Positions 1 through 64,000 of a stretch of DNA of 64,000 nucleotides are shown piece by piece. The position numbers and the translations under genes were made by a program. Source of the stretch: an uncultured Pirellulaceae bacterium (GTDB lineage Bacteria > Planctomycetota > Planctomycetia > Pirellulales > Pirellulaceae); contig CALJOA010000006.1 in assembly GCA_937981585.1 (NCBI GenBank), positions 1-64,000 of the forward strand. Reading direction: 5' to 3'. Every line of letters begins with the position of its first letter. Position 1 is the stretch's first letter. Below the pieces are notes generated by a model that was not told the DNA's origin, searched no databases, and saw only the letters and a program-made list of their open reading frames with translations.

Positions 1-1
1 C

Positions 2-790
2 CTTCCTTTGATCGCAGTCGTGGCCTTGTTGGTCCTAGGTTTCTCTTCAACTACGGTGGCTCAGGAAACACCAGCCGCGTTGAACTTCACAATGAAGTCG
101 ATCCAAGGCAAAGACGTTTCGCTTTCCAAGTACGCCGGCAAAGTCGTTGTGCTTGTTAACGTGGCGAGCAAGTGTGGCCTGACGCCGCAGTATGAACAGC
201 TTCAAAAGTTGCACGCAGACTACGCGGAGCAAGGTGTCGCTGTGGTCGGTGTTCCGTGCAATCAGTTCAGGGGGCAGGAGCCTGGGACCGACGCAGAGAT
301 TTTGAAGTTCTGTCAGGACGACTACGGAGTCGAGTTTGACTTGCTTTCAAAAGTCGATGTCAACGGCGACAAGCAGTGTGATCTTTACAAGCACCTCAAT
401 GCTCTCGATGTCGCGCCCAAAGGTAAGGGTGATGTGAGGTGGAATTTTGAGAAGTACATCATCGATCGAACTGGAACTCCAGTTGCGAGGTTCGATCCTA
501 AAGTGCGAGTCGACAGCGACGATTTCATGGCCGCTGTAAAAAAGGCGCTCGGAGATGGAGGTCACTACTCACATGTCAGTGAGAAGTCCGGGAAAAAGTA
601 CTACTTGTTCAGCAAAGACGTACCGCTCAAAAACTCAGACAAGGTTCAAACGATTTACTTTTTTGGTAAAGAACCCGTCAACGCAAAAGGTGGCAAACCT
701 CTGGCAGCCGTTCCCGAAGGCAAAATGGTTTCAGAAACCAAAACTGGAATGTTGGTGCTCAAGAACAAGGCGGGGAAAAAGAAGAAGTAG
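2..790 (+). CDS. Glutathione peroxidase-like thiol peroxidase with C-terminal extension (5' end outside window)
   Basis: Reduces hydroperoxides using a reactive cysteine, probably in the periplasm. The reading frame is open to the window edge; the first possible in-window start is a TTG at position 8, so the true start is probably upstream. Numbering from that TTG, a hydrophobic stretch ending in an AQE-type cleavage site (residues 1-20) looks like the end of a signal peptide. The peroxidase fold follows, with NVASKCGLT (catalytic Cys about 56, so a Cys rather than Sec enzyme), the VPCNQF block and a WNFEKY block holding the Trp and Asn of the catalytic tetrad. Family members usually end near residue 180. 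Here about 75 more residues follow, ending in a Lys-rich tail, and I do not recognise that extension. The family call is secure. Confidence 0.9.
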   Translation, partial: LPLIAVVALLVLGFSSTTVAQETPAALNFTMKSIQGKDVSLSKYAGKVVVLVNVASKCGLTPQYEQLQKLHADYAEQGVAVVGVPCNQFRGQEPGTDAEILKFCQDDYGVEFDLLSKVDVNGDKQCDLYKHLNALDVAPKGKGDVRWNFEKYIIDRTGTPVARFDPKVRVDSDDFMAAVKKALGDGGHYSHVSEKSGKKYYLFSKDVPLKNSDKVQTIYFFGKEPVNAKGGKPLAAVPEGKMVSETKTGMLVLKNKAGKKKK

Positions 791-803
791 TTTCGACCGC
801 TTC

Positions 804-1547
804 TCAAACGTCGATCACCATTTGATCTGACGCCACCGTCGTGTCGGCAAAGACGTCTTTGATCGAATCGAGATCAAGCGGTGTTTTTGATTCTTCAAGC
901 GGATTGATGTGGACCAGGAAAAGCCGTTTGGCGTTCGCTTTGGCGGCGACTTGAGCGACCGGCGTCAAGCAACTGTGCCCCGTCATTTCGGCTCGATCTT
1001 CCCAGCCGTCGGCGAAGTAGCATTCGTGCACCAGTGTATCAACGCCCTGAATTGAATCGACATAGTCTGCATCAGAACGCGCTGTGGTGTCGGTGATATA
1101 GGCGAAGCTTCTGTCTTTCCAGTCGATTCTAAATCCGTGTGAACCACCGGGATGTTCCAGTTCGATTGACCTGATTTTCGAACCGTCACTCAACTCGACG
1201 GGCTGGTCTGACAAAGCCTGAAATTCAAAATTCGGCTTCACGGGAAACAAAGCACCGTTGTAAAGGTGCTCTTTGATCGCAGCAATCTTTGATTGTTCCA
1301 AATGGACGGTGACGCGGGACATGTCCTTTTCAAACAGAATGTCATACAAGAACGTCAATCCGATCGAGTGGTCGAGATGAACGTGAGAGAGGAAAATATC
1401 CAGCGTCTCGGTTTGAATCAAATCGCGGACCCGAAACATCCCGGTTCCTGCGTCCAAGACAACACCCAGCTCGGGCAACATCATGCAAGCCGTCTGGCGA
1501 TGATTGTTGGGGTGGTAACCGGTCGTGCCTAGAAAATGGAATTTCAC
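804..1547 (-). CDS. MBL-fold metallo-hydrolase (RNase Z / phosphodiesterase-like)
   Basis: A 247-residue metallo-beta-lactamase-fold hydrolase, probably cytoplasmic because no signal peptide is visible. The zinc motif HVHLDH lies at residues 55-60. Later ligands fit GGSHG, the Asp of YITDT, the His of HECYF and the His of FLVHINP, which is the arrangement seen in RNase Z-like and cyclic-phosphodiesterase-like members. It lacks an obvious RNase Z flexible arm, so the substrate cannot be named from sequence. The start codon read here is GTG at 1547. The gene converges on the glutathione peroxidase gene with a 13-base gap and is 0.4 kb downstream of the AsmA-like gene, separated from it by two palindromic repeats. 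Confidence 0.8.
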   Translation of the reverse strand: MKFHFLGTTGYHPNNHRQTACMMLPELGVVLDAGTGMFRVRDLIQTETLDIFLSHVHLDHSIGLTFLYDILFEKDMSRVTVHLEQSKIAAIKEHLYNGALFPVKPNFEFQALSDQPVELSDGSKIRSIELEHPGGSHGFRIDWKDRSFAYITDTTARSDADYVDSIQGVDTLVHECYFADGWEDRAEMTGHSCLTPVAQVAAKANAKRLFLVHINPLEESKTPLDLDSIKDVFADTTVASDQMVIDV

Positions 1548-1717
1548 GCGTACTGTTTCGAAGATCTTTCAGAATTCAGGGACGCACAATCTTAACCGAT
1601 TGTTCGACGCTCGCCAGAGAGAGGGGACAAGCCCCGTCATTGGCGCATTTCTAATGATATTCGGCACCAATTTGTAACGTTGGTAGAAGCTGATTGGACA
1701 GCGAGATTTGGCACTTA

Positions 1718-1789
1718 TTGGTAACCCGACGCGTTAGCAAGGGCGAGGTCAAGCGCCGCTTCGCCCTCGCCAACGCGTCGGGTTACCAA
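1718..1789. repeat. Palindromic intergenic repeat, family A (copy 1)
   Basis: Inverted repeat with arms of about 28 bases that read TTGGTAACCCGACGCGTT outward-in on each side, with few mismatches and a short GC-rich loop. The core ACCCGACGCGTTAGC recurs at 8849-8894 and 25677-25741. It lies in the 410-base gap between the MBL hydrolase and the AsmA-like gene, a gap in which I see no gene. Confidence 0.8.
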
Positions 1790-1867
1790 CTAACCAAGGC
1801 AAACATCTGCGAGTTGACGCTTGCCTGTGCAATCCAGCGATTAGGTGGCGCTGACCCACTAGGAGGT

Positions 1868-1931
1868 CTCACGCAAAGGCGCCAAGGCGCAAAGAAATAG
1901 TCGCAACATGGTCTTTGTGCCTTTGCGTGAG
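1868..1931. repeat. Inverted repeat downstream of the AsmA-like gene, possible terminator
   Basis: Perfect 13-base arms CTCACGCAAAGGC (1868-1880) and GCCTTTGCGTGAG (1919-1931) enclose a loop that itself carries a second copy of the GCGCAAAG word. The hairpin sits 26 bases past the stop codon of the minus-strand AsmA-like gene, so it could end or protect that transcript. No strong U-run follows in that direction, so intrinsic termination is uncertain. Confidence 0.6.
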
Positions 1932-1956
1932 GTTTTCACACTCTAGGCAACTGCGC

Positions 1957-4900
1957 CTAATTGCCAAACAGCTTTCCAAAACCCTTTTGAAGTTCTTCTT
2001 CGAGTTTGTTTTCAAGCTTCTGCTTGATCGCTTGGCCTGGAGGAAGCTGATTGGTTCCAGCGGGTGCCTGCCCTGCTCCGTTCTGCAGCCCGGTTCCGTT
2101 TTGCAACGGTTGCAACGGAGCAAGCCGGCCACCACCGAGTTTGTCTCCCAGCTTGCTTTGAAGTTTACTCAGCTCGCTACCGATCTTCCCATTGATCTCG
2201 TCGCGGTACTGATTGATTTTTGGATTGAGTTTGTCAGTAACCGCTTTGTTGATCGCGCTGCCTGCGGCATCTCTGGCGAGGTTACGTGTAAGGTTCTCCA
2301 GCGCGCGTTTGTCCAGAATCGGTTTGGAAACGGTTCCGCCAACAGGAATCGAAATGGATTTCCCCTGAAGGCCGGCCAGATAGTCTTTTCCGGCAATCCA
2401 GTCGTTGGCGATTGGAATTTTCGCAACCATGTTGAGCGATTGATCAAGACCAACGCTTCCGCTGGTTTGAACGACAAGATCTTTGTGGCTGAACTTCAGG
2501 TTCTCGTGGAATACACGACCGTCTTTAACCAGAACCGGGATGGTTTGTTCTTCCATTCGCAACCAGGTGTTAAGGTCCCGATCTGTCGCATCGGGTTTGA
2601 GCATTGAGCGGACCTGCTTCACCGTCGCGAGCAGTTTCTCAGCCGTTGGGCCGGCGCCGATGACGACGTTGGAAAGCCGAACAGCTCCACGGGCTTCCAT
2701 GTTCATCGGATCGAGAATTGGCACTTTGGCGCCACCGATATCAACGGTGAAATTGCCTTCGGCACTGGTCGCATCGGCGGCAAGCGGTGCCACGTACTTC
2801 AGCCATTGTCGGGCAGTTTCAGGTCGCAGTGCAACATTGTTGATTAACCGAGTCTGGTCCATCGACAGCACCGGTTGCTCGGTTCGCATGTCGAGCTGCG
2901 GGGCAAACTGAATCAGGCCACCCGCAAACGGAATGCCTTGGGTTTTGACGCTTCCGATACTCTGAGAAACTCCAATATCAAAATCGCTTTTGCCAACCGG
3001 TAGACCGAGCAGTTCGCCTTGGTCCCATCCAAACGACGCCGATGCCTGCAGCCCCGGCGAGATCCACGGTTTGGCTCCATTGTCAGGTGCGTTAGCTGTA
3101 GAGTTGGTTTCGAATATTGGACCACGGACGACGAATTGGTGTTCCCGATTTCCAGCCAGTCGAACCATTTCGCCGGCGTAGGCCACCATTAGTGAATTGA
3201 TCTTTTGCCAATCCGGAACCCAGACGCCTTTGATATCGGCGGTCATGCTTCCTGACAGGTCGGTCAATGTGCCATTGGTCGTTGCTTTGAGACCGGATGA
3301 GTCGAGCGTCAGGTTTTGGAATCCAACGGCGTTGAAATCGTTTGCCATCGAAACGTCGCCGGAAATTCCGACTTTTGATTCTCGCCAGACTTCCTGCCAA
3401 CGGTTCTGTGTGCCTGATGAGGCCTGGATGATTTGTCCAGACTGGTTTCGCTGCGGTTGAGTAACCTGTGTGGCTTGGGTGGCTGCGATCAAGTCGGTGA
3501 TCGTCGAGTTGATGCGGCCGCCAATTCCGTTCTCGTTGGAGGCAAGCTGAATGGTGCCGTCCATCGTTCCGAACCAGAAAACACTGTCGTCGGTCGGTGA
3601 AAGCTCAAACCAATCGGCGACTTTTGCTACGTCGGCTTTGAACGCCACGTTTCCATCGACTCGCATGTTGGAAGGAAAGGAGATCTGCAGTTGTTGGCCA
3701 CGGGCTGACAAGGAACTCGTTGTCAACGTCGTTTCTGGAATGGCGATGCTGCCGCTGGCCAGATCGTAAGCAACGGTTCCCGTTCCGCTGGCTTGTTGCT
3801 CCCTGATCTTCATTCCATAGCCGCTAAACCCAAGTTGGTTGACGGTGTACTGGATATTTGAAAGCTGAAGATTCTTGGGGTTGAGGTTGGCCGCGCAGAC
3901 CAAGTTCAAGTCTCCACCTGCCTGAACGTCGCCCAGGTCAACAAAGTTTTGAACGTGTCCAACCCAGCCGGCCATCGTTCCAGTCATCTGGCAGTTTGCA
4001 TGCCAGACCTCGTTGGTAAACGCATCGGCGACCGGCTGAGCAAGGGTCGCAACGAGACGTTCCTTTCCAATGTCGACTTGCAGTCCGGCTTGGTCGAGTT
4101 GCAATCGGCTGGTGTTTTGAAGTTGAGTGTTTGGATGCGTAGGTTGGACAACGCCAGAATGCGAGACTCCGGTTCCGCTGAGCTTGACCGATACCTGTGG
4201 CTGTTGCCAGCGTGGCATGCCCGGAAATTCGATAACCGGATCGTCGACAACAAAGCTGCCGCCGATTTGTATCGGAAGATTTCCAATTCCATTGTTCAAA
4301 CTCGCTTGGCCATCCGCGACTTGCCAACCGAATTGTCCGTCGATCGCGCCGGCGACACTTGCGCCTTGCAGATCAACAAATTGACCGATGCGGTCCATCA
4401 GTTTGGATAGGTCACCTTTGGCAACAAACGCTGCCGTTTTCATATCTGCATCGCCACTGACGGTAAGAAAGTCGGAAATGCAGTTCAGGTTCTCCAACGC
4501 CAACTGGCCATTTGATTCCTTGATCGTCCCGACGACTCGCAGTGGCTTGGCCCAGACGATGTCCTGGTTTCCACGTTTTGCAGCAAGGTTAGCGGTGTCA
4601 ACATTGACGATCAACCGACGACCCTCAGCGTCACTGCGAGAAGCGGCTTGAAATGCGACGGTTCCAGAATTGACGACCAGATCTTTATGCAAACTCAACG
4701 TCGAGGGTAGCATTCTGATTAGCTGCGCAAGGTCGATCTCGCCGTTCATGTCGAACGGAGTATCAAGCAGTTCACCGCCCGATGCGAGATTGGATATCTG
4801 ATTGACGTTGAACATTCCGGCGGCTTTGACTCGTCCGACATCGGACTCAAGATTGAATTGTTCGGCCGAGATAACGGTTGGAGAAGCTTGGATCTTTCCG

Positions 4901-5928
4901 TTGGCGGAGAGGTTTCTCAGTGAGAACTGGTCGGTGCCAAGCAAATCCGGAGCGACGATGCCAAAGTTCGTCAGGTTCAATTGCTCGACGTTCATCGCGA
5001 CTGCGTTCTGGGCAGCGCTGTAGGAGGCTTGGATCTTGCCGTTCAGGTTGCCCGCCGTATTGGTCGGCCCGATAAACCGCTGAAGAATTGGAGCGGCCAG
5101 CGACAACGGAAGGTTTTCTGTTTCCATCCGCACGTCGGCTGAGCCAAAACTTAAAACGTTGGCGCCCGCATCTACATGTGAGATCAACGCAAGGCCGCCG
5201 GCCTCGATTGCTGGAGCTTGATTCGCCGCCGGAGTCGTTGCCGCAACTCGACATTGGGCATCGACAATTAGTGGTGCTTGCTCTGCCGTTGTTTCAGCGA
5301 CCACGTTTAGCTGGTCGATTTGCCAGTAACGCTGCTCCGAGGTCGATGTCACAATCGCTTTTCCATCAACGATATTGACGGTCATGTGTGGCAACGGTTT
5401 GACCGGTTCGAGGGGCGCATTGGGGTCAGGGATATGGTTGGGATCGGTCGGTTGCATGTAGGCCGCTATTGCGTCTTCGATATTGCTGCCATCGGGGCGA
5501 AGCTCAACATGTGCCACTGGGCTTTGAATGTGAAACTGTCCGTAGTCGCTTGACGTCAGGAAACTGTAAAGCGGTTTGGTCGACGTCACGCTGGCGGCTT
5601 CGAAAATCGGATTCCCGTTAGTATCGACGGCGCGGAGATTGGATAGCTTGACCGGCTGGATCCAGCCTAATGAAACGTCTTCCACAGAAACATGGCCGTT
5701 GAAATCCGAGAGTGCATAGTCGAGCGCTTTCTGCTGCAACCCAAACCAGCCGATGATGTTGGGAAGCAGGAACATTAACAGTCCAAGCAGTAGCAGAAAC
5801 CACGGCCAGCGACGCCTCCGAGGTTCTCTTTCCTCGCGGTAGTTTTCCCGATCCGCGCGACGTCGACGACGTCGAGATTCAGCGGAGTCTTCAAATGGAT
5901 GTTCTGTTTCAAAGTTGGAGTTGGACAT
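1957..5928 (-). CDS. AsmA/TamB-like envelope protein (1323 aa)
   Basis: A very large single-pass protein of the AsmA-like superfamily, whose members act in outer-membrane biogenesis and lipid traffic between membranes. Residues 1-40 are highly charged with Arg runs (cytoplasmic). One hydrophobic helix follows (about 42-62), then a long periplasmic part rich in alternating beta strands, with phrases such as AVDTNGNPIFEA and repeated 'A..G.....' strand patterns typical of the family. The C-terminus (about 1170-1323) has the AsmA-type ending with SVSKPILDKRALENL-like sequence and a Pro/Gln-rich, Lys-rich tail. A Shine-Dalgarno AGGA lies 5 bases before the ATG. AsmA-like is firmer than TamB, since no TamB C-terminal barrel-binding domain can be verified by eye. 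Confidence 0.75.
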   Translation of the reverse strand: MSNSNFETEHPFEDSAESRRRRRRADRENYREEREPRRRRWPWFLLLLGLLMFLLPNIIGWFGLQQKALDYALSDFNGHVSVEDVSLGWIQPVKLSNLRAVDTNGNPIFEAASVTSTKPLYSFLTSSDYGQFHIQSPVAHVELRPDGSNIEDAIAAYMQPTDPNHIPDPNAPLEPVKPLPHMTVNIVDGKAIVTSTSEQRYWQIDQLNVVAETTAEQAPLIVDAQCRVAATTPAANQAPAIEAGGLALISHVDAGANVLSFGSADVRMETENLPLSLAAPILQRFIGPTNTAGNLNGKIQASYSAAQNAVAMNVEQLNLTNFGIVAPDLLGTDQFSLRNLSANGKIQASPTVISAEQFNLESDVGRVKAAGMFNVNQISNLASGGELLDTPFDMNGEIDLAQLIRMLPSTLSLHKDLVVNSGTVAFQAASRSDAEGRRLIVNVDTANLAAKRGNQDIVWAKPLRVVGTIKESNGQLALENLNCISDFLTVSGDADMKTAAFVAKGDLSKLMDRIGQFVDLQGASVAGAIDGQFGWQVADGQASLNNGIGNLPIQIGGSFVVDDPVIEFPGMPRWQQPQVSVKLSGTGVSHSGVVQPTHPNTQLQNTSRLQLDQAGLQVDIGKERLVATLAQPVADAFTNEVWHANCQMTGTMAGWVGHVQNFVDLGDVQAGGDLNLVCAANLNPKNLQLSNIQYTVNQLGFSGYGMKIREQQASGTGTVAYDLASGSIAIPETTLTTSSLSARGQQLQISFPSNMRVDGNVAFKADVAKVADWFELSPTDDSVFWFGTMDGTIQLASNENGIGGRINSTITDLIAATQATQVTQPQRNQSGQIIQASSGTQNRWQEVWRESKVGISGDVSMANDFNAVGFQNLTLDSSGLKATTNGTLTDLSGSMTADIKGVWVPDWQKINSLMVAYAGEMVRLAGNREHQFVVRGPIFETNSTANAPDNGAKPWISPGLQASASFGWDQGELLGLPVGKSDFDIGVSQSIGSVKTQGIPFAGGLIQFAPQLDMRTEQPVLSMDQTRLINNVALRPETARQWLKYVAPLAADATSAEGNFTVDIGGAKVPILDPMNMEARGAVRLSNVVIGAGPTAEKLLATVKQVRSMLKPDATDRDLNTWLRMEEQTIPVLVKDGRVFHENLKFSHKDLVVQTSGSVGLDQSLNMVAKIPIANDWIAGKDYLAGLQGKSISIPVGGTVSKPILDKRALENLTRNLARDAAGSAINKAVTDKLNPKINQYRDEINGKIGSELSKLQSKLGDKLGGGRLAPLQPLQNGTGLQNGAGQAPAGTNQLPPGQAIKQKLENKLEEELQKGFGKLFGN

Positions 5929-6210
5929 GGCTTCCTGCCTGCTGCATTTTGGCGCACCGGTAGCGGCGGCCGATTCCTGGAATTCAGTGGCGGGAAGTTT
6001 AGATAGGTGTCAGGCGGCTTAGAAGGCGAAACGAATCGTTTGGCTGATTGAGCTAGCAGAGTCGTGGCTGATAGCACCGCTTAGTGCTTTGCTATAGCCA
6101 AATATTAGGATGAGCCGTTTTGGCGTTATCAATCGTCGAAACGACTTCCATGAGACCCCACGACTACGGGGACTTGGTGTTTGAAAACCCAAACGGCGGC
6201 GGCAGAAGAG

Positions 6211-6315
6211 AAGAACACTAATCCCAACTAATTGACACTAATTCTCTGAGTCGGAAGTCGGAAAGTATCGAATTGTCCGTTCTTTATTAGTGAAGATTAG
6301 TGCCAATTAGTGTTC
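6211..6315. repeat. Imperfect inverted repeat built from ACTAAT/ATTAGT words
   Basis: GAACACTAATCCCAACTAATTGACACTAATT (6213 on; words ACACTAAT, CAACTAAT, ACACTAAT) is mirrored by ATTAGTGAAGATTAGTG and CCAATTAGTGTTC up to 6315. The repeat occupies the 0.4 kb space between the AsmA-like start and the end of pepT. No gene is visible in that space. Confidence 0.55.
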
Positions 6316-6337
6316 CCATTCTTGCCAATCCAATCGA

Positions 6338-7564
6338 CTACTCGGCCCAACGTTTTACGATCTCAACTCCGACTTCGACCGCCGCCAGCATTTCGTCGAG
6401 ACAAGCCCACTCAAGCGGTGAATGGATGTTGTGTTGGCCTGATGAAAGGTTGGGGGTCGGCAATCCAAGTTCGGTCAAACGCGATCCGTCAGTTCCGCCG
6501 CGAACAATGGTTCGTTTGAATTGGTGTCCGATTCGCTCGTGGGCTTCGACCGCATAGGCGACGGCTCTTGGTTCGTTGACTAGGCCATCGGCCATGTTTC
6601 GGTACTGCTCGACGATTTCGATGTTGATCTTTGTGCCCGGGCAGGTCCCTTCAACTGATTGGGCGAGATCTTTCAGAACCTCTGCGTGCTCGGAGAGTTT
6701 ACTTGTGTCGAAATCCCGGATCAGAATCTTCAACGTTGCCTGGGCAACTCCGCCTTCGAGAATGTACGGGTGAAGAAAGCCATCACGGTCGGCGGTCCGT
6801 TCGGGAGAAAGCCCCATCGGCATGCCGGCCAGAAAATGACCTGCCGCTCGGCTCGCGTTGATCATTTTGTCTTTTCCGTACGCCGGGTGCGTGTTGACGC
6901 CGGTGAACGTCACCACTGCCATGTCGGCCGAAAAAGTTTCTTCGTCGATGTCTCCCTGTCCACCAGAGTCGAAGTTGTAGCAAACCGTCGCGTCGACTTT
7001 CTTCAAATCAACATGATCAATGCCGTGCCCAATTTCTTCATCGCAAGTGAAAAAGATCCTGACGTCGCCATGAGGGATCTCCGGATTCTCAATCAAATGA
7101 TTGGCGAGTTCCATGATGATCGCCACACCGGCTTTGTCGTCACCGCCCAGCAGCGTCGTGCCGTCGGTTGTGATGATGGTCTTGCCCTTCGCTCCAGCCA
7201 GATCCTTGCACTCGGCAACCGAAATGATTTTGCTTGTGTCGCCGGTCAGCACGATGTCTTGACCGTCGTAGTTTTCGATCACGTTGGGCTTAACATCCTT
7301 GCCTGTCGTTTCAGGCGAGGTGTCGACGTGGGAGTTGAAAGCGACAACGGGAGCACCATCCATGTTTCCCGGGACCGTTCCATAGACAATTCCCCATTCG
7401 TCCTGATGTGCATCGGCGATTCCCATTTCCAGCATTTGCTCGGCGAGTAGCTTGCCGATTTCCAATTGTCCGGGGCTGCTTGGGTAGTTACCGCTTTCAT
7501 CGACAGCGGTTGTGTCAATTTGGACGTATTGGAGAAACCGTTCGAGAAGTCGTTGTTTGTTCAT
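6338..7564 (-). CDS. pepT: Peptidase T (tripeptide aminopeptidase)
   Basis: M20-family zinc aminopeptidase that removes the N-terminal residue of tripeptides in the cytoplasm. The 408-residue length matches PepT. Visible signatures are FNSHVDTSPE (first zinc His and Asp), LLGGDDKAG (bridging Asp), TCDEEIGHG (catalytic and zinc acidic pair), NTHPAYGKDKMINA, and the C-terminal RGGTDGSRLTELGLPTPNLSSG block typical of PepT. A TTG six codons upstream is also in frame. I take the ATG at 7564 because MNKQRLLERFLQYVQIDT aligns with the family N-terminus. It appears to be a single gene. Confidence 0.93.
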   Translation of the reverse strand: MNKQRLLERFLQYVQIDTTAVDESGNYPSSPGQLEIGKLLAEQMLEMGIADAHQDEWGIVYGTVPGNMDGAPVVAFNSHVDTSPETTGKDVKPNVIENYDGQDIVLTGDTSKIISVAECKDLAGAKGKTIITTDGTTLLGGDDKAGVAIIMELANHLIENPEIPHGDVRIFFTCDEEIGHGIDHVDLKKVDATVCYNFDSGGQGDIDEETFSADMAVVTFTGVNTHPAYGKDKMINASRAAGHFLAGMPMGLSPERTADRDGFLHPYILEGGVAQATLKILIRDFDTSKLSEHAEVLKDLAQSVEGTCPGTKINIEIVEQYRNMADGLVNEPRAVAYAVEAHERIGHQFKRTIVRGGTDGSRLTELGLPTPNLSSGQHNIHSPLEWACLDEMLAAVEVGVEIVKRWAE

Positions 7565-7777
7565 GGTAGATATCAATTGCAAATTGGAAAGTTTGTGTTG
7601 GTTTTACCGAATTACTGATTGCAGACCAAAGCCTGAGCCTGACGACAGTGCAGTCAATTGCCGCATCGCAGAGCAGGCATTACGATTACTAGAGACGAAA
7701 CGTCTTGCATTCACATAACTTGAATTTGCACAGTTGTTTTTGCACCAAGCAGCTTTTTCTTAACCAGCGAACATTCT

Positions 7778-8611
7778 ATGTCTTCTCCCGCCGTTAGCTA
7801 CCTCGTGTTTGATATCGAAAGTGTCGCTGATGGTGATTTGATTTCCAAGGTCCGGTACCCTTCCGAAAAATTCACGGCGGCAAAGGCGATCGAATTCTAC
7901 ACAGGCGAGTTGTTGGAGCTGACCAACGGGCGTTCGGAGTTTATTCCGTACACGTATCACGTTCCAGTTTCGGTCGCGGTGATGAAAGTCGGCGTCGATT
8001 TCAAGATCATTGACATCGTGACGCTCGACGCCCCAAAGTATCGTCCGCATGTGATCGCCAAGCATTTTTGGGACGGTTGGAAAGCTTACAAGATGCCGAC
8101 GTTTGTTAGTTTCAACGGGCGAACGTTTGATATTCCGCTTATGGAGTTGGCGGCGTTTCGGTACGGGATCAGCGTGCCGGCCTGGTTCAATATTCAAGAG
8201 CGAACGTACGATCAAAAGCGAAACCGGTACAATTTAGGTTCTCATCTGGATCTTCAGGAAATTCTGACCAACTACAGTGCGACTCGGTTCAACGGCGGAC
8301 TTAACTTGGCGGCGAATGTCCTCGGCCGACCGGGAAAAATGGGAATTGCAGGCCACATGGTTCAGGACTTATACAATCAAGGCGAACTTGAACGGATCAA
8401 TGACTACTGTCGCTGCGATGTTCTGGATACCTATTTCGTTTTGCTGCGGACGAAAGTCCTGACCGGAAATTTGACCGTCGAAGAGGAGCAAGCATTGGTA
8501 GCTGACGCGACCGAATGGCTCGAAATGAAGTCCGAAGAGTTTCCGGTCTACCGCGAGTATCTGGAACAGTGTAGCCAATGGGATAACCCGTGGTTGGAGG
8601 CTGAGGCTTGA
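7778..8611 (+). CDS. Predicted 3'-5' exonuclease, PolB-exonuclease-like
   Basis: A 277-residue stand-alone exonuclease of the DnaQ-like superfamily, matching the predicted 3'-5' exonuclease related to family B DNA polymerases. Exo I is LVFDIES (Asp12, Glu14), Exo II is SFNGRTFDIP (Asp118), and Exo III is the YCRCDVLDTY region with its Asp. The protein is cytoplasmic with no polymerase domain. It probably acts on DNA in repair or processing, but no in-vivo role can be read from context. It starts at an ATG and is followed by a repeat-filled 0.4 kb gap. Confidence 0.85.
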   Translation: MSSPAVSYLVFDIESVADGDLISKVRYPSEKFTAAKAIEFYTGELLELTNGRSEFIPYTYHVPVSVAVMKVGVDFKIIDIVTLDAPKYRPHVIAKHFWDGWKAYKMPTFVSFNGRTFDIPLMELAAFRYGISVPAWFNIQERTYDQKRNRYNLGSHLDLQEILTNYSATRFNGGLNLAANVLGRPGKMGIAGHMVQDLYNQGELERINDYCRCDVLDTYFVLLRTKVLTGNLTVEEEQALVADATEWLEMKSEEFPVYREYLEQCSQWDNPWLEAEA

Positions 8612-8766
8612 TTGGTGGTATTGATTTGATTGCGTTTTATCGCCAGTGCCAAAATCCAGTGGAAATGGCACCATCTGGGTAGGATCAAACTGAGCTCAAT
8701 TGGAGCTGCTTTGTTCAAAGATCGATCTGGGTGCTAATTTCTGTGATTGGATTAGCAGAATAGCTT

Positions 8767-8813
8767 GGCTGTCCCAGCCGTGAACAAGCTGCAATAACAC
8801 GGCTGGGACAGCC
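8767..8813. repeat. Palindromic intergenic repeat, family B
   Basis: Perfect 16-base arms GGCTGTCCCAGCCGTG (8767-8782) and its reverse complement (8798-8813) with a 15-base loop. Each arm is itself partly palindromic (GGCTG TCC CAGCC). It lies between the converging exonuclease and typA genes. Confidence 0.8.
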
Positions 8814-8848
8814 GTGCTACTATCGATGAACGCTCAGTCTGGGTAGCT

Positions 8849-8894
8849 AAGGCGAACTCAATTCCAGCTTCTCCCTCGCTAACGCGTCGGGTTT
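8849..8894 (-). repeat. Palindromic intergenic repeat, family A (half copy 2)
   Basis: Read on the minus strand, AACCCGACGCGTTAGCGAGG and the following GAGTTCGCCTT segment match 25677-25721 over 45 bases with one difference. The second palindrome arm is missing, so this is a half element. It lies 120 bases past the end of typA. Confidence 0.75.
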
Positions 8895-9015
8895 CCAATT
8901 AGTTTCCCGCGCTGGTGTGAGGGTTCCCTCCCGAGAACGAAATCCAGCCTTGAGAGCCCCGAGGGTTCGACATCGAGTTCGTTGGTTACAACGCAGCAAA
9001 CCTGGGGCACACCGC

Positions 9016-10842
9016 TTAACTCTTGGCCGCCAACGCTGCTCGTCCGGCTCGTTTGCGATCAGATTCTTTGAGCAGCATCTTTCGCAAGCGAATGCATGAC
9101 GGAGTGATTTCTACCCACTCGTCGTCTTCGACATATTCAAGCGCCGATTCCAACGTAAACTGCCGAGCCGGTTTGAGCTGGATATTGTCATCGGTTCCCG
9201 AAGCCCGCATGTTGGTCAACTGTTTGGCTTTGGTTGGATTGACCGGTAAGTCGTTGGAGCGAACGTGTTCGGCTACGATCATGCCTTCGTAAACGGCGTC
9301 GCCGGGAGAGACGAACATGTCACCGCGAAGCTGCAATGACGAAAGCGCAAATCCAACGGCTTTTCCCGGAACCATTGAAATCATCACACCATTGGGACGG
9401 GCGCTGATTTCACCTTCCAAGGGGCGAAACTCAAGAAAGCGATGGTTCATGATCACGGTGCCCTGAGTTGCATTGAGCAGTTTGGTGCGCATCCCAATCA
9501 GTCCACGCGAGGGAATTACAAAATCCGCCAGCGTGAACTCACCGCGCGTGGTCATTTGCAACATCTCACCGCGACGGTTGCCAACCATCTCCATTACCGG
9601 GCCGAACTTTTCAGTTGGGACTTCGATAACCAGCGTTTCGAACGGCTCGTGTTTCTGGCCATCGATCTCCTTGATCACAACTCGCGGTTTGCCGACCGAG
9701 AGTTCGAATCCTTCGCGTCGCATTGTTTCGATCAGAACGGCGAGGTGCAGAATGCCGCGACCTGAAACAGCGAACGAATCCCCGCTTTCCATCGGTTCGA
9801 CTTTGAGCGCGACGTTTCGGTCAAGTTCTTTCATCAGGCGCTCACGCACCTGACGACTGGTGACGAATTTGCCTTCCTTGCCAACCAGTGGTGAGCTGTT
9901 GATCGAGAAAACCATTTGTAGTGTGGGTTCGTCGACCGAGATTCGTGGAAGCGGATCAGTAACTGCGGTATCGCAGATCGTGTCACCGATCTCAATGTCA
10001 TCGATGCCGATGATGGCCGCGACTTCACCTGCTTCGCAGCGATCGACTTCGACCCGTCCCAGTTTGTCGAACGAGTTAAGCGAAGCGATCTTGCAGACTC
10101 GGGGAGTTCCGTCGCTGCCGATCACGTTGACCGATTGCCCTTTTTTCACAAAGCCGCTGACGATTTTGCCAACCGCGATCCGTCCGACAAACTCTGACCA
10201 ATCCATCGTCGTGACGCCCATTCGAAACGGGCCCGGCTGGATCGTGGGAGGATCAATTTGCTCAAGAACCAAATCGAGTAGCGGTTCCATGTTGCCTTCG
10301 AATGTTTCGGGCTCCAACGTGGCGTAACCGTCTTTGGCGGAAGCGTAAATGTAATGGAAGTTGTCCAGATACTCTTCGCCGCCCATTTCGAGGATCAACT
10401 CCATCGCTTCGTCGACGACTTCTGCGGTCCGCGCGTCTGGTCGATCGACTTTGTTGACCACAACGATCGGCTTGAGGCCGGCCTCGAGGGCTTTGCCCAA
10501 CACGAACCGGGTTTGTGGCATTGGTCCTTCGGCGGCGTCAACCAGCAATAGCGCTCCGTCAGCCATCTTGAGGACCCGTTCGACCTCGCCACCAAAGTCC
10601 GCGTGGCCGGGAGTGTCGATGATGTTGATCTTCACGCCTTTGTAGGGAAGCGCGATGTTCTTGGCCAAAATCGTGATCCCACGCTCTTTTTCGATATCGC
10701 CTGAATCGAGAATCCGTTCGCCTTGCAGTTGGGATTCGCGAAACTGTCCGCTTTGGCGCAACAAGCAATCCACGAGCGTTGTTTTGCCATGATCGACGTG
10801 GGCGATGATGACGATGTTGCGGATGTCGTTGCGTGTTGTCAT
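9016..10842 (-). CDS. typA: Translational GTPase TypA/BipA
   Basis: Ribosome-associated GTPase of the EF-G class, involved in 50S assembly and stress or cold adaptation. The 608 residues match the family length. Visible parts are the P-loop AHVDHGKTT (14-22), switch I around [34 protein letters not shown] (G3), NKVDRP (G4) and the SAKDG block (G5). EF-Tu domain II and EF-G-like domains follow, and the BipA-specific C-terminus contains [15 protein letters not shown]. It starts at an ATG, stands alone, and is divergent from mnmA across a 0.25 kb gap. Confidence 0.97.
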
Positions 10843-11096
10843 TGAACTGCTTTGATGGACTCAGGTCAGAGCCCAAGATCATATCTGCCGGTTTTGGTAT
10901 TCGAAAGGTGAAAATCAGTTGTGGGTTGGTATGATTGGATTTATCCAACGACAAATCACTGCGACTGACAGAGGTCGATTGACCCGTCTGGTCGCTAACG
11001 GATTCATGACGCCTTTAAGGTGCGACAAGGGTCGTGGTAAGTTTTGGAATTGTCGGACCTACTGAATATTTGTTTACCCAACTGGTGGAGATCACT

Positions 11097-12239
11097 TTGG
11101 CCCGAGTTGTGCTTGCCATGTCTGGTGGCGTTGATTCAAGCGTTGCTGCGCATCTATTGATCGAACAGGGTCACGAAGTGATTGGTGTGTTCATGCGCCA
11201 TGGCGAGAAAGCAGTTGAGGCTTGCGCGATCGACGGTAAAGTCGGATCGTCACCGCTGTTGCCGATCCTCAACAATCGAGCCGATCACAAACAGGGTTGC
11301 TGTAGCGCATCTGATGCCGAAGATGGTCGACGAGTTGCTGAGCGACTTGGCATTCCCTTTTACGCGTTGAACCTCGAGGAAGAGTTTCGCGGGATCATCG
11401 ACTACTTTGTTGATGAGTACTCCGTTGGGCGCACGCCCAATCCGTGCGTGATGTGCAATAACAAAATCAAATTTGGAAAATTGTTCGACTACGCTGACAG
11501 CGTCGGAGCCGAGTTTCTGGCGACGGGTCACTATGCTCAGTTGCAGCGTGAGAACCAAGAGCTGAAGTTGATTCGCGGAGTGGACGACGGCAAAGACCAG
11601 TCGTACGTGTTGTTTGGAATCAAGAGAAAATACCTTGAGCGGATGCTGCTGCCGGTTGGCCAATACCAGAAACCGTTTATCCGCGAGATTGCCGGGCAGT
11701 TGGGGCTCAATGTTGCTGAGAAAAAAGACTCTCAAGAAATCTGCTTTGTTACCAATGGCAAGCACGATGAGTTTGTCCGCCAGCGACGCGGAGATGTGGT
11801 CGACGAAACCGGCGGCGAGTTGTCGGGCGAGATTGTGACAACCGATGGGTCGGTGGTCGGAACGCATCCGGGTATCGAACGGTTCACAATCGGCCAGCGC
11901 AAGGGTTTGGGCGTCGCGATGGGCGAGCCGTATTTTGTTGTCCGGATTGAAACGGCGGCGCGTCGGGTTGTGATCGGAAAACTTGCGGAGCTTGGTCGCG
12001 CCGAATTGACGGCCAGTGACACCAATTGGCTGGCCCAACCTTCGGTCGACTCCAACGGCCAGTTCCGTTGTCTGGCTCAGATCCGCTACAACAGCACCGC
12101 CCATCCGGCAACGGCTGAGTTGCTTTCCGAGGGGCGTCTGAACGTTAGTTTTGATGAGCCGCAGAACGGTGTCGCGCCTGGACAAGCCGTTGTTTGCTAC
12201 GACGGTGGTCAGGTTTTGGGCGGTGGTTGGATCGATTGA
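11097..12239 (+). CDS. mnmA: tRNA-specific 2-thiouridylase MnmA
   Basis: Adds sulfur to U34 of Lys, Glu and Gln tRNAs. The N-type ATP pyrophosphatase motif SGGVDSS is at residues 9-15. Catalytic cysteines are in TPNPCVMCN and in EICFVTNG. TGHYAQ and the GQRKGLGV motif are also present. I choose TTG at 11097 because GGTGGAG precedes it by 6 bases and the family starts right before the ATP loop; an upstream GTG at 11034 would add 21 atypical residues. There is an insert of roughly 20 residues between the second strand (GVFMRHG) and GCCSASD compared with E. coli MnmA. Confidence 0.94.
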   Translation: MARVVLAMSGGVDSSVAAHLLIEQGHEVIGVFMRHGEKAVEACAIDGKVGSSPLLPILNNRADHKQGCCSASDAEDGRRVAERLGIPFYALNLEEEFRGIIDYFVDEYSVGRTPNPCVMCNNKIKFGKLFDYADSVGAEFLATGHYAQLQRENQELKLIRGVDDGKDQSYVLFGIKRKYLERMLLPVGQYQKPFIREIAGQLGLNVAEKKDSQEICFVTNGKHDEFVRQRRGDVVDETGGELSGEIVTTDGSVVGTHPGIERFTIGQRKGLGVAMGEPYFVVRIETAARRVVIGKLAELGRAELTASDTNWLAQPSVDSNGQFRCLAQIRYNSTAHPATAELLSEGRLNVSFDEPQNGVAPGQAVVCYDGGQVLGGGWID

Positions 12240-12520
12240 CCAGTTAGTAGTGGTTTCTTTTTCGCCTTCGCAAGAGTGACTGAGCTGGCGCCCGCCCAAC
12301 TGGCCAATGCTTTTTGCTTGTGAAATTCCAGCGTATTTCGCTTTCAACAAAATCCTTCCAATACTTCGCGCTAATCGCCGAACACTTCTTCGTGGCACTA
12401 CCTTCGTTGCTACCTTTGGCAGAATCATTGATCCGTTTGGCGCTGGCCTCGGTTGTGTTAAATAATCTGGGTAGCGCCTGCGGCTTTGGAAACTGACGCT
12501 GACCAACAAACTCTTTCAAA

Positions 12521-13168
12521 GTGAGAAGTAACTTGAATTTTTCAGTTCTGTCCGCGCTCGTGATGAGTGCAGTAATTTCGTTCGGCTCATTTCAACCTGT
12601 ACAGTTGCTGGCGCAGGAGCCAGGTGTTCAAAACGTGCCTATTGATGATGGTGCACTAAGTTCAGCCAACGTCCCGGTAGGCGATGGCGCTCTGAGCACA
12701 AACGATGGTGACCCAGACACAATCGGTGAAAAACTCGATGCCGTTACCGAACAAGTCAACACCAGTGGCGCGGCTCAGGATGCAACGGAAAATATCTTGA
12801 CGCCGATTCGCGAAATCGGAGAGGTGATCGTCGGCATTCCCGGTTTCTACTGGATTGCATTTGCCATGATGGCCGCGGGCTTTGTGAGCTTCTTGCTGCA
12901 ACTGGTGCTTGGGAAGCTGATCATGCTGGCGAGATTTCATTTTAGCTTGACCGAGATCATGTCGGACACACTCGGGTTGCTAGTCAGCTCGATCGGGTTG
13001 GTGTTGTTGACTCAAGCCGCCACGTCAACGGGTCATTTGACCAACAGTCCCGCCGCGGTTCTCTCAGCTTCGATCGTCGGCGCGTTTTTCGGGTTGATCT
13101 TTTACTTCCGAGGTCAGACACAAGAGTTGCGCGAAGCTCGTGCTCTGCGAGCAGGTCGCAAAGGTTAG
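12521..13168 (+). CDS. Predicted membrane protein next to floA
   Basis: A 215-residue protein I do not assign to a family. It has an N-terminal hydrophobic segment that looks like a signal peptide (about 8-32, ending at LLAQE) and an acidic stretch with the near-repeat VPIDDGALSSANVPVGDGALS. About three membrane helices follow (around 105-130, 140-165 and 180-200), with a basic Arg-rich C-terminal tail. GTG at 12521 has no clear ribosome site; a TTG at 12533 after GAGAAG is an alternative. It is 0.26 kb upstream of floA on the same strand. NfeD-like membrane partners often occupy this place, but NfeD identity is not evident. Confidence 0.7.
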   Translation: MRSNLNFSVLSALVMSAVISFGSFQPVQLLAQEPGVQNVPIDDGALSSANVPVGDGALSTNDGDPDTIGEKLDAVTEQVNTSGAAQDATENILTPIREIGEVIVGIPGFYWIAFAMMAAGFVSFLLQLVLGKLIMLARFHFSLTEIMSDTLGLLVSSIGLVLLTQAATSTGHLTNSPAAVLSASIVGAFFGLIFYFRGQTQELREARALRAGRKG

Positions 13169-13425
13169 GTCACTGACCAGGGCGGGAAGGTCCATTGGAT
13201 CACGCCGTGGGCTTGTGTGTTGTTCATCAAACTCGCCTGCCTTCTTTGAACGAGGTTGGACTGAGCGGGTTGCATCAACGCTCACCGCAACTGAAATGGC
13301 GTGTAAAACGGCATATTGGCGGACGCTCCAACGCGCCCCCAACGACTGGCAAGCCGGGTAACGGATCGTTATTATATGGGCTGATGAAGAACCAACTCTT
13401 GGCTTAAACCAAATCGAGGACCGTT

Positions 13426-14451
13426 GTGCAATTAGATAATAAAATCTTCGAGCTCGGCTTGTTTGTCGCTCAACTGGAAGACCTCAGCAAGGAGGACATT
13501 ACCCAATACGCCATCTGGGCTGGGATCGCTGTGTTGCTTTTTATGGCAGCGGGTCTTGGAATGGCTTTGTTGACTTATGGGAAGCTTTGGTTCCAAGCCT
13601 ACATGTCGGGCGCTGATGTCAGTATGTTCAGTTTGATTGGGATGGGATTTCGAAAAGTCCGTCCTGACATGATCGTCAAAGCCAAAGTCATGGCCAAGCA
13701 AGCCGGTTTGGATATCAGTCGTCGCAACGGAATCAGCACTGAGCAACTCGAAGCCCATTACCTTGCCGGCGGCGACGTGATGAAGGTGACCAACTCGATC
13801 ATTGCGGCCCAGCGTGCCAACATCGACTTGGATTTTGATCGCTCCGCAGCAATTGACTTGGCTGGCCGTGACGTGATGGATGCGGTTAGAACTTCTGTCT
13901 ATCCCAAAGTGATCGATTGCCCTGATCCCGAACGTAGCGGAAAAAATGTACTCAGCGCGATGTCGAAGGATGGCGTTGAACTGAAGATTCGAGCTCGCGT
14001 TACGGTTCGAACGAACCTCGAGCAATTGATTGGCGGAGCAACCGAAGAAACGATTATCGCCCGAGTTGGCGAGTCGATCATTTCGTCGATCGGATCTTCA
14101 GAAAAGCACCAAGACGTATTGGAAAACCCGGATCGAATTTCACGTGCGGTTCTCGAGCGTGGTCTCGATGCCCATACTGCGTTCGAAATCGTTTCGATTG
14201 ATATCGCCGATATCGACGTTGGCGAGAACATTGGTGCGAGACTTCAAGCCGATCAAGCCGAGGCCGATACTCGCGTCGCTCAAGCGGCTGCGGAGAAAAG
14301 ACGTGCTGACGCGATTGCCCGAGAGCAGCAAATGAAAGCTGACGTTGCGCTTCAGCGTGCCCAGTTGGTGATGGCCGAAGCCGAAGTTCCACAGGCGATG
14401 GCCGATGCATTTCGCGAAGGTAACTTGAGAGCAATGGGCAACGGGAAATAG
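13426..14451 (+). CDS. floA: Flotillin-like protein FloA
   Basis: Membrane-associated SPFH-like scaffold of the FloA (UPF0365) family, which organises functional membrane microdomains. At 341 residues it matches the family. An N-terminal membrane hairpin (about 27-48) precedes the conserved block with [21 protein letters not shown] and [11 protein letters not shown] coiled region rich in Ala, Glu and Arg ([21 protein letters not shown], shortened here) leads to a conserved [19 protein letters not shown] end. The start is GTG with GAGGA five bases upstream. The preceding membrane protein may be its operon partner. Confidence 0.93.
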
Positions 14452-14601
14452 CTCTGATTTGAAGCCCAGTGAACCATTTCATTCGCATATTGTCTTGCAA
14501 ATATGCCGAAATCGGTTTTGCGATGAGATAAAGATTTTGCGGCAAAATGGCGATATTCAACTAACGCGTCAACAGTTATACTGTTGCCATAGCCAAACAA
14601 A

Positions 14602-14675
14602 GGACGATTAGCTCAGTTGGCTAGAGCGCCTCGTTGACATCGAGGAGGTCGTTGGTTCAAGTCCAATATCGTCCA
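14602..14675 (+). tRNA. tRNA-Val (anticodon GAC)
   Basis: Full cloverleaf of 74 bases. The acceptor stem GGACGAT pairs with ATCGTCC with discriminator A at 14675. The D arm contains AGCTCAGTTGGCTAGAGC. The anticodon stem CCTCG/CGAGG encloses the loop TTGACAT, giving anticodon GAC at 14636-14638. The T arm is GTTGG TTCAAGT CCAAT. CCA is not encoded. The anticodon reads GUC and GUU valine codons. Confidence 0.95.
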
Positions 14676-14680
14676 CTAGA

Positions 14681-14721
14681 ACGCATTGCCCCTCCAAGTA
14701 ATTTTGGGCAATGCGTTTTTT
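14681..14721 (+). terminator. Intrinsic terminator after tRNA-Val
   Basis: Perfect 11-base stem ACGCATTGCCC (14681-14691) with GGGCAATGCGT (14706-14716), followed directly by a run of six T. It begins six bases after the tRNA, so it closes a monocistronic tRNA transcript. Confidence 0.92.
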
Positions 14722-14769
14722 GCTTGGGTTTGTGCGAATTCGTGCGAGTCAGTGCTAGGCGGACGGCAA

Positions 14770-15087
14770 ATGAACCCACACTCTTACGCTCGGCGGCAAA
14801 GCGGAAAAAAGCCCGGCCAATATCGCATGTGTAAGTACTGTTTCAACGAATCCGTCCGCAACCAGGGCTTATGCCTCGAATGGTCGCAACGTTCCAAAGA
14901 AGAGAACAAGCAACGTCTTGCGATCGCCAACGCGACAGCCACGTTGAGCGACTTTCTTTGGCAGAAGAATATCTCCGCCAAGAACATGAAAACGATCAAG
15001 CGTTACTGCGAATCAGAAGACGTTGAGCTTCGCGAGCTCGCGTCACTCTTCCGACAACTTGCTCAACTCTCAGAGACGCAAATTTGA
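14770..15087 (+). CDS. Small hypothetical protein with Cys motif
   Basis: A 105-residue ORF of unknown function starting at ATG (MNPHSYARRQSGKKPGQY). Around residues 22-36 it has a CKYCFNESVRNQGLC pattern that could bind zinc, then a charged, probably helical second half with KTIKRYCESEDVELRELASL. It follows the tRNA terminator and ends one base before the end of the converging M50 gene. The Cys spacing and lack of stop codons favour a real gene, but no recognised homologue or strong ribosome site supports it. Confidence 0.5.
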   Translation: MNPHSYARRQSGKKPGQYRMCKYCFNESVRNQGLCLEWSQRSKEENKQRLAIANATATLSDFLWQKNISAKNMKTIKRYCESEDVELRELASLFRQLAQLSETQI

Positions 15088-15088
15088 T

Positions 15089-17272
15089 CTACAGCCCGTG
15101 AGTTCGGAAGTTGTTTTCTCTGATGAAGCGAATAAGATTGTTCGCCAGATAGCCTCCCATGTTTTGATCGCGGCTACGGACGATCAATTGGCCGGTCTGA
15201 CCGGCGACGAGTGTTTCCCGATCAAATGGTTCGAGTTCGATTTCGACTGGAACTCGCGGTTGGGCCAGCATCATTTCATCTTCTTTGTCGCTATTGCCAT
15301 CGCTCTCGACCTGTGACCTTGGCACAACCGCCAACGGTCCGCCAATCGAGGCGGCGAAGGCTTCGTGAGGAAGGTCGTCGCGGGCACGTGGGTTGATATG
15401 CTTGACCCGTCCTTTCAACAATTCGGATTGATGACGTCCCCAAATTCGAAGTTCAATCTCCGACTCCGGATTTTGGGCGACCCATTCGATGTCGTTTTGT
15501 CTGGTCAATGCGATTGCGTGAATCTCACCGGGTTTGGCGATCGAAAGAATCTCATCGCCCGGCTCAAGGTGTTTGCCGGCATTGGATTCAAGATCTCTGG
15601 CCAGCACGTTGCCCGTAGCGGGGGCGTAAATGTTCAGTTCTGCAAGTCGTTGGCGAAGTTCAGTGTGGCGTTTTCTCATGGACAACAATGACTGCTCTTC
15701 CAGTTGGGCTTGGCTGATTTCGCCTTGGTTGTAGAAAGTGTTGTAGCGCAGTTCAGAGATGCTGATGTCGACTTTCAACGACTTTAGTTCATGCTTCAGT
15801 TCCGGATTGGTCAACGAGATCAGGATCTCGCCTTCGTTGACGGCTTCGCCATCGCGGACGTGAATCTTTTCAATAAACCCATTCGATTTGGAACGTACAA
15901 CGTGAAGTGGTTCGTAGTCGATAACAACCGGCGCCGATACGACTGAGGGGCTTGGGCAGAAGTAGAAGAAACATCCGGCCAACAGGAGAGTTAGCATCAT
16001 GGCGTTGGCAAACCAAATCCGATTGGGCCGTTCGGTTTTTGTTCCGACGGCAAGATATTTTGAGAGCTTGTAAAGCGGAATTCCGGCCCACATGATCATG
16101 CCGATCATCGCCACCATGAGACCGAAGCCTTCAATGAAGCTAGAGGCGGCCAGTGAAAGTCCGATTGCAATTGTAAAGAACCAACCCATCGCGAGGATGC
16201 CATAAATTCGGACGGCCAACGCTCGGAAACCCGTCTCCTTGAGCTTTTCAGCTTTGTTTCCAAAGTACGCCCGTTTGAATGCGCCCTTGAGCCAACTTTT
16301 TCCGTGTGTTGCAAGGTTGGGAATTTCGAGCCAGTCGGCCAGCATGTAGTAGCCGTCGAATCGCATCAGCGGATTGATATTGAAAAGCAGCGTGTGCAGC
16401 GTTGCTGAGATAATGACGTTGCCGGCATGGTATTGAAGCGGTCCTGGCCCGCTGTTAGCCCAAACCCAACATGCAATCGCGGCGATGAAGACTTCGCACA
16501 TCATGCCTGCTGCCGATGTCAAAATTCTTTTCCACTTGTTATCAAATCGCCACGAACTGGTGACGTCGACGTATGGCATCGGGATCATTAGAAGCAGTAG
16601 GATGCCGCAGGACTGGACTCGGCCTCCGAATCTCTTGCAAACCACAGAGTGGGCGAGCTCGTGTGCCAGTTTTAGAACAATCCAGGTTACTGCGATCCAG
16701 ACGATGTCCATTGCGCCAAACGAGTTGACGCGGTTGGCATAAAACGCATCCCAGTTCTGAGCCAATTGCAAAAAGCCGTAAATACAGACGGTGATCCAGA
16801 CGACCGCACCGATGGGGCTAACCAGAAATCCGGTGAAGCGAGTAACTACGGACACGATTGGATCGGGGTTGAAAAGTGGCATTCGCATCATCATTGGATT
16901 GAGATACGAAACCATCTTTTGTTTTTGTTGCTGCTCATGTTGCTCAAGCCGGCGCGCCGTCGAGTTGCCGGTTTCGGAGTCGACCAGCCCTGATTCGATT
17001 GCCCATTTGCATAGGTTGGCGGCTTCGTTTTCATCAATTGCGTGCTCACGCAAGATCGTCGCCGACTTCATCATGGCAGTGCTAACGGTGCGATTGCCGT
17101 CGAGCATCGTTAGAAACGTGTACTGCGCTAATCCAACGCGAAAGAACCGCCCGGTGACTTCGTCTTCCACAAGGTAGTCAATCCCGTCTCCGCTTTGACG
17201 CATCTTGAAGCGCAGCGAGTCTTTGAGCTTGAGCCGGGCTTGGCTGAATTCAAATGTTTGTTCGTTTAACAT
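15089..17272 (-). CDS. PqqD-like / M50 site-2-type peptidase / HlyD-like fusion protein
   Basis: A 727-residue membrane protein and last gene of the export cluster. Residues about 12-98 resemble a PqqD-type fold (YLVEDEVTGRFFRVG, LDGNRTVS, helical end KWAIESGLV), the domain used as a RiPP recognition element. About 140-460 is a multi-helix M50 metalloprotease with HELAH at 204-208 and NINPLMRFDGYY at 298-309, supplying the zinc ligands (two His, one Asp). After a last helix near 435-455, an HlyD/lipoyl-type domain follows (NGFIEKIHVRDGEAVNEGE), then a short coiled coil, a returning lipoyl half (IYAPATGNVLARDLE) and beta barrel. M50 enzymes cut substrates within or near the membrane; here the adaptor domain would couple this to export. 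All active-site residues appear intact. Confidence 0.85.
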   Translation of the reverse strand: MLNEQTFEFSQARLKLKDSLRFKMRQSGDGIDYLVEDEVTGRFFRVGLAQYTFLTMLDGNRTVSTAMMKSATILREHAIDENEAANLCKWAIESGLVDSETGNSTARRLEQHEQQQKQKMVSYLNPMMMRMPLFNPDPIVSVVTRFTGFLVSPIGAVVWITVCIYGFLQLAQNWDAFYANRVNSFGAMDIVWIAVTWIVLKLAHELAHSVVCKRFGGRVQSCGILLLLMIPMPYVDVTSSWRFDNKWKRILTSAAGMMCEVFIAAIACWVWANSGPGPLQYHAGNVIISATLHTLLFNINPLMRFDGYYMLADWLEIPNLATHGKSWLKGAFKRAYFGNKAEKLKETGFRALAVRIYGILAMGWFFTIAIGLSLAASSFIEGFGLMVAMIGMIMWAGIPLYKLSKYLAVGTKTERPNRIWFANAMMLTLLLAGCFFYFCPSPSVVSAPVVIDYEPLHVVRSKSNGFIEKIHVRDGEAVNEGEILISLTNPELKHELKSLKVDISISELRYNTFYNQGEISQAQLEEQSLLSMRKRHTELRQRLAELNIYAPATGNVLARDLESNAGKHLEPGDEILSIAKPGEIHAIALTRQNDIEWVAQNPESEIELRIWGRHQSELLKGRVKHINPRARDDLPHEAFAASIGGPLAVVPRSQVESDGNSDKEDEMMLAQPRVPVEIELEPFDRETLVAGQTGQLIVRSRDQNMGGYLANNLIRFIRENNFRTHGL

Positions 17273-17280
17273 GCTTTATT

Positions 17281-17478
17281 GGAATGCGGAATGCGGAATG
17301 TGGAATGTGGAATGTGGAATGTGGAATGTGGAATGTGGAATGTGGAATGCGGAAGTTGGAAGTTGGAAGTTGGAAGTTGGAAGTTGGAAGTTGGAAGAGT
17401 TCGAGGGTTGGATCTAGTACTCAGTACCGTGTACCCAGTACGTGCATTCCCCATTCCGCATTCCACATTCCACATTGC
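17281..17478. repeat. Heptanucleotide tandem repeats with inverted partner block
   Basis: Ten consecutive GGAATGY heptamers (17281-17350) run straight into six GGAAGTT heptamers (17351-17392) plus a partial unit. After a spacer with three GTAC-containing words (17417-17442) comes a block of five units in the opposite orientation (GCATTCC, CCATTCC, GCATTCC, ACATTCC, ACATTGC; 17444-17478). The two GGAATGY blocks can pair into a long hairpin. The array fills the 208-base space between two genes of one operon and leaves both reading frames intact. It resembles the short tandemly repeated heptamers known from cyanobacteria. Confidence 0.9.
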
Positions 17479-17480
17479 CC

Positions 17481-19385
17481 CTACCACCACGTTAGTCGTG
17501 ATCTCACATAGTTGATTGGTTTGTGGAACAGGCTCCAGCCCAGCGATCTTTCTTCGCAGTCCAAACGCACACTACCTTTCATTCCAGGGCGAAGTCGTTC
17601 CTCTTCGTTACCGAACTCGACTTCTGCAATGAAAACGTTTTGAGCGTCGCGTGTCTCGCTGCGAGGATGGATCTTCTTGATCTCGCCTTTCAGAGGTTCG
17701 TCCTCTTGTCCGTCGATCCAGATTTTTGTGGGAAATCCGACTTTGACTTGAGCAATCTCGTCGCTGGGAATTGCGACTTCAACACGCATCGGTTTGACCG
17801 GACCGATTTCGAATAGAATCTGCCCCGTCGTCACCGAAGCCGCTTCGGCCCGTTCGAGTGAGCCACTAAGCACGATTCCATCGATCGGGCTTTTGATTTT
17901 CAAATTATCTCGCCGGTACTCCAGAATCTCTTCCTCTGAAATAAGTCGGTCAAACTCTAGCTCCGCCAGGATCGTCTTGGAAACGTTTCCTTCAGACAGC
18001 TCGATCTCTCGAGTTCTCAACGACTGCTCACGCTCAGCCGTGACGCCGTACAACTCCCAGTTGACCGTTCGCCCATCCATTTCAGCGAGAACTTGACCTG
18101 CGGAAACCAGATCGCCTGCCTCGACCAATCCGGTTTCGATCTGTCCCTCAAATGGGGCAACGGCGAACCGGCGCGAGACGGGTTCGGTGACACAGTTGCA
18201 ACGAACGCGATACGTGATCGGTAAGAACATCAACAGGACGAATCCGATAATCGCACCGAGAAGAAAAAGTTGTTTGGCGAGTGAGAGTTTTCGTTTAACG
18301 TACGATTTGGTCTTTGTCAGCGTCGTTTGTTTGATCTTGTCGACAACTCTTAGCGAACTGGCCAACGGTGGCGCGGCGGTTTCGGTAAACCTTCGAAACT
18401 GGCTTGAGGCGAGCGGACCTCGGTTGCCAGTGATGATGATGGCTCCGATCGTTACGTCGTTATCGTCAATCAACGGAAAGCTTGAAACCGATTCTGCTTG
18501 AACGGTGGCGGCAAGCTGCTTGTGAGCCTGAAGGAGGTAGTTGTTATTTCCGTCTTCTGTTGGAAAGAGCCCCGCCTGTTTTCGAGTCGCGCTTTCGACA
18601 AGTGCTTGAAGATAATCGCGGCTTGTATTGGATCCTCGGTCGAGCTTTCCGACTCCCGAGATCGCTTCCAACTGCATTCGATTCTTTTTGTACAAGCCAA
18701 TGGCAACGCTGTTACAGCCAAGCCGGTTGGCAAGCAGGTTAACAACCTCTTCGCAAGCGTCTTTGTTGGTTTCTTGATTCTCTACTTTGGCAACCAACTC
18801 GACGATCGCAGCGAGCGCTTTGACTTGCCAGTCGGCATCGGCCGAGTCGCGGCCGTTGAGCCAAAGCTGAATCGCCAACGCGACTTTTTGAGCCGTTTGG
18901 GCTGTCATCAACGCATCCTGCTGGGACTGAACCACCAAGAGCATGATTTCCGGATCGGAGTTCCTTGGGCGGATCGTCGCAAAAACGCCGAACATACCTT
19001 CCAGCGATTGTAGTGCAGCGGTTTGCACGGTGGATGACTTGGAGTATTCTTCACACTTTTCTGAGAACGCCTCAGCGAACTTGCGGCGTTCGGGAATCCG
19101 ACCGACCGTTGGTGCGGCAAGTGACGGAGTCCATAAATCCTGTTCGTTTCTGGCGAGGTAGCAAGCGCCTACGACCCCGGGGGAAGAAAGCGCCAACTGA
19201 ACGAACTTGGTCCGAATAACTTTCTCGTTGAAATTTCCCGAAACGACTTGCAAGATCTGCTGATCAACCGTTTGCCCAAGCGTCAACGGCGCTCGACCTC
19301 CCTTGTTGCCCGGTTTGAATCGCTGGTGCATCGCCAGCTTGCTAGGCGATCGCGATGTCTGTGGGGTTGGTGGGATGGTGCTCAT
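17481..19385 (-). CDS. GAF-domain HlyD-family periplasmic adaptor
   Basis: A 634-residue inner-membrane adaptor and fourth gene of the export cluster. The N-terminal half is cytoplasmic. Residues about 40-175 look like a degenerate GAF-type fold, and about 205-345 a clearer GAF domain (RLGCNSVAIGLYK, SSFPLIDDNDVTIGAIIITG). A single membrane helix (371-391) follows. The periplasmic part is a lipoyl/HlyD module (AVAPFEGQIETGLVEAGD), a short coiled hairpin, the returning half (IKSPIDGIVLSGSLE) and a beta-barrel domain. GAF domains bind small ligands or mediate dimers, so the export device may be gated from the cytoplasm. The ATG start lies 66 bases after the preceding HlyD gene. Overall architecture is confident; the ligand is unknown. 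Confidence 0.85.
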   Translation of the reverse strand: MSTIPPTPQTSRSPSKLAMHQRFKPGNKGGRAPLTLGQTVDQQILQVVSGNFNEKVIRTKFVQLALSSPGVVGACYLARNEQDLWTPSLAAPTVGRIPERRKFAEAFSEKCEEYSKSSTVQTAALQSLEGMFGVFATIRPRNSDPEIMLLVVQSQQDALMTAQTAQKVALAIQLWLNGRDSADADWQVKALAAIVELVAKVENQETNKDACEEVVNLLANRLGCNSVAIGLYKKNRMQLEAISGVGKLDRGSNTSRDYLQALVESATRKQAGLFPTEDGNNNYLLQAHKQLAATVQAESVSSFPLIDDNDVTIGAIIITGNRGPLASSQFRRFTETAAPPLASSLRVVDKIKQTTLTKTKSYVKRKLSLAKQLFLLGAIIGFVLLMFLPITYRVRCNCVTEPVSRRFAVAPFEGQIETGLVEAGDLVSAGQVLAEMDGRTVNWELYGVTAEREQSLRTREIELSEGNVSKTILAELEFDRLISEEEILEYRRDNLKIKSPIDGIVLSGSLERAEAASVTTGQILFEIGPVKPMRVEVAIPSDEIAQVKVGFPTKIWIDGQEDEPLKGEIKKIHPRSETRDAQNVFIAEVEFGNEEERLRPGMKGSVRLDCEERSLGWSLFHKPINYVRSRLTWW

Positions 19386-19451
19386 GGGTGAACTTTGTTG
19401 AAGATGGAACGTTGGCTTGGCAGTTTGAACTAAGTGAGTTGGCAGTATTAT

Positions 19452-20342
19452 TTAGCGTCGAAAATTCCTATTGGGCTCGACACCCAACGCTTCTCTAGTA
19501 AGCGACGGATCTTCATCCCAGAAACAAATAATGCCGCTTTGGATCTGCAGGTCCTTATTATCAATCTTGGCATCGAGTCGTCCCAATCCGCTATCGGGGT
19601 CAATGATGGGAGAAACATACGTGACAGTGGCCAGACGTGGTGATTTATCTTCACCGATTAGAACAGTCACCGAGTCGCCAACTTTGGTGGTTTCAAGCGT
19701 CGTTGAATCGAGGTAGAAACGGACTTTTAGTTCATCGACACGAACAACAGTTGCGTACTGCGGTTCATTGTTGGAGATGTTCTCTCCCAACTGTTTGTGC
19801 AACTCAGTTACGAATCCGTTGATCGGGCTGGTGATAATTCGGTCTTTGATCTGAGCCCGGATCCGTTCGACTTCCAGTTTGTTAAGCTTGATTTCATCCT
19901 GTGCAGTTCGCAGCTCTGCATAGGCGGTCTGATGCTCAGCTTGTTTTTGCTCGACCTCAAACTTGTTGGTGTGGCCGCCAGTGACCAAAGACTCGATCGC
20001 TTCGAGCTGTGATTTGATAAGCTCGAGTTGAGACGTCGCAGCATCTAGCCGCGCGGTGGACTCTGCCCGTGCGATGGCAATCGCCAGTGATTCTTGTAGA
20101 ACGCTCTGGTTGATGGCAGCCAGGCGATCGCCGACTCGAACACGATCGCCTTCTTTGACAAACGCTTCGGCGATGATGCCGATTTCCGGGCTAGCGGCAA
20201 CGCTTTTTTCAATCGGCTCCGTAAAGCTTTTGGTGATCTGCCCGTTGTGCAGATGTTGTTTTTGATGCAGCGGCAATTGAGCAAACGCAACGTTTGCGTG
20301 CATGGCAACGGCCATCGTGACGAGCGTAAGGTAAGTCTTCAT
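19452..20342 (-). CDS. HlyD-type periplasmic adaptor (membrane fusion protein)
   Basis: A 296-residue adaptor and third gene of the export cluster. A signal peptide (MKTYLTLVTMAVAMHANVAF, cleaved near AQLP) replaces the usual membrane helix. A lipoyl half (AEAFVKEGDRVRVGDRL) leads into a coiled-coil hairpin of about 90 residues (Glu, Gln and Lys rich), then the second lipoyl half (ITSPINGFVTELHKQLGE) and a beta-barrel segment. The C-terminus is short. I choose ATG 20342 rather than TTG 20357 because it fits the signal peptide. Adaptors of this type bridge an inner-membrane motor to a TolC channel. The gene lies 42 bases after the SecA-like gene. Confidence 0.85.
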   Translation of the reverse strand: MKTYLTLVTMAVAMHANVAFAQLPLHQKQHLHNGQITKSFTEPIEKSVAASPEIGIIAEAFVKEGDRVRVGDRLAAINQSVLQESLAIAIARAESTARLDAATSQLELIKSQLEAIESLVTGGHTNKFEVEQKQAEHQTAYAELRTAQDEIKLNKLEVERIRAQIKDRIITSPINGFVTELHKQLGENISNNEPQYATVVRVDELKVRFYLDSTTLETTKVGDSVTVLIGEDKSPRLATVTYVSPIIDPDSGLGRLDAKIDNKDLQIQSGIICFWDEDPSLTREALGVEPNRNFRR

Positions 20343-20384
20343 TGGAGAGTCAATCAAAATAGGTTTGTTTTGCGCTTTGTCTGC

Positions 20385-22325
20385 TTAGTCTTTTTCGATC
20401 GCTTCGCGAACTGAATCCATCCAGTAGTCGCGCAGAATCATGTCTTGACGTTGCTTGTAGTTGCGGGCTTCGATCGACGACTGTAGAGCCGACAGATCTT
20501 TTGAAAAGTTCCCTGCTTCCCCGTTTGTCTTGGCGCGTCGAGCAATTTGGCGGGTCAAGCTCGATTCGTTTTCGGTGAAAATGGCGTCCGTTGCTGCCGC
20601 GAAAAATTGCGCCGAACCGGGTTGCCCCTGACGTGCAGCGCGACCGACGAGCTGACGGTCAATGCGTTTGGAGCTGTTTGGGCTGACGCCAATGACGTGC
20701 AAGCCGCCGGCGGCGAGTGCTTCTTGAGGCAGTTTGATGTCGGTGCCCCGCCCCGCCATGTTGGTTGCGATGGTGATCGATCCAAGCTGGCCGGCAAGCG
20801 AAACAATTTCGGCTTCATCCTGATCCTGAACGCCGTTGAGTAGCGTTGGATCCAAGCCCTTGGCGATCAGGGCTTCTTGGACTTCGATACTCTCGCGAAT
20901 CGTTTTGGTTCCAACCAGCACCGGTTGACCTGTAACGTGTCGGTTGCAAACGTCATCGGCGATCGCAGAGAGTTTTGATTCCAAGTCGGCAAAAAATCGA
21001 GTTTGCAGGATTCTTCGTTGGCTCTTTTTGTTGGTTGGAATCGCAATAATGGGACATTTGTAAACCGTTTCAAATTCTTTGCTTACCGAAAGCGCCGTTC
21101 CGGTCAGGCCTGCGAGCTGATCATACATCTGCAGATAGCGTTGACGTGTGATCTGAGTCGTTGACTCACGGCCAGGCTGAATCGGAAGGTTCTCTTTAGC
21201 TTCGACGGCTTGGTGCAATCCGTCTTGCCAGCTTCTATCCGGCAGAATGCGCCCCGTGTATTGATCAACGATTTGGACACTGTCATCGACGACAACATAG
21301 TCGATGTCTCGCTGGAAAATCCTTTCCGCTCGTACGGCGTTGCTGATGTAGATTCGCCACGGACGAGAGAGATTCAGATCTTTCTTGTCAGCGATTTCGT
21401 CATGAGCCAACTGGTTCGCTTCGTCGGTGACTTCTATTCTCTTGGCTGGAAACTCGATCGTATACTCGACGCCTTCCACGAATTTCGAAGCGATTTTTTT
21501 GGCGATAAGATAAGGAGTCGGGTCTTCGTAGTCTTTGGTTGGCAAGCTGATGACCAACGGCGTCATCGCTTCATCGATCATCACACTGTCGGCTTCGTCG
21601 ATCAGGGCAACGTGGTGATCGAGCGGCTGGATCAGTTTACGATATGGGTCCAAACCTCGAATTCGATTGAGTGTTCTGGTACCCAGCTCCGTCTGACGGT
21701 TGTCCCGCAAATACATTTGATCGCGCAGATAGTCGAATCCGTACTGATAACCCGGGCCATAAACGACTTGTTTTCGATAAACCGACCGACTGACGTTTTC
21801 ATTGCTTTCTTCTGGCAACAGTCCACTGCTGATGCCAAGTAAGTCGAACGTATCAGTAAGTTCTTCGAGGTCGCGCCGGGCGAGGTAGGTATTGGTAGTG
21901 CCGACATGAACCGAGGGCGCGTTGAGGGTTTTGATGGCGGCGATTGCTCCGGTGACGACGGTTTTGCCTTCGCCGGTTTGCATTTCAACCACATTGCCTG
22001 CTGCTCCAGCAGCAATCGCCAGAAGTTGCACGTCGTAAAGACGAAAACCTTTGGTGCGATAGATCGCCTCGGCTACGATTCCACAGAACTGGGGTGTTAA
22101 ACTCGGATCTTGCGATTCGGCCGCCAGCTCTCGGAGCCGGTCGGCTTGGGATAGTAGTTCGGCGTCTGTAAGCTTCCCAGTTTCGGATTCCGATTTACGG
22201 ATTTGCTTTGGCCAAGTTCGAAACGAACCCGCGCCACTACCACGAAGCTGGGCAAGCCGTTGGCGCAACCCACTGCGTCGATCTGTTGCGCTGCGTGTTG
22301 GAAGGGCTTGGGTTTGCGTTGTCAC
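20385..22325 (-). CDS. SecA-like ATPase lacking the C-terminal translocation domains
   Basis: Second gene of the export cluster, a SecA-family motor of about 646 residues (housekeeping SecA is usually 830-1000). Numbering from TTG 22331, Walker A is QTGEGKT (118-124) and Walker B is DEADSVMIDEA (245-255). The preprotein-crosslinking part ends in ILPDRSWQDGLHQAVEAKE (362-380). NBD2 has AGRGTDIKLP (526-535) and GRAARQGQPGS (563-573). The protein ends just after IEARNYKQRQD, the start of the helical scaffold, so the helical wing, two-helix finger and zinc SEC-C tail are absent. GAGGA lies 6 bases before GTG 22325, favouring that start. ATPase motifs look intact. A housekeeping SecA must be elsewhere in the genome. 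Confidence 0.88.
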   Translation of the reverse strand: MTTQTQALPTRSATDRRSGLRQRLAQLRGSGAGSFRTWPKQIRKSESETGKLTDAELLSQADRLRELAAESQDPSLTPQFCGIVAEAIYRTKGFRLYDVQLLAIAAGAAGNVVEMQTGEGKTVVTGAIAAIKTLNAPSVHVGTTNTYLARRDLEELTDTFDLLGISSGLLPEESNENVSRSVYRKQVVYGPGYQYGFDYLRDQMYLRDNRQTELGTRTLNRIRGLDPYRKLIQPLDHHVALIDEADSVMIDEAMTPLVISLPTKDYEDPTPYLIAKKIASKFVEGVEYTIEFPAKRIEVTDEANQLAHDEIADKKDLNLSRPWRIYISNAVRAERIFQRDIDYVVVDDSVQIVDQYTGRILPDRSWQDGLHQAVEAKENLPIQPGRESTTQITRQRYLQMYDQLAGLTGTALSVSKEFETVYKCPIIAIPTNKKSQRRILQTRFFADLESKLSAIADDVCNRHVTGQPVLVGTKTIRESIEVQEALIAKGLDPTLLNGVQDQDEAEIVSLAGQLGSITIATNMAGRGTDIKLPQEALAAGGLHVIGVSPNSSKRIDRQLVGRAARQGQPGSAQFFAAATDAIFTENESSLTRQIARRAKTNGEAGNFSKDLSALQSSIEARNYKQRQDMILRDYWMDSVREAIEKD

Positions 22326-22382
22326 TTTCAATCCTCGGGCATCAAAATCACGGGATCAGAATTGGCTTTTGATTCTCCAGTT

Positions 22383-24395
22383 CTATTTCCCAAAATAGTT
22401 GAGGTTGTCGTTGCCCTGAGGAGTGGCTGATGGGATGAAATGTTCTGAAACCGGATCGACCGGCAGGGAATTAACAGGCATAGTGGGAACAGAGTCAGTT
22501 GGCACGAACCCGTTGGCTGGTGCAGAAGCACCCGACTCGATCGGAGTCGCTTGGGTGGGTAGCTCCGACTCAACAAAACCTTGGTTGACAAAGTCCTGCT
22601 GCACGGTGCCTTCGTGAATAACGCCTTCATCAACGAATCCTTGGCTGCCTATCGCATCGGTTGATGGCCCCGACTTGTCGAGGTCGATCGTCTTGCAGCC
22701 GTTCTCACAGCCGATGTTTACGTTGACGTTTTCAGATTGCAGCAGCGTACCATTGGCACGCTTGAGGTTGATCATCGCCAAGTTGTAGGTCAGAACCGAA
22801 GTCATGTAGTCCCGCTCGCTGGCGGTGACGCGCTCTTGGGCTCGGAGTAATGACTCCAGATTCAAGGCTGCCGTTCCGTTTCCGTCGACCATCCGCATCC
22901 AGCGCTGTTCGATCGTGTTGGCTTCCGCTTCAGCTGCTGCGAGGGCTCGGCTTTTGGCACCAATTTCCAGATATGATGTATTGAGCTCTCGCACGGCTAT
23001 GTCGACTTCCGTCCGGACCGCCTCCAAGGCTCTGGCATATTCATCTTGCAGCCGTGCCAGTTCGTGTTGCCGACGGCAAAGTCTGGCTTTGGCTAGACGA
23101 TTTCCAACCGGCATCTCGTACTGAATACCTACAGAATAGCTCGGCCGTCCATTGGAAAACTGATCGGTGAACACACCGCCAAAGTCGTTGTCGCCCCGAA
23201 GTCCGTTGGCATATCCTTGGGTGACCAAGTTCAAAGCAGGCAATAGTTCGTGCTTCGCAATGCCCAATCTGGTTGACCCTGATTTGACTTGTTGAACAGC
23301 CGCCATGATCTCTGGGCGGTTCTGGATCGCTTTCTGAAGTTCGGACTGCAGGTCGGTTGAGTATTGATAGACTGTCGGAGTTTCCGCCGGAATAAGTTCG
23401 GCAAGATCGGAATTTGCCAACTCAGGAGCATTGATCAAGCCTCGAAGCCGAGTCTCGGCGTTGGTTACTGCTGTACGTGCGCGAATCAGATCAGCTCGTC
23501 GATTCTCAAGAGCACTTGAAGCCGTAATTAACTGGGTGCGTTGAGTGTCAACTCGCTGTCGAGCATCAAGTGTCTTGTAGATTTTTTCGGTCTTCAGGAA
23601 CAAACGCATTTGATGTGCTAACGCGGCTCGTTCCAAATACAGGGCCCAATACCCACGAGTTACTTCGAGGAGTTCATTTTGAAGCGTCGCCATGAACTCG
23701 TGCTCTGCTACTTCGGCGTCGACTCTGGCAAGAAACACTAGGCTGTTGTTGTAGGCTGCACCCCGACCGCGTAGCAGTGGATGTGTGTAGGAGACAGTAA
23801 ACTGGCCGGTGGCTTGGCGATCCGGAACCAGAAAGATCGAGTTGTTATCCTGCCAGCCAAACCTTTGAGAGATATCAAGAATTCCACCGTAACGAGTTAG
23901 TCGCCTGATACCCCCGGTACCCTGGAAAACCAAGTCGTTGAATCGAGATGCGGTTCCACCCGCGGTAAGCGTATTACCAATCGGCTCACTGGTATCGTTC
24001 CAAGCCGAATTCAAGTAACGAACCCAGTCGAAACTTGAATCAGCTTCTTGAATTGCTGTTTCACGGATCAACGGATCGCGTTTGGCAATCTTGATTTGGT
24101 TGGAGTGCTTGAGCGCCAAGTACAACAGTGAGTGAATGTCGGCTTCCAATGGCTGTTGAGAACGCAGCGAGTTGGTTACGTGCTGATCCCACCACGATGC
24201 TACCAGCTCCCTCTGGGAAGAAGCTGATGCTGCATCGAGCTTTTCAAAGACGGACGTGGCACTAAATTGTTTGAACTCGTCCTGTTGGGCTTCAGCAACT
24301 CCAAACAATGCGGTCGAGATGATGACTAATACGCTGATTCCAATCCAAGTTGACAAATGTGCCGGTCGAACACAATTAGCGGGAGATAAGGTCAT
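22383..24395 (-). CDS. TolC-family outer-membrane efflux/secretion channel
   Basis: First gene of the export cluster. A 670-residue outer-membrane factor with a signal peptide (cleaved about residue 36, VAEAQQ), an N-terminal extension, and two OEP-type helical-hairpin repeats: the first about 165-335, with KTLDARQRVDTQRTQL, and the second about 345-540, with RPEIMAAVQQVKSG and a long coiled stretch. A planctomycete-style C-terminal tail of about 115 residues is rich in Pro, Gln and Val and carries GFVDEG/GFVES-like repeats and two close Cys. TolC trimers form the exit duct of type I and RND systems. The gene precedes the SecA-like gene by 51 bases. Confidence 0.9.
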   Translation of the reverse strand: MTLSPANCVRPAHLSTWIGISVLVIISTALFGVAEAQQDEFKQFSATSVFEKLDAASASSQRELVASWWDQHVTNSLRSQQPLEADIHSLLYLALKHSNQIKIAKRDPLIRETAIQEADSSFDWVRYLNSAWNDTSEPIGNTLTAGGTASRFNDLVFQGTGGIRRLTRYGGILDISQRFGWQDNNSIFLVPDRQATGQFTVSYTHPLLRGRGAAYNNSLVFLARVDAEVAEHEFMATLQNELLEVTRGYWALYLERAALAHQMRLFLKTEKIYKTLDARQRVDTQRTQLITASSALENRRADLIRARTAVTNAETRLRGLINAPELANSDLAELIPAETPTVYQYSTDLQSELQKAIQNRPEIMAAVQQVKSGSTRLGIAKHELLPALNLVTQGYANGLRGDNDFGGVFTDQFSNGRPSYSVGIQYEMPVGNRLAKARLCRRQHELARLQDEYARALEAVRTEVDIAVRELNTSYLEIGAKSRALAAAEAEANTIEQRWMRMVDGNGTAALNLESLLRAQERVTASERDYMTSVLTYNLAMINLKRANGTLLQSENVNVNIGCENGCKTIDLDKSGPSTDAIGSQGFVDEGVIHEGTVQQDFVNQGFVESELPTQATPIESGASAPANGFVPTDSVPTMPVNSLPVDPVSEHFIPSATPQGNDNLNYFGK

Positions 24396-25042
24396 TACTT
24401 TTTCTCGGGTGATGAGGTGATTGGGGATTGCAGGACCTAGAAAAGCGGCTTACGAAGAGGAGATTCGACATAATCCGCCCATTCGCAAAACAAAGAATTT
24501 GGTGGCCCGAATAACCGTTACAACTCGTGCGTGTCCAGGAATGGATACTCGCTAGTATCTGCAGGTTGATTTTCGCCGGCATCGAAAGGCGAGATCGAAA
24601 TCTACAGGTTGGAGAAGATTTGCTGGCTGCATGTCCGCAAACTCCCCGGTTCTTACAGCGCGGCTCCCCAAACGATGGCAAGAACCAGTTTGACGCAAGC
24701 TGTTTTCGAAAGCGAAATCCAATGCAATCACAACGGATTATCGTAGGCCACCGCCCTGGAGGCCGAAGAAAGCGAATACCGACTCGCCGCCGTCTGGTCA
24801 TAGCCTGCGTTTCCGTTTGGTACCCGGAACTGGGCCAATCGGTCCGGCTGTTTGCCACTAACAGAATTCGATAGTCCCAGAATAGCTCAATAAGCGTGAG
24901 TATTGCTCGGCTCGATGAAAGCGATTGTCGTTTGAAGTAGCGCAATTTGGAGTAACGCAATCCACGTGACCGTGGTAGATTTTGGGGCTCATTGTTCTGC
25001 GTCGCCAAATCACCGGCGGCTTGTGAAGTGATTGAAATTCGA
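24396..25042. other. Long divergent intergenic region upstream of the export operon
   Basis: About 650 bases between the TolC-like gene (minus) and the VanZ-like gene (plus). A long minus-strand frame of 241 codons spans it, but its product is rich in Arg and Ser and has no domain or signal, and it overlaps both neighbours, so I treat it as non-coding. The region probably holds the promoters of the operon. I see no convincing promoter consensus, hairpin or repeat in it. Confidence 0.5.
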
Positions 25043-25633
25043 ATGCTAGATACTTTTAAACGCCCTTCTCTTCTGATTCTTGCTGTGTCGACTGCAGCCA
25101 CCTGGATCGTTGGTCTCCTTGCTCCGGACTCTTGGTCGGCCAGCTGCGTTGCGATTTGTTGGATCTGTTTCGGCCTGTATGTTCTCTATCGACTGGTTCG
25201 AAACGGGCAGATTTGGATCGCAGCGCTACCGGTTTTCTTTGTCTTGGCGATTGGCATTGGAATCTCGTTGCCGCTCGACACCCTCAACGACTTGCTCAGG
25301 CCAGCCAACGAGATGATCTCGCGCTGGAACTTGCCAATGTCGGCAGGCAAGTACGGACATGTTTTTTGCTTTGCCATGCTGACGTTGTTTGCCTTGGCGA
25401 TTCGCCGAAAGTTAACGGCCAGTCCCGGGGAGTTGGTGCTGTTTGTATTTCTACTGGCGGTCGCGACTGAGGGATTTCAGTTATTCGTTCCACGCAGGAC
25501 GACCCAGTTTTTCGATTTGCTGTTGGATTTGGTTGGCGCTTTGATTGGGTTTGGGATCTTTTTGATTTACAAATTGGTTTACGCTGATCGAATGGAAACG
25601 AAGAGTCTTGAGAAAGAGATTCAGGCGGATTAA
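25043..25633 (+). CDS. VanZ-family membrane protein
   Basis: A 196-residue polytopic membrane protein with about five helices. The VanZ fold is indicated by SAGKYGHVFCFAMLTLFAL, then TEGFQLFVPRRTTQFFDLLLD (shortened motif TE..Q...P.R....D) and the closing DLVGALIGFG helix. Some VanZ proteins lower susceptibility to teicoplanin, but most members have no known function. ATG 25043 gives a normal N-terminus (MLDTFKRPSLL); an ATG-less upstream extension exists in frame. It has no visible operon partner. Confidence 0.8.
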   Translation: MLDTFKRPSLLILAVSTAATWIVGLLAPDSWSASCVAICWICFGLYVLYRLVRNGQIWIAALPVFFVLAIGIGISLPLDTLNDLLRPANEMISRWNLPMSAGKYGHVFCFAMLTLFALAIRRKLTASPGELVLFVFLLAVATEGFQLFVPRRTTQFFDLLLDLVGALIGFGIFLIYKLVYADRMETKSLEKEIQAD

Positions 25634-25676
25634 TGGGCGATGCAATGATGGTGATGCAGTAATGCGTGAGCATGAA

Positions 25677-25741
25677 AACCCGACGCGTTAGCGAGGGAGG
25701 AGCTGGAATTGAGTTCGCCTTCACTAACGCGTCGGGTTACC
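25677..25741. repeat. Palindromic intergenic repeat, family A (copy 3)
   Basis: Arms AACCCGACGCGTTAGCGAGG (from 25677) and CTAACGCGTCGGGTT (to about 25738) form an imperfect palindrome. The left 45 bases match 8849-8894 with one difference. It lies between the converging VanZ-like and TspO genes. Confidence 0.8.
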
Positions 25742-25762
25742 ATTTCTACCCTGTTAACATTT

Positions 25763-26278
25763 CTACCGATTCAGCGACCAGATAGCGAAGTTCAAAACGC
25801 TCGCAAAACTTACCCAGCCCAGGTAGGGCAACAGCAGTCCGGCAGCCAACTTGGAATGTTGAGCAAACAGACTGGCCGTGATTGCGATTGCAAGCCAGAG
25901 TAAAACGATTTCGACCAACGCGAACCCCGGTTGCTGGCATCCAAAGAAGAGAACCGACCAGCCGACGTTCAGGGCAAGCTGAATGCCGAACCACGACAAG
26001 GCGAGTCGGCTGTTTCGAAAGCCCGATTTTCGCCAGACCAGCCAAGCCGCAACGGCCATCATGGCAAACAACGTTGTCCAGACTGGAGCGAATACCCAGT
26101 TCGGCGGATTCCAAGTCGGCTTTTGGAGGTTGGCAAACCAGTCAGCCAGTTGGGGAGTCGTGGCTGCGCTGCCGATTGCGGCACAAGAAAAGCAGATAGC
26201 GACAGAAATGACTAAGCCAACGATCTGCATCGCAGTCGTCGGGGCCAGCGTTTGCTGAGTTGTTTCCGATTGGTTCAT
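25763..26278 (-). CDS. TspO/MBR family protein
   Basis: A 171-residue five-helix membrane protein of the translocator/benzodiazepine-receptor-like family, which binds porphyrins and modulates tetrapyrrole or stress physiology in bacteria. The conserved W-x-P-P motif appears as KPTWNPPNWVFAPVWTTLF. ALNVGWSVLFFG and the aromatic closing helix LGWVSFASVLNFAIW are also typical. Its ATG overlaps the stop codon of the upstream DUF420 gene (ATGA), so the two are translationally coupled. Confidence 0.92.
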   Translation of the reverse strand: MNQSETTQQTLAPTTAMQIVGLVISVAICFSCAAIGSAATTPQLADWFANLQKPTWNPPNWVFAPVWTTLFAMMAVAAWLVWRKSGFRNSRLALSWFGIQLALNVGWSVLFFGCQQPGFALVEIVLLWLAIAITASLFAQHSKLAAGLLLPYLGWVSFASVLNFAIWSLNR

Positions 26279-26781
26279 GCAACAAACGCCACGTAATAAA
26301 AGATCCAGCCAGTGATTGCAGTTAGAAACATGAATGCGGCAGCAATCCGCCCACTGATTCGATGGAACCGATTGAAGTCCGTTGTCAACTCGGCTGAAAG
26401 ATCATGCTTAAATCGTCGCATGGCCATGAAAATTACGACAGCCCAAACCAGCGGTGTCGGAATTGCAAACACTAGGTGAACTGCCAAAAAGCGATCAACC
26501 CAGCCGGATTCATAAAACGGAGAGACTTCCGCAAGTTCTCTCCACTGTGTGATAAACCGCACGTCGATCTCAAACGCAACCAACGTGAGCGTCAGTATGA
26601 TCGCCGTCCCGATCTGGATGCTGCGGTGGAGGTGTTTGTTTTTCCCAACACGAACCAAGTAGATGCTGATCGCCAGCACGATCACCACGCCCAGCATTGC
26701 CAGTGTGACAAAGTCCAACATCCAAGATGCGCGAGTTGGCAAAAATCCGTTGCCCAGAATAATGTTTGAATCCGCTCTCAA
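26275..26781 (-). CDS. DUF420 family membrane protein
   Basis: A membrane protein of about 168 residues with four helices. GFLPTRASWMLDFV, the LHRSIQIGTAI block with conserved His, and the C-terminal HRISGRIAAAFMFLTAITGW helix match DUF420, a family often found near respiratory oxidase genes. I set the start at TTG 26781 (MRADSNIILGNGF), preceded by GGAAA at 7 bases. The longer frame to 26910 would add basic non-conserved residues before the first helix. It is coupled to TspO by a 4-base overlap, suggesting a joint haem- or respiration-related role. Confidence 0.8.
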   Translation of the reverse strand: MRADSNIILGNGFLPTRASWMLDFVTLAMLGVVIVLAISIYLVRVGKNKHLHRSIQIGTAIILTLTLVAFEIDVRFITQWRELAEVSPFYESGWVDRFLAVHLVFAIPTPLVWAVVIFMAMRRFKHDLSAELTTDFNRFHRISGRIAAAFMFLTAITGWIFYYVAFVA

Positions 26782-27070
26782 AGTTTGTTTCCGTACTTTT
26801 GCATGTCTTGATATTGCATGTCTCGATGGGCTGAAATGTTTGGGAAGCCCCAATTCTAGTGGAATCCGCAAACCTCGAAATCGAGGATCGACCAAATTCG
26901 CTGGTTTCACGAATTTTAGCCAACCAGTATCGTTAATTGTCCAGTGACAAGTAATCGTTCACGCGTGGCTATTGGCTAGTGGTTTCAACTGGATCGCAAC
27001 TTGCTTTTTTGGCTCGCGTTGACAATTCTTGTAGTAGTTCTCTGCCAGTCAACGTCGGAAGCATTTTTAC

Positions 27071-27487
27071 ATGGGCCATCAATACGATTCACGATCCGAG
27101 GTCATTTGGTTGAGCAGGCATGATCGCTTGCCCGATACCTGTTGCACGTGTGGAATGTTCACGGTTGATCGAGTTACCGTCAAACATGTTGAGCTAGTGA
27201 CTCAGCAAGGCAAGAAGAATCCTGGATGCCTGATGGTCGTTTTTACCCTGCTTTTGCATATGCTAGGTCCACTGGGGTGGCTGTTCTCGATTCTGATGGA
27301 GGGCAATGACGACCCCAATGCGACCAGCACGGTCAAAAAGAAATCGAAAATCAAAATTACGCAGTGCTTGATGTGCAAAGCGGTCGATGCTCCGGAAGTG
27401 ATCGAGACCAAAGGCAATTCGATTTCGTTCCTTGTGCATCCAGCATTTCAAACCCGATTCGAAGAGGTCAATCGGGAGGAGTCGTAG
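27071..27487 (+). CDS. Hypothetical protein with paired CxxC motifs and one membrane segment
   Basis: A 138-residue protein of unknown function. CCTCG near residue 24 and CLMC near residue 99 could form one zinc ribbon interrupted by a hydrophobic segment (about 56-76). KKSKIKITQ precedes the second pair, and the C-terminus is acidic. The start is ATG. It converges with the EF-hand gene 12 bases away. The paired cysteines and clean frame argue for a real gene. Confidence 0.65.
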   Translation: MGHQYDSRSEVIWLSRHDRLPDTCCTCGMFTVDRVTVKHVELVTQQGKKNPGCLMVVFTLLLHMLGPLGWLFSILMEGNDDPNATSTVKKKSKIKITQCLMCKAVDAPEVIETKGNSISFLVHPAFQTRFEEVNREES

Positions 27488-27499
27488 CCAAGAGCAACG

Positions 27500-28039
27500 C
27501 TATTTTGAAACGACCGGAAGAACAGACGGGGTCTGTGGGGTCAGCAAGGCAGTATTGTCTGAATTCGCCAGACGCGCTCGTTTTTCGATCGCTTTGGTGA
27601 TTGCGAAATTGAATTCGTTCCACTGGATGGAATCGTCTTCGGATACGTCATACCGGTCAATGAGCCGGCCCGTCGCAATGACTCGAATAATTCTGCCGAG
27701 TCTTGCCAATCGAAGAAGACCAGAAACCTCGGAACGATCAAGATTTCCGTTCTGATCGAGATCCAGTTTGGAAAACGCGTGCTCTACAGAATCGTACTTT
27801 GTTGTGACAACCTCAACGATCTTGTCAATTATTTGTTGTTCTCGCTCGGTCGTTGGGAGTTTTGGTAAATCGTCCAAGCACCGAGCTTTAACTTCCAAAC
27901 TACCATTGCCTTGCTGCTTCGCAAATGCTTGTGGAGCAGATTGAATTGTCGAATCGTTAGCCTGGGCAATGACCGAACTGGAGACCATTGTGGTCCCCAA
28001 AAGGCACGCAGCGAAAACAATTGTTTTTCGAAAGTTCAT
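27500..28039 (-). CDS. Exported EF-hand protein
   Basis: A 179-residue secreted or periplasmic protein with a signal peptide (MNFRKTIVFAACLLGTTMVS, cleaved near VIAQA). Two calcium-binding loops follow: DLDQNGNLDRSE, a canonical 12-residue EF-hand loop, and DVSEDDSIQWNE, a near-canonical one. I choose ATG 28039 because GGAA stands 7 bases before it; ATG 28045 is the alternative. Small EF-hand proteins are frequent in planctomycetes. Its partner is unknown. Confidence 0.8.
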   Translation of the reverse strand: MNFRKTIVFAACLLGTTMVSSSVIAQANDSTIQSAPQAFAKQQGNGSLEVKARCLDDLPKLPTTEREQQIIDKIVEVVTTKYDSVEHAFSKLDLDQNGNLDRSEVSGLLRLARLGRIIRVIATGRLIDRYDVSEDDSIQWNEFNFAITKAIEKRARLANSDNTALLTPQTPSVLPVVSK

Positions 28040-28422
28040 CGTCATTTCCAAGTTGGCCGTCAGCTAACTCTTGCCACATATATGGACTTCGGCTGGGAAA
28101 ATTTGTCCAATCAGTGTCAAACGGATTGGCCGAAAAATCGCAATAACCAAAAACTCTGCCGGGTTTTACCAGCGAAATTCGAGCTGCACACCCCCGATTG
28201 ACCGCGAAAGCCGGCTAGCAGCTTGCTCTGGGCGCCTGCGAAGATAAAGGATGGAGTGCCGCCAAATTCCTACTGGAATTATAGTTCCGATTTCAGCAAG
28301 TGGTTGTTGAGGCTAGATTAAGGCGCAGTTGGAGTTAAGATGCGCTGCGCGTTCTGCCAGTGGCGCCAATAATCATGGCAGAATGCCAATCTGGCTCTGG
28401 TCATTTCAGCCCTAGCAGACCA
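28040..28422. other. Intergenic region without a recognised gene
   Basis: About 380 bases between the EF-hand gene and the end of the sulfatase gene, both on the minus strand. It holds short inverted words (for example GGCAG/CTGCC) but no clear terminator, repeat family or coding frame. Confidence 0.4.
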
Positions 28423-29901
28423 CTAGCTTCCGCTGTCAGCCGGTTGGGCAAACGAAGATTCGATGTTGAGCTCGTCCCCAGTTTCCTTTTGAAGCTTAAA
28501 TAACTCCTCTCGCAACATCTCAATCGTCGGGGCTTGCTCCGGCGAGTCGGCAAGGTTGTTCATCTCCAACGGATCGTTTTTGAGATTGTAGAGCAGCTTT
28601 TTCTGAATCGTCGGGTACACGATCAGCTTCATGTCATCCTTGATCACCATTCGTTGCAGCTTCAGATAGCCACCATAGATCGACTCGTAGTGAATTGTCG
28701 TCTCGCCGTTGATCATTGGAATTAAGCTGCGAAAGTGAACGAAGTCCGGTTTTTCAATTCCGGCCAGCTCCATCGTTGTGGGCACGATATCCTGCATGTA
28801 AATCCGCGTGTCTACCAGTTTGTTGGCGGGAACCGTTGGTCCTTTTACGAAGAACGGAACCCGTACGCTGTGTTCGTGCATGTTCTGTTTGCCAATCAAA
28901 CCATGATGCCCGACCGCCAAGCCATGATCAGCGGTAAAGAACACAAACGTGTTGTCAGCTTTTCCAGTCTTTTCTAGAGCGTCAAGAATACGTCCGATCT
29001 GCTCGTCCATGTGCGTGATGATCGCGTAGTATTCCTGGCGATTGACTTTGACCGCGTAATGCGTTCGAGGAAACGGAGCCAGTTGCTCGTCGCGTAACTT
29101 CTCACTGTTTCCAATCGCGTCTTTGTAGGGATACTCTGGTTGGAAATCGGCTGGAACCGAGATTTTGTCTAGCGGATACTTGTCGACAAACTTCTTGGGC
29201 GCCTGACGTGGATCGTGTGGCGCGTTGAATGCGATGTACATGAAAAACGGTTTGTCAGATTTTGCGGCGTTTTCAAGAAAGCCGATCGTCTCGTCACCGA
29301 TGACCTCACTCCAGTGTTTGCCACCTTCCCAGAAACCGCCTTTGGATTTGTCATACGGGCTCCAGTTGTCCTTTTCGCCTTCGACGGGTCGATTGTAGCC
29401 CTCGGGCGTTTGCTTGGGCATTCCACCCCGAACGGTTCCGGTGTGATCAAAAATCGCTTTCGAGTTTAGCTTTACATGCCACTTGCCAGTGAAATACGTT
29501 TCGTACCCTGCGTCTCGCATTTGCAGAGACCAAGTCCGGTTGGCTCGCTGTTCCTTTTTCAAATCCAGTTTGCTGGCGTGCCAGACAAACCTGCCAGAGT
29601 TAAGCATCGTCCGGCTGGCAACACAGACCGCTCCGCTCCACGAACCCATGTTGTACGCGTAACGAAACTGCGTGCTTTGACGGGCAAGCTGATCCAGATT
29701 GGGTGTCTCTATTTCTTCATTGCCAGTTTCGTGAATCGAATCGTAGCTGTGATCATCAGCAAAGATGAACAGGATGTTTGGCTGCGTGTTGTCGGCCAAC
29801 ACCGGACTGGCTATTCCTTCGACAGACAGAACCATTGCGGCTGCCATAACAATCGCCAAAGATCGGCAGACGAAACAAAAAAGTAGGGAAACAGAATTCA
29901 T
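28423..29901 (-). CDS. Secreted sulfatase (S1 family)
   Basis: A 492-residue arylsulfatase-fold enzyme that removes sulfate esters, probably from algal polysaccharides or glycans, outside the cytoplasm. A signal peptide ends near residue 37 (VLADN). The metal pair DD is at 49-50 (FIFADDHSYD). The formylglycine site is CVASRTMLNSGR with Cys93, a C-x-A-S-R variant of the usual C-x-P-S-R. KWH and FFTADHGLAVGHHG supply further ligands. The Cys needs oxidation by a formylglycine-generating enzyme, not seen in this window. The nearest annotated relatives are likely iduronate- or heparan-type sulfatases, but the substrate cannot be fixed. Confidence 0.93.
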   Translation of the reverse strand: MNSVSLLFCFVCRSLAIVMAAAMVLSVEGIASPVLADNTQPNILFIFADDHSYDSIHETGNEEIETPNLDQLARQSTQFRYAYNMGSWSGAVCVASRTMLNSGRFVWHASKLDLKKEQRANRTWSLQMRDAGYETYFTGKWHVKLNSKAIFDHTGTVRGGMPKQTPEGYNRPVEGEKDNWSPYDKSKGGFWEGGKHWSEVIGDETIGFLENAAKSDKPFFMYIAFNAPHDPRQAPKKFVDKYPLDKISVPADFQPEYPYKDAIGNSEKLRDEQLAPFPRTHYAVKVNRQEYYAIITHMDEQIGRILDALEKTGKADNTFVFFTADHGLAVGHHGLIGKQNMHEHSVRVPFFVKGPTVPANKLVDTRIYMQDIVPTTMELAGIEKPDFVHFRSLIPMINGETTIHYESIYGGYLKLQRMVIKDDMKLIVYPTIQKKLLYNLKNDPLEMNNLADSPEQAPTIEMLREELFKLQKETGDELNIESSFAQPADSGS

Positions 29902-30000
29902 CTTGTTGACCGAGATTAAACTGGTTGGATTTGATTTGGCAAGCGATAGGTTACATCTTGATGGATGACTGACCGAGGGTCAAATTGCTTTCCTCCGTTC

Positions 30001-30060
30001 CGACCTGGCCAACACGCTGGCGTGGTCGAAGTTAGGTCTCGGCCCGGAGAGCCGAGCTAC
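30001..30060. repeat. Short palindromes upstream of thrC
   Basis: CTCGGC (30038-30043) and GCCGAG (30051-30056) form a compact hairpin within CTCGGCCCGGAGAGCCGAG. Just upstream, CGACC and GGTCG (30001-30028) bracket a second weak stem. They sit in the 340-base gap between the divergent sulfatase and thrC genes, which has no other visible feature. Confidence 0.5.
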
Positions 30061-30240
30061 TTTCTTCGAATCCAAAGCTTAATTGTTTGGGCGAAATTGA
30101 TAACTTGGCGCTGTCAATCTAATTCATCTGCCAAAATGGGCCGATTTGATTTATGATCATCGGATCAACTCTAACGACGATCCGAATTGAGAAATTCCGA
30201 CCAGCTCACTCGATAATCCAAGCAGACCAAGGACTCCCTG

Positions 30241-31599
30241 ATGTCAATCGAAACCTTGCCGGAAACATCCACTGGCAATGTCTACTTTCGCTGTTTCGCC
30301 GGTTGTGAAGGAAAGCACTCGATCTACGACGTGATCTATCGGTGTCCAAAATGCAATTCATTGTTGGAAGTTCACCACGACCGCGAGCCACTAAAATCTC
30401 GCAACGCATACAAATGGCAACAGCTGTTTGACTCTCGAGCCAGCACAACCAACTGGCCTTACGGAAGCGGCGTTTGGGGGATGCGTGAGTGGGTCGTTCC
30501 TGATTTGCTCGACGAAAATGTCGTCAGCATGTGCGAAGGAAACACCAACCTGTTTTGGGCCAACCGACTTGGAAAGCAGTTGGGGCTGGACGATCTCTGG
30601 ATCAAACTTTGCGGTAACTCACACACTGGAAGCTTCAAAGATCTCGGAATGACCGTGTTGGTCAGCGTCGTCAAACAGATGATGACAATGAAAGACAATC
30701 CGGTGCGGGCTGTGGCTTGTGCGAGCACCGGGGATACCAGTGCGGCGTTGGCGGCCTATGCTGCATACGCCGGAATTCCTGCGGTCATCTTCTTGCCTGC
30801 GGGAAAAGTCAGTACGGCCCAGTTGATTCAACCGGTCAGCAACGGTGCCCATGTGTTGGCGTTGGATACGGATTTTGATGGTTGCATGAAAATCGTTCAG
30901 GAAGTCACACAGGATCAGTCAATTTATCTTGCCAACTCAATGAATAGCCTTCGCATTGAAGGCCAGAAGACAGTCGGAATCGAAATCTGTCGGCAGTTTG
31001 ATTGGGAGCTACCCGATTGGATCATCATTCCTGTTGGGAATCTTGGAAACATCAGCGCCTTGCACAAAGGTTTCCGGTTGATGATGGATCTTGGATTGAT
31101 CCATCGGATGCCGCGACTCGTGGCCGCCCAAGCCGCCCAAGCCGACCCGTTTTACAAAGCTTTCAAGAACGGGTTTAAGGAAAAGGTATCCGTCACCGCT
31201 GGTGAAACGTTGGCCAACGCGATTCGAATCGGTGATCCAGTCAGCTACGAGAAAGCCGTATCTGCGGTCAAGGAAACCGACGGTATCGTCGAGCAAGCGA
31301 CTGAGCAGGAACTGGCGGCAGCTTGTGCCAAAGCCGACTTGACTGGCATGTTCGCCTGTCCTCACACCGGCGTCGCGCTTGCCGTCCTCGAAAAACTCGT
31401 TGCCAGTGGGCAAATTAAAAAGTCAGACCGCGCGGTCGTGATCAGTACCGCGCATGGTTTGAAGTTTACCGATTTTAAAGTCGGTTATCACGAGTCGAAA
31501 CTTGATGGCGTCAATAGCGAGCATGCGAACCCGCCGACTTATCTTCCAGCCACAACTGCGGCGGTTAAAGAAGAAATCAGTAAGCGGCTGGGGTTGTAG
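30241..31599 (+). CDS. thrC: Threonine synthase
   Basis: PLP enzyme converting O-phosphohomoserine to threonine. It is 452 residues with an N-terminal zinc-ribbon-like segment (Cys 18, 22, 35 and 38), as in longer threonine synthases of this branch. The PLP lysine lies in [10 protein letters not shown] (Lys133). [15 protein letters not shown] binds the phosphate, and [11 protein letters not shown] and the C-terminal ISTAHGLKF block follow. The start is ATG. A small membrane-protein gene follows 27 bases later on the same strand. No leader peptide or attenuator was evident upstream. Confidence 0.95.
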
Positions 31600-31626
31600 T
31601 TTAGTCAGAATAAAACGGGGGCCTTT

Positions 31627-31926
31627 ATGACGATAATGCTTTTGGCTGACGCATCGCCAATCACGATGTTGATTGTTTCGGTGGTGGTTGGAGCGATAAG
31701 CGTAGGGTTGGCCATGGCTGGTCGGCAAGCGATGACTACCAAGAAAGTCAACGCAAGAAAGCTGGAAAAGATTTGGGCGGATGAAAACAATCAAGTTCAC
31801 GGTAGCATGGCTGTCGTCAAAGGGTTCATCATGTTCATTGGTGGCATTGTGTTGACCCTGTTATGCGTGGCACTTTTCCTGATAAGCATTTACATATTGA
31901 TTTTTGGTCCGATCGTGCGGCACTGA
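31627..31926 (+). CDS. Small two-helix membrane protein
   Basis: A 99-residue hypothetical protein with two hydrophobic helices (about 10-32 and 68-95) joined by a charged loop containing KKVNARKLEKIWADENN. The ATG is preceded by a GGGGG run at a suitable distance. It lies 27 bases after thrC and may share its transcript. I do not recognise the family. Confidence 0.65.
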   Translation: MTIMLLADASPITMLIVSVVVGAISVGLAMAGRQAMTTKKVNARKLEKIWADENNQVHGSMAVVKGFIMFIGGIVLTLLCVALFLISIYILIFGPIVRH

Positions 31927-32068
31927 CTAATGGCCGACCAAGTCAAGATCGAAGATGCCACCGGCGACACAGAGAAGCTCTATCAATCCGCAGTCGGCCG
32001 AGCCTAGGCGAGAAGGATGGATGCAGAATTTTGTCCCGATTCCGGCTTCTTTCTTACACCGCGTTTTC

Positions 32069-35000
32069 TTACGCCGCTCTAAACGGATGTTTGCGGCAGG
32101 CCAACATCAGGTAGCACGAAGGCGCTAGGTATAACGCCAAAATTGTGGCGCCACCAACTCCACCGGCAATCGCAACTGCAAGTGGAGGCCAGAATCCGCC
32201 GCCCCCCAAAATCAGCGGCATGAAGCCAGCCATCGTCGTGAGCGAAGTCGACACGATGTGCCGGGTCGATTGATTGACCACATTTCGCATCGCAACTCGA
32301 TCACCGCCCGCCGCCGCAGGATTGCCTTTGATCGCCGCCAGCACAACGATCGAATCGTTGATCGCGACACCCATCAACCCCATCGTGCCAACGATTGCAG
32401 TGAATCCAAACGGGTAACCGAAGATCCACAACGCACCCATCCCCAATCCAATGGAAAGTCCGCCTACCAATCCAACGATCCCGGCAACTCGAAACGATCC
32501 GAAAGACAACACCAGTGTTGCGATCATCAGCACGAGCAGAATTCCCACGCTGGCCATCAGGTTGGAAACCGCTTCGTCGCGTTTGGCAGACTCGCCGCCG
32601 TAACGAAGAAAATAGCCGACTGGCAACTCAAGCTTGGAATCACTCAAGCGTTTCTCGAAATTGCCGAGCACCGAGCTTGGCAACACGCCGGCTGGAATGA
32701 ACGCCTGGATTTCGTTCATTCGTCGCCCCGCCAGATGGGTGATCGCGCCATGTTCTGATTCCAGATTGATGTCAGCAATCGCCGTCAAAGGTACGCCAGG
32801 ATAAGAGTTTTGCAAACCGGAACCAACATTTGCGGCGGCCATCGGATTGACGATGTCCAAAGAGGATAAACGGGTCAGGTCGCTTCGATTGATGTTGGCA
32901 AGTCGAACTCGGACCGGTAGTTCTTCGGTCGCTTCGATAATGCTGCCGCCGATCGTGCCTTCGGTTGCAGCATTCATTTGCAGCGCAATCTCTGTGAGGT
33001 TGAGTCCTGCCGATCGAGCTTTTTCTTCTTTGACCGACAACGCGACTTTTGGCAGCAGCTCTTCCATCTCTGACCGAGTGTGAAGCACTCCCGGCGTCTC
33101 TGCCAGTATCGATCTCACCTGCTCTCCGACCTGCTGCAGAACATCAAGGTCAGGCCCAAACAGGCGGATCTCCACGGGCGCATCAAAGGGAGGGCCCTGC
33201 TCCAGTTGTCGCACCAGAATTCGGGCGTGGGCAAACCGACTGTCCAATAGATCCTGCAAATGGTGAATCTTGGCCGCCTGGTCTTTAGCCGATGTCAACT
33301 GCACGAACGCTTGGGCGTACTGCGAGATCGCGGCCCGACGCGGAATCATGTTGTAGTAGAACGCAGGAGCGGATTCGCCAATAAACCAATCGACTCGCTT
33401 GATCATTTCTTCTTCGAGCAAGACGTCACGAATCTGGGTGGTCGTCGCCAACGTACCTGCCAGCGAGCTTTGCGGTGAAAGTTCGACTTCGATCTGAAGC
33501 TGATCTCGATCCGATGGCGGGAAGAACTGTTCCTTCAGCTGAGAAGCCCCAATGAACCCAAAAATCGGCAGAGTGACTCCCAGCAACAACCCGATCACCG
33601 GACGGCGAAACACCACGTCCAGCGATGACTGGTATAGCCGTGACACCGTCGCGTTTGAATAACCAGATTTCCACCATGAGGTTGCTTCGTTATCACTGGA
33701 TGATTGATCAGTTGGTGCAGCGATTCGGGCTGCGATCGCGGGGATGATTGTCATCGCCAAAAAGAGCGAACTGAAAATCGCAATGATCACATTGGCGGCA
33801 ATCGAGCCAACAAACTCACCCGCCGGACCTGGCATCAGCGCAATTGGGGCAAACGCAAACGCGGTCGTCAGTGTCGATCCGGCCAGTGGCAACGCTAGAT
33901 GTCTTACGCTCTTGGAAACGGCTTCGCTCGGAGTGCAGCCGGACCGCAGTTTGATGGACATCTCTTCGACGATCACGATCGCATTGTCGATCAGCAAACC
34001 CAAAGCAATAATCAATCCGGTGACCGACATTTGATGTACGGGAATATTCATCAACCGCATTCCAAACATCACCATCATCGCCGCCAGCGGTAACGCGATC
34101 GACACAACCAGTGCGCTTCGCCAACCCATTAACACGAAGATGACAACGAACACCGCCAATCCGCCCAACAGTAAATTTCGCAGTAGCGTTGCAAGTCGAT
34201 CTGAAACATAGTCGTTTTGGCTGAACATTCGATCCAGCTCAACGCCGGCAGGGAGCTCAGATTCGAACTGGTTGACCGCTACGGCAACATCACGCGACCA
34301 GATGTCGATTCTTGTGTTGGGACGCACAAAAGCGCCGATGATAATCGAACGTTTGCCTTCCACGATCGCCATTGAGTCCGGCGGATCGGCAATCGTCTTT
34401 TCAACAGTGGCGATGCTGCCCAACTGCACAAAACCATCACCGTTTTGATATCGAATCGGAATGCGTTCGATTCGTTGTAGCGATTCCAACTGACCGTCGA
34501 CTTTGATCAGAAAGTCCTCATCACTGCCGCGTAGCTGACCGGCAGAAACTTTTGAGTCGCTGGCCGCAATCTGCCTCGAAACGTCGGCCATCGTCATGCC
34601 AATTGCGGCGAGTTGATTGGGCTCAATCGTGACCAGTACCTCCTCGTCGGGTTCGCCAAAGAGCCTCGCTTTCTCGGTTCCGGTGACTGATTGCAATCGG
34701 TCTTCGAGCTGTTTGGCTGTTCGTCGCAGAATCGCAAAATTGGTTTCGCCGGGCTGATCCCAGCGAAGCGCCACCAGCATTGCGAACGCTTTGAAGTCCA
34801 TCTCGACGAAATCGGGTTTCAGGGAACCGGCCGGTAAATCACGTTCGATATCCGACAGCCGGTCCCGAATCTTCGACCAAACCGGTTCGGACTCCATGAC
34901 ATCGTCGCGTAGTTCGATCGCAATACTTGAGATGCTTTCGCGAGACGTCGAGCGAATCTCTTTGATTTCATCAATCTCATTGAGCGCGTCCTCGATTTTC

Positions 35001-35194
35001 TCGGAAATCAAAGACTCGATTCGGGAGGGATCGGCGCCGGGGAAAATCGTGTTGACGAACGCGGCCCGCTCAACCAGTTGAGGGTCTTCCATTCGCGGAA
35101 CGATGAAAAACGACGACAATCCACTGACCATGATCAAGCAGATCGCCAGCAGCATCAGCCGGGTGTTTCGATAAAAGAAGTTGGAGATGTCCAT
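32069..35194 (-). CDS. RND efflux pump permease (AcrB/HAE1 type)
   Basis: A 1041-residue proton-driven inner-membrane exporter and last gene of the TetR-adaptor-pump operon. Twelve helices are arranged in two halves with two large periplasmic loops. Features include the RMEDP motif after the first helix, the TM4 motif ALGLLIDNAIVIVEE (only one of the usual two Asp, the second being Asn), AFAPIALMPG, and the second-half GMGALWIFGYPFGFTAIVGTMG and GVAINDSIVVLAA helices. The single TM4 Asp is seen in several non-AcrB RND branches. Substrates are likely drugs or lipids but cannot be read from sequence. It starts 15 bases after the adaptor gene. Confidence 0.93.
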   Translation of the reverse strand: MDISNFFYRNTRLMLLAICLIMVSGLSSFFIVPRMEDPQLVERAAFVNTIFPGADPSRIESLISEKIEDALNEIDEIKEIRSTSRESISSIAIELRDDVMESEPVWSKIRDRLSDIERDLPAGSLKPDFVEMDFKAFAMLVALRWDQPGETNFAILRRTAKQLEDRLQSVTGTEKARLFGEPDEEVLVTIEPNQLAAIGMTMADVSRQIAASDSKVSAGQLRGSDEDFLIKVDGQLESLQRIERIPIRYQNGDGFVQLGSIATVEKTIADPPDSMAIVEGKRSIIIGAFVRPNTRIDIWSRDVAVAVNQFESELPAGVELDRMFSQNDYVSDRLATLLRNLLLGGLAVFVVIFVLMGWRSALVVSIALPLAAMMVMFGMRLMNIPVHQMSVTGLIIALGLLIDNAIVIVEEMSIKLRSGCTPSEAVSKSVRHLALPLAGSTLTTAFAFAPIALMPGPAGEFVGSIAANVIIAIFSSLFLAMTIIPAIAARIAAPTDQSSSDNEATSWWKSGYSNATVSRLYQSSLDVVFRRPVIGLLLGVTLPIFGFIGASQLKEQFFPPSDRDQLQIEVELSPQSSLAGTLATTTQIRDVLLEEEMIKRVDWFIGESAPAFYYNMIPRRAAISQYAQAFVQLTSAKDQAAKIHHLQDLLDSRFAHARILVRQLEQGPPFDAPVEIRLFGPDLDVLQQVGEQVRSILAETPGVLHTRSEMEELLPKVALSVKEEKARSAGLNLTEIALQMNAATEGTIGGSIIEATEELPVRVRLANINRSDLTRLSSLDIVNPMAAANVGSGLQNSYPGVPLTAIADINLESEHGAITHLAGRRMNEIQAFIPAGVLPSSVLGNFEKRLSDSKLELPVGYFLRYGGESAKRDEAVSNLMASVGILLVLMIATLVLSFGSFRVAGIVGLVGGLSIGLGMGALWIFGYPFGFTAIVGTMGLMGVAINDSIVVLAAIKGNPAAAGGDRVAMRNVVNQSTRHIVSTSLTTMAGFMPLILGGGGFWPPLAVAIAGGVGGATILALYLAPSCYLMLACRKHPFRAA

Positions 35195-35209
35195 TGTTGG
35201 TGGTGCCGC

Positions 35210-36574
35210 CTACTGCGTAGACAGCGGCTCGCGGTTTGCCTGTCTATCCAGAATCGGGGCCACCCGTTGGTTTTCACTAACTCGATGCGTTCCATCAACA
35301 ATGATCTGATCCGAATCCCGGATCGTGCCTTTTACGAGAACTCGATGTGAATCGGTTTTCAAAATCTCAACGCTGCGTTTTTCAACTCGCCAGTCTCCCG
35401 GATCGTTTTTGACAACTGCCATTACCGACCACAACCCACGTACGCCTTTGGCGAGCGCCGACATCGGGATCCAATATCCGGATGATTCGACATGGCTGCT
35501 GACCGAAATTTCACAAAGCTGTCCCGAAACCACGTAATCGGAGGCTTCGGGTTGAAGCACAAACAGCACCGCTCGCGTCTGCGTGACCCGGTCCAGTTCT
35601 CCGATCTTGGCATTTGCTGTTGCGGTGAACTTTCGATCCTCGATCTTGATCTTGTGGCTCGATCCGATCTCGATGGTTGATGCGATCGAAACCGGCAATC
35701 CAATCCAGGCTTCGAGGTGATCTTTTTCAACGAGCTTGATAACCGGTGCCGAAGCTGGCGCAATTGAACCGGGGTCGAGGTACCGTCGGGTGACGATTCC
35801 ATCGAAGGGTGCGATCAGTTTTGATTTCGATAGCGCGACATCGATCTCGTTGATCGAAGCTTCTATTCCGGCGACCGAAGCCGCTTGGGCGTCGAGTTGT
35901 TCCTGGCGTGTTCCAGATTCGAGCTCGGCAAGTTGCTCTTGAGCCGCGTTTAAATTCGCCTTTGCTTGCTTTGCCATCGAGACGACTTGGTCAAACTCTT
36001 CGTCTGAGAGCGCGTCTCGAATTCGTTTGCGGCGATCGAGGTTTTGAGTGGCGATTTCGTATCTTGATTTTGCGGCCAACATCGTCGCGCGGGCGGCTTT
36101 GATGGTTTCGCTTCGCGGTCCTGACTTAAGTTCGTCAAGCTGCGAATTGGCGGCCGCTTTTCGTGCCCAGAGCGCTTGCTTTTGTGCATTGAAAGTCTCA
36201 GTATCGATCTCGGCTAGAATCTGGCCCTTCATAACCGTCGAACCTTCAGAGACATGGACCTTGGTGAGTTTTCCGCCGACTTCAAAACCCAGATCACTGA
36301 GGCTTCGAGCACGAACCGTTCCGGTGTAGTTTCGAGATTGAACGATTGAGTCCACATGTACCAGCGTCATCACGTTGACCGGCAAGGGCTTGCGAAGTGA
36401 TTCGATGCCTGCGTCAGACTCGGTATCAGCGGCAGTACTACCAGCGAACCCGCCAGCGAGGTACGCGATCGTAAGTCCCAGAATGGCGAGCCCAGCCATT
36501 AGTCCAAAAATTTGACGTTCAGTCAGTTTTAGCCTGCCGTTGCTGTTGGTTCGTTGCGGTGCAGCTCTACTCAT
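35210..36574 (-). CDS. RND efflux periplasmic adaptor subunit
   Basis: A 454-residue membrane fusion protein partnering the pump encoded next to it. An N-terminal anchor helix (about 24-44), lipoyl halves (GGKLTKVHVSEGSTVMKGQI and APFDGIVTRRYLDPG), a coiled-coil hairpin of about 130 residues rich in Ala, Lys and Gln, a beta-barrel domain and a membrane-proximal domain are all recognisable. Its start codon overlaps the tetR-family gene by 8 bases, indicating translational coupling. No TolC gene lies in this operon. Confidence 0.92.
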   Translation of the reverse strand: MSRAAPQRTNSNGRLKLTERQIFGLMAGLAILGLTIAYLAGGFAGSTAADTESDAGIESLRKPLPVNVMTLVHVDSIVQSRNYTGTVRARSLSDLGFEVGGKLTKVHVSEGSTVMKGQILAEIDTETFNAQKQALWARKAAANSQLDELKSGPRSETIKAARATMLAAKSRYEIATQNLDRRKRIRDALSDEEFDQVVSMAKQAKANLNAAQEQLAELESGTRQEQLDAQAASVAGIEASINEIDVALSKSKLIAPFDGIVTRRYLDPGSIAPASAPVIKLVEKDHLEAWIGLPVSIASTIEIGSSHKIKIEDRKFTATANAKIGELDRVTQTRAVLFVLQPEASDYVVSGQLCEISVSSHVESSGYWIPMSALAKGVRGLWSVMAVVKNDPGDWRVEKRSVEILKTDSHRVLVKGTIRDSDQIIVDGTHRVSENQRVAPILDRQANREPLSTQ

Positions 36575-37277
36575 CGTTGAGCACCTCTTTTTGAATCCTC
36601 TTCAAAAGTTTGTCGATGTCGTACTGATCGGAAATCGGTTGCCAATTAAAACCGTCAAGCAATGCAGCGATGTGGTCACGAACGGTTTCGAAAGGATCGT
36701 CGATTCCCATTTGCTGAAGCGCATCAGAGGCCGCCGCGATTGAGTAAGCTCCCGAGGTCAGCGACCACAAACCAAAAACGAGTTTTTCGGGTGTGAATTG
36801 TTTTGGTAGCTCCAGGTCTTCGCTGGCGACTGCGTCTCGAACGACTCCCGCCACGATGCTCATGCATTGCATTTCGCAGTTGTGGATGATCGATTGGCGT
36901 TTTTCAGAGGTTTTTTCCCGTACGGAATCGAGTTGTAGAATACGCTCGAACTGAAAGAAATCTGGGTAGTTGCGCACAAATAATTCTGCTGCGGCGCTGA
37001 TCGCGATCATGCGATGACGAGAACAGCCTTTGAATTGAGCAGCCTTTTGAAACAGTTGGACGCGTTTGGCGCTGTTCTGAACCGCCAACGCGATGATGAT
37101 CTCTTCTTTGCAGGAAAAGTGGTTATAGATCGTCCCTTTTGAATAGCTGACTTTCTCAGCAATCTTGTCCATATTGAGACCGTGATAACCTTCACGAACA
37201 ACCATCGGTCGGGCGACATCGAGGATCTTGGCCTCGCGTTCGAGTATCTCGCGTTGTTTTGGGGTCAAAGTTGCCAT
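36567..37277 (-). CDS. TetR-family transcriptional regulator
   Basis: A 236-residue repressor and first gene of the efflux operon. The N-terminal helix-turn-helix (residues about 18-60) has VVREGYHGLNMDKIAEKVSY and SKGTIYNHFSCKEEI, the standard TetR pattern. The C-terminal ligand domain is unassigned. An inverted repeat 10 bases upstream of its ATG is a likely autoregulatory operator. Its position suggests it represses adaptor and pump together and is released by a pump substrate. Confidence 0.92.
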   Translation of the reverse strand: MATLTPKQREILEREAKILDVARPMVVREGYHGLNMDKIAEKVSYSKGTIYNHFSCKEEIIIALAVQNSAKRVQLFQKAAQFKGCSRHRMIAISAAAELFVRNYPDFFQFERILQLDSVREKTSEKRQSIIHNCEMQCMSIVAGVVRDAVASEDLELPKQFTPEKLVFGLWSLTSGAYSIAAASDALQQMGIDDPFETVRDHIAALLDGFNWQPISDQYDIDKLLKRIQKEVLNDE

Positions 37278-37287
37278 GGCTTCATTA

Positions 37288-37302
37288 TTGACGGAGCGTC
37301 AA
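37288..37302. promoter_or_regulatory. Probable TetR operator
   Basis: Perfect inverted repeat TTGACG-GAG-CGTCAA, centred 18 bases upstream of the regulator's ATG, in the position expected for autorepression. The size and symmetry fit TetR-family operators. The assignment is by position and symmetry only. The following 360 bases up to thrS show no other clear element. Confidence 0.6.
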
Positions 37303-37663
37303 AAAAATCAATCAAAAATGAGTCCTACTTTTAAACTGTTGTTTTTGATGAGCATTAACGGCGATCGGGATCAACTACTAAAAGCTGACGGCTGCTAAAC
37401 TAGCCACGAAGTTCGCTTGCCTTGCTCCAGGGCAACGTCCTGTTCGATATTCTGCGGTGAAAACCGGCCGAATTGCTGCGAACCGACGTATCAGCAGATT
37501 GTCATACGATCTATACTGCCTCGTTGAACATGGTCATCGGGTTCCCGAAATATGGCCGCCACTCTCTGCCCGAATTGGTTTGGGATCGTGACCTTGTTTG
37601 AAGCCAGAATCGCGGTTTGTGAACGCGGGTGGCATCCTTATTTTACGAAGCGAACCAGAAGAA

Positions 37664-39667
37664 ATGACAAGCGTTAGACTCCCCGATGGAAGCCTGAAAG
37701 AATTTGACTCAGTTGTATCAGTCAAAGACGTTGCAAAAAGTATTGGATCGGGGCTGGCCAAGGCCGCGATTTGGGGCGAGATCGACAAGCAACCTGTCGA
37801 GCTTGATTTTGAAATCCCCAGTGGTGAACCAGTCGATCTGAAGATCATCACCAAAAAGAGCCCCGAAGCTCTGGAGACAATGCGCCACAGTTGTGCCCAT
37901 GTGATGGCACGCGCGGTGATGCGGATTAAGCCCGGAGTGCAGCTCGCATTTGGACCTTCGACAGATGGCGGATTCTATTACGACATCGAGTCGCCAGAGC
38001 CGTTAACGGAAGAAGACTTTCCTGCGATCGAAAAAGAGATGGCGAAAATCATCGCCCTGGATGAACCTTTTGAACGTGTGGTTCGTCCTCGCGATGAAGC
38101 GATCAAGGTTTGCAAAGACCTGAAGCAGGAATTCAAGGTCGAGCACATTGAAACTGGGCTGGCCGATGATGAGACGCTTTCGTTTTATCAACAAGGCGAA
38201 TTCGTGGACCTTTGCCGAGGTCCGCACGTCCCGTCGCCCAAACGAATCGGCGCGTTCAAGCTGCTTTCGATTGCGGGAGCGTATTGGAAAGGCGATCAGT
38301 CACGCCAACAGCTTCAGCGGCTTTACGCGACAGCGTTCTTTACACAGGCAGATCTCGATGCCCACATGGAGATGCTTGAGGAATCGAAAAAGCGTGACCA
38401 TCGCGTGCTGGGCAAACGGCTGGGTTTGTTTCATATTGACGAGATGGTTGGTCAGGGTTTGATTCTTTGGACACCCAAAGGATCGTTCATTCGCCAAAAA
38501 CTTCAGGACTTCATATCTGAGCACTTGGTTCGCCAGGGATACGATCAAGTCTTTACACCGCACATTGGAAAGCTGGATCTATACAAAACAAGTGGCCATT
38601 TTCCTTACTATCAAGAAAGCCAATATCCGGCGCTGGTGGACCGCGACTATTTGAGCAAACTTGCGGAGGAAGGGTGTAGTTGCAGTCAGCTTTCCAACAA
38701 GATGAAAGACGGAGAGATCGAAGGCTATTTGCTCAAGCCGATGAACTGTCCGCATCACATCAAGATTTTTGACTCTGAACAGCGGAGTTATCGTGACCTG
38801 CCGATTCGGTTGTCCGAGTTTGGAACGGTTTATCGCTGGGAACAATCGGGCGAGATCGGCGGTCTAACTCGCGTCCGTGGATTTACCCAAGACGACGCGC
38901 ACCTGTTTGTTACTCAGGAACAGCTTGGTGAAGAGCTGATCGGCTGTATTGAATTGGTCAAAGTCGTTTTCGCGGCGATGGGGATGGAAGACTACTCGGT
39001 TCGAGTTGGCCTGCGCGATCCGGACAGTTCAAAGTATGTCGGTGATCCCAAGAACTGGGACCTGGCTGAACAAGCGTGTCGTGAAGCGGCCCAGACACTG
39101 GGCAAGGATTTCGATGAGGATCCTGGTGAAGCCGCCTTTTACGGACCAAAAATTGACTTCGTTGCCAAGGATTGTCTCGGTCGAAAATGGCAGCTGGGAA
39201 CGGTTCAGGTCGACTACAACTTGCCGATTCGATTCGGGCTTGAGTACGTCGGTGCCGACAACCAGACTCACCGCCCGATCATGATTCACCGCGCGCCGTT
39301 TGGAAGTATGGAGCGATTCATCGGATTGTTGATTGAACACTTTGGCGGATGCTTCCCGTTATGGCTCAATCCCGAGCAAGCCAGAATTCTGACGGTCAGT
39401 GACAAATCTGAAGAATATGGACGAAGTGTCGAGAAGCAGATGCTGGCGGCGGGGCTTCGGGTCAAAGCCGATTATCGCAGTGAGAAACTGGGGGCCAAAA
39501 TCAGAGATGGCCAGCTCGATATGATTCCTTATATGTTGATCGTCGGCCCACGAGACGCCGAAAACGGAACGGTTTCCCTACGAGATCGTTCCAAAGGCGA
39601 TTTGGGAGCGATGTCGGTTGAAGAGGCGATTGCCAAGTTCCAAAAAGAAGTTCAGGACAAGGCTTAA
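37664..39667 (+). CDS. thrS: Threonyl-tRNA synthetase
   Basis: Class II synthetase charging tRNA-Thr. At 667 residues from ATG 37664 it shows the N-terminal TGS domain (SVRLPDGSLKEFDS), the editing domain with RHSCAHVMARAV (HxxxH) and the distal Cys/His of FVDLCRGPHVPS. The catalytic core carries motif 1, motif 2 (FGTVYRWEQSGEIGGLTRVRGF) and motif 3, and MNCPHH with zinc ligands. The anticodon-binding domain is C-terminal. The frame extends 22 codons upstream, but the TGS domain fits ATG 37664. It lies upstream of infC, as in many bacteria, with a 262-base gap. Confidence 0.97.
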   Translation: MTSVRLPDGSLKEFDSVVSVKDVAKSIGSGLAKAAIWGEIDKQPVELDFEIPSGEPVDLKIITKKSPEALETMRHSCAHVMARAVMRIKPGVQLAFGPSTDGGFYYDIESPEPLTEEDFPAIEKEMAKIIALDEPFERVVRPRDEAIKVCKDLKQEFKVEHIETGLADDETLSFYQQGEFVDLCRGPHVPSPKRIGAFKLLSIAGAYWKGDQSRQQLQRLYATAFFTQADLDAHMEMLEESKKRDHRVLGKRLGLFHIDEMVGQGLILWTPKGSFIRQKLQDFISEHLVRQGYDQVFTPHIGKLDLYKTSGHFPYYQESQYPALVDRDYLSKLAEEGCSCSQLSNKMKDGEIEGYLLKPMNCPHHIKIFDSEQRSYRDLPIRLSEFGTVYRWEQSGEIGGLTRVRGFTQDDAHLFVTQEQLGEELIGCIELVKVVFAAMGMEDYSVRVGLRDPDSSKYVGDPKNWDLAEQACREAAQTLGKDFDEDPGEAAFYGPKIDFVAKDCLGRKWQLGTVQVDYNLPIRFGLEYVGADNQTHRPIMIHRAPFGSMERFIGLLIEHFGGCFPLWLNPEQARILTVSDKSEEYGRSVEKQMLAAGLRVKADYRSEKLGAKIRDGQLDMIPYMLIVGPRDAENGTVSLRDRSKGDLGAMSVEEAIAKFQKEVQDKA

Positions 39668-39915
39668 CCCGGATATGGCACGGCTCGTCCCGGGTTTGGG
39701 CAATACTTGATACTTTGTGAATCCTGATCATTTGGCATTGGCTCAGACAACGCTACAATTAAGTCAGGATGGTTTGACGAACGTTGATGCCGTACCGGAA
39801 GACAGGCGATGGCGCGGTTTGTAGCTTTACAGGCTTGTATCGCGTGCCGATTCACGAATTGAGTTTTGTGGATAGTGTCAGGGCAGTATCAGATCAACTT
39901 TTATTAACTAATTTT

Positions 39916-39932
39916 GAGAGGTAAAAAAAATT
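39916..39932 (+). promoter_or_regulatory. Ribosome binding site and AUU start codon of infC
   Basis: GAGAGGT at 39916-39922 is followed by seven A and then ATT at 39930. An in-frame TGA at 39915 blocks any earlier start. No ATG, GTG or TTG occurs in frame until 40047, which would delete 39 conserved residues. The ATT start is therefore forced by the sequence. Confidence 0.9.
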
Positions 39933-40448
39933 CCACCAAGTGACAAAAACAAAGGGAACCGAATCAACGAACAGATTCGAATAACTCCCATTCGTGTTAT
40001 CGATCAGGAAGGCAATCAGTTAGGCGTAATTCCAACCGCAGATGCTTTGGAAAAGGCTCGTGAAGCGGGGCTTGATTTGGTTGAAGTTGCTGGCGATGCG
40101 AAACCGCCGGTGTGTAGGATTATGGATTTTGGAAAGTTCAACTACGAAAAGAAAAAGCGTCAAACCAAAAACAAATCTCACCAAACCAAACTGAAAGAGA
40201 TTCGCGTTCGTCCCAAGACTGGCGAGCACGACATCGGCTTCAAAGTTAAAAAAGCGATCGGGTTTTTACAGCACAACGACAAGGTTCAGGTGACGGTCCT
40301 GTTCCGTGGTCGTGAAAACGCCCACATCGACGAAGGCCGCAAGGTAATGGACTCGATTATCGAAATGCTTTCCGAGCATGGGAAGATCGAGATGCGTCCT
40401 TCGCAGCAGCCTCGCCGAATGGTCTGCACGATCGCTCCAAATAAATAA
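39930..40448 (+). CDS. infC: Translation initiation factor IF-3 (AUU start)
   Basis: 172 residues from an ATT initiation codon. IF-3 binds the 30S subunit, keeps subunits apart and rejects non-canonical starts. The N-domain ([37 protein letters not shown]) and C-domain ([36 protein letters not shown]) are complete. The AUU codon is the known basis of IF-3 autoregulation in E. coli: high IF-3 suppresses its own initiation. A terminator follows directly, so rpmI and rplT are not cotranscribed. Confidence 0.96.
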
Positions 40449-40470
40449 ATAAGTAAGAGCCACAAAAAAA

Positions 40471-40500
40471 CGCCGCACAATCGTGCGGCGTTTTTATTTA
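40471..40500 (+). terminator. Intrinsic terminator after infC
   Basis: Stem CGCCGCAC (40471-40478) with GTGCGGCG (40483-40490), loop AATC, followed by TTTTTATTT and preceded by a run of seven A. The flanking A and T runs mean it could work in both directions and also serve the converging outer-membrane protein gene. Confidence 0.92.
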
Positions 40501-40548
40501 TCCTAATCGAAGCCGCTCGGCTTCAGATTTGAGCTCAAATTATTTTCC

Positions 40549-42159
40549 TTAGAAGCAAAATTCCGCTCCGTAGTAGAATCCGTGCAACAACAAGCTGCCG
40601 TTTGAGCGGGCGCTTTGTAAAGCTCTAACATCGGTAAAGTCGTGAGGGATTTGGTCCGCTGCCAAGGCGACTCCCGCGACGCCGATTGCTCGGTAGCCGA
40701 CGTTCAATCTTGCTTTCTTTGACAACTGCATGATCAAACCCGCGTTGAACTCACCAAGAAACGCCACATCGTCCTTTTGATCCTGGAAGTTATACGGCGT
40801 GCCTGCGTAAGGTCCGCTGTTGATGGTTGGTTCGTAACCTGTTTCATCAAAGATTCGCTGAGAAGTATTTATTCGGTTGTTAAAGATGCCGACGTTAAAT
40901 CCTTTGGCTAGGCGAAAACGTTTGCTCAAACAGATTTCATTTCGAGCACCAACTTGGAAACCAGTCAAAAGGTTCTCGGTTTCGACACCATACTCAAGCC
41001 TCGTTGGATAGGCCGCCGAGTTGGCGATGTAACTCAAATCTTCATCGAATTGGAAGATTCGAAATCCGGCGAGCATTTCATAATTGCCGCATTTTCCACC
41101 GCGAGTCTGGAATCGACCACCATTTCGCAGCATGTTGAACGCCAAGCTATTGATTTCAGTGCTTCGGCCGACGGTGAAGCCTTCGGCGTTGTTGTAAAGG
41201 GCCCGAATGCTACTAGTAACTGGAGTATGGTAAACGGCATCCAATCCTGTTAGGTGAGTAAATCCGTGACCGTAGTCTCGTGAGTCTGTTTCATCGAGTC
41301 CCCAGTATCGAGCTTCCCAGCCAGTACCATTCGATTTTCGGCTGGCAAGCGAGACGCCGTAGCCAGTCATATTGCCGTGCTCAACGCCCCGGCTGAAGAA
41401 GTCTCCATTGGGAGCGTAGCCAAGTTTGACAGGGTCTTCATAGTCACGACGAAGATTGATTCCAAATAACCCAACTACCAAGTTCGATGCGCGGCGACGT
41501 GGAGCAAATGACTCTCCGGCGACGTAAACCGGAGTCGTCTGATAGGTCGGCTGGTCAAAAACCGGAGATGAGTAAACTGGCTGGCTATACGCCGGCTCGC
41601 TGTAAACTGGTTGACTCCAGGTCGATGGGCCGTAGGTCACTTGGCTTGGCTGGGAGTAGTTGATGATTGGAGACGCTGGTCCGCCAACATAACCTTGGTC
41701 AATCACCGCACCGCCTTCGACGTTGCCAGCGTAGCCGTTGACGACTGGACCCTGAGCTGGAACCATGCCGCCATTGACGACGCCAGCTTGGACCGGGGCG
41801 CCTTGCACTACTCCGTTTGAGTAACCATAGGCTCCGTAGGCCCCAGGGGTGGTGTTGGTGCCAACCTGACCTCCATAGGAAGTTCCACTGGTGTAGGCTC
41901 CCGCCGTATAGCCGCCACCACAATTGCCATTGGCACAACTTGTTGAAGGGGCTCCATAGCTCATTGCCGTACCGGGACTGGTTTGCATTGGCGCTTGGTT
42001 GGCCATCATTGAGCCCCCAGAATCACCGCCGTATCCAGCTCGAGAAAGGATTGATTGGTAAGAGCCGATTTCGCCGCCAGGACTAAATTGGGCATTGGCA
42101 GTGTTGGCCAATGCCGCAACCGCGACGATCGCCAAAAAAGTGTGCCAAAAACGTTTCAT
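40549..42159 (-). CDS. Outer-membrane beta-barrel protein, planctomycete type (BBP7-like)
   Basis: A 536-residue exported protein. A signal peptide (MKRFWHTFLAIVAVAALANT, cleaved near ANAQF) is followed by a Gly/Ser/Tyr-rich low-complexity region with PVYS/PAYS-type repeats (about 30-240). A C-terminal beta-barrel-like domain of about 300 residues begins near FAPRRRASNLVVGLFG and ends in ...YYGAEFCF, with terminal Phe as recognised by BamA. I resemble it to BBP7-type barrels from memory and am only moderately sure of that name. ATG 42159 has GGAG 7 bases upstream. Confidence 0.75.
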   Translation of the reverse strand: MKRFWHTFLAIVAVAALANTANAQFSPGGEIGSYQSILSRAGYGGDSGGSMMANQAPMQTSPGTAMSYGAPSTSCANGNCGGGYTAGAYTSGTSYGGQVGTNTTPGAYGAYGYSNGVVQGAPVQAGVVNGGMVPAQGPVVNGYAGNVEGGAVIDQGYVGGPASPIINYSQPSQVTYGPSTWSQPVYSEPAYSQPVYSSPVFDQPTYQTTPVYVAGESFAPRRRASNLVVGLFGINLRRDYEDPVKLGYAPNGDFFSRGVEHGNMTGYGVSLASRKSNGTGWEARYWGLDETDSRDYGHGFTHLTGLDAVYHTPVTSSIRALYNNAEGFTVGRSTEINSLAFNMLRNGGRFQTRGGKCGNYEMLAGFRIFQFDEDLSYIANSAAYPTRLEYGVETENLLTGFQVGARNEICLSKRFRLAKGFNVGIFNNRINTSQRIFDETGYEPTINSGPYAGTPYNFQDQKDDVAFLGEFNAGLIMQLSKKARLNVGYRAIGVAGVALAADQIPHDFTDVRALQSARSNGSLLLHGFYYGAEFCF

Positions 42160-43161
42160 CGAGGAACTCCTTATTGTGCTGACTTGCCCAAAACTGGCAG
42201 CGTCTAAAATTGAATTCAATCTTCTGTCATACCCAAACGCATATTCGTTATCAGCGGTACGACGAGTGAACTCGTTACAACATCTGCCAATGTCATCGTC
42301 CTCAAAACCGGCACAATCGAACCGAAATCGGTGTCCCCAACCGAATTATCGTTGTGACCGTCGCCGTAAACGAAAAAACCGTTTCGGTTTACGCAGCCGT
42401 TAAAGCTTTCCAGTTCGATTATTTGGGCGCCAAGTCTGTGCAACCGGCAAAGTTTACCGGCGGAAGAAGCAAGGATGCTGCCGGTAATCAGTGGTTGGCA
42501 AAAGCGGCCTGTATGCATTCCCGTTCAAACAAAGCCAAAACGAAGCTCCAAACGAAGCTGAAACAATCGAAGCGAAGTGAATAAACGGCTTCTAGATCAC
42601 TGGCGGCAAATTTGGGAATCGATTCTCGATGGGTGAAGATCGGTCCAGTTTGCGTGCTGAAAACTGCTGGCGCCAGTGCAATGTTGCAATCATGATATGA
42701 AGAGCGTACTAAGGCGATTGGCCGTCTCTTGGAGTCGAAGCACTTTAGATTCAAGCTCTCGATGGAGCGCTGGATAGGCCTCGGCTTGTTCGTCGACAAT
42801 TTCAAAGAGGCTGGTACGACTGGTACTGGCCCAGTTTGATAAATGCAATTGCAAGCTCGAAGCACAGGCGAGTGTGGTTCGCTATGTGGAATGTTTCGCG
42901 TTTAACGACCCTTTTAGCCCTAAAGCCATCGCTGGGCGCCTGACCCATTTTGTTTGACTTCCGGGCGTCATCAGCACAGCGGTGAAAGACTGAATGTTCT
43001 AATCGCTCGGCTCGATAATGGCTATTATCGTGACAGTGGTCTAGTATAATAACCTTCCTCTTGATTTCTTCTAGCCGCCGCATCTCTTCTTTCCGCTTGG
43101 CAGCACGGTAGGTTCGAAACCTCATTTCACCAACCTATAACAACACTTGATGGGCTCGCAC
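42160..43161. other. 1 kb region without a convincing gene
   Basis: Three overlapping minus-strand frames of 100-125 codons cover this gap, but none has a recognisable domain, signal peptide or plausible ribosome site, and their composition is uneven. I see no repeat, RNA gene or mobile-element trace. It may hold promoters for the divergent outer-membrane protein and calcium-binding repeat genes, or decayed sequence. Confidence 0.4.
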
Positions 43162-44592
43162 ATGAAACGAAAAACTAAAAAACGGTTGGACTATAGCGCT
43201 TTGGAGCAGCGGCAAATGCTGGCTACTGTTTCGTTCGAATTTATTACCGGCGACTTCGATGCGATCGGGGCAATTATCGAAGGGACTCAGGCTGACGACA
43301 CGCTGGTCATCGACGCGTTCGAGGATGGAGTACAGGTATGGGATGGTACAAATGTAACCTTTACGCCTGTGCCGACTTTGCAAGTCGGTGACTTTTTTGA
43401 AGATGACGCTATCACGGCCATCAGGGTAAATACGTTTGGTGGTAACGACGTAGTCGTAATCGAGTACCACGATAGCTTTGTTCTGGAGGACCGCTTGTTT
43501 GATGGCAGGGTTGCTCAGACGATCGTTTCGCTTGGAAGTGGTGATGACTTATTTATTGAGAAAAACGCCAGTTTTGGGACGCGTGTTAGTGGAGGAGATG
43601 GAAATGATCGAATCGTATTTCAAGGAAACGAAGACAACGGGCTGGATTTCCCAAGTGCGGCGGAACTTCGCGTCGGAACCGGGCGTAGTCGATCGGCTTT
43701 TGGGGGTGATGGAAACGACACGATTATTTCGCTCAACGCCAACGGATTTTTTGATGGGGGCGAAGGCAACGATCGAATCGTGAGCTCAAAGTACGATGAT
43801 ATCGTTGAAGGAGAAGAGGGAGATGATTTCATTTCCTCTGGTGAAGGAGATGACTTCGTTTTGGGAGGAGAAGGAGACGATCTGATTTTCGCTGGAGACG
43901 GTGACGACTCAGTTTTCGGTGCAGATCGTATCACGCCTGCCGATGAACCCGCGTTCTCGGACAACGATACTTTGGTCGGTGGAGACGGAGACGACCAACT
44001 GATCGGTGAGTGGGGAGCGGACGTTATTTTTGGCGGGTTGGGTGCCGATACAGCCAACGGAGGCGGTGGTGATGACCAGATTTTTGGTCAGCAAGGAGAA
44101 GACACACTGGGCGGCGGCGATGGCGATGATCTCCTCAACGGCGGTGGCGAAGCGGATTTCCTGAGCGGCCAAGATGGTAACGATGTGCTGATCGGTGTCA
44201 GTGGCAATGATCGGCTGTTTGGTGGTAACGGCGATGACCGGCTTCATGGTATGGGGGGAGCGGACCGGCTTGTTGGCGGCGGGGGGAATGATCGGCTCTT
44301 TGGTGACCAGGGCAACGATGTAATATCTGGTTCAGGAGGCAACGATTTTATCATCGGCGGAATCGGTAACGATACGCTTGACGGCGGTGGCGGCAACGAC
44401 GAAATATATGGCTCCTCGGGCGCGGATATTTTGAGGGGCACCAGTGGAATCGACATGCTTTTTGGTGGTACCGAAAACGATACGTTGAGAGGCGCGTCGG
44501 GTCAGTCGAGACTCATCGGCGGGCTGGGAAGTGATATCTTCGAGGGCATCGGCCTGTTTGTTGATTTGAACGACGAAGACGAGTTGGGCTAA
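43162..44592 (+). CDS. LEXRxxLA-tagged calcium-binding (RTX-like) repeat protein
   Basis: A 476-residue protein, probably surface or secreted. The N-terminus is basic and carries LEQRQMLA (residues 14-21), the planctomycete LEPR-XLL-type tag, in place of a normal signal peptide. After about 130 residues of beta-rich sequence, more than 20 glycine-aspartate nonapeptides of the GGxGxDxxx type follow (for example GGDGDDLLN, GGGGNDRLF, GGTENDTLR), which fold into a calcium-bound beta roll. There is no ABC-type exporter in the window. ATG 43150 is an alternative start. Confidence 0.88.
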   Translation: MKRKTKKRLDYSALEQRQMLATVSFEFITGDFDAIGAIIEGTQADDTLVIDAFEDGVQVWDGTNVTFTPVPTLQVGDFFEDDAITAIRVNTFGGNDVVVIEYHDSFVLEDRLFDGRVAQTIVSLGSGDDLFIEKNASFGTRVSGGDGNDRIVFQGNEDNGLDFPSAAELRVGTGRSRSAFGGDGNDTIISLNANGFFDGGEGNDRIVSSKYDDIVEGEEGDDFISSGEGDDFVLGGEGDDLIFAGDGDDSVFGADRITPADEPAFSDNDTLVGGDGDDQLIGEWGADVIFGGLGADTANGGGGDDQIFGQQGEDTLGGGDGDDLLNGGGEADFLSGQDGNDVLIGVSGNDRLFGGNGDDRLHGMGGADRLVGGGGNDRLFGDQGNDVISGSGGNDFIIGGIGNDTLDGGGGNDEIYGSSGADILRGTSGIDMLFGGTENDTLRGASGQSRLIGGLGSDIFEGIGLFVDLNDEDELG

Positions 44593-44777
44593 ATCTAAGG
44601 CAGGAAAACGAACTGCCTAACCACTAAAGCAGCCGGACAACAGCCTGATTCCTTTCTCTTCTTTACAGTGTGGGTTGGTAGCTGGATTGGCAAACATTCG
44701 TGAATCCTTCACCATTGGATTCGCTTGCGTCCAGGATTGGAACTGGGGCCGGTTCTCCGACGTACAAGGAGTCTTTT

Positions 44778-45320
44778 CTACTCAACACCCAGATCTGACA
44801 CATGTAGCAGGGAATGAAACTGAACTCCAACCTTTTCAAAGATGGCGGCTGAATCATCGCCGCGGTCTACGATCGCGACGATTCGATCAACGACCAGACC
44901 GAACTTGCGAGCGTGCTCGATCGCCCGCAACGAACTTCCACCAGTAGTGACCACGTCTTCCATCATTACCGCTGTTTGGCCTGACTCGATGGGCCCTTCG
45001 ACCTGTTGGCCCGTTCCATGTTCTTTGGCTTCTTTACGAACGATGAAACCCTTAAGCGGCTTCTTTTGCTGCCAGCTGCACGTGATCACCGCTGCGGTGA
45101 TCGGGTCAGCCCCGATCGCCATTCCGCCGACCGCATCGGGCATATTGTCGCCCAGATGTTCGAGGATCCCATGAGCGATCACGTTGGCGGCTTCGCTGTC
45201 GAGAGTCAGCTTGCGACAATCAAGGTAGTACGATGCCTTCTTTCCCGATGCCAATGTGAAATCACCAAACTGAAGTGCATCGCGTTGAACCAATTCAATC
45301 AGCCGCTGTCGATCGTACAA
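44778..45320 (-). CDS. pyrE: Orotate phosphoribosyltransferase
   Basis: Makes OMP from orotate and PRPP in pyrimidine synthesis. It has FTLASGKKASYYLDCRKLTL at the N-terminus, RKEAKEHGTGQ (substrate loop) and the PRPP motif VMMEDVVTTGGSS. I prefer TTG 45320, preceded by GAGAG at 8 bases and giving 180 residues with a family-like start (YDRQRLIELVQ). A TTG at 45368 would add 16 unconserved residues without a ribosome site. It stands apart from other pyr genes. Confidence 0.93.
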   Translation of the reverse strand: MYDRQRLIELVQRDALQFGDFTLASGKKASYYLDCRKLTLDSEAANVIAHGILEHLGDNMPDAVGGMAIGADPITAAVITCSWQQKKPLKGFIVRKEAKEHGTGQQVEGPIESGQTAVMMEDVVTTGGSSLRAIEHARKFGLVVDRIVAIVDRGDDSAAIFEKVGVQFHSLLHVSDLGVE

Positions 45321-45442
45321 AAGTCGTCTCTCTTTAAAGTTGGAGCTATCGTTAAGTTGACCAGACAATATGATGGTTAACCACGGAGCGCGTCAATGAT
45401 CCAGGACCGTTTACTAAAAACCGTACCAATGAAGCCCGTTCA

Positions 45443-46750
45443 ATGAGCCAATCCCCAGCCGCAAACGACGTCGCTGCCCGGAATGCGGTCGTATTGGTGG
45501 TCGATGGTTTGAGCGCCGCGATGCTGGGCGCCTACGGGAATACCTGGTTCGAAACAGCCAACCTGAATCGATTGGCTTCGCAATCACTGCTGTTCGATTT
45601 CGCGTTTGCCAGCTCGACCAACCTGAAAGAATCGTATCGCCGGTTCTGGAATCCGGATAAGAGGTTTGACCAAAAAACGGGTGGCCAAAATCGTGAAGGC
45701 TTGATCGATTCGATCGCCAAACTGGGTGCAACAACTTGCCTGTTGACCGATGAACCGGTGCTGGCTGACTTGAACCTGACTGATTCTTTTGATCACGTTG
45801 CTCAAATCGATTCTCCGGTAGTAAATGAGATCGCCAGCGACGTCGGCCAAACCGAGTTAGCAAACTTCTTTGCCCAAGCGGCCAGCTGGCTCGCCGATTT
45901 GGAACCGGGAAGTCTTGCCTGGATTCATTCACGGGGATTGACCGGTGCTTGGGACGCACCGCATGCGATGCGAGCCGGTTTGGTGGGTGAAGGCGATCCC
46001 GTCCCGGGAACGTTTTATCAGCCGCCAAAGGGAAGGTTCGATTTGGAGCAAGACGATCCCGATGACTTGCTTGGATTTCAACAAGCCGCTGCCGCACAGG
46101 TTATGTTGCTGGATCAGTTTCTTGGAATTCTTCTGGACTTGATGGAATCCGATCCGTTTTGGCAATCGACGCTTCTGTGTTTTACTTCGACGCGTGGGTA
46201 CCCGTTGGGGGAACATGGAATCTTGGGGCACAACCATGTCCAAGGCGATGAGATTCTTTCAAATTATAACGAGTCGGTTCACGTACCAATGATGATCTCA
46301 GCGCCCAATACTGCCGAGTTCAACGATTTTCGGTCATTGAGAAACAGAAGTCTGCGGCAAACCGATTTGATCAACGAGTGCCTGATCGATTGGTTTGCAG
46401 ACGACCCCAGTCAATTCGTTGGCCGAATTCAGTCATTGGCGTTCGGTGCTCCCGAGTTATGCGACCAGGCGATCGTGATTAAGTCCGAGGGTGGTGAGAG
46501 TTGTTCGGTTTCGATTCAAACTCACGCTTGGAAGTTGATCAAATCGTTCGGAAACGACGACGCACAATCGAATGACGTCGAACTTTATGCCAAACCGGAC
46601 GATCGTTGGGAGGTCAACGATGTCAGCCGGCGATGCCCTCAAATCGTAGAATCGCTATCTCGGATCCTCGACCAATGGCTCAAAGAAGGAGCTTTGAGTG
46701 GTTCTGGGGGTTTGGGTTTGGGTGAAGCTCTTTGGACCCGAGCCAATTGA
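45443..46750 (+). CDS. Sulfatase/phosphatase-fold protein with degenerate active site
   Basis: A 435-residue member of the alkaline-phosphatase/sulfatase superfamily judged by AVVLVVDGLSAAMLGAYG, then NLNRLASQSLLFDFAF and the FTSTRGYPLGEHGILGH region. Key residues are missing. The metal-binding DD is a single Asp (VVDGL), the formylglycine Cys region reads SSTNLKESYR without Cys, and the SDHG metal motif is STRG. No signal peptide is seen. It is therefore probably a non-catalytic or repurposed fold. It diverges from pyrE by about 120 bases. Confidence 0.75.
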   Translation: MSQSPAANDVAARNAVVLVVDGLSAAMLGAYGNTWFETANLNRLASQSLLFDFAFASSTNLKESYRRFWNPDKRFDQKTGGQNREGLIDSIAKLGATTCLLTDEPVLADLNLTDSFDHVAQIDSPVVNEIASDVGQTELANFFAQAASWLADLEPGSLAWIHSRGLTGAWDAPHAMRAGLVGEGDPVPGTFYQPPKGRFDLEQDDPDDLLGFQQAAAAQVMLLDQFLGILLDLMESDPFWQSTLLCFTSTRGYPLGEHGILGHNHVQGDEILSNYNESVHVPMMISAPNTAEFNDFRSLRNRSLRQTDLINECLIDWFADDPSQFVGRIQSLAFGAPELCDQAIVIKSEGGESCSVSIQTHAWKLIKSFGNDDAQSNDVELYAKPDDRWEVNDVSRRCPQIVESLSRILDQWLKEGALSGSGGLGLGEALWTRAN

Positions 46751-46898
46751 GTGCGACTTGAATCTGGAGTGGTCGGAAGTGCTATCATCGGCCTGTTGGG
46801 CTAGTTGGTTGAACCCACGATTGGTACAGTTCGCCTGCGTTTTATAGGGAAATTGTCGTTTCCTTTCTAGGCCAACTCCCGTCGATGCAGGCAAGCAA

Positions 46899-49800
46899 AT
46901 GTTCGGACATGGACGTCCGCATTTCGTTCACCCTTTTTGCGCGCTGCTGATTGCAGCGACCGCGATCTTCTCTGCGCCGAAGTGCGCGCCAATTTCGAAT
47001 TCAAATTCCGTTTGGGCGCAGGAAGTCCGCCAGAAAAGTCGCGATTCGGACTCGGGCCAAGGCCCGTCCCAACGATCGGCTAACACGGCAGTGGGACCAG
47101 AGTCGGAGCAGGTCACTACCAAGCTTAGATTCTCGTGGGGCGGCGGTGACCCGCAGACTTGGCGAGGAAAAATCTCGACCGGGGATTCAGGCGGTACGAT
47201 TTCTAGTGTGGCTCCGTTGGGAGTGACGTTGGATGCTACGGCGTCGGTCAGGCTTGTCGGTAAGGACGTTGAGATCAATCATTGGTCGCCAACAAACTAT
47301 GGGGGAGCCGATCTGGTTTTGACTGGTTCTCCAGACACTAGAATTTATTTCCAGTTGACTTCAATCGAGAATCCTCAGTCGGCTATAAAGCAAACCATTA
47401 CGATTGGTCAACTAAATGATCAAATGGTTGCCGCAGAACTGGACGCGTCGGGCAACCGGTTTTCTGTCTCACGAGCGCCGGGAGATCGGCTCGGAGTTGA
47501 ATTTGAAAAACAGCATTTGATATTCGAACCGGGTGAACTGTTTCGCGTTTCAATCCAACCCAAGCTGACGGGATTGGCGACCAAGGCGGCGAACTGTCGA
47601 GTCAAAGTTGTCTTGGCGGGGTCTACGGGCGTTGGCGCGCGAGCAATCTATTCGAAGTCAGTCCCATTTAAGCTGGACGAAAACGGTTCCGCCGCGGCGC
47701 CGATTGAGTTGGAGATTCCTGTTCCCAAGCAGGAAGAAGTCTATGACATGATGCTGGAGTTGGAGCCGGTTTGGTATCAAGCTTCTTTCGCTTCCAAATC
47801 CAATAGCATCAAGCGAAGCGTTCAATTCATTGTTTTAGACGAACGGCTTGAAGCTGCGGATCCGCAGCGTCGTTGGCGACAGGTTTCGGTAGCTGATCCA
47901 GCCGACTTTGGTCATTCAGAAGCTGCAGCCTGGAACCAGATTCCAAAACTAGGAAGAACTGGTCGAAGTTCGCTTGGCAACGAACTGCGTTCGCCAACAA
48001 TCGTTGGTCAGGAAACGCTTGTGACGCTTGGAGCTGGCGGTTGGCAGGCGATTCCGTTGACAGTTGGAAAACTGGGCGAGCCACACGTGGTCGAGTTGGA
48101 ATACGTATCGGGTCGTGAGATCGCAGTCGGACTGAGTCTTCTTCAACCCGATGCATCGGGAGAGATACCGCTTTACGGTTTTGATTCAGGTATTTTTACG
48201 CCGGATTCGCTGGTCACGCGCGAGTCAAAATCGTCGATTCCTCAAACGATTGAGCACCACCGAATAACGGTTTGGCCAAACACGAAAACACCGTATCTGC
48301 TAGTCGCCAATCGACACGCCAACCAATCGGTAACCATCGGAAAAGTGCGCGTGTTCGCAGGTCCGACTGAGTTGCCCGCCAGAGAATTAAAATCGACTCA
48401 GCGAAATAGTCGAAAGCTGATGGCGTTTTACGAGTCACCGCTCTTCGCCGAGAACTTTGCTTCGCTGGCACAAACGGATGATGAGATTGCTGAGCCGCTT
48501 GACGATTGGCGAATGTTCTACATCGGAGCAAGTCGCCTGATCGAGTATCTCAAAGCCAACTCTTACCGCGGCGCGTTCATTACGGTCGCCTGTGATGGAA
48601 GTTCCATTTATCCAAGCAACTATCTGGCTTCGACGCCCAAGCACGACAATGGCACGTTCTTCAAATCCGGTCAGGATCCGATTCGAAAAGACGTTTTGGA
48701 GATGCTGTTTCGGATGTTCGAACGGGAAGGTCTAACGCTGGTCCCGTCTTTGGCGCTCTCGTCGCCGTTACCTGAGGTTGAGTCGTTGCGAGGTTCAGGG
48801 GCAGCGGGAAAGGTCAATGGTTTCGATCTGGTCGATCTGAATTCCAGCGTTCGACAACAAGCGATCGGTGATGGGTTGCCGGTGTACAATCCGCTCGATC
48901 GTCAAATGCAACAGGCAGTTACCCGAGTCGTCCAGGAAATTGCTGAGCGATACAAGACGCAAGGGTCGTTCGGAGGCATCGCGATCGTTTGTCGCCCCGA
49001 CACCTACAGCTTGCTGCCGGGGCGGCAGTGGGGATATGACAATTTGACTGTAACAGAATTCATCGAGTCGCAATCGGATCTCACCACAAAGCAACTTGAT
49101 GAAGTACGGGCTTCGTTGACCAGCGCCTATCGGAAACAGTGGACTCAGTGGCGTGCCGACAGGATGACGAGTTGGTATCAAGACATGTTGTCAACGGTTC
49201 GTCAATCTGTTCCCGGGGGGACGCTGTATCTTGCTCCAGTAGATCTTTATCGGAATCAAGAGACGGCTTCGGCGCTTAGCCCGAGCCTGCATGTTTCGAA
49301 CGATTTTGAGCAAGTCATGTTGCATGTCGGATTGGATCTGGAGCGATTGCAAAACAACAGCGGCATATCGAAGTCAAAACCAGTTGAAGGCATTGTGTTG
49401 CTCAATCCGCATCGAGTCGCACCCGAAGAGTCGTTTGCATCAAAGCGAGTGGACTACACAGTCGAGCACTCCCAGCAAGCGAAACAGTTCTTTGGAAACG
49501 CGAACTACAAGGGGGATCTGTTTACGCATCGAATCGCATGGGCTCACTTTGCGCAACTGCAGCAGCAAAGTCCGTTTGGAACACAGGCATCAAATCTCGT
49601 GCGGCTTCAGCCGATGTCGCCGGTCGGACAGTTCAATCGACGCCGTTTTGTCGAAGCGATTAAAGAGCGAGATTCCAGATTGTTGGTCGATGGTGGTGTC
49701 GTGATGACGTTTGGTCAGGAAGCAGCGCTTACAGACATGATGAGTGTCTTTAACCAGCTTCCCGATGAGCCGTTTACCGATGTCATTCCGGCTACCGCCC

Positions 49801-51092
49801 GGTTGCTTGACGATGCTCAAACCAGCTTGGCAATGAATTCGCTTCCGATCGCGGTTCGTCAATTGAATTCGCCATCGGGATCCTATTTCTACGTCGCCAA
49901 TGCCTCGCCTTGGCCACTCCAAATCCGGGCGACAATAAACTCCGACGGCAATGAACTCTCTAACGTTCCCGAAGTCGAATCGTTTTCGAAACAGAAGCTG
50001 GCGGTCCGACGGGTATTGGATAAATCGTCCCCATCGGAGCAAGGGGCTCAAACAAGCGGCGACTACGAGGTCGTTTTTGAAATCCCAGCCTATGGATTGC
50101 GGGGTGGACGTTCGTTGACGGCTGGTTTCTCAATTGAAGACTTTGAGTTTACGCTACCCGAAGGCGCTGACAAAGTTTTCAAGAAGCAGGTTTATGCTTT
50201 GGAAGCCAAGCTGATTAAGGCTAACAATCCAGACCCAGTTTCGGCAATTGACAATCCGGGATTCGAATCTTCAGGGCAACCTTCGCTCGACGGGTGGGAC
50301 CTGGGCCAACAAGCAACCAGCAAGATAAAACTTAGTTCGTCAGACTCGATTGCCCCTGGACAATCAGGAACCGGTGCATTGGTCATGAGTAATGACGGAA
50401 ATTCGCCGGTCTGGATTCGAAGCAATGCATTCTCAGGGCCGGAGACAGGCCGGATTTCGATTTCTGTCTGGCTGAGAATTGACGAAAACGCTCCTCAACC
50501 TCCGCTGCGATTGGCTGTCGAAGGAAAGTCCAAAGGCGGCAATTATTACCGGTTCGGTTCGGTGGGAAGTCTATCACCTGACCCGGCGATCAACCAAGTC
50601 GATTCTCAGTGGAAACGGTTCGCCGTTCACTTCGATGATTTGCCAATCGAAGGGTTGTCCAACGTGCGCGTCGGGTTTGATCTGATGGGACCGGGGGAAG
50701 TACAGATCGACAACGTTCAAATCTATGATCGGTGGTTTGACGAAAATGACGCTAAAGCGATCACGCAGATTCTCGCCAGTACCAGCCCTCTGCTCTCAAA
50801 GCCTGAGACGATCGATAGTTGTCGGCGACTTTTGGAGGGTTACTGGATTGAGTTTCTTGACCGCTATGCTCAAACCGGATCACCCAATGTTGCATCCAGT
50901 TCGGCTGGAACCAGTATTCGCCAGGCCGACGTGCCTGAAGAAGTCTCTCGTGAACCCGCCAGCGCTGAAGAGTTTTATCAGCCCAACCAATACGAGCAGG
51001 GCGAAGTTTGGAACCCGGAAGAAAAGCCTCGCATCCCAATGTTCCGACGGCTACGAAATCTCGTTCCCGCTCGCAAGCCGCAACTGCGATAA
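46899..51092 (+). CDS. Very large exported protein with glycoside-hydrolase-like middle region
   Basis: 1397 residues with a signal peptide (about 1-41, ends SVWAQ). Residues about 540-830 look like a TIM-barrel of the family-10-glycosylhydrolase-like kind found in planctomycetes (YIGASRLIEYLKANSYRG, LVPSLALSSPLP, GGIAIVCRPD). About 1119-1280 forms a beta-sandwich similar to carbohydrate-binding modules (NPGFESSGQPSLDGW to VQIDNVQIYDRWF). The C-terminal tail is Pro/Arg-rich. No catalytic acid pair can be confirmed by eye, so an enzymatic role is only possible. The start is ATG 46899, and its end approaches lpxK in the opposite direction by 10 bases. Confidence 0.75.
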   Translation: MFGHGRPHFVHPFCALLIAATAIFSAPKCAPISNSNSVWAQEVRQKSRDSDSGQGPSQRSANTAVGPESEQVTTKLRFSWGGGDPQTWRGKISTGDSGGTISSVAPLGVTLDATASVRLVGKDVEINHWSPTNYGGADLVLTGSPDTRIYFQLTSIENPQSAIKQTITIGQLNDQMVAAELDASGNRFSVSRAPGDRLGVEFEKQHLIFEPGELFRVSIQPKLTGLATKAANCRVKVVLAGSTGVGARAIYSKSVPFKLDENGSAAAPIELEIPVPKQEEVYDMMLELEPVWYQASFASKSNSIKRSVQFIVLDERLEAADPQRRWRQVSVADPADFGHSEAAAWNQIPKLGRTGRSSLGNELRSPTIVGQETLVTLGAGGWQAIPLTVGKLGEPHVVELEYVSGREIAVGLSLLQPDASGEIPLYGFDSGIFTPDSLVTRESKSSIPQTIEHHRITVWPNTKTPYLLVANRHANQSVTIGKVRVFAGPTELPARELKSTQRNSRKLMAFYESPLFAENFASLAQTDDEIAEPLDDWRMFYIGASRLIEYLKANSYRGAFITVACDGSSIYPSNYLASTPKHDNGTFFKSGQDPIRKDVLEMLFRMFEREGLTLVPSLALSSPLPEVESLRGSGAAGKVNGFDLVDLNSSVRQQAIGDGLPVYNPLDRQMQQAVTRVVQEIAERYKTQGSFGGIAIVCRPDTYSLLPGRQWGYDNLTVTEFIESQSDLTTKQLDEVRASLTSAYRKQWTQWRADRMTSWYQDMLSTVRQSVPGGTLYLAPVDLYRNQETASALSPSLHVSNDFEQVMLHVGLDLERLQNNSGISKSKPVEGIVLLNPHRVAPEESFASKRVDYTVEHSQQAKQFFGNANYKGDLFTHRIAWAHFAQLQQQSPFGTQASNLVRLQPMSPVGQFNRRRFVEAIKERDSRLLVDGGVVMTFGQEAALTDMMSVFNQLPDEPFTDVIPATARLLDDAQTSLAMNSLPIAVRQLNSPSGSYFYVANASPWPLQIRATINSDGNELSNVPEVESFSKQKLAVRRVLDKSSPSEQGAQTSGDYEVVFEIPAYGLRGGRSLTAGFSIEDFEFTLPEGADKVFKKQVYALEAKLIKANNPDPVSAIDNPGFESSGQPSLDGWDLGQQATSKIKLSSSDSIAPGQSGTGALVMSNDGNSPVWIRSNAFSGPETGRISISVWLRIDENAPQPPLRLAVEGKSKGGNYYRFGSVGSLSPDPAINQVDSQWKRFAVHFDDLPIEGLSNVRVGFDLMGPGEVQIDNVQIYDRWFDENDAKAITQILASTSPLLSKPETIDSCRRLLEGYWIEFLDRYAQTGSPNVASSSAGTSIRQADVPEEVSREPASAEEFYQPNQYEQGEVWNPEEKPRIPMFRRLRNLVPARKPQLR

Positions 51093-51102
51093 GGTTCAGT
51101 TT

Positions 51103-52170
51103 TTACTTTACTTGAAAAATCGCCCGTGTGAATTCTGCTTCACCCGAAACAAATTCGACATCGATCAAAATCGCATAAACAGGAAGCGATCCGATCCGAT
51201 TGGTTCCGATCTTGACCAGGTCTTTGTGAGTGCAGATCAGAGCTTCGGCTCCGGATTGATTGGCTTTGTCGGCCAGCATCTCAACATCACTGCGCGTGAA
51301 TTGATGATGATCTGGAAAAAACTCGCGTCCACAAATCTGCAAATTGATCTCTTCAAGCGAACTGGCAAAGCTCGCGGGGTTGCCAATCCCACAGAACATA
51401 AAAACGGGTTTCCCGTTGAGTACTTCGACGTCCAGCTTTGATCCATCGGATTGTAAGAGATTGGTGAAAGCCGTTCTCGTACTCGCCGTTGGCACATCGG
51501 GCGCGTGTTTAGAGATGCGGTCGAAAATTGCTGTTAGGGCGCCTGCTGAGACCAGATTCACTCGGGTAACGATGATGAAATTGCATCGGCAAAGATTCGA
51601 CTCTGGTTCGCGTAGTAGACCACGCGGTAATAGTCGGTCGTGTCCAAACGGGTTAGTCGCATCGATCAAGACAATGTCGAAGTCACGATGCAGTTGGCGA
51701 TGTTGAAAACCATCGTCCAGCACAATGATCTGCGATTCAAGCTCCTCGACTGCAATCTGAGACATGCTGAACCGATCGGGATCCTGTAAATGAGGGACGT
51801 CGGGAAGTCGATCTTCCATTTCGATCGCTTCATCGTTGCGCCCACCAGAATCGCCTGGGGCAGAGTACCCTCGGCTGATCAACACTACACGCAGGCCACG
51901 TTGACGAATCTGTTTCGCGATCCAGATCACCAGTGGCGTTTTGCCGGTGCCACCGGTCGTCAGGTTTCCCACGGAGATTACCGGAATTGAAGCTCTTTTG
52001 ACGACCTCTGTATCTCGGTGTTTGATCGCTCGATCAAACTTTCGATTTCGAGTCTGAACTACGATTCGATAAACAGGCGTCAGGCAGCCGAGCCCCATTC
52101 GGACAATTGAGGCAAAAACTCCTTTTCGATTGCCGCTAATAATATCGAGTAGTTGGTCACGGCTGAGCAT
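51103..52170 (-). CDS. lpxK: Tetraacyldisaccharide 4'-kinase LpxK
   Basis: Phosphorylates the 4' position of the lipid A precursor at the inner membrane. It is 355 residues. The unusual Walker A is SVGNLTTGGTGKTPL (66-80). LISRGYS, LDDGFQHRQLHRDFDIVLID (shortened: DDGFQHR plus D-V-D) and FCGIGNPASF are all family signatures. Its presence indicates lipid A-type lipopolysaccharide in this planctomycete. It is monocistronic by position. Confidence 0.95.
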   Translation of the reverse strand: MLSRDQLLDIISGNRKGVFASIVRMGLGCLTPVYRIVVQTRNRKFDRAIKHRDTEVVKRASIPVISVGNLTTGGTGKTPLVIWIAKQIRQRGLRVVLISRGYSAPGDSGGRNDEAIEMEDRLPDVPHLQDPDRFSMSQIAVEELESQIIVLDDGFQHRQLHRDFDIVLIDATNPFGHDRLLPRGLLREPESNLCRCNFIIVTRVNLVSAGALTAIFDRISKHAPDVPTASTRTAFTNLLQSDGSKLDVEVLNGKPVFMFCGIGNPASFASSLEEINLQICGREFFPDHHQFTRSDVEMLADKANQSGAEALICTHKDLVKIGTNRIGSLPVYAILIDVEFVSGEAEFTRAIFQVK

Positions 52171-52714
52171 GGCTAAACAGTAAGCAGAGCATCTGTTTTG
52201 ATCAACTGGGTCAGACGAGTACGTTAGTTAGACATTTAGACATCTCGGCTTTGGCACTAAATGTCAACTCGCCGGATTACGAACTGTTACATCTCGCATT
52301 ACCGGCGAAATGAATAGATTCAGTCTCAGGCGATTGATGCTAACGAGATGGAACCGCAGCTGCGCTCGGACCGTCAAAGTCACCAAATCGTCGCGCCGCA
52401 AAGCCGTTAGGACACACCATAGCCGTCAAGAAGCGAAAACCAAGCCAAACCCAGACTACGTTCAGTTCTGTTGCAAGCGTTCGTGCTAGCACGCAAATTC
52501 GTTAGAACTTGCGACTTAGTTCTCGCATCGGCCCAATCGTTTGACGATTCCCGATACAGGTCGTACCCGATCTGTTTCGGGTTCGACCGCTTGGATGAAA
52601 TCCTGGTTTGGGTTTCGTCCGATCGCGAATCACTTACTGGGTTGAATTATCAACGAAGTAATTCGCACTTTGTTCCGCCAAATAGTTGCTCTGACCCAGA
52701 CAAAGAACGAAACC
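52171..52714. other. Intergenic region without a recognised gene
   Basis: About 540 bases between divergent lpxK and the next exported protein. I see no frame with domain features, no palindrome family and no terminator. It is presumably a promoter region for both genes. Confidence 0.4.
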
Positions 52715-54520
52715 ATGAAAAGAAAACAACTGCTTAATTTGTTTTTACTCGGATTGATTAGCTGCGGCTTGTTGACCACTAATGCACAAGCACAAAAGGC
52801 GTTCGGCTCAGTGACAAATTTTCAGGACGATTCTCCGTTCCCAAGCGGCGATGATGATTCACCGTTCGCTCAAGAGGAATCTCCTTTCCCAGATGAGCCT
52901 GGGGTTGATGCGGAGCTTCCCAAGCCGCCAGCTCAGGATCGTACGATCGAAGACGATCTACCAGAGAGGTTCAGCTCCAATGATGTTTCCGATTCGCAAG
53001 AGCAGAATATCATGATTAATTCGCGCTACGCTGGTTGGCAAGGCGCTGCGATGGGCGCCGGTGACGATCGTGTCGGCGACGAGTTGAGGGCCAATTGGCT
53101 GATGGTCGATAACAACGGTCGTTTTGAAGGCAAAGTAATTCCTGGAGAGGGTGCCGACGTGAGTCGGATGAACGTCTTCCTGATGAATATGGGCCGGCTT
53201 GTTAAGCAGACAGCGCTCGATGAATCAGGGCGCTTTGAGTTCAACAACGTGCGCCAAGGAGCATATGCGTTGGTCGGCTGGGGTGACAAGGGATTCTTCG
53301 CTTTTGGTGTGAACATTCTCGCCAGCAATCCTAAGGCTGTAGGAGAAATCAAAAACAGAATTACGGTGACGGCATTCCAGAATCGGACGACAATCAACAC
53401 CGACTGGATCAGCCACTACTCTGCGCAAGTTGCATATCGAGTCTATGGGCGTTATCCAGTGGGCGAAGGTCCCGACGATCCTGCCAGGCTATACGGTTTC
53501 CGCGGTCTTGTTAACAACTTTCCAGACGGGATTCCAGCGACTTCAATTTCGAGTCACCGCGTTGAAACAACTGCAGATGGCCGTTTGGTCGGTCGAGTGC
53601 ATCAAATGAATTCGATCAGTGGTCGTCCTGTTGACGTTCGCACCACCAAAGTTCTGTTGCTACAAGGCGATGATGTCGTGGCTTCAACATCGACAGACAA
53701 CTATGGAGTTTTCGAATTCCAACAAGTTCCCAGTGGAAGCTACGGTGTCGTGGCTGCCGGAGTCGATGGTGTCGGGCTGATCGGAATTACGGTTGGTGAT
53801 TCTAAAGATGCCATGAACGACCAAGGCGTGTTGATTGCCGACGGCGAATATCCGATAGATTTTACCTTGGTTTCATCCGAGACGATGGGATGGCTCAACC
53901 ACTACGCGAACGAAGTGGCTTACCGGCGCGGTTTACTTGCTCCACGACCACCAAAACCATCTAGGGCTATTGCAGACGCTGGCTTGGGGGGCGGAGTTTG
54001 CAACCACTGCGGGAATCAGGCCGGTGGGTGCAATGCCTGTCAGCAACAGTACTTGCTAAGTGCTTGCCGACAACGTGGTCTCACGTTTGAGCAGTGGCAA
54101 CAGTATTGCCAAGGCAGGAAGTTACCTGGCCACTTTTCATTCTCCGACCTTGGCAATGGCGCGCTTGTCGACAGAACGGCAGATCGAATTCGCAAGAGCA
54201 CTAACCGTCTCAACGGTGTGTTCGATCGAGCATTTTACCCGAGTGAATCCGAAGTCAATCAGCTGTTGCAAGATGCGATTCGATTGGAACGACAGTTCGA
54301 ACAGTTCAACGCGCCACGTAGATTCGCTCCTCAAGCTCAACCGTTCGGACCTCAACAGGCTTTGCCTCCGCAAGCTTTCGGGGCGCCACGCGCACCAGGT
54401 GCATCCCTACCCCTTGCTCCACAAGTTCAGTCGCCAACATACGCCATGCCAGATGCTCCGTCGCTACCCTCGATTGTCGCACCTGGTTCAGCAGAGGGCT
54501 TGAGCCAGTCCGGTTTTTAA
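52715..54520 (+). CDS. Exported protein with carboxypeptidase-regulatory-like domains
   Basis: 601 residues with a signal peptide (MKRKQLLNLFLLGLISCGLL, cleaved near AQAQK). An acidic region has repeated DDSPF/EESPFP units. Two beta-sandwich repeats follow of the regulatory-like type (NGRFEGKVIPGEG to YALVGWGDKG, about 126-200, and DGRLVGRVHQMNS to YGVVAAGVDG, about 288-365). A Cys-rich segment (CNHCGNQAGGCNACQQQ, about 425-441) and a Pro/Gln-rich tail complete it. It is probably cell-surface or periplasmic. ATG 52715 is chosen over an upstream frame start because of the signal peptide. Confidence 0.8.
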   Translation: MKRKQLLNLFLLGLISCGLLTTNAQAQKAFGSVTNFQDDSPFPSGDDDSPFAQEESPFPDEPGVDAELPKPPAQDRTIEDDLPERFSSNDVSDSQEQNIMINSRYAGWQGAAMGAGDDRVGDELRANWLMVDNNGRFEGKVIPGEGADVSRMNVFLMNMGRLVKQTALDESGRFEFNNVRQGAYALVGWGDKGFFAFGVNILASNPKAVGEIKNRITVTAFQNRTTINTDWISHYSAQVAYRVYGRYPVGEGPDDPARLYGFRGLVNNFPDGIPATSISSHRVETTADGRLVGRVHQMNSISGRPVDVRTTKVLLLQGDDVVASTSTDNYGVFEFQQVPSGSYGVVAAGVDGVGLIGITVGDSKDAMNDQGVLIADGEYPIDFTLVSSETMGWLNHYANEVAYRRGLLAPRPPKPSRAIADAGLGGGVCNHCGNQAGGCNACQQQYLLSACRQRGLTFEQWQQYCQGRKLPGHFSFSDLGNGALVDRTADRIRKSTNRLNGVFDRAFYPSESEVNQLLQDAIRLERQFEQFNAPRRFAPQAQPFGPQQALPPQAFGAPRAPGASLPLAPQVQSPTYAMPDAPSLPSIVAPGSAEGLSQSGF

Positions 54521-54567
54521 TCGTCGAAGAGCGGAGCAATTCGACAGCAATGTAGGGACAAAGAAAA

Positions 54568-54596
54568 AGCAGCGCCAACTTGGCGCTGCTTTTTTC
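54568..54596 (+). terminator. Intrinsic terminator
   Basis: Stem AGCAGCGCCA (54568-54577) with TGGCGCTGCT (54581-54590), three-base loop, then a run of T to 54596. It lies 48 bases after the stop codon of the exported protein. Confidence 0.92.
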
Positions 54597-54615
54597 ATAT
54601 CTAAATGGGTAGCTG

Positions 54616-54768
54616 AGTGGCTGGGGTCAAGCGCAGCGAGCCCTCAGCTGATATGCTGATCAAGCACCTAATCCTAATAAAAGGCGAAGTGCTCTGGGGG
54701 CTCACTACGTTCGACCCCAGCCACCCTATCACAGCTTATCTATCACAGATTCACTCCATCACAGATCC
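54616..54768. repeat. Palindromic intergenic repeat, family C, plus ATCACAG direct repeats
   Basis: GTGGCTGGGGTCAAGCGCAG (54617 on, through GAGCCCTCAG) is mirrored by CTGGGGGCTCACTACGTTCG to GACCCCAGCCAC (ending 54724). This makes an imperfect palindrome of about 32-base arms with a 45-base loop. Three copies of ATCACAG at about 54728, 54742 and 54759 follow. No gene lies here. Confidence 0.75.
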
Positions 54769-54833
54769 ACCCTGTCCCAATTTCACATTTTTTCATGAAA
54801 GCAATTGGGCTTATTGGGTGAGATTACATCGCA

Positions 54834-56489
54834 TTAAAAGTCCTCATCGGGAAACGCCCCGCCTTGGAATGCATCGATACCGACCTTGATCAGTCCGAGA
54901 ATGCCGTCTTGCATTTCAAATCGCATTCGAATCCCGTTCTCGATCAAGTTGGAAGTCATCTGCATGCGGTCGTTGCCCGCCGTTTCAAGCGCATCGGCCA
55001 TCGCTTCGACGTTGGGATCGCCTTCCATCGAAGCTGCGAATCTGAGGATAGGTGCGATGTTCAAGTTGTATTGCATCAGATCCTCTGTCGCATTCTCGCC
55101 ATCAATGGCTTTCTTGAGTACGTCGACTGGATTGCTTCCACCAGCAAGATAGGCTTGCTTGGTTCCAATTCCCACAATCAGAGTGATCTGGTCGCCCAAG
55201 GCGTCACGCATCTCTTCTTCTTGGTCGGGAACTTGCAACACGATTTCATGAAGCGTGACATTTTTGTGGCTTCCTGAATTCAAGTTGACTTCGATTTCGT
55301 CGCCCATCTGCTCTTCTGCAATGGCAATCAAGTCTTTGATTGTGCCTTCCAGTTTTCGTGGATCAGCAATGTGAGCACCAGCAGCGAAGTTGATGTCGCC
55401 CTCTTTAAGCATCAAAACGGCGCCCGTGTCGAGCAGTCCTTCTTTAAGCGTCTCGTCCATGACCTCTACAAGTTCATCGACCAGCTTGGTGACTCGGGCA
55501 AGCTCTTCCTCGGTCATGTCGGCTTCATTGTCGAGCTCTTGCAGCCCGGCTTTTTTCATGTCAGCCATCATCGTGGAGTATTGCTGGGCATCTTCAGGGT
55601 GGATTCGGGTCATCGCGTTTAGAGTAAACGCGGCACCTTCCATCAAGAATCCTGTGAATCCGGATTTGTCGCCAGGCTTGTTGAGGTTCATTCGCTCTGC
55701 CAAGCCTGAGCCGGGCAAAGCGGTAAAATCAATGTCCATCGAAATGGTCTTGCCTTCTTCGTCAGCCGACATGCCGAAGATCATCGAATCAGAATCTTCG
55801 AACAACCTTTCCATCTGCTTGAGCTGCATTTCGAGATTCTTCTTCTGAAACTCGGCCTGGATATCGTCGTCCAGGCTGTCAAACGTGTCTTCGGAGCTTT
55901 GACGGATCAGGTCCATGACTTGATCACGCATCTTTTTGGGAATTCGCTGGGCAAATATTTTGGCTGAAAGGTTGAATTTATCGGGAAGATCCCCCAGAAG
56001 TTTGACTGGGTTCTCTGGCAGCTCGTCAAACATTTCAATCTTGTTGGAGAAGAACGCGATACCGTCACGTTCTTTGATCATCATTTCGTTGCCGTCGTCA
56101 GTAATCACGGTAGTGAACTCGTCACCTTCCTCGACCTCGGCGAATCCTGAAATGACGTCGAGCATTTCGTCGAGATCCTCAACGGGAACGAACCCCAGAA
56201 ATTCTGGAACATCGCTGTCTTCGGTCAAATAAAGCAAAACACCAGCGTTCTCTTTGCTGTCGAGACCCTTGGTGTATCCCTTGATCATCGCACCGGCCAT
56301 GAATTTCATCTGTGCGAAACCCGAGGCAGTTAGAAGATAGTTGACATCTTTCATCTGCTCGTTGAACTTGGCGATCGAAATGACGACGGCAGGCTCTGGC
56401 AAGCTCTGACCGAAGGCTTTGCTCATTGGCAGCATAGACACGACGCCCACAAACATTGCCAACAACAAAGATTTACAAATTGACTTCAC
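54834..56489 (-). CDS. Exported hypothetical protein (planctomycete type)
   Basis: A 551-residue protein of unknown function with a signal peptide (MKSICKSLLLAMFVGVVSML, cleaved near AFGQS). The rest is acidic, Met-rich and repetitive in fold, with phrases like GFVPVEDLDEMLDVISGF and AMTRIHPEDAQQYS. A C-terminal half (DQITLIVGIGTKQAYLAGGSN) echoes the N-terminal half (LLYLTEDSDVPEFLGFVPVE), suggesting two related domains. No enzyme motif is visible. A periplasmic or surface location is likely. Confidence 0.75.
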   Translation of the reverse strand: MKSICKSLLLAMFVGVVSMLPMSKAFGQSLPEPAVVISIAKFNEQMKDVNYLLTASGFAQMKFMAGAMIKGYTKGLDSKENAGVLLYLTEDSDVPEFLGFVPVEDLDEMLDVISGFAEVEEGDEFTTVITDDGNEMMIKERDGIAFFSNKIEMFDELPENPVKLLGDLPDKFNLSAKIFAQRIPKKMRDQVMDLIRQSSEDTFDSLDDDIQAEFQKKNLEMQLKQMERLFEDSDSMIFGMSADEEGKTISMDIDFTALPGSGLAERMNLNKPGDKSGFTGFLMEGAAFTLNAMTRIHPEDAQQYSTMMADMKKAGLQELDNEADMTEEELARVTKLVDELVEVMDETLKEGLLDTGAVLMLKEGDINFAAGAHIADPRKLEGTIKDLIAIAEEQMGDEIEVNLNSGSHKNVTLHEIVLQVPDQEEEMRDALGDQITLIVGIGTKQAYLAGGSNPVDVLKKAIDGENATEDLMQYNLNIAPILRFAASMEGDPNVEAMADALETAGNDRMQMTSNLIENGIRMRFEMQDGILGLIKVGIDAFQGGAFPDEDF

Positions 56490-57010
56490 AATGATCTCCA
56501 GAATTCGGATTTTTGTTTTTGTTTAACGGATTAGATTGGGCGTTTCATGCAACGATTCAAGTTGTTGATTTCGTCGCCCAGCCTGATTGAAACGCGATTC
56601 AATGTTGTGGCACCTACGCACTGACGTAAATTGTCTTAGATGAGAGTCTATATGCAATGACTGATTGCAAATTCTGACAGATTTGAACGCAAGCAAATCG
56701 TGACTTGGGTGAGCTTGTTTGGGGAGCCGCTAGTCAAATCGACTGCCAGAACAGTGGTAATCGCAAGTGAGGTTTAGGTTTTGCCTAACTCACCAGACCA
56801 TACTCTCAAACGACGGGCTTGGTTTTGAAGAAAACTGATTTTCAGGCATTCAGCTCTAGAGCGCCAATTTGCCAGTGGCAGCGCAGCAGCGAACTGGCTG
56901 GGCAAATACACTGGACGAGCATCGCGACTGCCTGGAACAACAATTGCGCAACTGTAAATTCTAACTTCGATTCCAGATTGGAGTTGCACTAGCGCTGCGA
57001 AGTTAGTTCA
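56490..57010. other. Intergenic region without a recognised gene
   Basis: About 520 bases between the exported protein start and the end of infA. It contains a direct repeat CACTAGCGCT (56987 and 57011 area) and short palindromic words, but no gene, RNA or strong hairpin that I can support. Confidence 0.4.
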
Positions 57011-57229
57011 CTAGCGCTCGCGATAGACGATTCGGCCCTTGGTCAAATCGTATGGGGAAAGTTCAACACGGACTTTGTCGCCGGGAACAATTCGAATGAA
57101 GTGCTTGCGCATTCGACCAGCCACATGGGCCAGTACTTCATCGCCGGTTTCGAGCTCAACCCGAAATCGCGTATTGGCAAGCGCCTGTGTAACAGTGCCA
57201 TCAACTTCAAAGGCTTCTTCTTTAGCCAT
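57011..57229 (-). CDS. infA: Translation initiation factor IF-1
   Basis: A 72-residue S1/OB-fold protein that binds the 30S A site with IF-2 and IF-3. [33 protein letters not shown] and [27 protein letters not shown] are diagnostic. The start is ATG with AGAGGAT upstream (57233-57239). It is away from the ribosomal protein cluster, where many bacteria keep it. The 380 bases after its start region show no further gene. Confidence 0.97.
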
Positions 57230-57606
57230 ACATCCTCTTTGTAAATTTGAGTGTGAAAAATGTCGCGGCGCTGGGCCGTTCCTGCTTCATCTTACATGGG
57301 CAGCGTCTCCAAAGTCCATAGCATCGACCGGTTTTGGAGTTCGATAGAGCTTCTGGATCGCTGATGTATCGCCACTTTGGCTTGTAGAAGACCTTGGAAT
57401 TCTGATTTGCCTGAGATTTGGTCTACTGGCAGAACGTTTCGCGGAGCGGGAGATTGGTAAACGAAATAGTCAGCCAGAGAGATGATTAGTGATTTTCATG
57501 ACTTGTAAACACGACAGTTTATTACGATGTAGGCCGGTATCCACTGTGCCTGGCGATGTGGTGCTTGGTTGGGGAGGCGGAACTATCAATTCTTGCAGGG
57601 TCAATG

Positions 57607-59151
57607 ATGAGTAAAGGCGATCTGGGGAACCCGTATAAGAGTTCGAAAGTTTCGGGAAAACCCAGGCTTGATTCTGCGCCCGATTCCGATGTACCGGCAC
57701 AGTCGCCTCGGCGCGTGCTAACTCTATTTGACTGTATCTGCATCATCGTGGGCACGATCATTGGCTCTGGCATTTTCAAAATGCCATCGCTGGTCGCTCC
57801 GATTGTGCCCGATACTTTCTCGTTAATCTTGGTCTGGGTTGTGGGGGGAGGGGTTGCGCTGATCGGTGCGCTTTGCTTCGCCGAACTGACGACGACTTAT
57901 CCTGATCGTGGTGGCGACTATGGTTATTTAAAGCGTGCGTTTCATCCTCGCGTCGGGTTTGCCTTTTCCTGGTCTGCATTTTGGATCGTCCGACCGGCAA
58001 ATATTGGCGCAATGGCAATGATTTTCGGGGAGTTCGCCCACAAGGCGTTACCGGGGACAATGTCCCTATTGGGGTTTGCGGTTTTGGCGATCGTCATCGT
58101 CAGCGCTACCAACTTGATTGGAGTTGTTGTCGGTAAGACAGCACAGAACATTCTGACGGTTGCAAAAGTTTTCGGTATCGTCTTGATCATCGCTTCGCCA
58201 CTTCTGGTTGGAGCTGATCCGGCTGCTGAGAATCGTCCGGTTGTCGATGCAGCAGTTGTGATTATCCAACTGGCAGGAGAAAGTACTTCCGCTCAATCGG
58301 GCGAGACGGCTGAAGGTAGCAATTCGACTGATCCCAAGCCTGAATCTTCAAACACTGCTCAGCCAGGTTGGTTTTGGTTGGCGATGGTGTTGGTCATGTT
58401 TACCTACGGAGGTTGGAATGATATCGCGTTTGTGGCAACCGAAGTTCGAGATCCCAAACGAAATTTGTTCCGTTCGCTGGTGATCGGCACGCTGACGGTG
58501 CTGTCGGTTTATCTGTTGGTTAATCTCGCGCTGGTGCTGGGTTTAGGTTTCCGTTCGATGGCTGGCGCCGGTGAAAATGCGATGTCGATCCTGGTTGGCC
58601 AAAGCCTAGGACAGACCGGAAACCGATTGCTCTCGACGCTGATTTGCGTTTCGTGCCTGGGGTCAATCAATGCGATGATCTTCACTAGCCCGAGAATCTA
58701 CTGGGCGACAGCGACTGACTACTCGGCGTTGAACTGGCTCGCTGGAGACACGAGGGATAATGGTTGGTGGCGCGCGATGTTACTGCAAGCCGTTGTGACG
58801 TTGTTGTTCGTGTTTGCGTTTGGTCGGTCGGAAACCGGCTTTACCGATCTGGTCATCGCCAACGCGCCGTTCTTCTGGGCGTTTCTCGGACTGACAATGG
58901 TGGCGATGATCGCGATGCGGTGGAAGTTGGCCGGACAGTTCAGCGGTTACCGAACGCCTTTGTTTCCTCTGCTGCCGTTGCTGTTTCTGGGGACCTGTGG
59001 CTTCATGGTCTACCGTAGCTGGACCTACTTGGTTTTTAGTGAGTTGACGATCCCTGCAGCCTTAATGGCTGGCTGGTTGCTGCTGGGAGTTGGGTTGAGT
59101 TTTTTGCTGAATCGAAGTCCAGACGGAAACGATTTCAACCAAGAAAAATAG
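57607..59151 (+). CDS. APC-family amino acid permease
   Basis: A 514-residue transporter with about 12 helices and basic cytoplasmic ends. The first helix motif GTIIGSGIFKMPS and the ALCFAELTTTYPDRGGDYGYLKRAF block are typical of APC (LAT-like) carriers. An unusual hydrophilic insert (about 240-265, rich in Ser, Glu and Thr) separates helices 6 and 7. The substrate is likely an amino acid, but specificity cannot be read. I choose the second of two adjacent ATG codons because GCAGGG stands 6 bases before it. Confidence 0.9.
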   Translation: MSKGDLGNPYKSSKVSGKPRLDSAPDSDVPAQSPRRVLTLFDCICIIVGTIIGSGIFKMPSLVAPIVPDTFSLILVWVVGGGVALIGALCFAELTTTYPDRGGDYGYLKRAFHPRVGFAFSWSAFWIVRPANIGAMAMIFGEFAHKALPGTMSLLGFAVLAIVIVSATNLIGVVVGKTAQNILTVAKVFGIVLIIASPLLVGADPAAENRPVVDAAVVIIQLAGESTSAQSGETAEGSNSTDPKPESSNTAQPGWFWLAMVLVMFTYGGWNDIAFVATEVRDPKRNLFRSLVIGTLTVLSVYLLVNLALVLGLGFRSMAGAGENAMSILVGQSLGQTGNRLLSTLICVSCLGSINAMIFTSPRIYWATATDYSALNWLAGDTRDNGWWRAMLLQAVVTLLFVFAFGRSETGFTDLVIANAPFFWAFLGLTMVAMIAMRWKLAGQFSGYRTPLFPLLPLLFLGTCGFMVYRSWTYLVFSELTIPAALMAGWLLLGVGLSFLLNRSPDGNDFNQEK

Positions 59152-59424
59152 TGTCCTAGACCTCTCCAGGGTGAAATCGAGGGATAAACTTCCACCCCTC
59201 TGGATAGTATCGTTTTTTCACACCCCCGTCGTCGCAATTGAGCTCCGCTCGGCAAGAGGCTTCCTCTCGCTGGGGAAGCCTTGGGGTCAATTCGTTCCAA
59301 GTTCACCCAAAACTTCACAACAATTGTTTTACATCGCTTGCTCAGCGCACTATTTTGATCAACGTCTATCAAGATCTTTCAATCGAAGTTCGTTTCACTG
59401 ATAAAATCTGAGGAATCTACCACC

Positions 59425-60300
59425 ATGATCGCTTTAAGCCGAAGTTTTTTCTTAGCCGTTGTTTGTGTTTCTTTAATCGCAAATATCTCCGAGGCGCAGA
59501 CGGTCACCACCCGATCCGACGTTATTTCCATTGTGGGCACCAGTGCATCTGACAACGTAAGAGTTTGGGATCGGAGCAATGGGACGACTGCCGTCAGAGT
59601 CAATGGCGAACTCTATGAATTTGAGACTGCGATGTTTTCCTTCGTCGAGTTTGAAGCTTTTGGAGGCGACGACCGGTTTCGGGCTGATACCGAATTGATA
59701 AGCCTTGTTGACGGTGGAAGTGGCAGAGACAGATTGCTTACCGTGTCTGGACCAGCTTTGTTTATAGGCAGCGCTGGTAACGACGTGTTGATCGGCGCTG
59801 GAGAAGGTGATTTGTTGGTCGGCGGGAGTGGTGACGACGACATCTACGGCAACGGTGGTGGCGACCAAATTTCTGGAGACTCGGGGACCGATATCATCTA
59901 TGGCGGATCGGGCGACGACTTCATATCTGGCGGAGCCCAGGACGACTTGATTTTTGGTCAAGCAGGAAATGACAGGGTCTTTGGAGATAACGGGGCCGAC
60001 GATATCTATGGCGGCAGCGGCAATGACGATCTCGAGGGTGGCCGAGGTCCAGACAGTCTCTACGGTTCCTCAGGCGACGACTTCATTGAGGGCGATAATG
60101 GCAATGACATATTGTCGGGTGGAAGTGGCAATGACGCGCTGTGTGCAGGCAACGGTAATGATCGGCTCTACGGAGCATCTGGCGATGACGATCTCTACGG
60201 AGGTTCAGGCACAGATCTTCTCAACGGAGGAAGCGGGAACAATTTTGAATCGCAAAACGGTACCTGCTTTTTCTTCGGCATTGATGAGATTGCCTTTTAA
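59425..60300 (+). CDS. Secreted calcium-binding (RTX-like) repeat protein
   Basis: A 291-residue exported protein with a Sec-type signal peptide (MIALSRSFFLAVVCVSLIAN, cleaved near SEAQT), unlike the LEXRxxLA-tagged relative at 43162. From about residue 110 to 275, roughly 17 nonapeptides of GGSGxDxxx form follow (GGSGDDDIY, GGSGNDDLE, GASGDDDLY), with the calcium-binding pattern intact. Two Cys lie in the final third. TGAGGA lies 9 bases before the ATG. It is probably secreted or cell-wall associated. Confidence 0.88.
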   Translation: MIALSRSFFLAVVCVSLIANISEAQTVTTRSDVISIVGTSASDNVRVWDRSNGTTAVRVNGELYEFETAMFSFVEFEAFGGDDRFRADTELISLVDGGSGRDRLLTVSGPALFIGSAGNDVLIGAGEGDLLVGGSGDDDIYGNGGGDQISGDSGTDIIYGGSGDDFISGGAQDDLIFGQAGNDRVFGDNGADDIYGGSGNDDLEGGRGPDSLYGSSGDDFIEGDNGNDILSGGSGNDALCAGNGNDRLYGASGDDDLYGGSGTDLLNGGSGNNFESQNGTCFFFGIDEIAF

Positions 60301-60320
60301 ACTCACAGTCAGAATCCTCG

Positions 60321-60387
60321 GGTGGGCGAATCTCCTGCTGAGCTAGAAGTGCGCTATGACGCCGGCTCAGCAGCGCTTCGCCCTCCC
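60321..60387. repeat. Palindromic intergenic repeat, family D
   Basis: GGTGGGCGAATCTCCTGCTG (60321 on) mirrors TCAGCAGCGCTTCGCCCTCC (to 60386), with exact cores TGCTGAGC/GCTCAGCA and GGGCGAA/TTCGCCC. It lies 20 bases past the repeat protein, within a 340-base gap that otherwise holds only the small basic gene. Confidence 0.7.
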
Positions 60388-60644
60388 AAATAGTGTTTTG
60401 ACATCTAGGAAACGCGCCAGCGGCTCAACCGCTTGTTCCGCGTTTCAAAAACGGAACTTCCTCGCGAAACAACAAATCGTCTATTGAGCTGGCGAAAGAA
60501 AAGCCGATAAGTATCTGAGTAAAAGCCGGAAAAGGTCAGCGAGGATTTAATCTTGCGAATCGAATTTCGCCCCTGTAGAATGCGCTGACGATCAAAGTCG
60601 TCGTTAAGTCGCCAACCACCAATCACCAACAAAAGGGCTTCCCT

Positions 60645-60734
60645 GTGGGAACTAAAAAGACCGGAAAAGGTCGTCGCAAAGTCGGACGCAAAAAGCGTCG
60701 CATGCGAGCCAAAATTCGACATCGTAAGAAGTAG
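60645..60734 (+). CDS. Very small basic protein (29 aa), AURKAIP1/COX24-like
   Basis: GTG at 60645 starts a 29-residue protein with more than half Lys/Arg (GTKKTGKGRRKVGRKK, then RRMRAKIRHRKK). AAAAGGG lies 7 bases upstream. The C-terminal pattern KKRRMRAKIRHRK resembles the COX24/AURKAIP1-type small ribosome-associated proteins (compare bS22-like proteins). A role on the ribosome is inferred, not shown. The clear ribosome site and the composition are the main support. Confidence 0.65.
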   Translation: MGTKKTGKGRRKVGRKKRRMRAKIRHRKK

Positions 60735-60831
60735 TCGATTCTCCTTCGCTTTATCACAGGCGAATTCTCTGTTTTTACTCTCTGAGGATTTGCTGCTGCG
60801 CGGATCTACAACAATGGCTCTATGTTAGCCA

Positions 60832-61974
60832 TCAGTCGGTCAGATCGTAAATCCGCACATAGCCGTCGATCATTGCCGATTTGTCGAATTGGGCCAGTGC
60901 GTGATCTCTACCTTGCGACGCCAATTGCTCTGCCGAATCGGTTTGTTCAATAAGGTATTTTGTCCAACGGGCAAACTCATCTCGAGCGCCGAAATTCACC
61001 GCGAACCCAGTTGCCTGGTGCCGGATAATCGGCGCGGTACCGTCACCTAAGACCGAGATCGCGGGGATGCCACAAGCCATTGCGCTGAGCAAGTTCCCGG
61101 ACAACGGATCATTGAGGTGCGAGTGCCAGTAGAAGTCCAATCCTGCCACCAGCGTTTCGGGGGATTCCGGGTGTCCAAGGAAGTGAATGTGGGACTTGGA
61201 CTCCGTTAATGCCGTAAAACGTTTAAGCTGCCTGAGTTGGGGCCCGGTCCCGATGATCACAAAATGAAAATCTTCGCGGATGCAAGTCAATAAATCTGTC
61301 GCCCAGATCAGATCTTTCAAGCGGGTTCGGTGGTGAAGCCTTGCCACCGTCCCGGCGATTTTGGAGTCGTCGGGAACACCAATTCGTCCCAGGAGTTCAC
61401 GTTTCGATTCGAAGCGATTGACTGGCACGCTGGAAACGACTGAGTTGGGAACTATCGAAATTCTTGGCTCGCGATATCCGTTTTCAACCAAGTGTTGTTT
61501 CACGGTTTTGTGAGGCACGATCATGCGTTCGACTCGTCGCGACATTCGGTTTTCTAAAAACTGACGCAGGAATCGTTTTTCCGGTTGGCGGTAAAGCTCA
61601 GTACCAATCAAGCGAAATCGTTTCAGCGGTTTGGTAAATGGAATCTTTTGAACTGCGGCCAAAGTCAACAATTCCGCGGCGCCACACCACGTGTGGACAA
61701 TCGTCGGCTCCGTCGAATCGATCAACTGGCGAAGTTCCTTGACGACGTGAAAACCGTCTCGCATTGTGTGTAGCGGTGTTTTGTCGTCGCCGTTAAGAAA
61801 CGTGACTGCGATATCCAGATCGTTCCAGTCGGTCGGTTCGAATGATCGCTGCCCTAATACCGCAACGTCGACCTTGCAACCTCGAGCAACCAAACCGGCG
61901 GCTAGCACTTTGAGTTGCTGCGCAGCTCCGAGTGGAAAAAGATTCACGATGACGAAGAGGATATGTTGATTCAC
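60832..61974 (-). CDS. Glycosyltransferase, GT4-like fold (GT-B)
   Basis: A 380-residue glycosyltransferase. NLFPLGAAQQLKVLAAGL and VHTWCGAAELL mark the acceptor half. IGTGPQLRQL and HFLGHPESPETLVAGLDFYWHS mark the donor half. The usual E-x7-E donor motif is replaced at NDPLSGNLLSAMACGIPAI (Asp and Ser in place of the two Glu). It probably builds cell-envelope or exported glycan. It is the third gene in a run with hpt and a second glycosyltransferase, 84 bases after the latter. GTG start. Confidence 0.85.
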   Translation of the reverse strand: MNQHILFVIVNLFPLGAAQQLKVLAAGLVARGCKVDVAVLGQRSFEPTDWNDLDIAVTFLNGDDKTPLHTMRDGFHVVKELRQLIDSTEPTIVHTWCGAAELLTLAAVQKIPFTKPLKRFRLIGTELYRQPEKRFLRQFLENRMSRRVERMIVPHKTVKQHLVENGYREPRISIVPNSVVSSVPVNRFESKRELLGRIGVPDDSKIAGTVARLHHRTRLKDLIWATDLLTCIREDFHFVIIGTGPQLRQLKRFTALTESKSHIHFLGHPESPETLVAGLDFYWHSHLNDPLSGNLLSAMACGIPAISVLGDGTAPIIRHQATGFAVNFGARDEFARWTKYLIEQTDSAEQLASQGRDHALAQFDKSAMIDGYVRIYDLTD

Positions 61975-62058
61975 AGCGAGATTTCAAACGTTTGTGGATA
62001 TCTGTATGACTGAGCCCAGATCCTATGCAGGACGGACGACACGATCAATCAAGCTGAC

Positions 62059-63216
62059 TCAAAAAGGCCCGAGGAATTCTGCGGCCAATGTCGAATCTTC
62101 GATCGTCGAAAGCGACGCGCCTGCGTTTTGGCCAAGTGTTTTTCGAAGTTCAGTGTTCTCCAGAGTTTCAATGATCGTTTGAGCGATCGCCGGCTTGTTC
62201 TGAGCTTCGACGACGATTCCGCTCACTTGATTTTCAACCACCGAGTTCGTCCATGGATGGTCGGTCACAATCGGACAGAGATTTTTTGCCATCGCGAGTT
62301 TGAGAAAACTGCAGCTTTGATTGGATCTCAGCGGATGCAAGTAGAGATCGGCAGCCGTAAAAACATCATCAAGCTCGTCGAAACTGCCGGGCATGATTGC
62401 CGAGTGGACCAAGTGCTTGTCCGTGATCAAATCCCAGACATCTCTGCTGTTTCTTCCTTCTCCAATGATCCACAAGCGCGCGCTGGGAAATCGGCGTAAC
62501 ACACGCGGCCAAGCCGCGACAAGATCAAGCACTCCCAAGTCGTCGTCCATCGGTGCTCCGGTGACAACTAGTGGCTGATCAGAGTCGACCATCAAAACTG
62601 GATGGGCATCTGATATTGCGACTCGAGCGGCAGCCCGACTCAAGGGTAGTTGTGAACCGTCACGATCAACGGGTGCCGGATCGGCAAAGACAGAAATCTT
62701 TTGAGTGTCGATCGATGGGTGTAACGCAAGTCGCTCAGCCGTCCATTGAGAGTCAACGATCAGCCGCTGGGCAGATTCGATTGCCGTCAACTGACGGCTG
62801 GAGAAATTTGGACGAGCTTCTTTGCCTCCAAGCGTCAGTCCGTCGATGCGGATCGAAAACGGAATCGTCTCGGCAAACGATTTCGAAACGGCCCAGGCTT
62901 CATCGCCGAGGCCAAACACGATGATCGATTCGGGGTCGGACTCTGCCATTGCGCGATTCAAATTACGAACGTACCGAAAACTTCCCCATGGTCCTGAGAT
63001 AGGTCGATTGATTCGATGTACGTTCAGGTTTTGGTATTTGAAATATGAGGGCCAGCTTTTCTCCCAGCGAATCGTAAAAATATCGACATGATGTCCAACC
63101 GCATCGATCGCGCTGGCTATCTCGCACGCCGCCAACTCGGTGGAACTGCTAATCGGCCAGAATCGGCGAGTAACGATCGCAATTCTCTTTGAGCATGAAT
63201 TTGGTCCCGAGTTCAT
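62059..63216 (-). CDS. Glycosyltransferase, GT4-like fold (GT-B)
   Basis: A 385-residue glycosyltransferase. RRFWPISSSTELAACEIA at the N-terminus, VDSQWTAERL in the middle and GTGAP-type donor sequence (VTGAPMDDDLGVLDLVAAW, RLWIIGEGRNSRD) are typical. The donor E-x7-E motif reads SNQSCSFLKLAMAKNLCPIVT, with Gln and Lys in the Glu positions, so catalysis may be altered. It starts 9 bases after hpt in the same direction. The acceptor is unknown. Confidence 0.83.
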   Translation of the reverse strand: MNSGPNSCSKRIAIVTRRFWPISSSTELAACEIASAIDAVGHHVDIFTIRWEKSWPSYFKYQNLNVHRINRPISGPWGSFRYVRNLNRAMAESDPESIIVFGLGDEAWAVSKSFAETIPFSIRIDGLTLGGKEARPNFSSRQLTAIESAQRLIVDSQWTAERLALHPSIDTQKISVFADPAPVDRDGSQLPLSRAAARVAISDAHPVLMVDSDQPLVVTGAPMDDDLGVLDLVAAWPRVLRRFPSARLWIIGEGRNSRDVWDLITDKHLVHSAIMPGSFDELDDVFTAADLYLHPLRSNQSCSFLKLAMAKNLCPIVTDHPWTNSVVENQVSGIVVEAQNKPAIAQTIIETLENTELRKTLGQNAGASLSTIEDSTLAAEFLGPF

Positions 63217-63225
63217 TAGACTTCT

Positions 63226-63753
63226 CTAACTCGAAACGCCTTGGATATCTGCCGGCTCCAGAATTGCCAGATACGGTAGGTTGCGATACTCATCGTTGTA
63301 ATCCAATCCATAACCAACGACGAACTCATCGGGAATATCGAACGCAATAAACTCCGGTTTCCAATCGACTTCCTGACGACCCGTTTTGAGCAGCAAAACT
63401 AAGGACTTTAAACTCGTTGGTCCCAATTCCTTCATCAACTGGGTGACTTCTTCCAGGGTATGACCAGTGTCGAATATATCGTCGATCAACAGCACGTCAC
63501 GTCCGGCGATGTCGAGCATCATTTCTGAGTTGATCGTCAACGCACCGCGCTGGGTTCCTTCGTAGCTGCTGGTTTGCACAACGCCGACTCTGAGCGGCAT
63601 CTCAAGTTTCCGGATCAAGTCTGCCATCAGGATGACACTGCCGGTCAGGACACCAACGATTGTCAGCGGTTTGCCCTGATAGGTTTCATTAATCTGGCTG
63701 GCAAGTTTTTCAACGCCTTCGTTGAGAGCTTTTTCGGATAGCAGGATCTTCAC
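63226..63753 (-). CDS. hpt: Hypoxanthine phosphoribosyltransferase
   Basis: A 175-residue purine-salvage enzyme turning hypoxanthine or guanine and PRPP into IMP or GMP. VGVLTGSVILMADLIRKL, the PRPP motif LLIDDIFDTGHTL and the C-terminal DIPDEFVVGYGLDYNDEYRN are diagnostic. The start is ATG. It leads the hpt-glycosyltransferase pair by 9 bases, which suggests cotranscription without an obvious functional link. Confidence 0.95.
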   Translation of the reverse strand: MKILLSEKALNEGVEKLASQINETYQGKPLTIVGVLTGSVILMADLIRKLEMPLRVGVVQTSSYEGTQRGALTINSEMMLDIAGRDVLLIDDIFDTGHTLEEVTQLMKELGPTSLKSLVLLLKTGRQEVDWKPEFIAFDIPDEFVVGYGLDYNDEYRNLPYLAILEPADIQGVSS

Positions 63754-63955
63754 GTTATTCTCAGTCTGGTTGAAGCCGGCCAGAACCGACTGACTATGGG
63801 TAGCAGCATTACTTGCAGAATGAAAACGTGCTATGAAGCAGGTTCAACTGTTCAAGGTGGCAGAGACGCATTGTATCCAAACCGATTTGAATCTTTCTAC
63901 CAACTAAGCCAGAATACTGGCAACTAATCCGGAAACTTAATTGCGGGATGATCAT

Positions 63956-64000
63956 ATGAAGCGATTGCGGTCAGCACGAGGGTTGGGGCTGATAGTCGCA
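63956..64000 (+). CDS. Start of a further gene (partial, cut by window edge)
   Basis: ATG 63956 begins MKRLRSARGLGLIVA, a basic then hydrophobic start like a signal peptide, open to the window edge. GGGA lies 8 bases upstream. Only 15 codons are visible, so no product can be named. Confidence 0.4.
   Translation, partial: MKRLRSARGLGLIVA

Follow-up and report, generated by a model that had tools for sequence, protein, structure and literature searches.

A probable export locus built around a PqqD-M50-HlyD fusion

The window analyzed here, a 64,000-nucleotide stretch from the 3.5-Mb assembly of an uncultured Pirellulaceae bacterium, carries a genuine open reading frame (ORF) at 15089–17272 on the minus strand. 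It encodes a 727-aa protein in which a PqqD-like N-terminus (residues 1–101, encoded by 16970–17272) is joined to an M50 peptidase and a HlyD-type adaptor. Four partner genes lie upstream of it on the same strand. A Pfam check of this setting for the oxidative decarboxylase, aminotransferase and methyltransferase of a daptide cluster showed the five genes of the set on the fusion's strand to be export components. The features are as follows.

15089–17272, minus strand: PqqD-M50-HlyD fusion, 727 aa (Pfam, NCBIfam, AlphaFold model)
15383–15934, minus strand: HlyD/AcrA-type periplasmic adaptor domain, residues 447–630 (Pfam HlyD_D23, 5e-13; Foldseek)
16355–16357, minus strand: D306 in NPLMRFDGYY, third zinc-ligand candidate (conserved in 46 relatives)
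16649–16663, minus strand: HELAH zinc-binding/catalytic motif of M50, residues 204–208 (conserved in 46 relatives)
16970–17239, minus strand: PqqD/RRE-like domain, residues ~12–101, predicted to bind a leader (family profiles, PDB profile, fold search)
17481–19385, minus strand: second adaptor with a GAF-like N-terminus and HlyD, 634 aa (Pfam HlyD_3, 7.8e-17)
19452–20357, minus strand: third adaptor, HlyD family, 301 aa (Pfam HlyD_3, 2.4e-13)
20385–22331, minus strand: short SecA-like ATPase, 648 aa (Pfam SecA_DEAD, 2e-71; P-loop_SecA; SecA_PP_bind)
22383–24395, minus strand: TolC-type outer-membrane channel, 670 aa (Pfam OEP, 1.1e-19)

Pfam places Peptidase_M50 at residues 195–410 of the fusion. 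Residues H204, E205, H208 and D306 are invariant across 46 relatives from several phyla, with D306 at what we take to be the position of the LDG-type Asp of site-2 proteases. The AlphaFold model of the full-length protein (pLDDT 87.5) has long helices at residues 137–298 and 348–438. The M50 part combines an HExxH motif and a distal Asp in transmembrane helices, as a site-2 protease does, and the fusion to an M50 protease claimed in the first-pass annotation stands, the motif and D306 being intact in all 46 relatives. A Foldseek search with the full-length model revealed that the adaptor part resembles AcrA, MexA and MacA (E ~1e-11 for AcrA/MexA).

The GAF match in the 634-aa adaptor is below threshold (E = 0.015), and the GAF-HlyD gene adjoins the M50 gene in most loci. 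Between these two genes, 17280–17487 consists of 7-bp tandem repeats (TGGAATG, GGAAGTT, CATTCCA), which give rise to a spurious 85-aa ORF at 17254–17511. Pfam detected no ABC transporter gene in the window's operon, and no inner-membrane channel of the proposed exporter was identified.

The SecA-like protein shares the DEAD motor, the PPXD and the second RecA-like domain with SecA and SecA2 but, unlike them, is encoded together with the exporter and lacks the wing and the two-helix finger that contact SecY: Pfam gave no match to SecA_SW (wing/scaffold, two-helix finger) in its 648 residues. It aligns to B. subtilis SecA only as far as ~612 of 844 residues, keeping the motor domains and ending where the first scaffold helix of SecA ends. 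A canonical SecA is encoded at another place in the source genome; the genome's three short ones are each encoded next to a PqqD-M50-HlyD gene.

The set of TolC, SecA-like, HlyD, GAF-HlyD and PqqD-M50-HlyD genes recurs in Planctomycetota, Verrucomicrobiota and Pseudomonadota, and also in Desulfobacterota, Fibrobacterota, Elusimicrobiota and Spirochaetota. The SecA-like gene is missing next to the fusion genes of several clades and therefore may not encode a general motor. An apparent SecA-M50 fusion ORF (locus L308) was rejected, as its reading frame is not that of the protease gene and its beginning looks like out-of-frame sequence. The cluster is also present in records titled Akkermansia muciniphila (L086) and Candidatus Kuenenia stuttgartiensis (L104).

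Fold and family of the N-terminal domain

Residues 1–101 as a single sequence matched no Pfam or NCBIfam family. A simple profile search alone would thus have spoken against the PqqD-like N-terminus proposed in the first-pass annotation, and tests at the level of the family were necessary. Relatives of the fusion were collected, and 75 homologous N-termini were aligned into a family profile. Pfam PqqD (PF05402) was matched by 25 of the 75 N-termini at E ≤ 0.01, with a best value of 1.7e-9. Against the PDB, the leading matches of the 75-sequence profile were PqqD 3g2b (E = 0.0036) and PqqD 5sxy (0.015), further ones being 5vrd and the lasso RRE TfuB1 (6jx3); these E-values are individually weak, yet the correct family ranks first.

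The AlphaFold model of the domain (pLDDT 88.9) consists of three strands followed by three helices, and proteins containing an RRE occupy Foldseek ranks 1–10 throughout. Superposition with VIA-align gave the best score for TbiB1 with its leader bound (Z 9.4, covering 87 of the 88 residues), the other values being 8.8 for TfuB1, 7.5 for MccB, 7.4 for PqqD and 6.3 for the PbtF RRE; unrelated winged-helix domains also reach Z 7–9. Conservation is highest in the third strand, beta3 (FFRVG), at 2.8 bits per column versus 1.2–2.2 in most other elements; beta3 is the strand on which RREs usually dock the leaders of RiPPs.

The model of the daptide intramembrane metalloprotease (NCBIfam NF041824, daptide_HExxH) matches residues 34–396 with 158 bits, which makes the protease and the greater part of the PqqD domain homologues of a known RRE-protease; against a cut-off of 300 bits, the fusion is a relative of this family and not a member. 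The epipeptide metalloprotease YydH/LiaK (NF058609) gave a weak match of 25 bits, covering the HExxH protease core only. The PqqD/RRE assignment of residues ~12–101 is settled for fold and family, not for function. It is carried by the PF05402 matches, the PDB profile, the model and the Foldseek ranks: the profile check failed for the window sequence alone and succeeded for the family of 75, and the confident model has the RRE fold as its best match rather than something else.

A leader motif on giant proteins and its association with the fusion

Giant ORFs beside the cluster share similar starts, such as LEPRVLFDAAP, LEDRVLFDGVP, LEPRLLFSATP and LEDRVLFEAAA. The commoner form corresponds to NCBIfam NF012209, LEPR-XLL (LEPR-8K), a 24-residue model; the proteins that bear this leader range in length from roughly 500 to 20,000 residues and have cadherin, Calx-beta, LapA or RTX repeats. 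The literature we searched, which left most subscription journals outside, contains passing mentions of LEPR-XLL and no function for it. The consensus over 42 NF012209 matches reads F-x-[L/I]-E-x-L-E-P-R-x-L-L-S-A, preceded by about 10–70 residues that form a hydrophilic and often basic stretch. None of the 42 has a hydrophobic run resembling a signal peptide (maximum 19-residue hydropathy of 1.44).

A broader form of the leader comprises a basic stretch followed by [F/L]-x-[L/I/F/V]-E-x-L-E-[P/D]-R-x-[L/F]-[L/F]-[S/D]-A. Within the first 120 residues, the leader motif occurs in 54 of the 941 non-system ORFs (≥150 aa) of the loci, compared with 0.27 after shuffling (300 rounds, maximum 2). Controls gave 1 of 730 in residues 121–240, 0 of 730 at C-termini and 0 of 514 in system genes. 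Since loci selected for LEPR supplied six of the 54 motif ORFs and two collections have a few loci in common, the excess is slightly inflated by choice, not created by it. The ORFs themselves stem from mechanical gene calling. The NF012209 cut-off of 17 bits was passed by five of seven cargo N-termini tested from outside the window, and the model matches the majority of candidate cargos from lineages other than planctomycetes, while planctomycete LEDR/LEER variants score below the cut-off. We extend the NF012209 concept to LEDRVLFDGVP, LEDRVLFEAAA and LEDRILYDASP. DUF4347 comes immediately after the leader in many cargo proteins of planctomycetes (e.g., L354, 1289–17911, minus strand).

Leader and fusion occur in the same genomes. 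Among 348 Pseudomonadota genomes, LEPR (counted at E ≤ 0.01) is present in 44, the fusion in 74, about one in five of those sampled, and both in 43. The fusion is thus carried by 43 of 44 LEPR-positive and by 31 of 304 LEPR-negative genomes (Fisher p = 1.2e-33; 5.7e-33 leaving out the genome used as the centre). The match in the sole LEPR-only genome is a 64-aa open frame (E = 0.0027); the 31 fusion-positive genomes yield no NF012209 match, and variant leaders lie beside the fusion gene of some carriers. In 145 Verrucomicrobiota genomes, LEPR was found in 14, the fusion in 30 and both in 11 (p = 1.3e-6). The 11 genomes with clear LEPR coincide exactly with the 11 top-scoring fusion carriers (bits >520), the three LEPR-only genomes are marginal, and 10 of the 19 remaining carriers have a variant leader near the protease gene, e.g., LEDRVLFEAAA. 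Genomes from assorted phyla that had been reached via the fusion contain LEPR in 9 of 12 cases. Statistically, the leader is tied to the machine, and the shared N-terminal motif co-occurring with the cluster that the first-pass annotation had suggested looking for exists (the fusion is present in 43 of 44 LEPR-positive Pseudomonadota genomes).

The two are also neighbours: 47 of 138 fusion-holding loci also harbour an ORF that has the motif within residues 1–120. In Pseudomonadota, 22 giant LEPR ORFs (3,246–14,920 aa) are found upstream of the M50 gene, sharing its strand and contig, and 21 of them end 0.7–5.7 kb before it, usually with GAF-HlyD between giant and M50; other giant LEPR ORFs begin 0.2–3 kb downstream of the M50 gene. 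In a fast tree, leader subtypes follow protease clades, and Mantel correlations between leader and protein distances reached r = 0.49 for PqqD (0 of 2000 permutations), 0.50 for M50 and 0.43 for HlyD. As M50 reaches the same r and HlyD comes close to it, these values indicate co-descent only, not a specific contact.

In a Thiotrichales genome, a fusion gene (L315, 8090–12192) stands without its usual partners, and the LEPR giants are on other contigs. One genome (G000) has five divergent fusion paralogues (contigs C95, C43, C7, C102 and C84; L009–L013) accompanied by several distinct leader subtypes; these are possibly several parallel export lines, each with a private leader.

No LEPR gene lies beside the window cluster, and the candidate cargo is encoded on another contig. 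NF012209 is insensitive to the planctomycete variants of this genome, and a homologous cargo N-terminus was therefore used as the query. A 5541-aa protein on contig C28 of the same genome has the leader FFEKLEDRVLFDGVPD plus DUF4347 and carries cadherin, Calx-beta and LapA-type repeats; the leader of the candidate cargo matched to the window machine is SSFFEKLEDRVLFDGVPDA. Of 27 genomes of the genus, 11 encode a close orthologue of the window's fusion, and the N-terminus of the C28 protein was matched (E < 1e-50) in 10 of these 11 versus none of the other 16 (p = 1.3e-6, with a threshold chosen after a gap from 6.8e-52 to 5e-40 was visible). The one orthologue-bearing genome without such a match is the least complete (71%). 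Although not encoded next to the cluster, the C28 protein is in our view the most likely cargo of the window machine. The window itself encodes a possible further cargo.

43147–44589, plus strand: RTX-repeat protein, 481 aa; its N-terminus, YSALEQRQMLATV, looks like a leader (motif at residue 18)

This protein has 15 HemolysinCabind stretches and no NF012209 match. The N-terminal sequence YSALEQRQMLATV is similar to one more leader subtype, LExRQLLA, which other proteins of the source genome (contigs C46 and C29) carry as well.

A proposed route for giant surface proteins

We consider it probable that the PqqD-M50-HlyD protein is the inner-membrane part of a TolC-dependent exporter for giant surface proteins, the part that reads and removes their leader. 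The RRE fold, together with the co-occurrence with LEPR-tagged giants, suggests that the protein very probably reads and removes the tag during export. The cytoplasmic PqqD/RRE domain would likely grip the N-terminal leader of the giants via beta3, as RREs do with RiPP leaders, and the fused M50 site-2 protease would then likely cut it off. By the daptide register, the predicted cut falls directly after the R of LEPR (LExLEPR core). Judging from the protein families, the fused HlyD domain, the GAF-HlyD protein and the HlyD adaptor would connect to TolC, so that the chain could cross both membranes and exit through the channel. The shortened SecA-like ATPase may supply the energy in many lineages, this one included, a role that is uncertain because some clades have no such gene nearby. 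The first-pass annotation had proposed that a leader is recognised and then removed by the membrane protease; the RRE fold, the catalytic residues and the shared leader support this part as an inference. The peptide cargo it had deduced did not hold up, as the bearers of the leader are instead about 500 to 20,000 residues long.

The closest characterised relative is the daptide protease MpaP, an RRE fused N-terminally to a site-2 protease, which cleaves off leaders bearing the ELExMEAP motif (PMC10036551). MpaP/DapP (NF041824) and the fusion share an N-terminal RRE and an intramembrane M50 protease, with homology extending from residue 34 to 396. They differ in that the NF041824 match region lacks HlyD and that MpaP/DapP serve short modified peptides in a RiPP cluster, whereas the candidate substrates of the fusion are giants and its partners are TolC, adaptors and the SecA-like ATPase. 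The leader cores are also alike, L-E-x-M-E in daptides (PMC10036551) versus L-E-x-L-E on LEPR giants; this likeness is short and was noticed after the fact, and so supports the reading without proving it. With type 1 secretion (ABC + HlyD + TolC), the cluster shares HlyD-type adaptors, a TolC channel and repeat-adhesin cargo. In contrast to it, the signal is N-terminal instead of C-terminal, the inner-membrane part is the RRE-protease-adaptor fusion, and an ABC gene was not recognised among the conserved partners.

That the PqqD domain serves a small RiPP-like peptide, processed by M50 and exported, with the LEPR giants as unrelated neighbours, would agree with the known place of RREs in RiPP pathways and with MpaP, which acts on peptides. 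We nevertheless regard it as very improbable: no recurrent RiPP-modifying enzyme gene was seen beside the cluster, and the giants co-occur with the machine almost perfectly and match it by subtype within one genus. No recurrent RiPP precursor was found there among called ORFs of at least 40 aa either. An equally slight probability attaches to a shared lifestyle of large, surface-attached bacteria as the cause of the co-occurrence, with export by an ordinary ABC-type type 1 system. Giant repeat adhesins of other bacteria do use ABC-type systems, but gene adjacency, subtype pairing within a genus and co-occurrence at p = 1e-33 exceed what a common way of life would produce.

A less improbable but still unlikely alternative keeps the giants as cargo and places their recognition elsewhere, the PqqD domain being a structural or regulatory winged helix that, for example, binds the SecA-like ATPase. 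Such domains are versatile, unrelated ones match the model at Z 7–9, and the divergence of the leaders parallels not just that of PqqD but also those of M50 and HlyD. The best fold matches, however, are RREs with bound leader, the usual docking strand beta3 is the most conserved element, and the RRE-protease MpaP acts on leaders with a similar core motif. The leader-reading exporter is our preferred interpretation.

How this exporter should be classified is balanced. There is about an even chance that it is a distinct double-membrane system, in which an RRE-read LEPR leader, a site-2 cut, a SecA-like drive and a three-adaptor/TolC conduit operate without an ABC protein or a classical signal peptide; that such a system spans Planctomycetota, Verrucomicrobiota, Pseudomonadota, Desulfobacterota, Fibrobacterota, Elusimicrobiota and others seems equally balanced. 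For now, we file it under TolC-dependent export, as a variant coupled to an RRE-site-2-protease module, with the odds of a separate secretion system evenly divided. In the literature searched, from which most subscription journals were absent, we found no earlier description of PqqD + M50 + HlyD or of M50 + HlyD + SecA. A paper on polymorphic toxins (PMC3482391) contains nothing relevant to the cluster, and a 2025 structure-based survey of RREs (PMC12710340) mentions neither M50 nor HlyD nor secretion.

The proposal predicts leader binding, cleavage near LExLEPR and loss of the surface giants on deletion. NF012209 has been a name without a function, and we propose that it marks the leader of a dedicated export route. 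The LEPR-XLL motif, named by NCBI but unexplained and borne by some of the largest bacterial proteins, would thereby gain a function through a specific, mutable machine. The RRE domain, familiar from peptide natural products, would be extended into protein export, and the proposal suggests how giant adhesins that have no signal peptide may exit the cell in many Gram-negative lineages.
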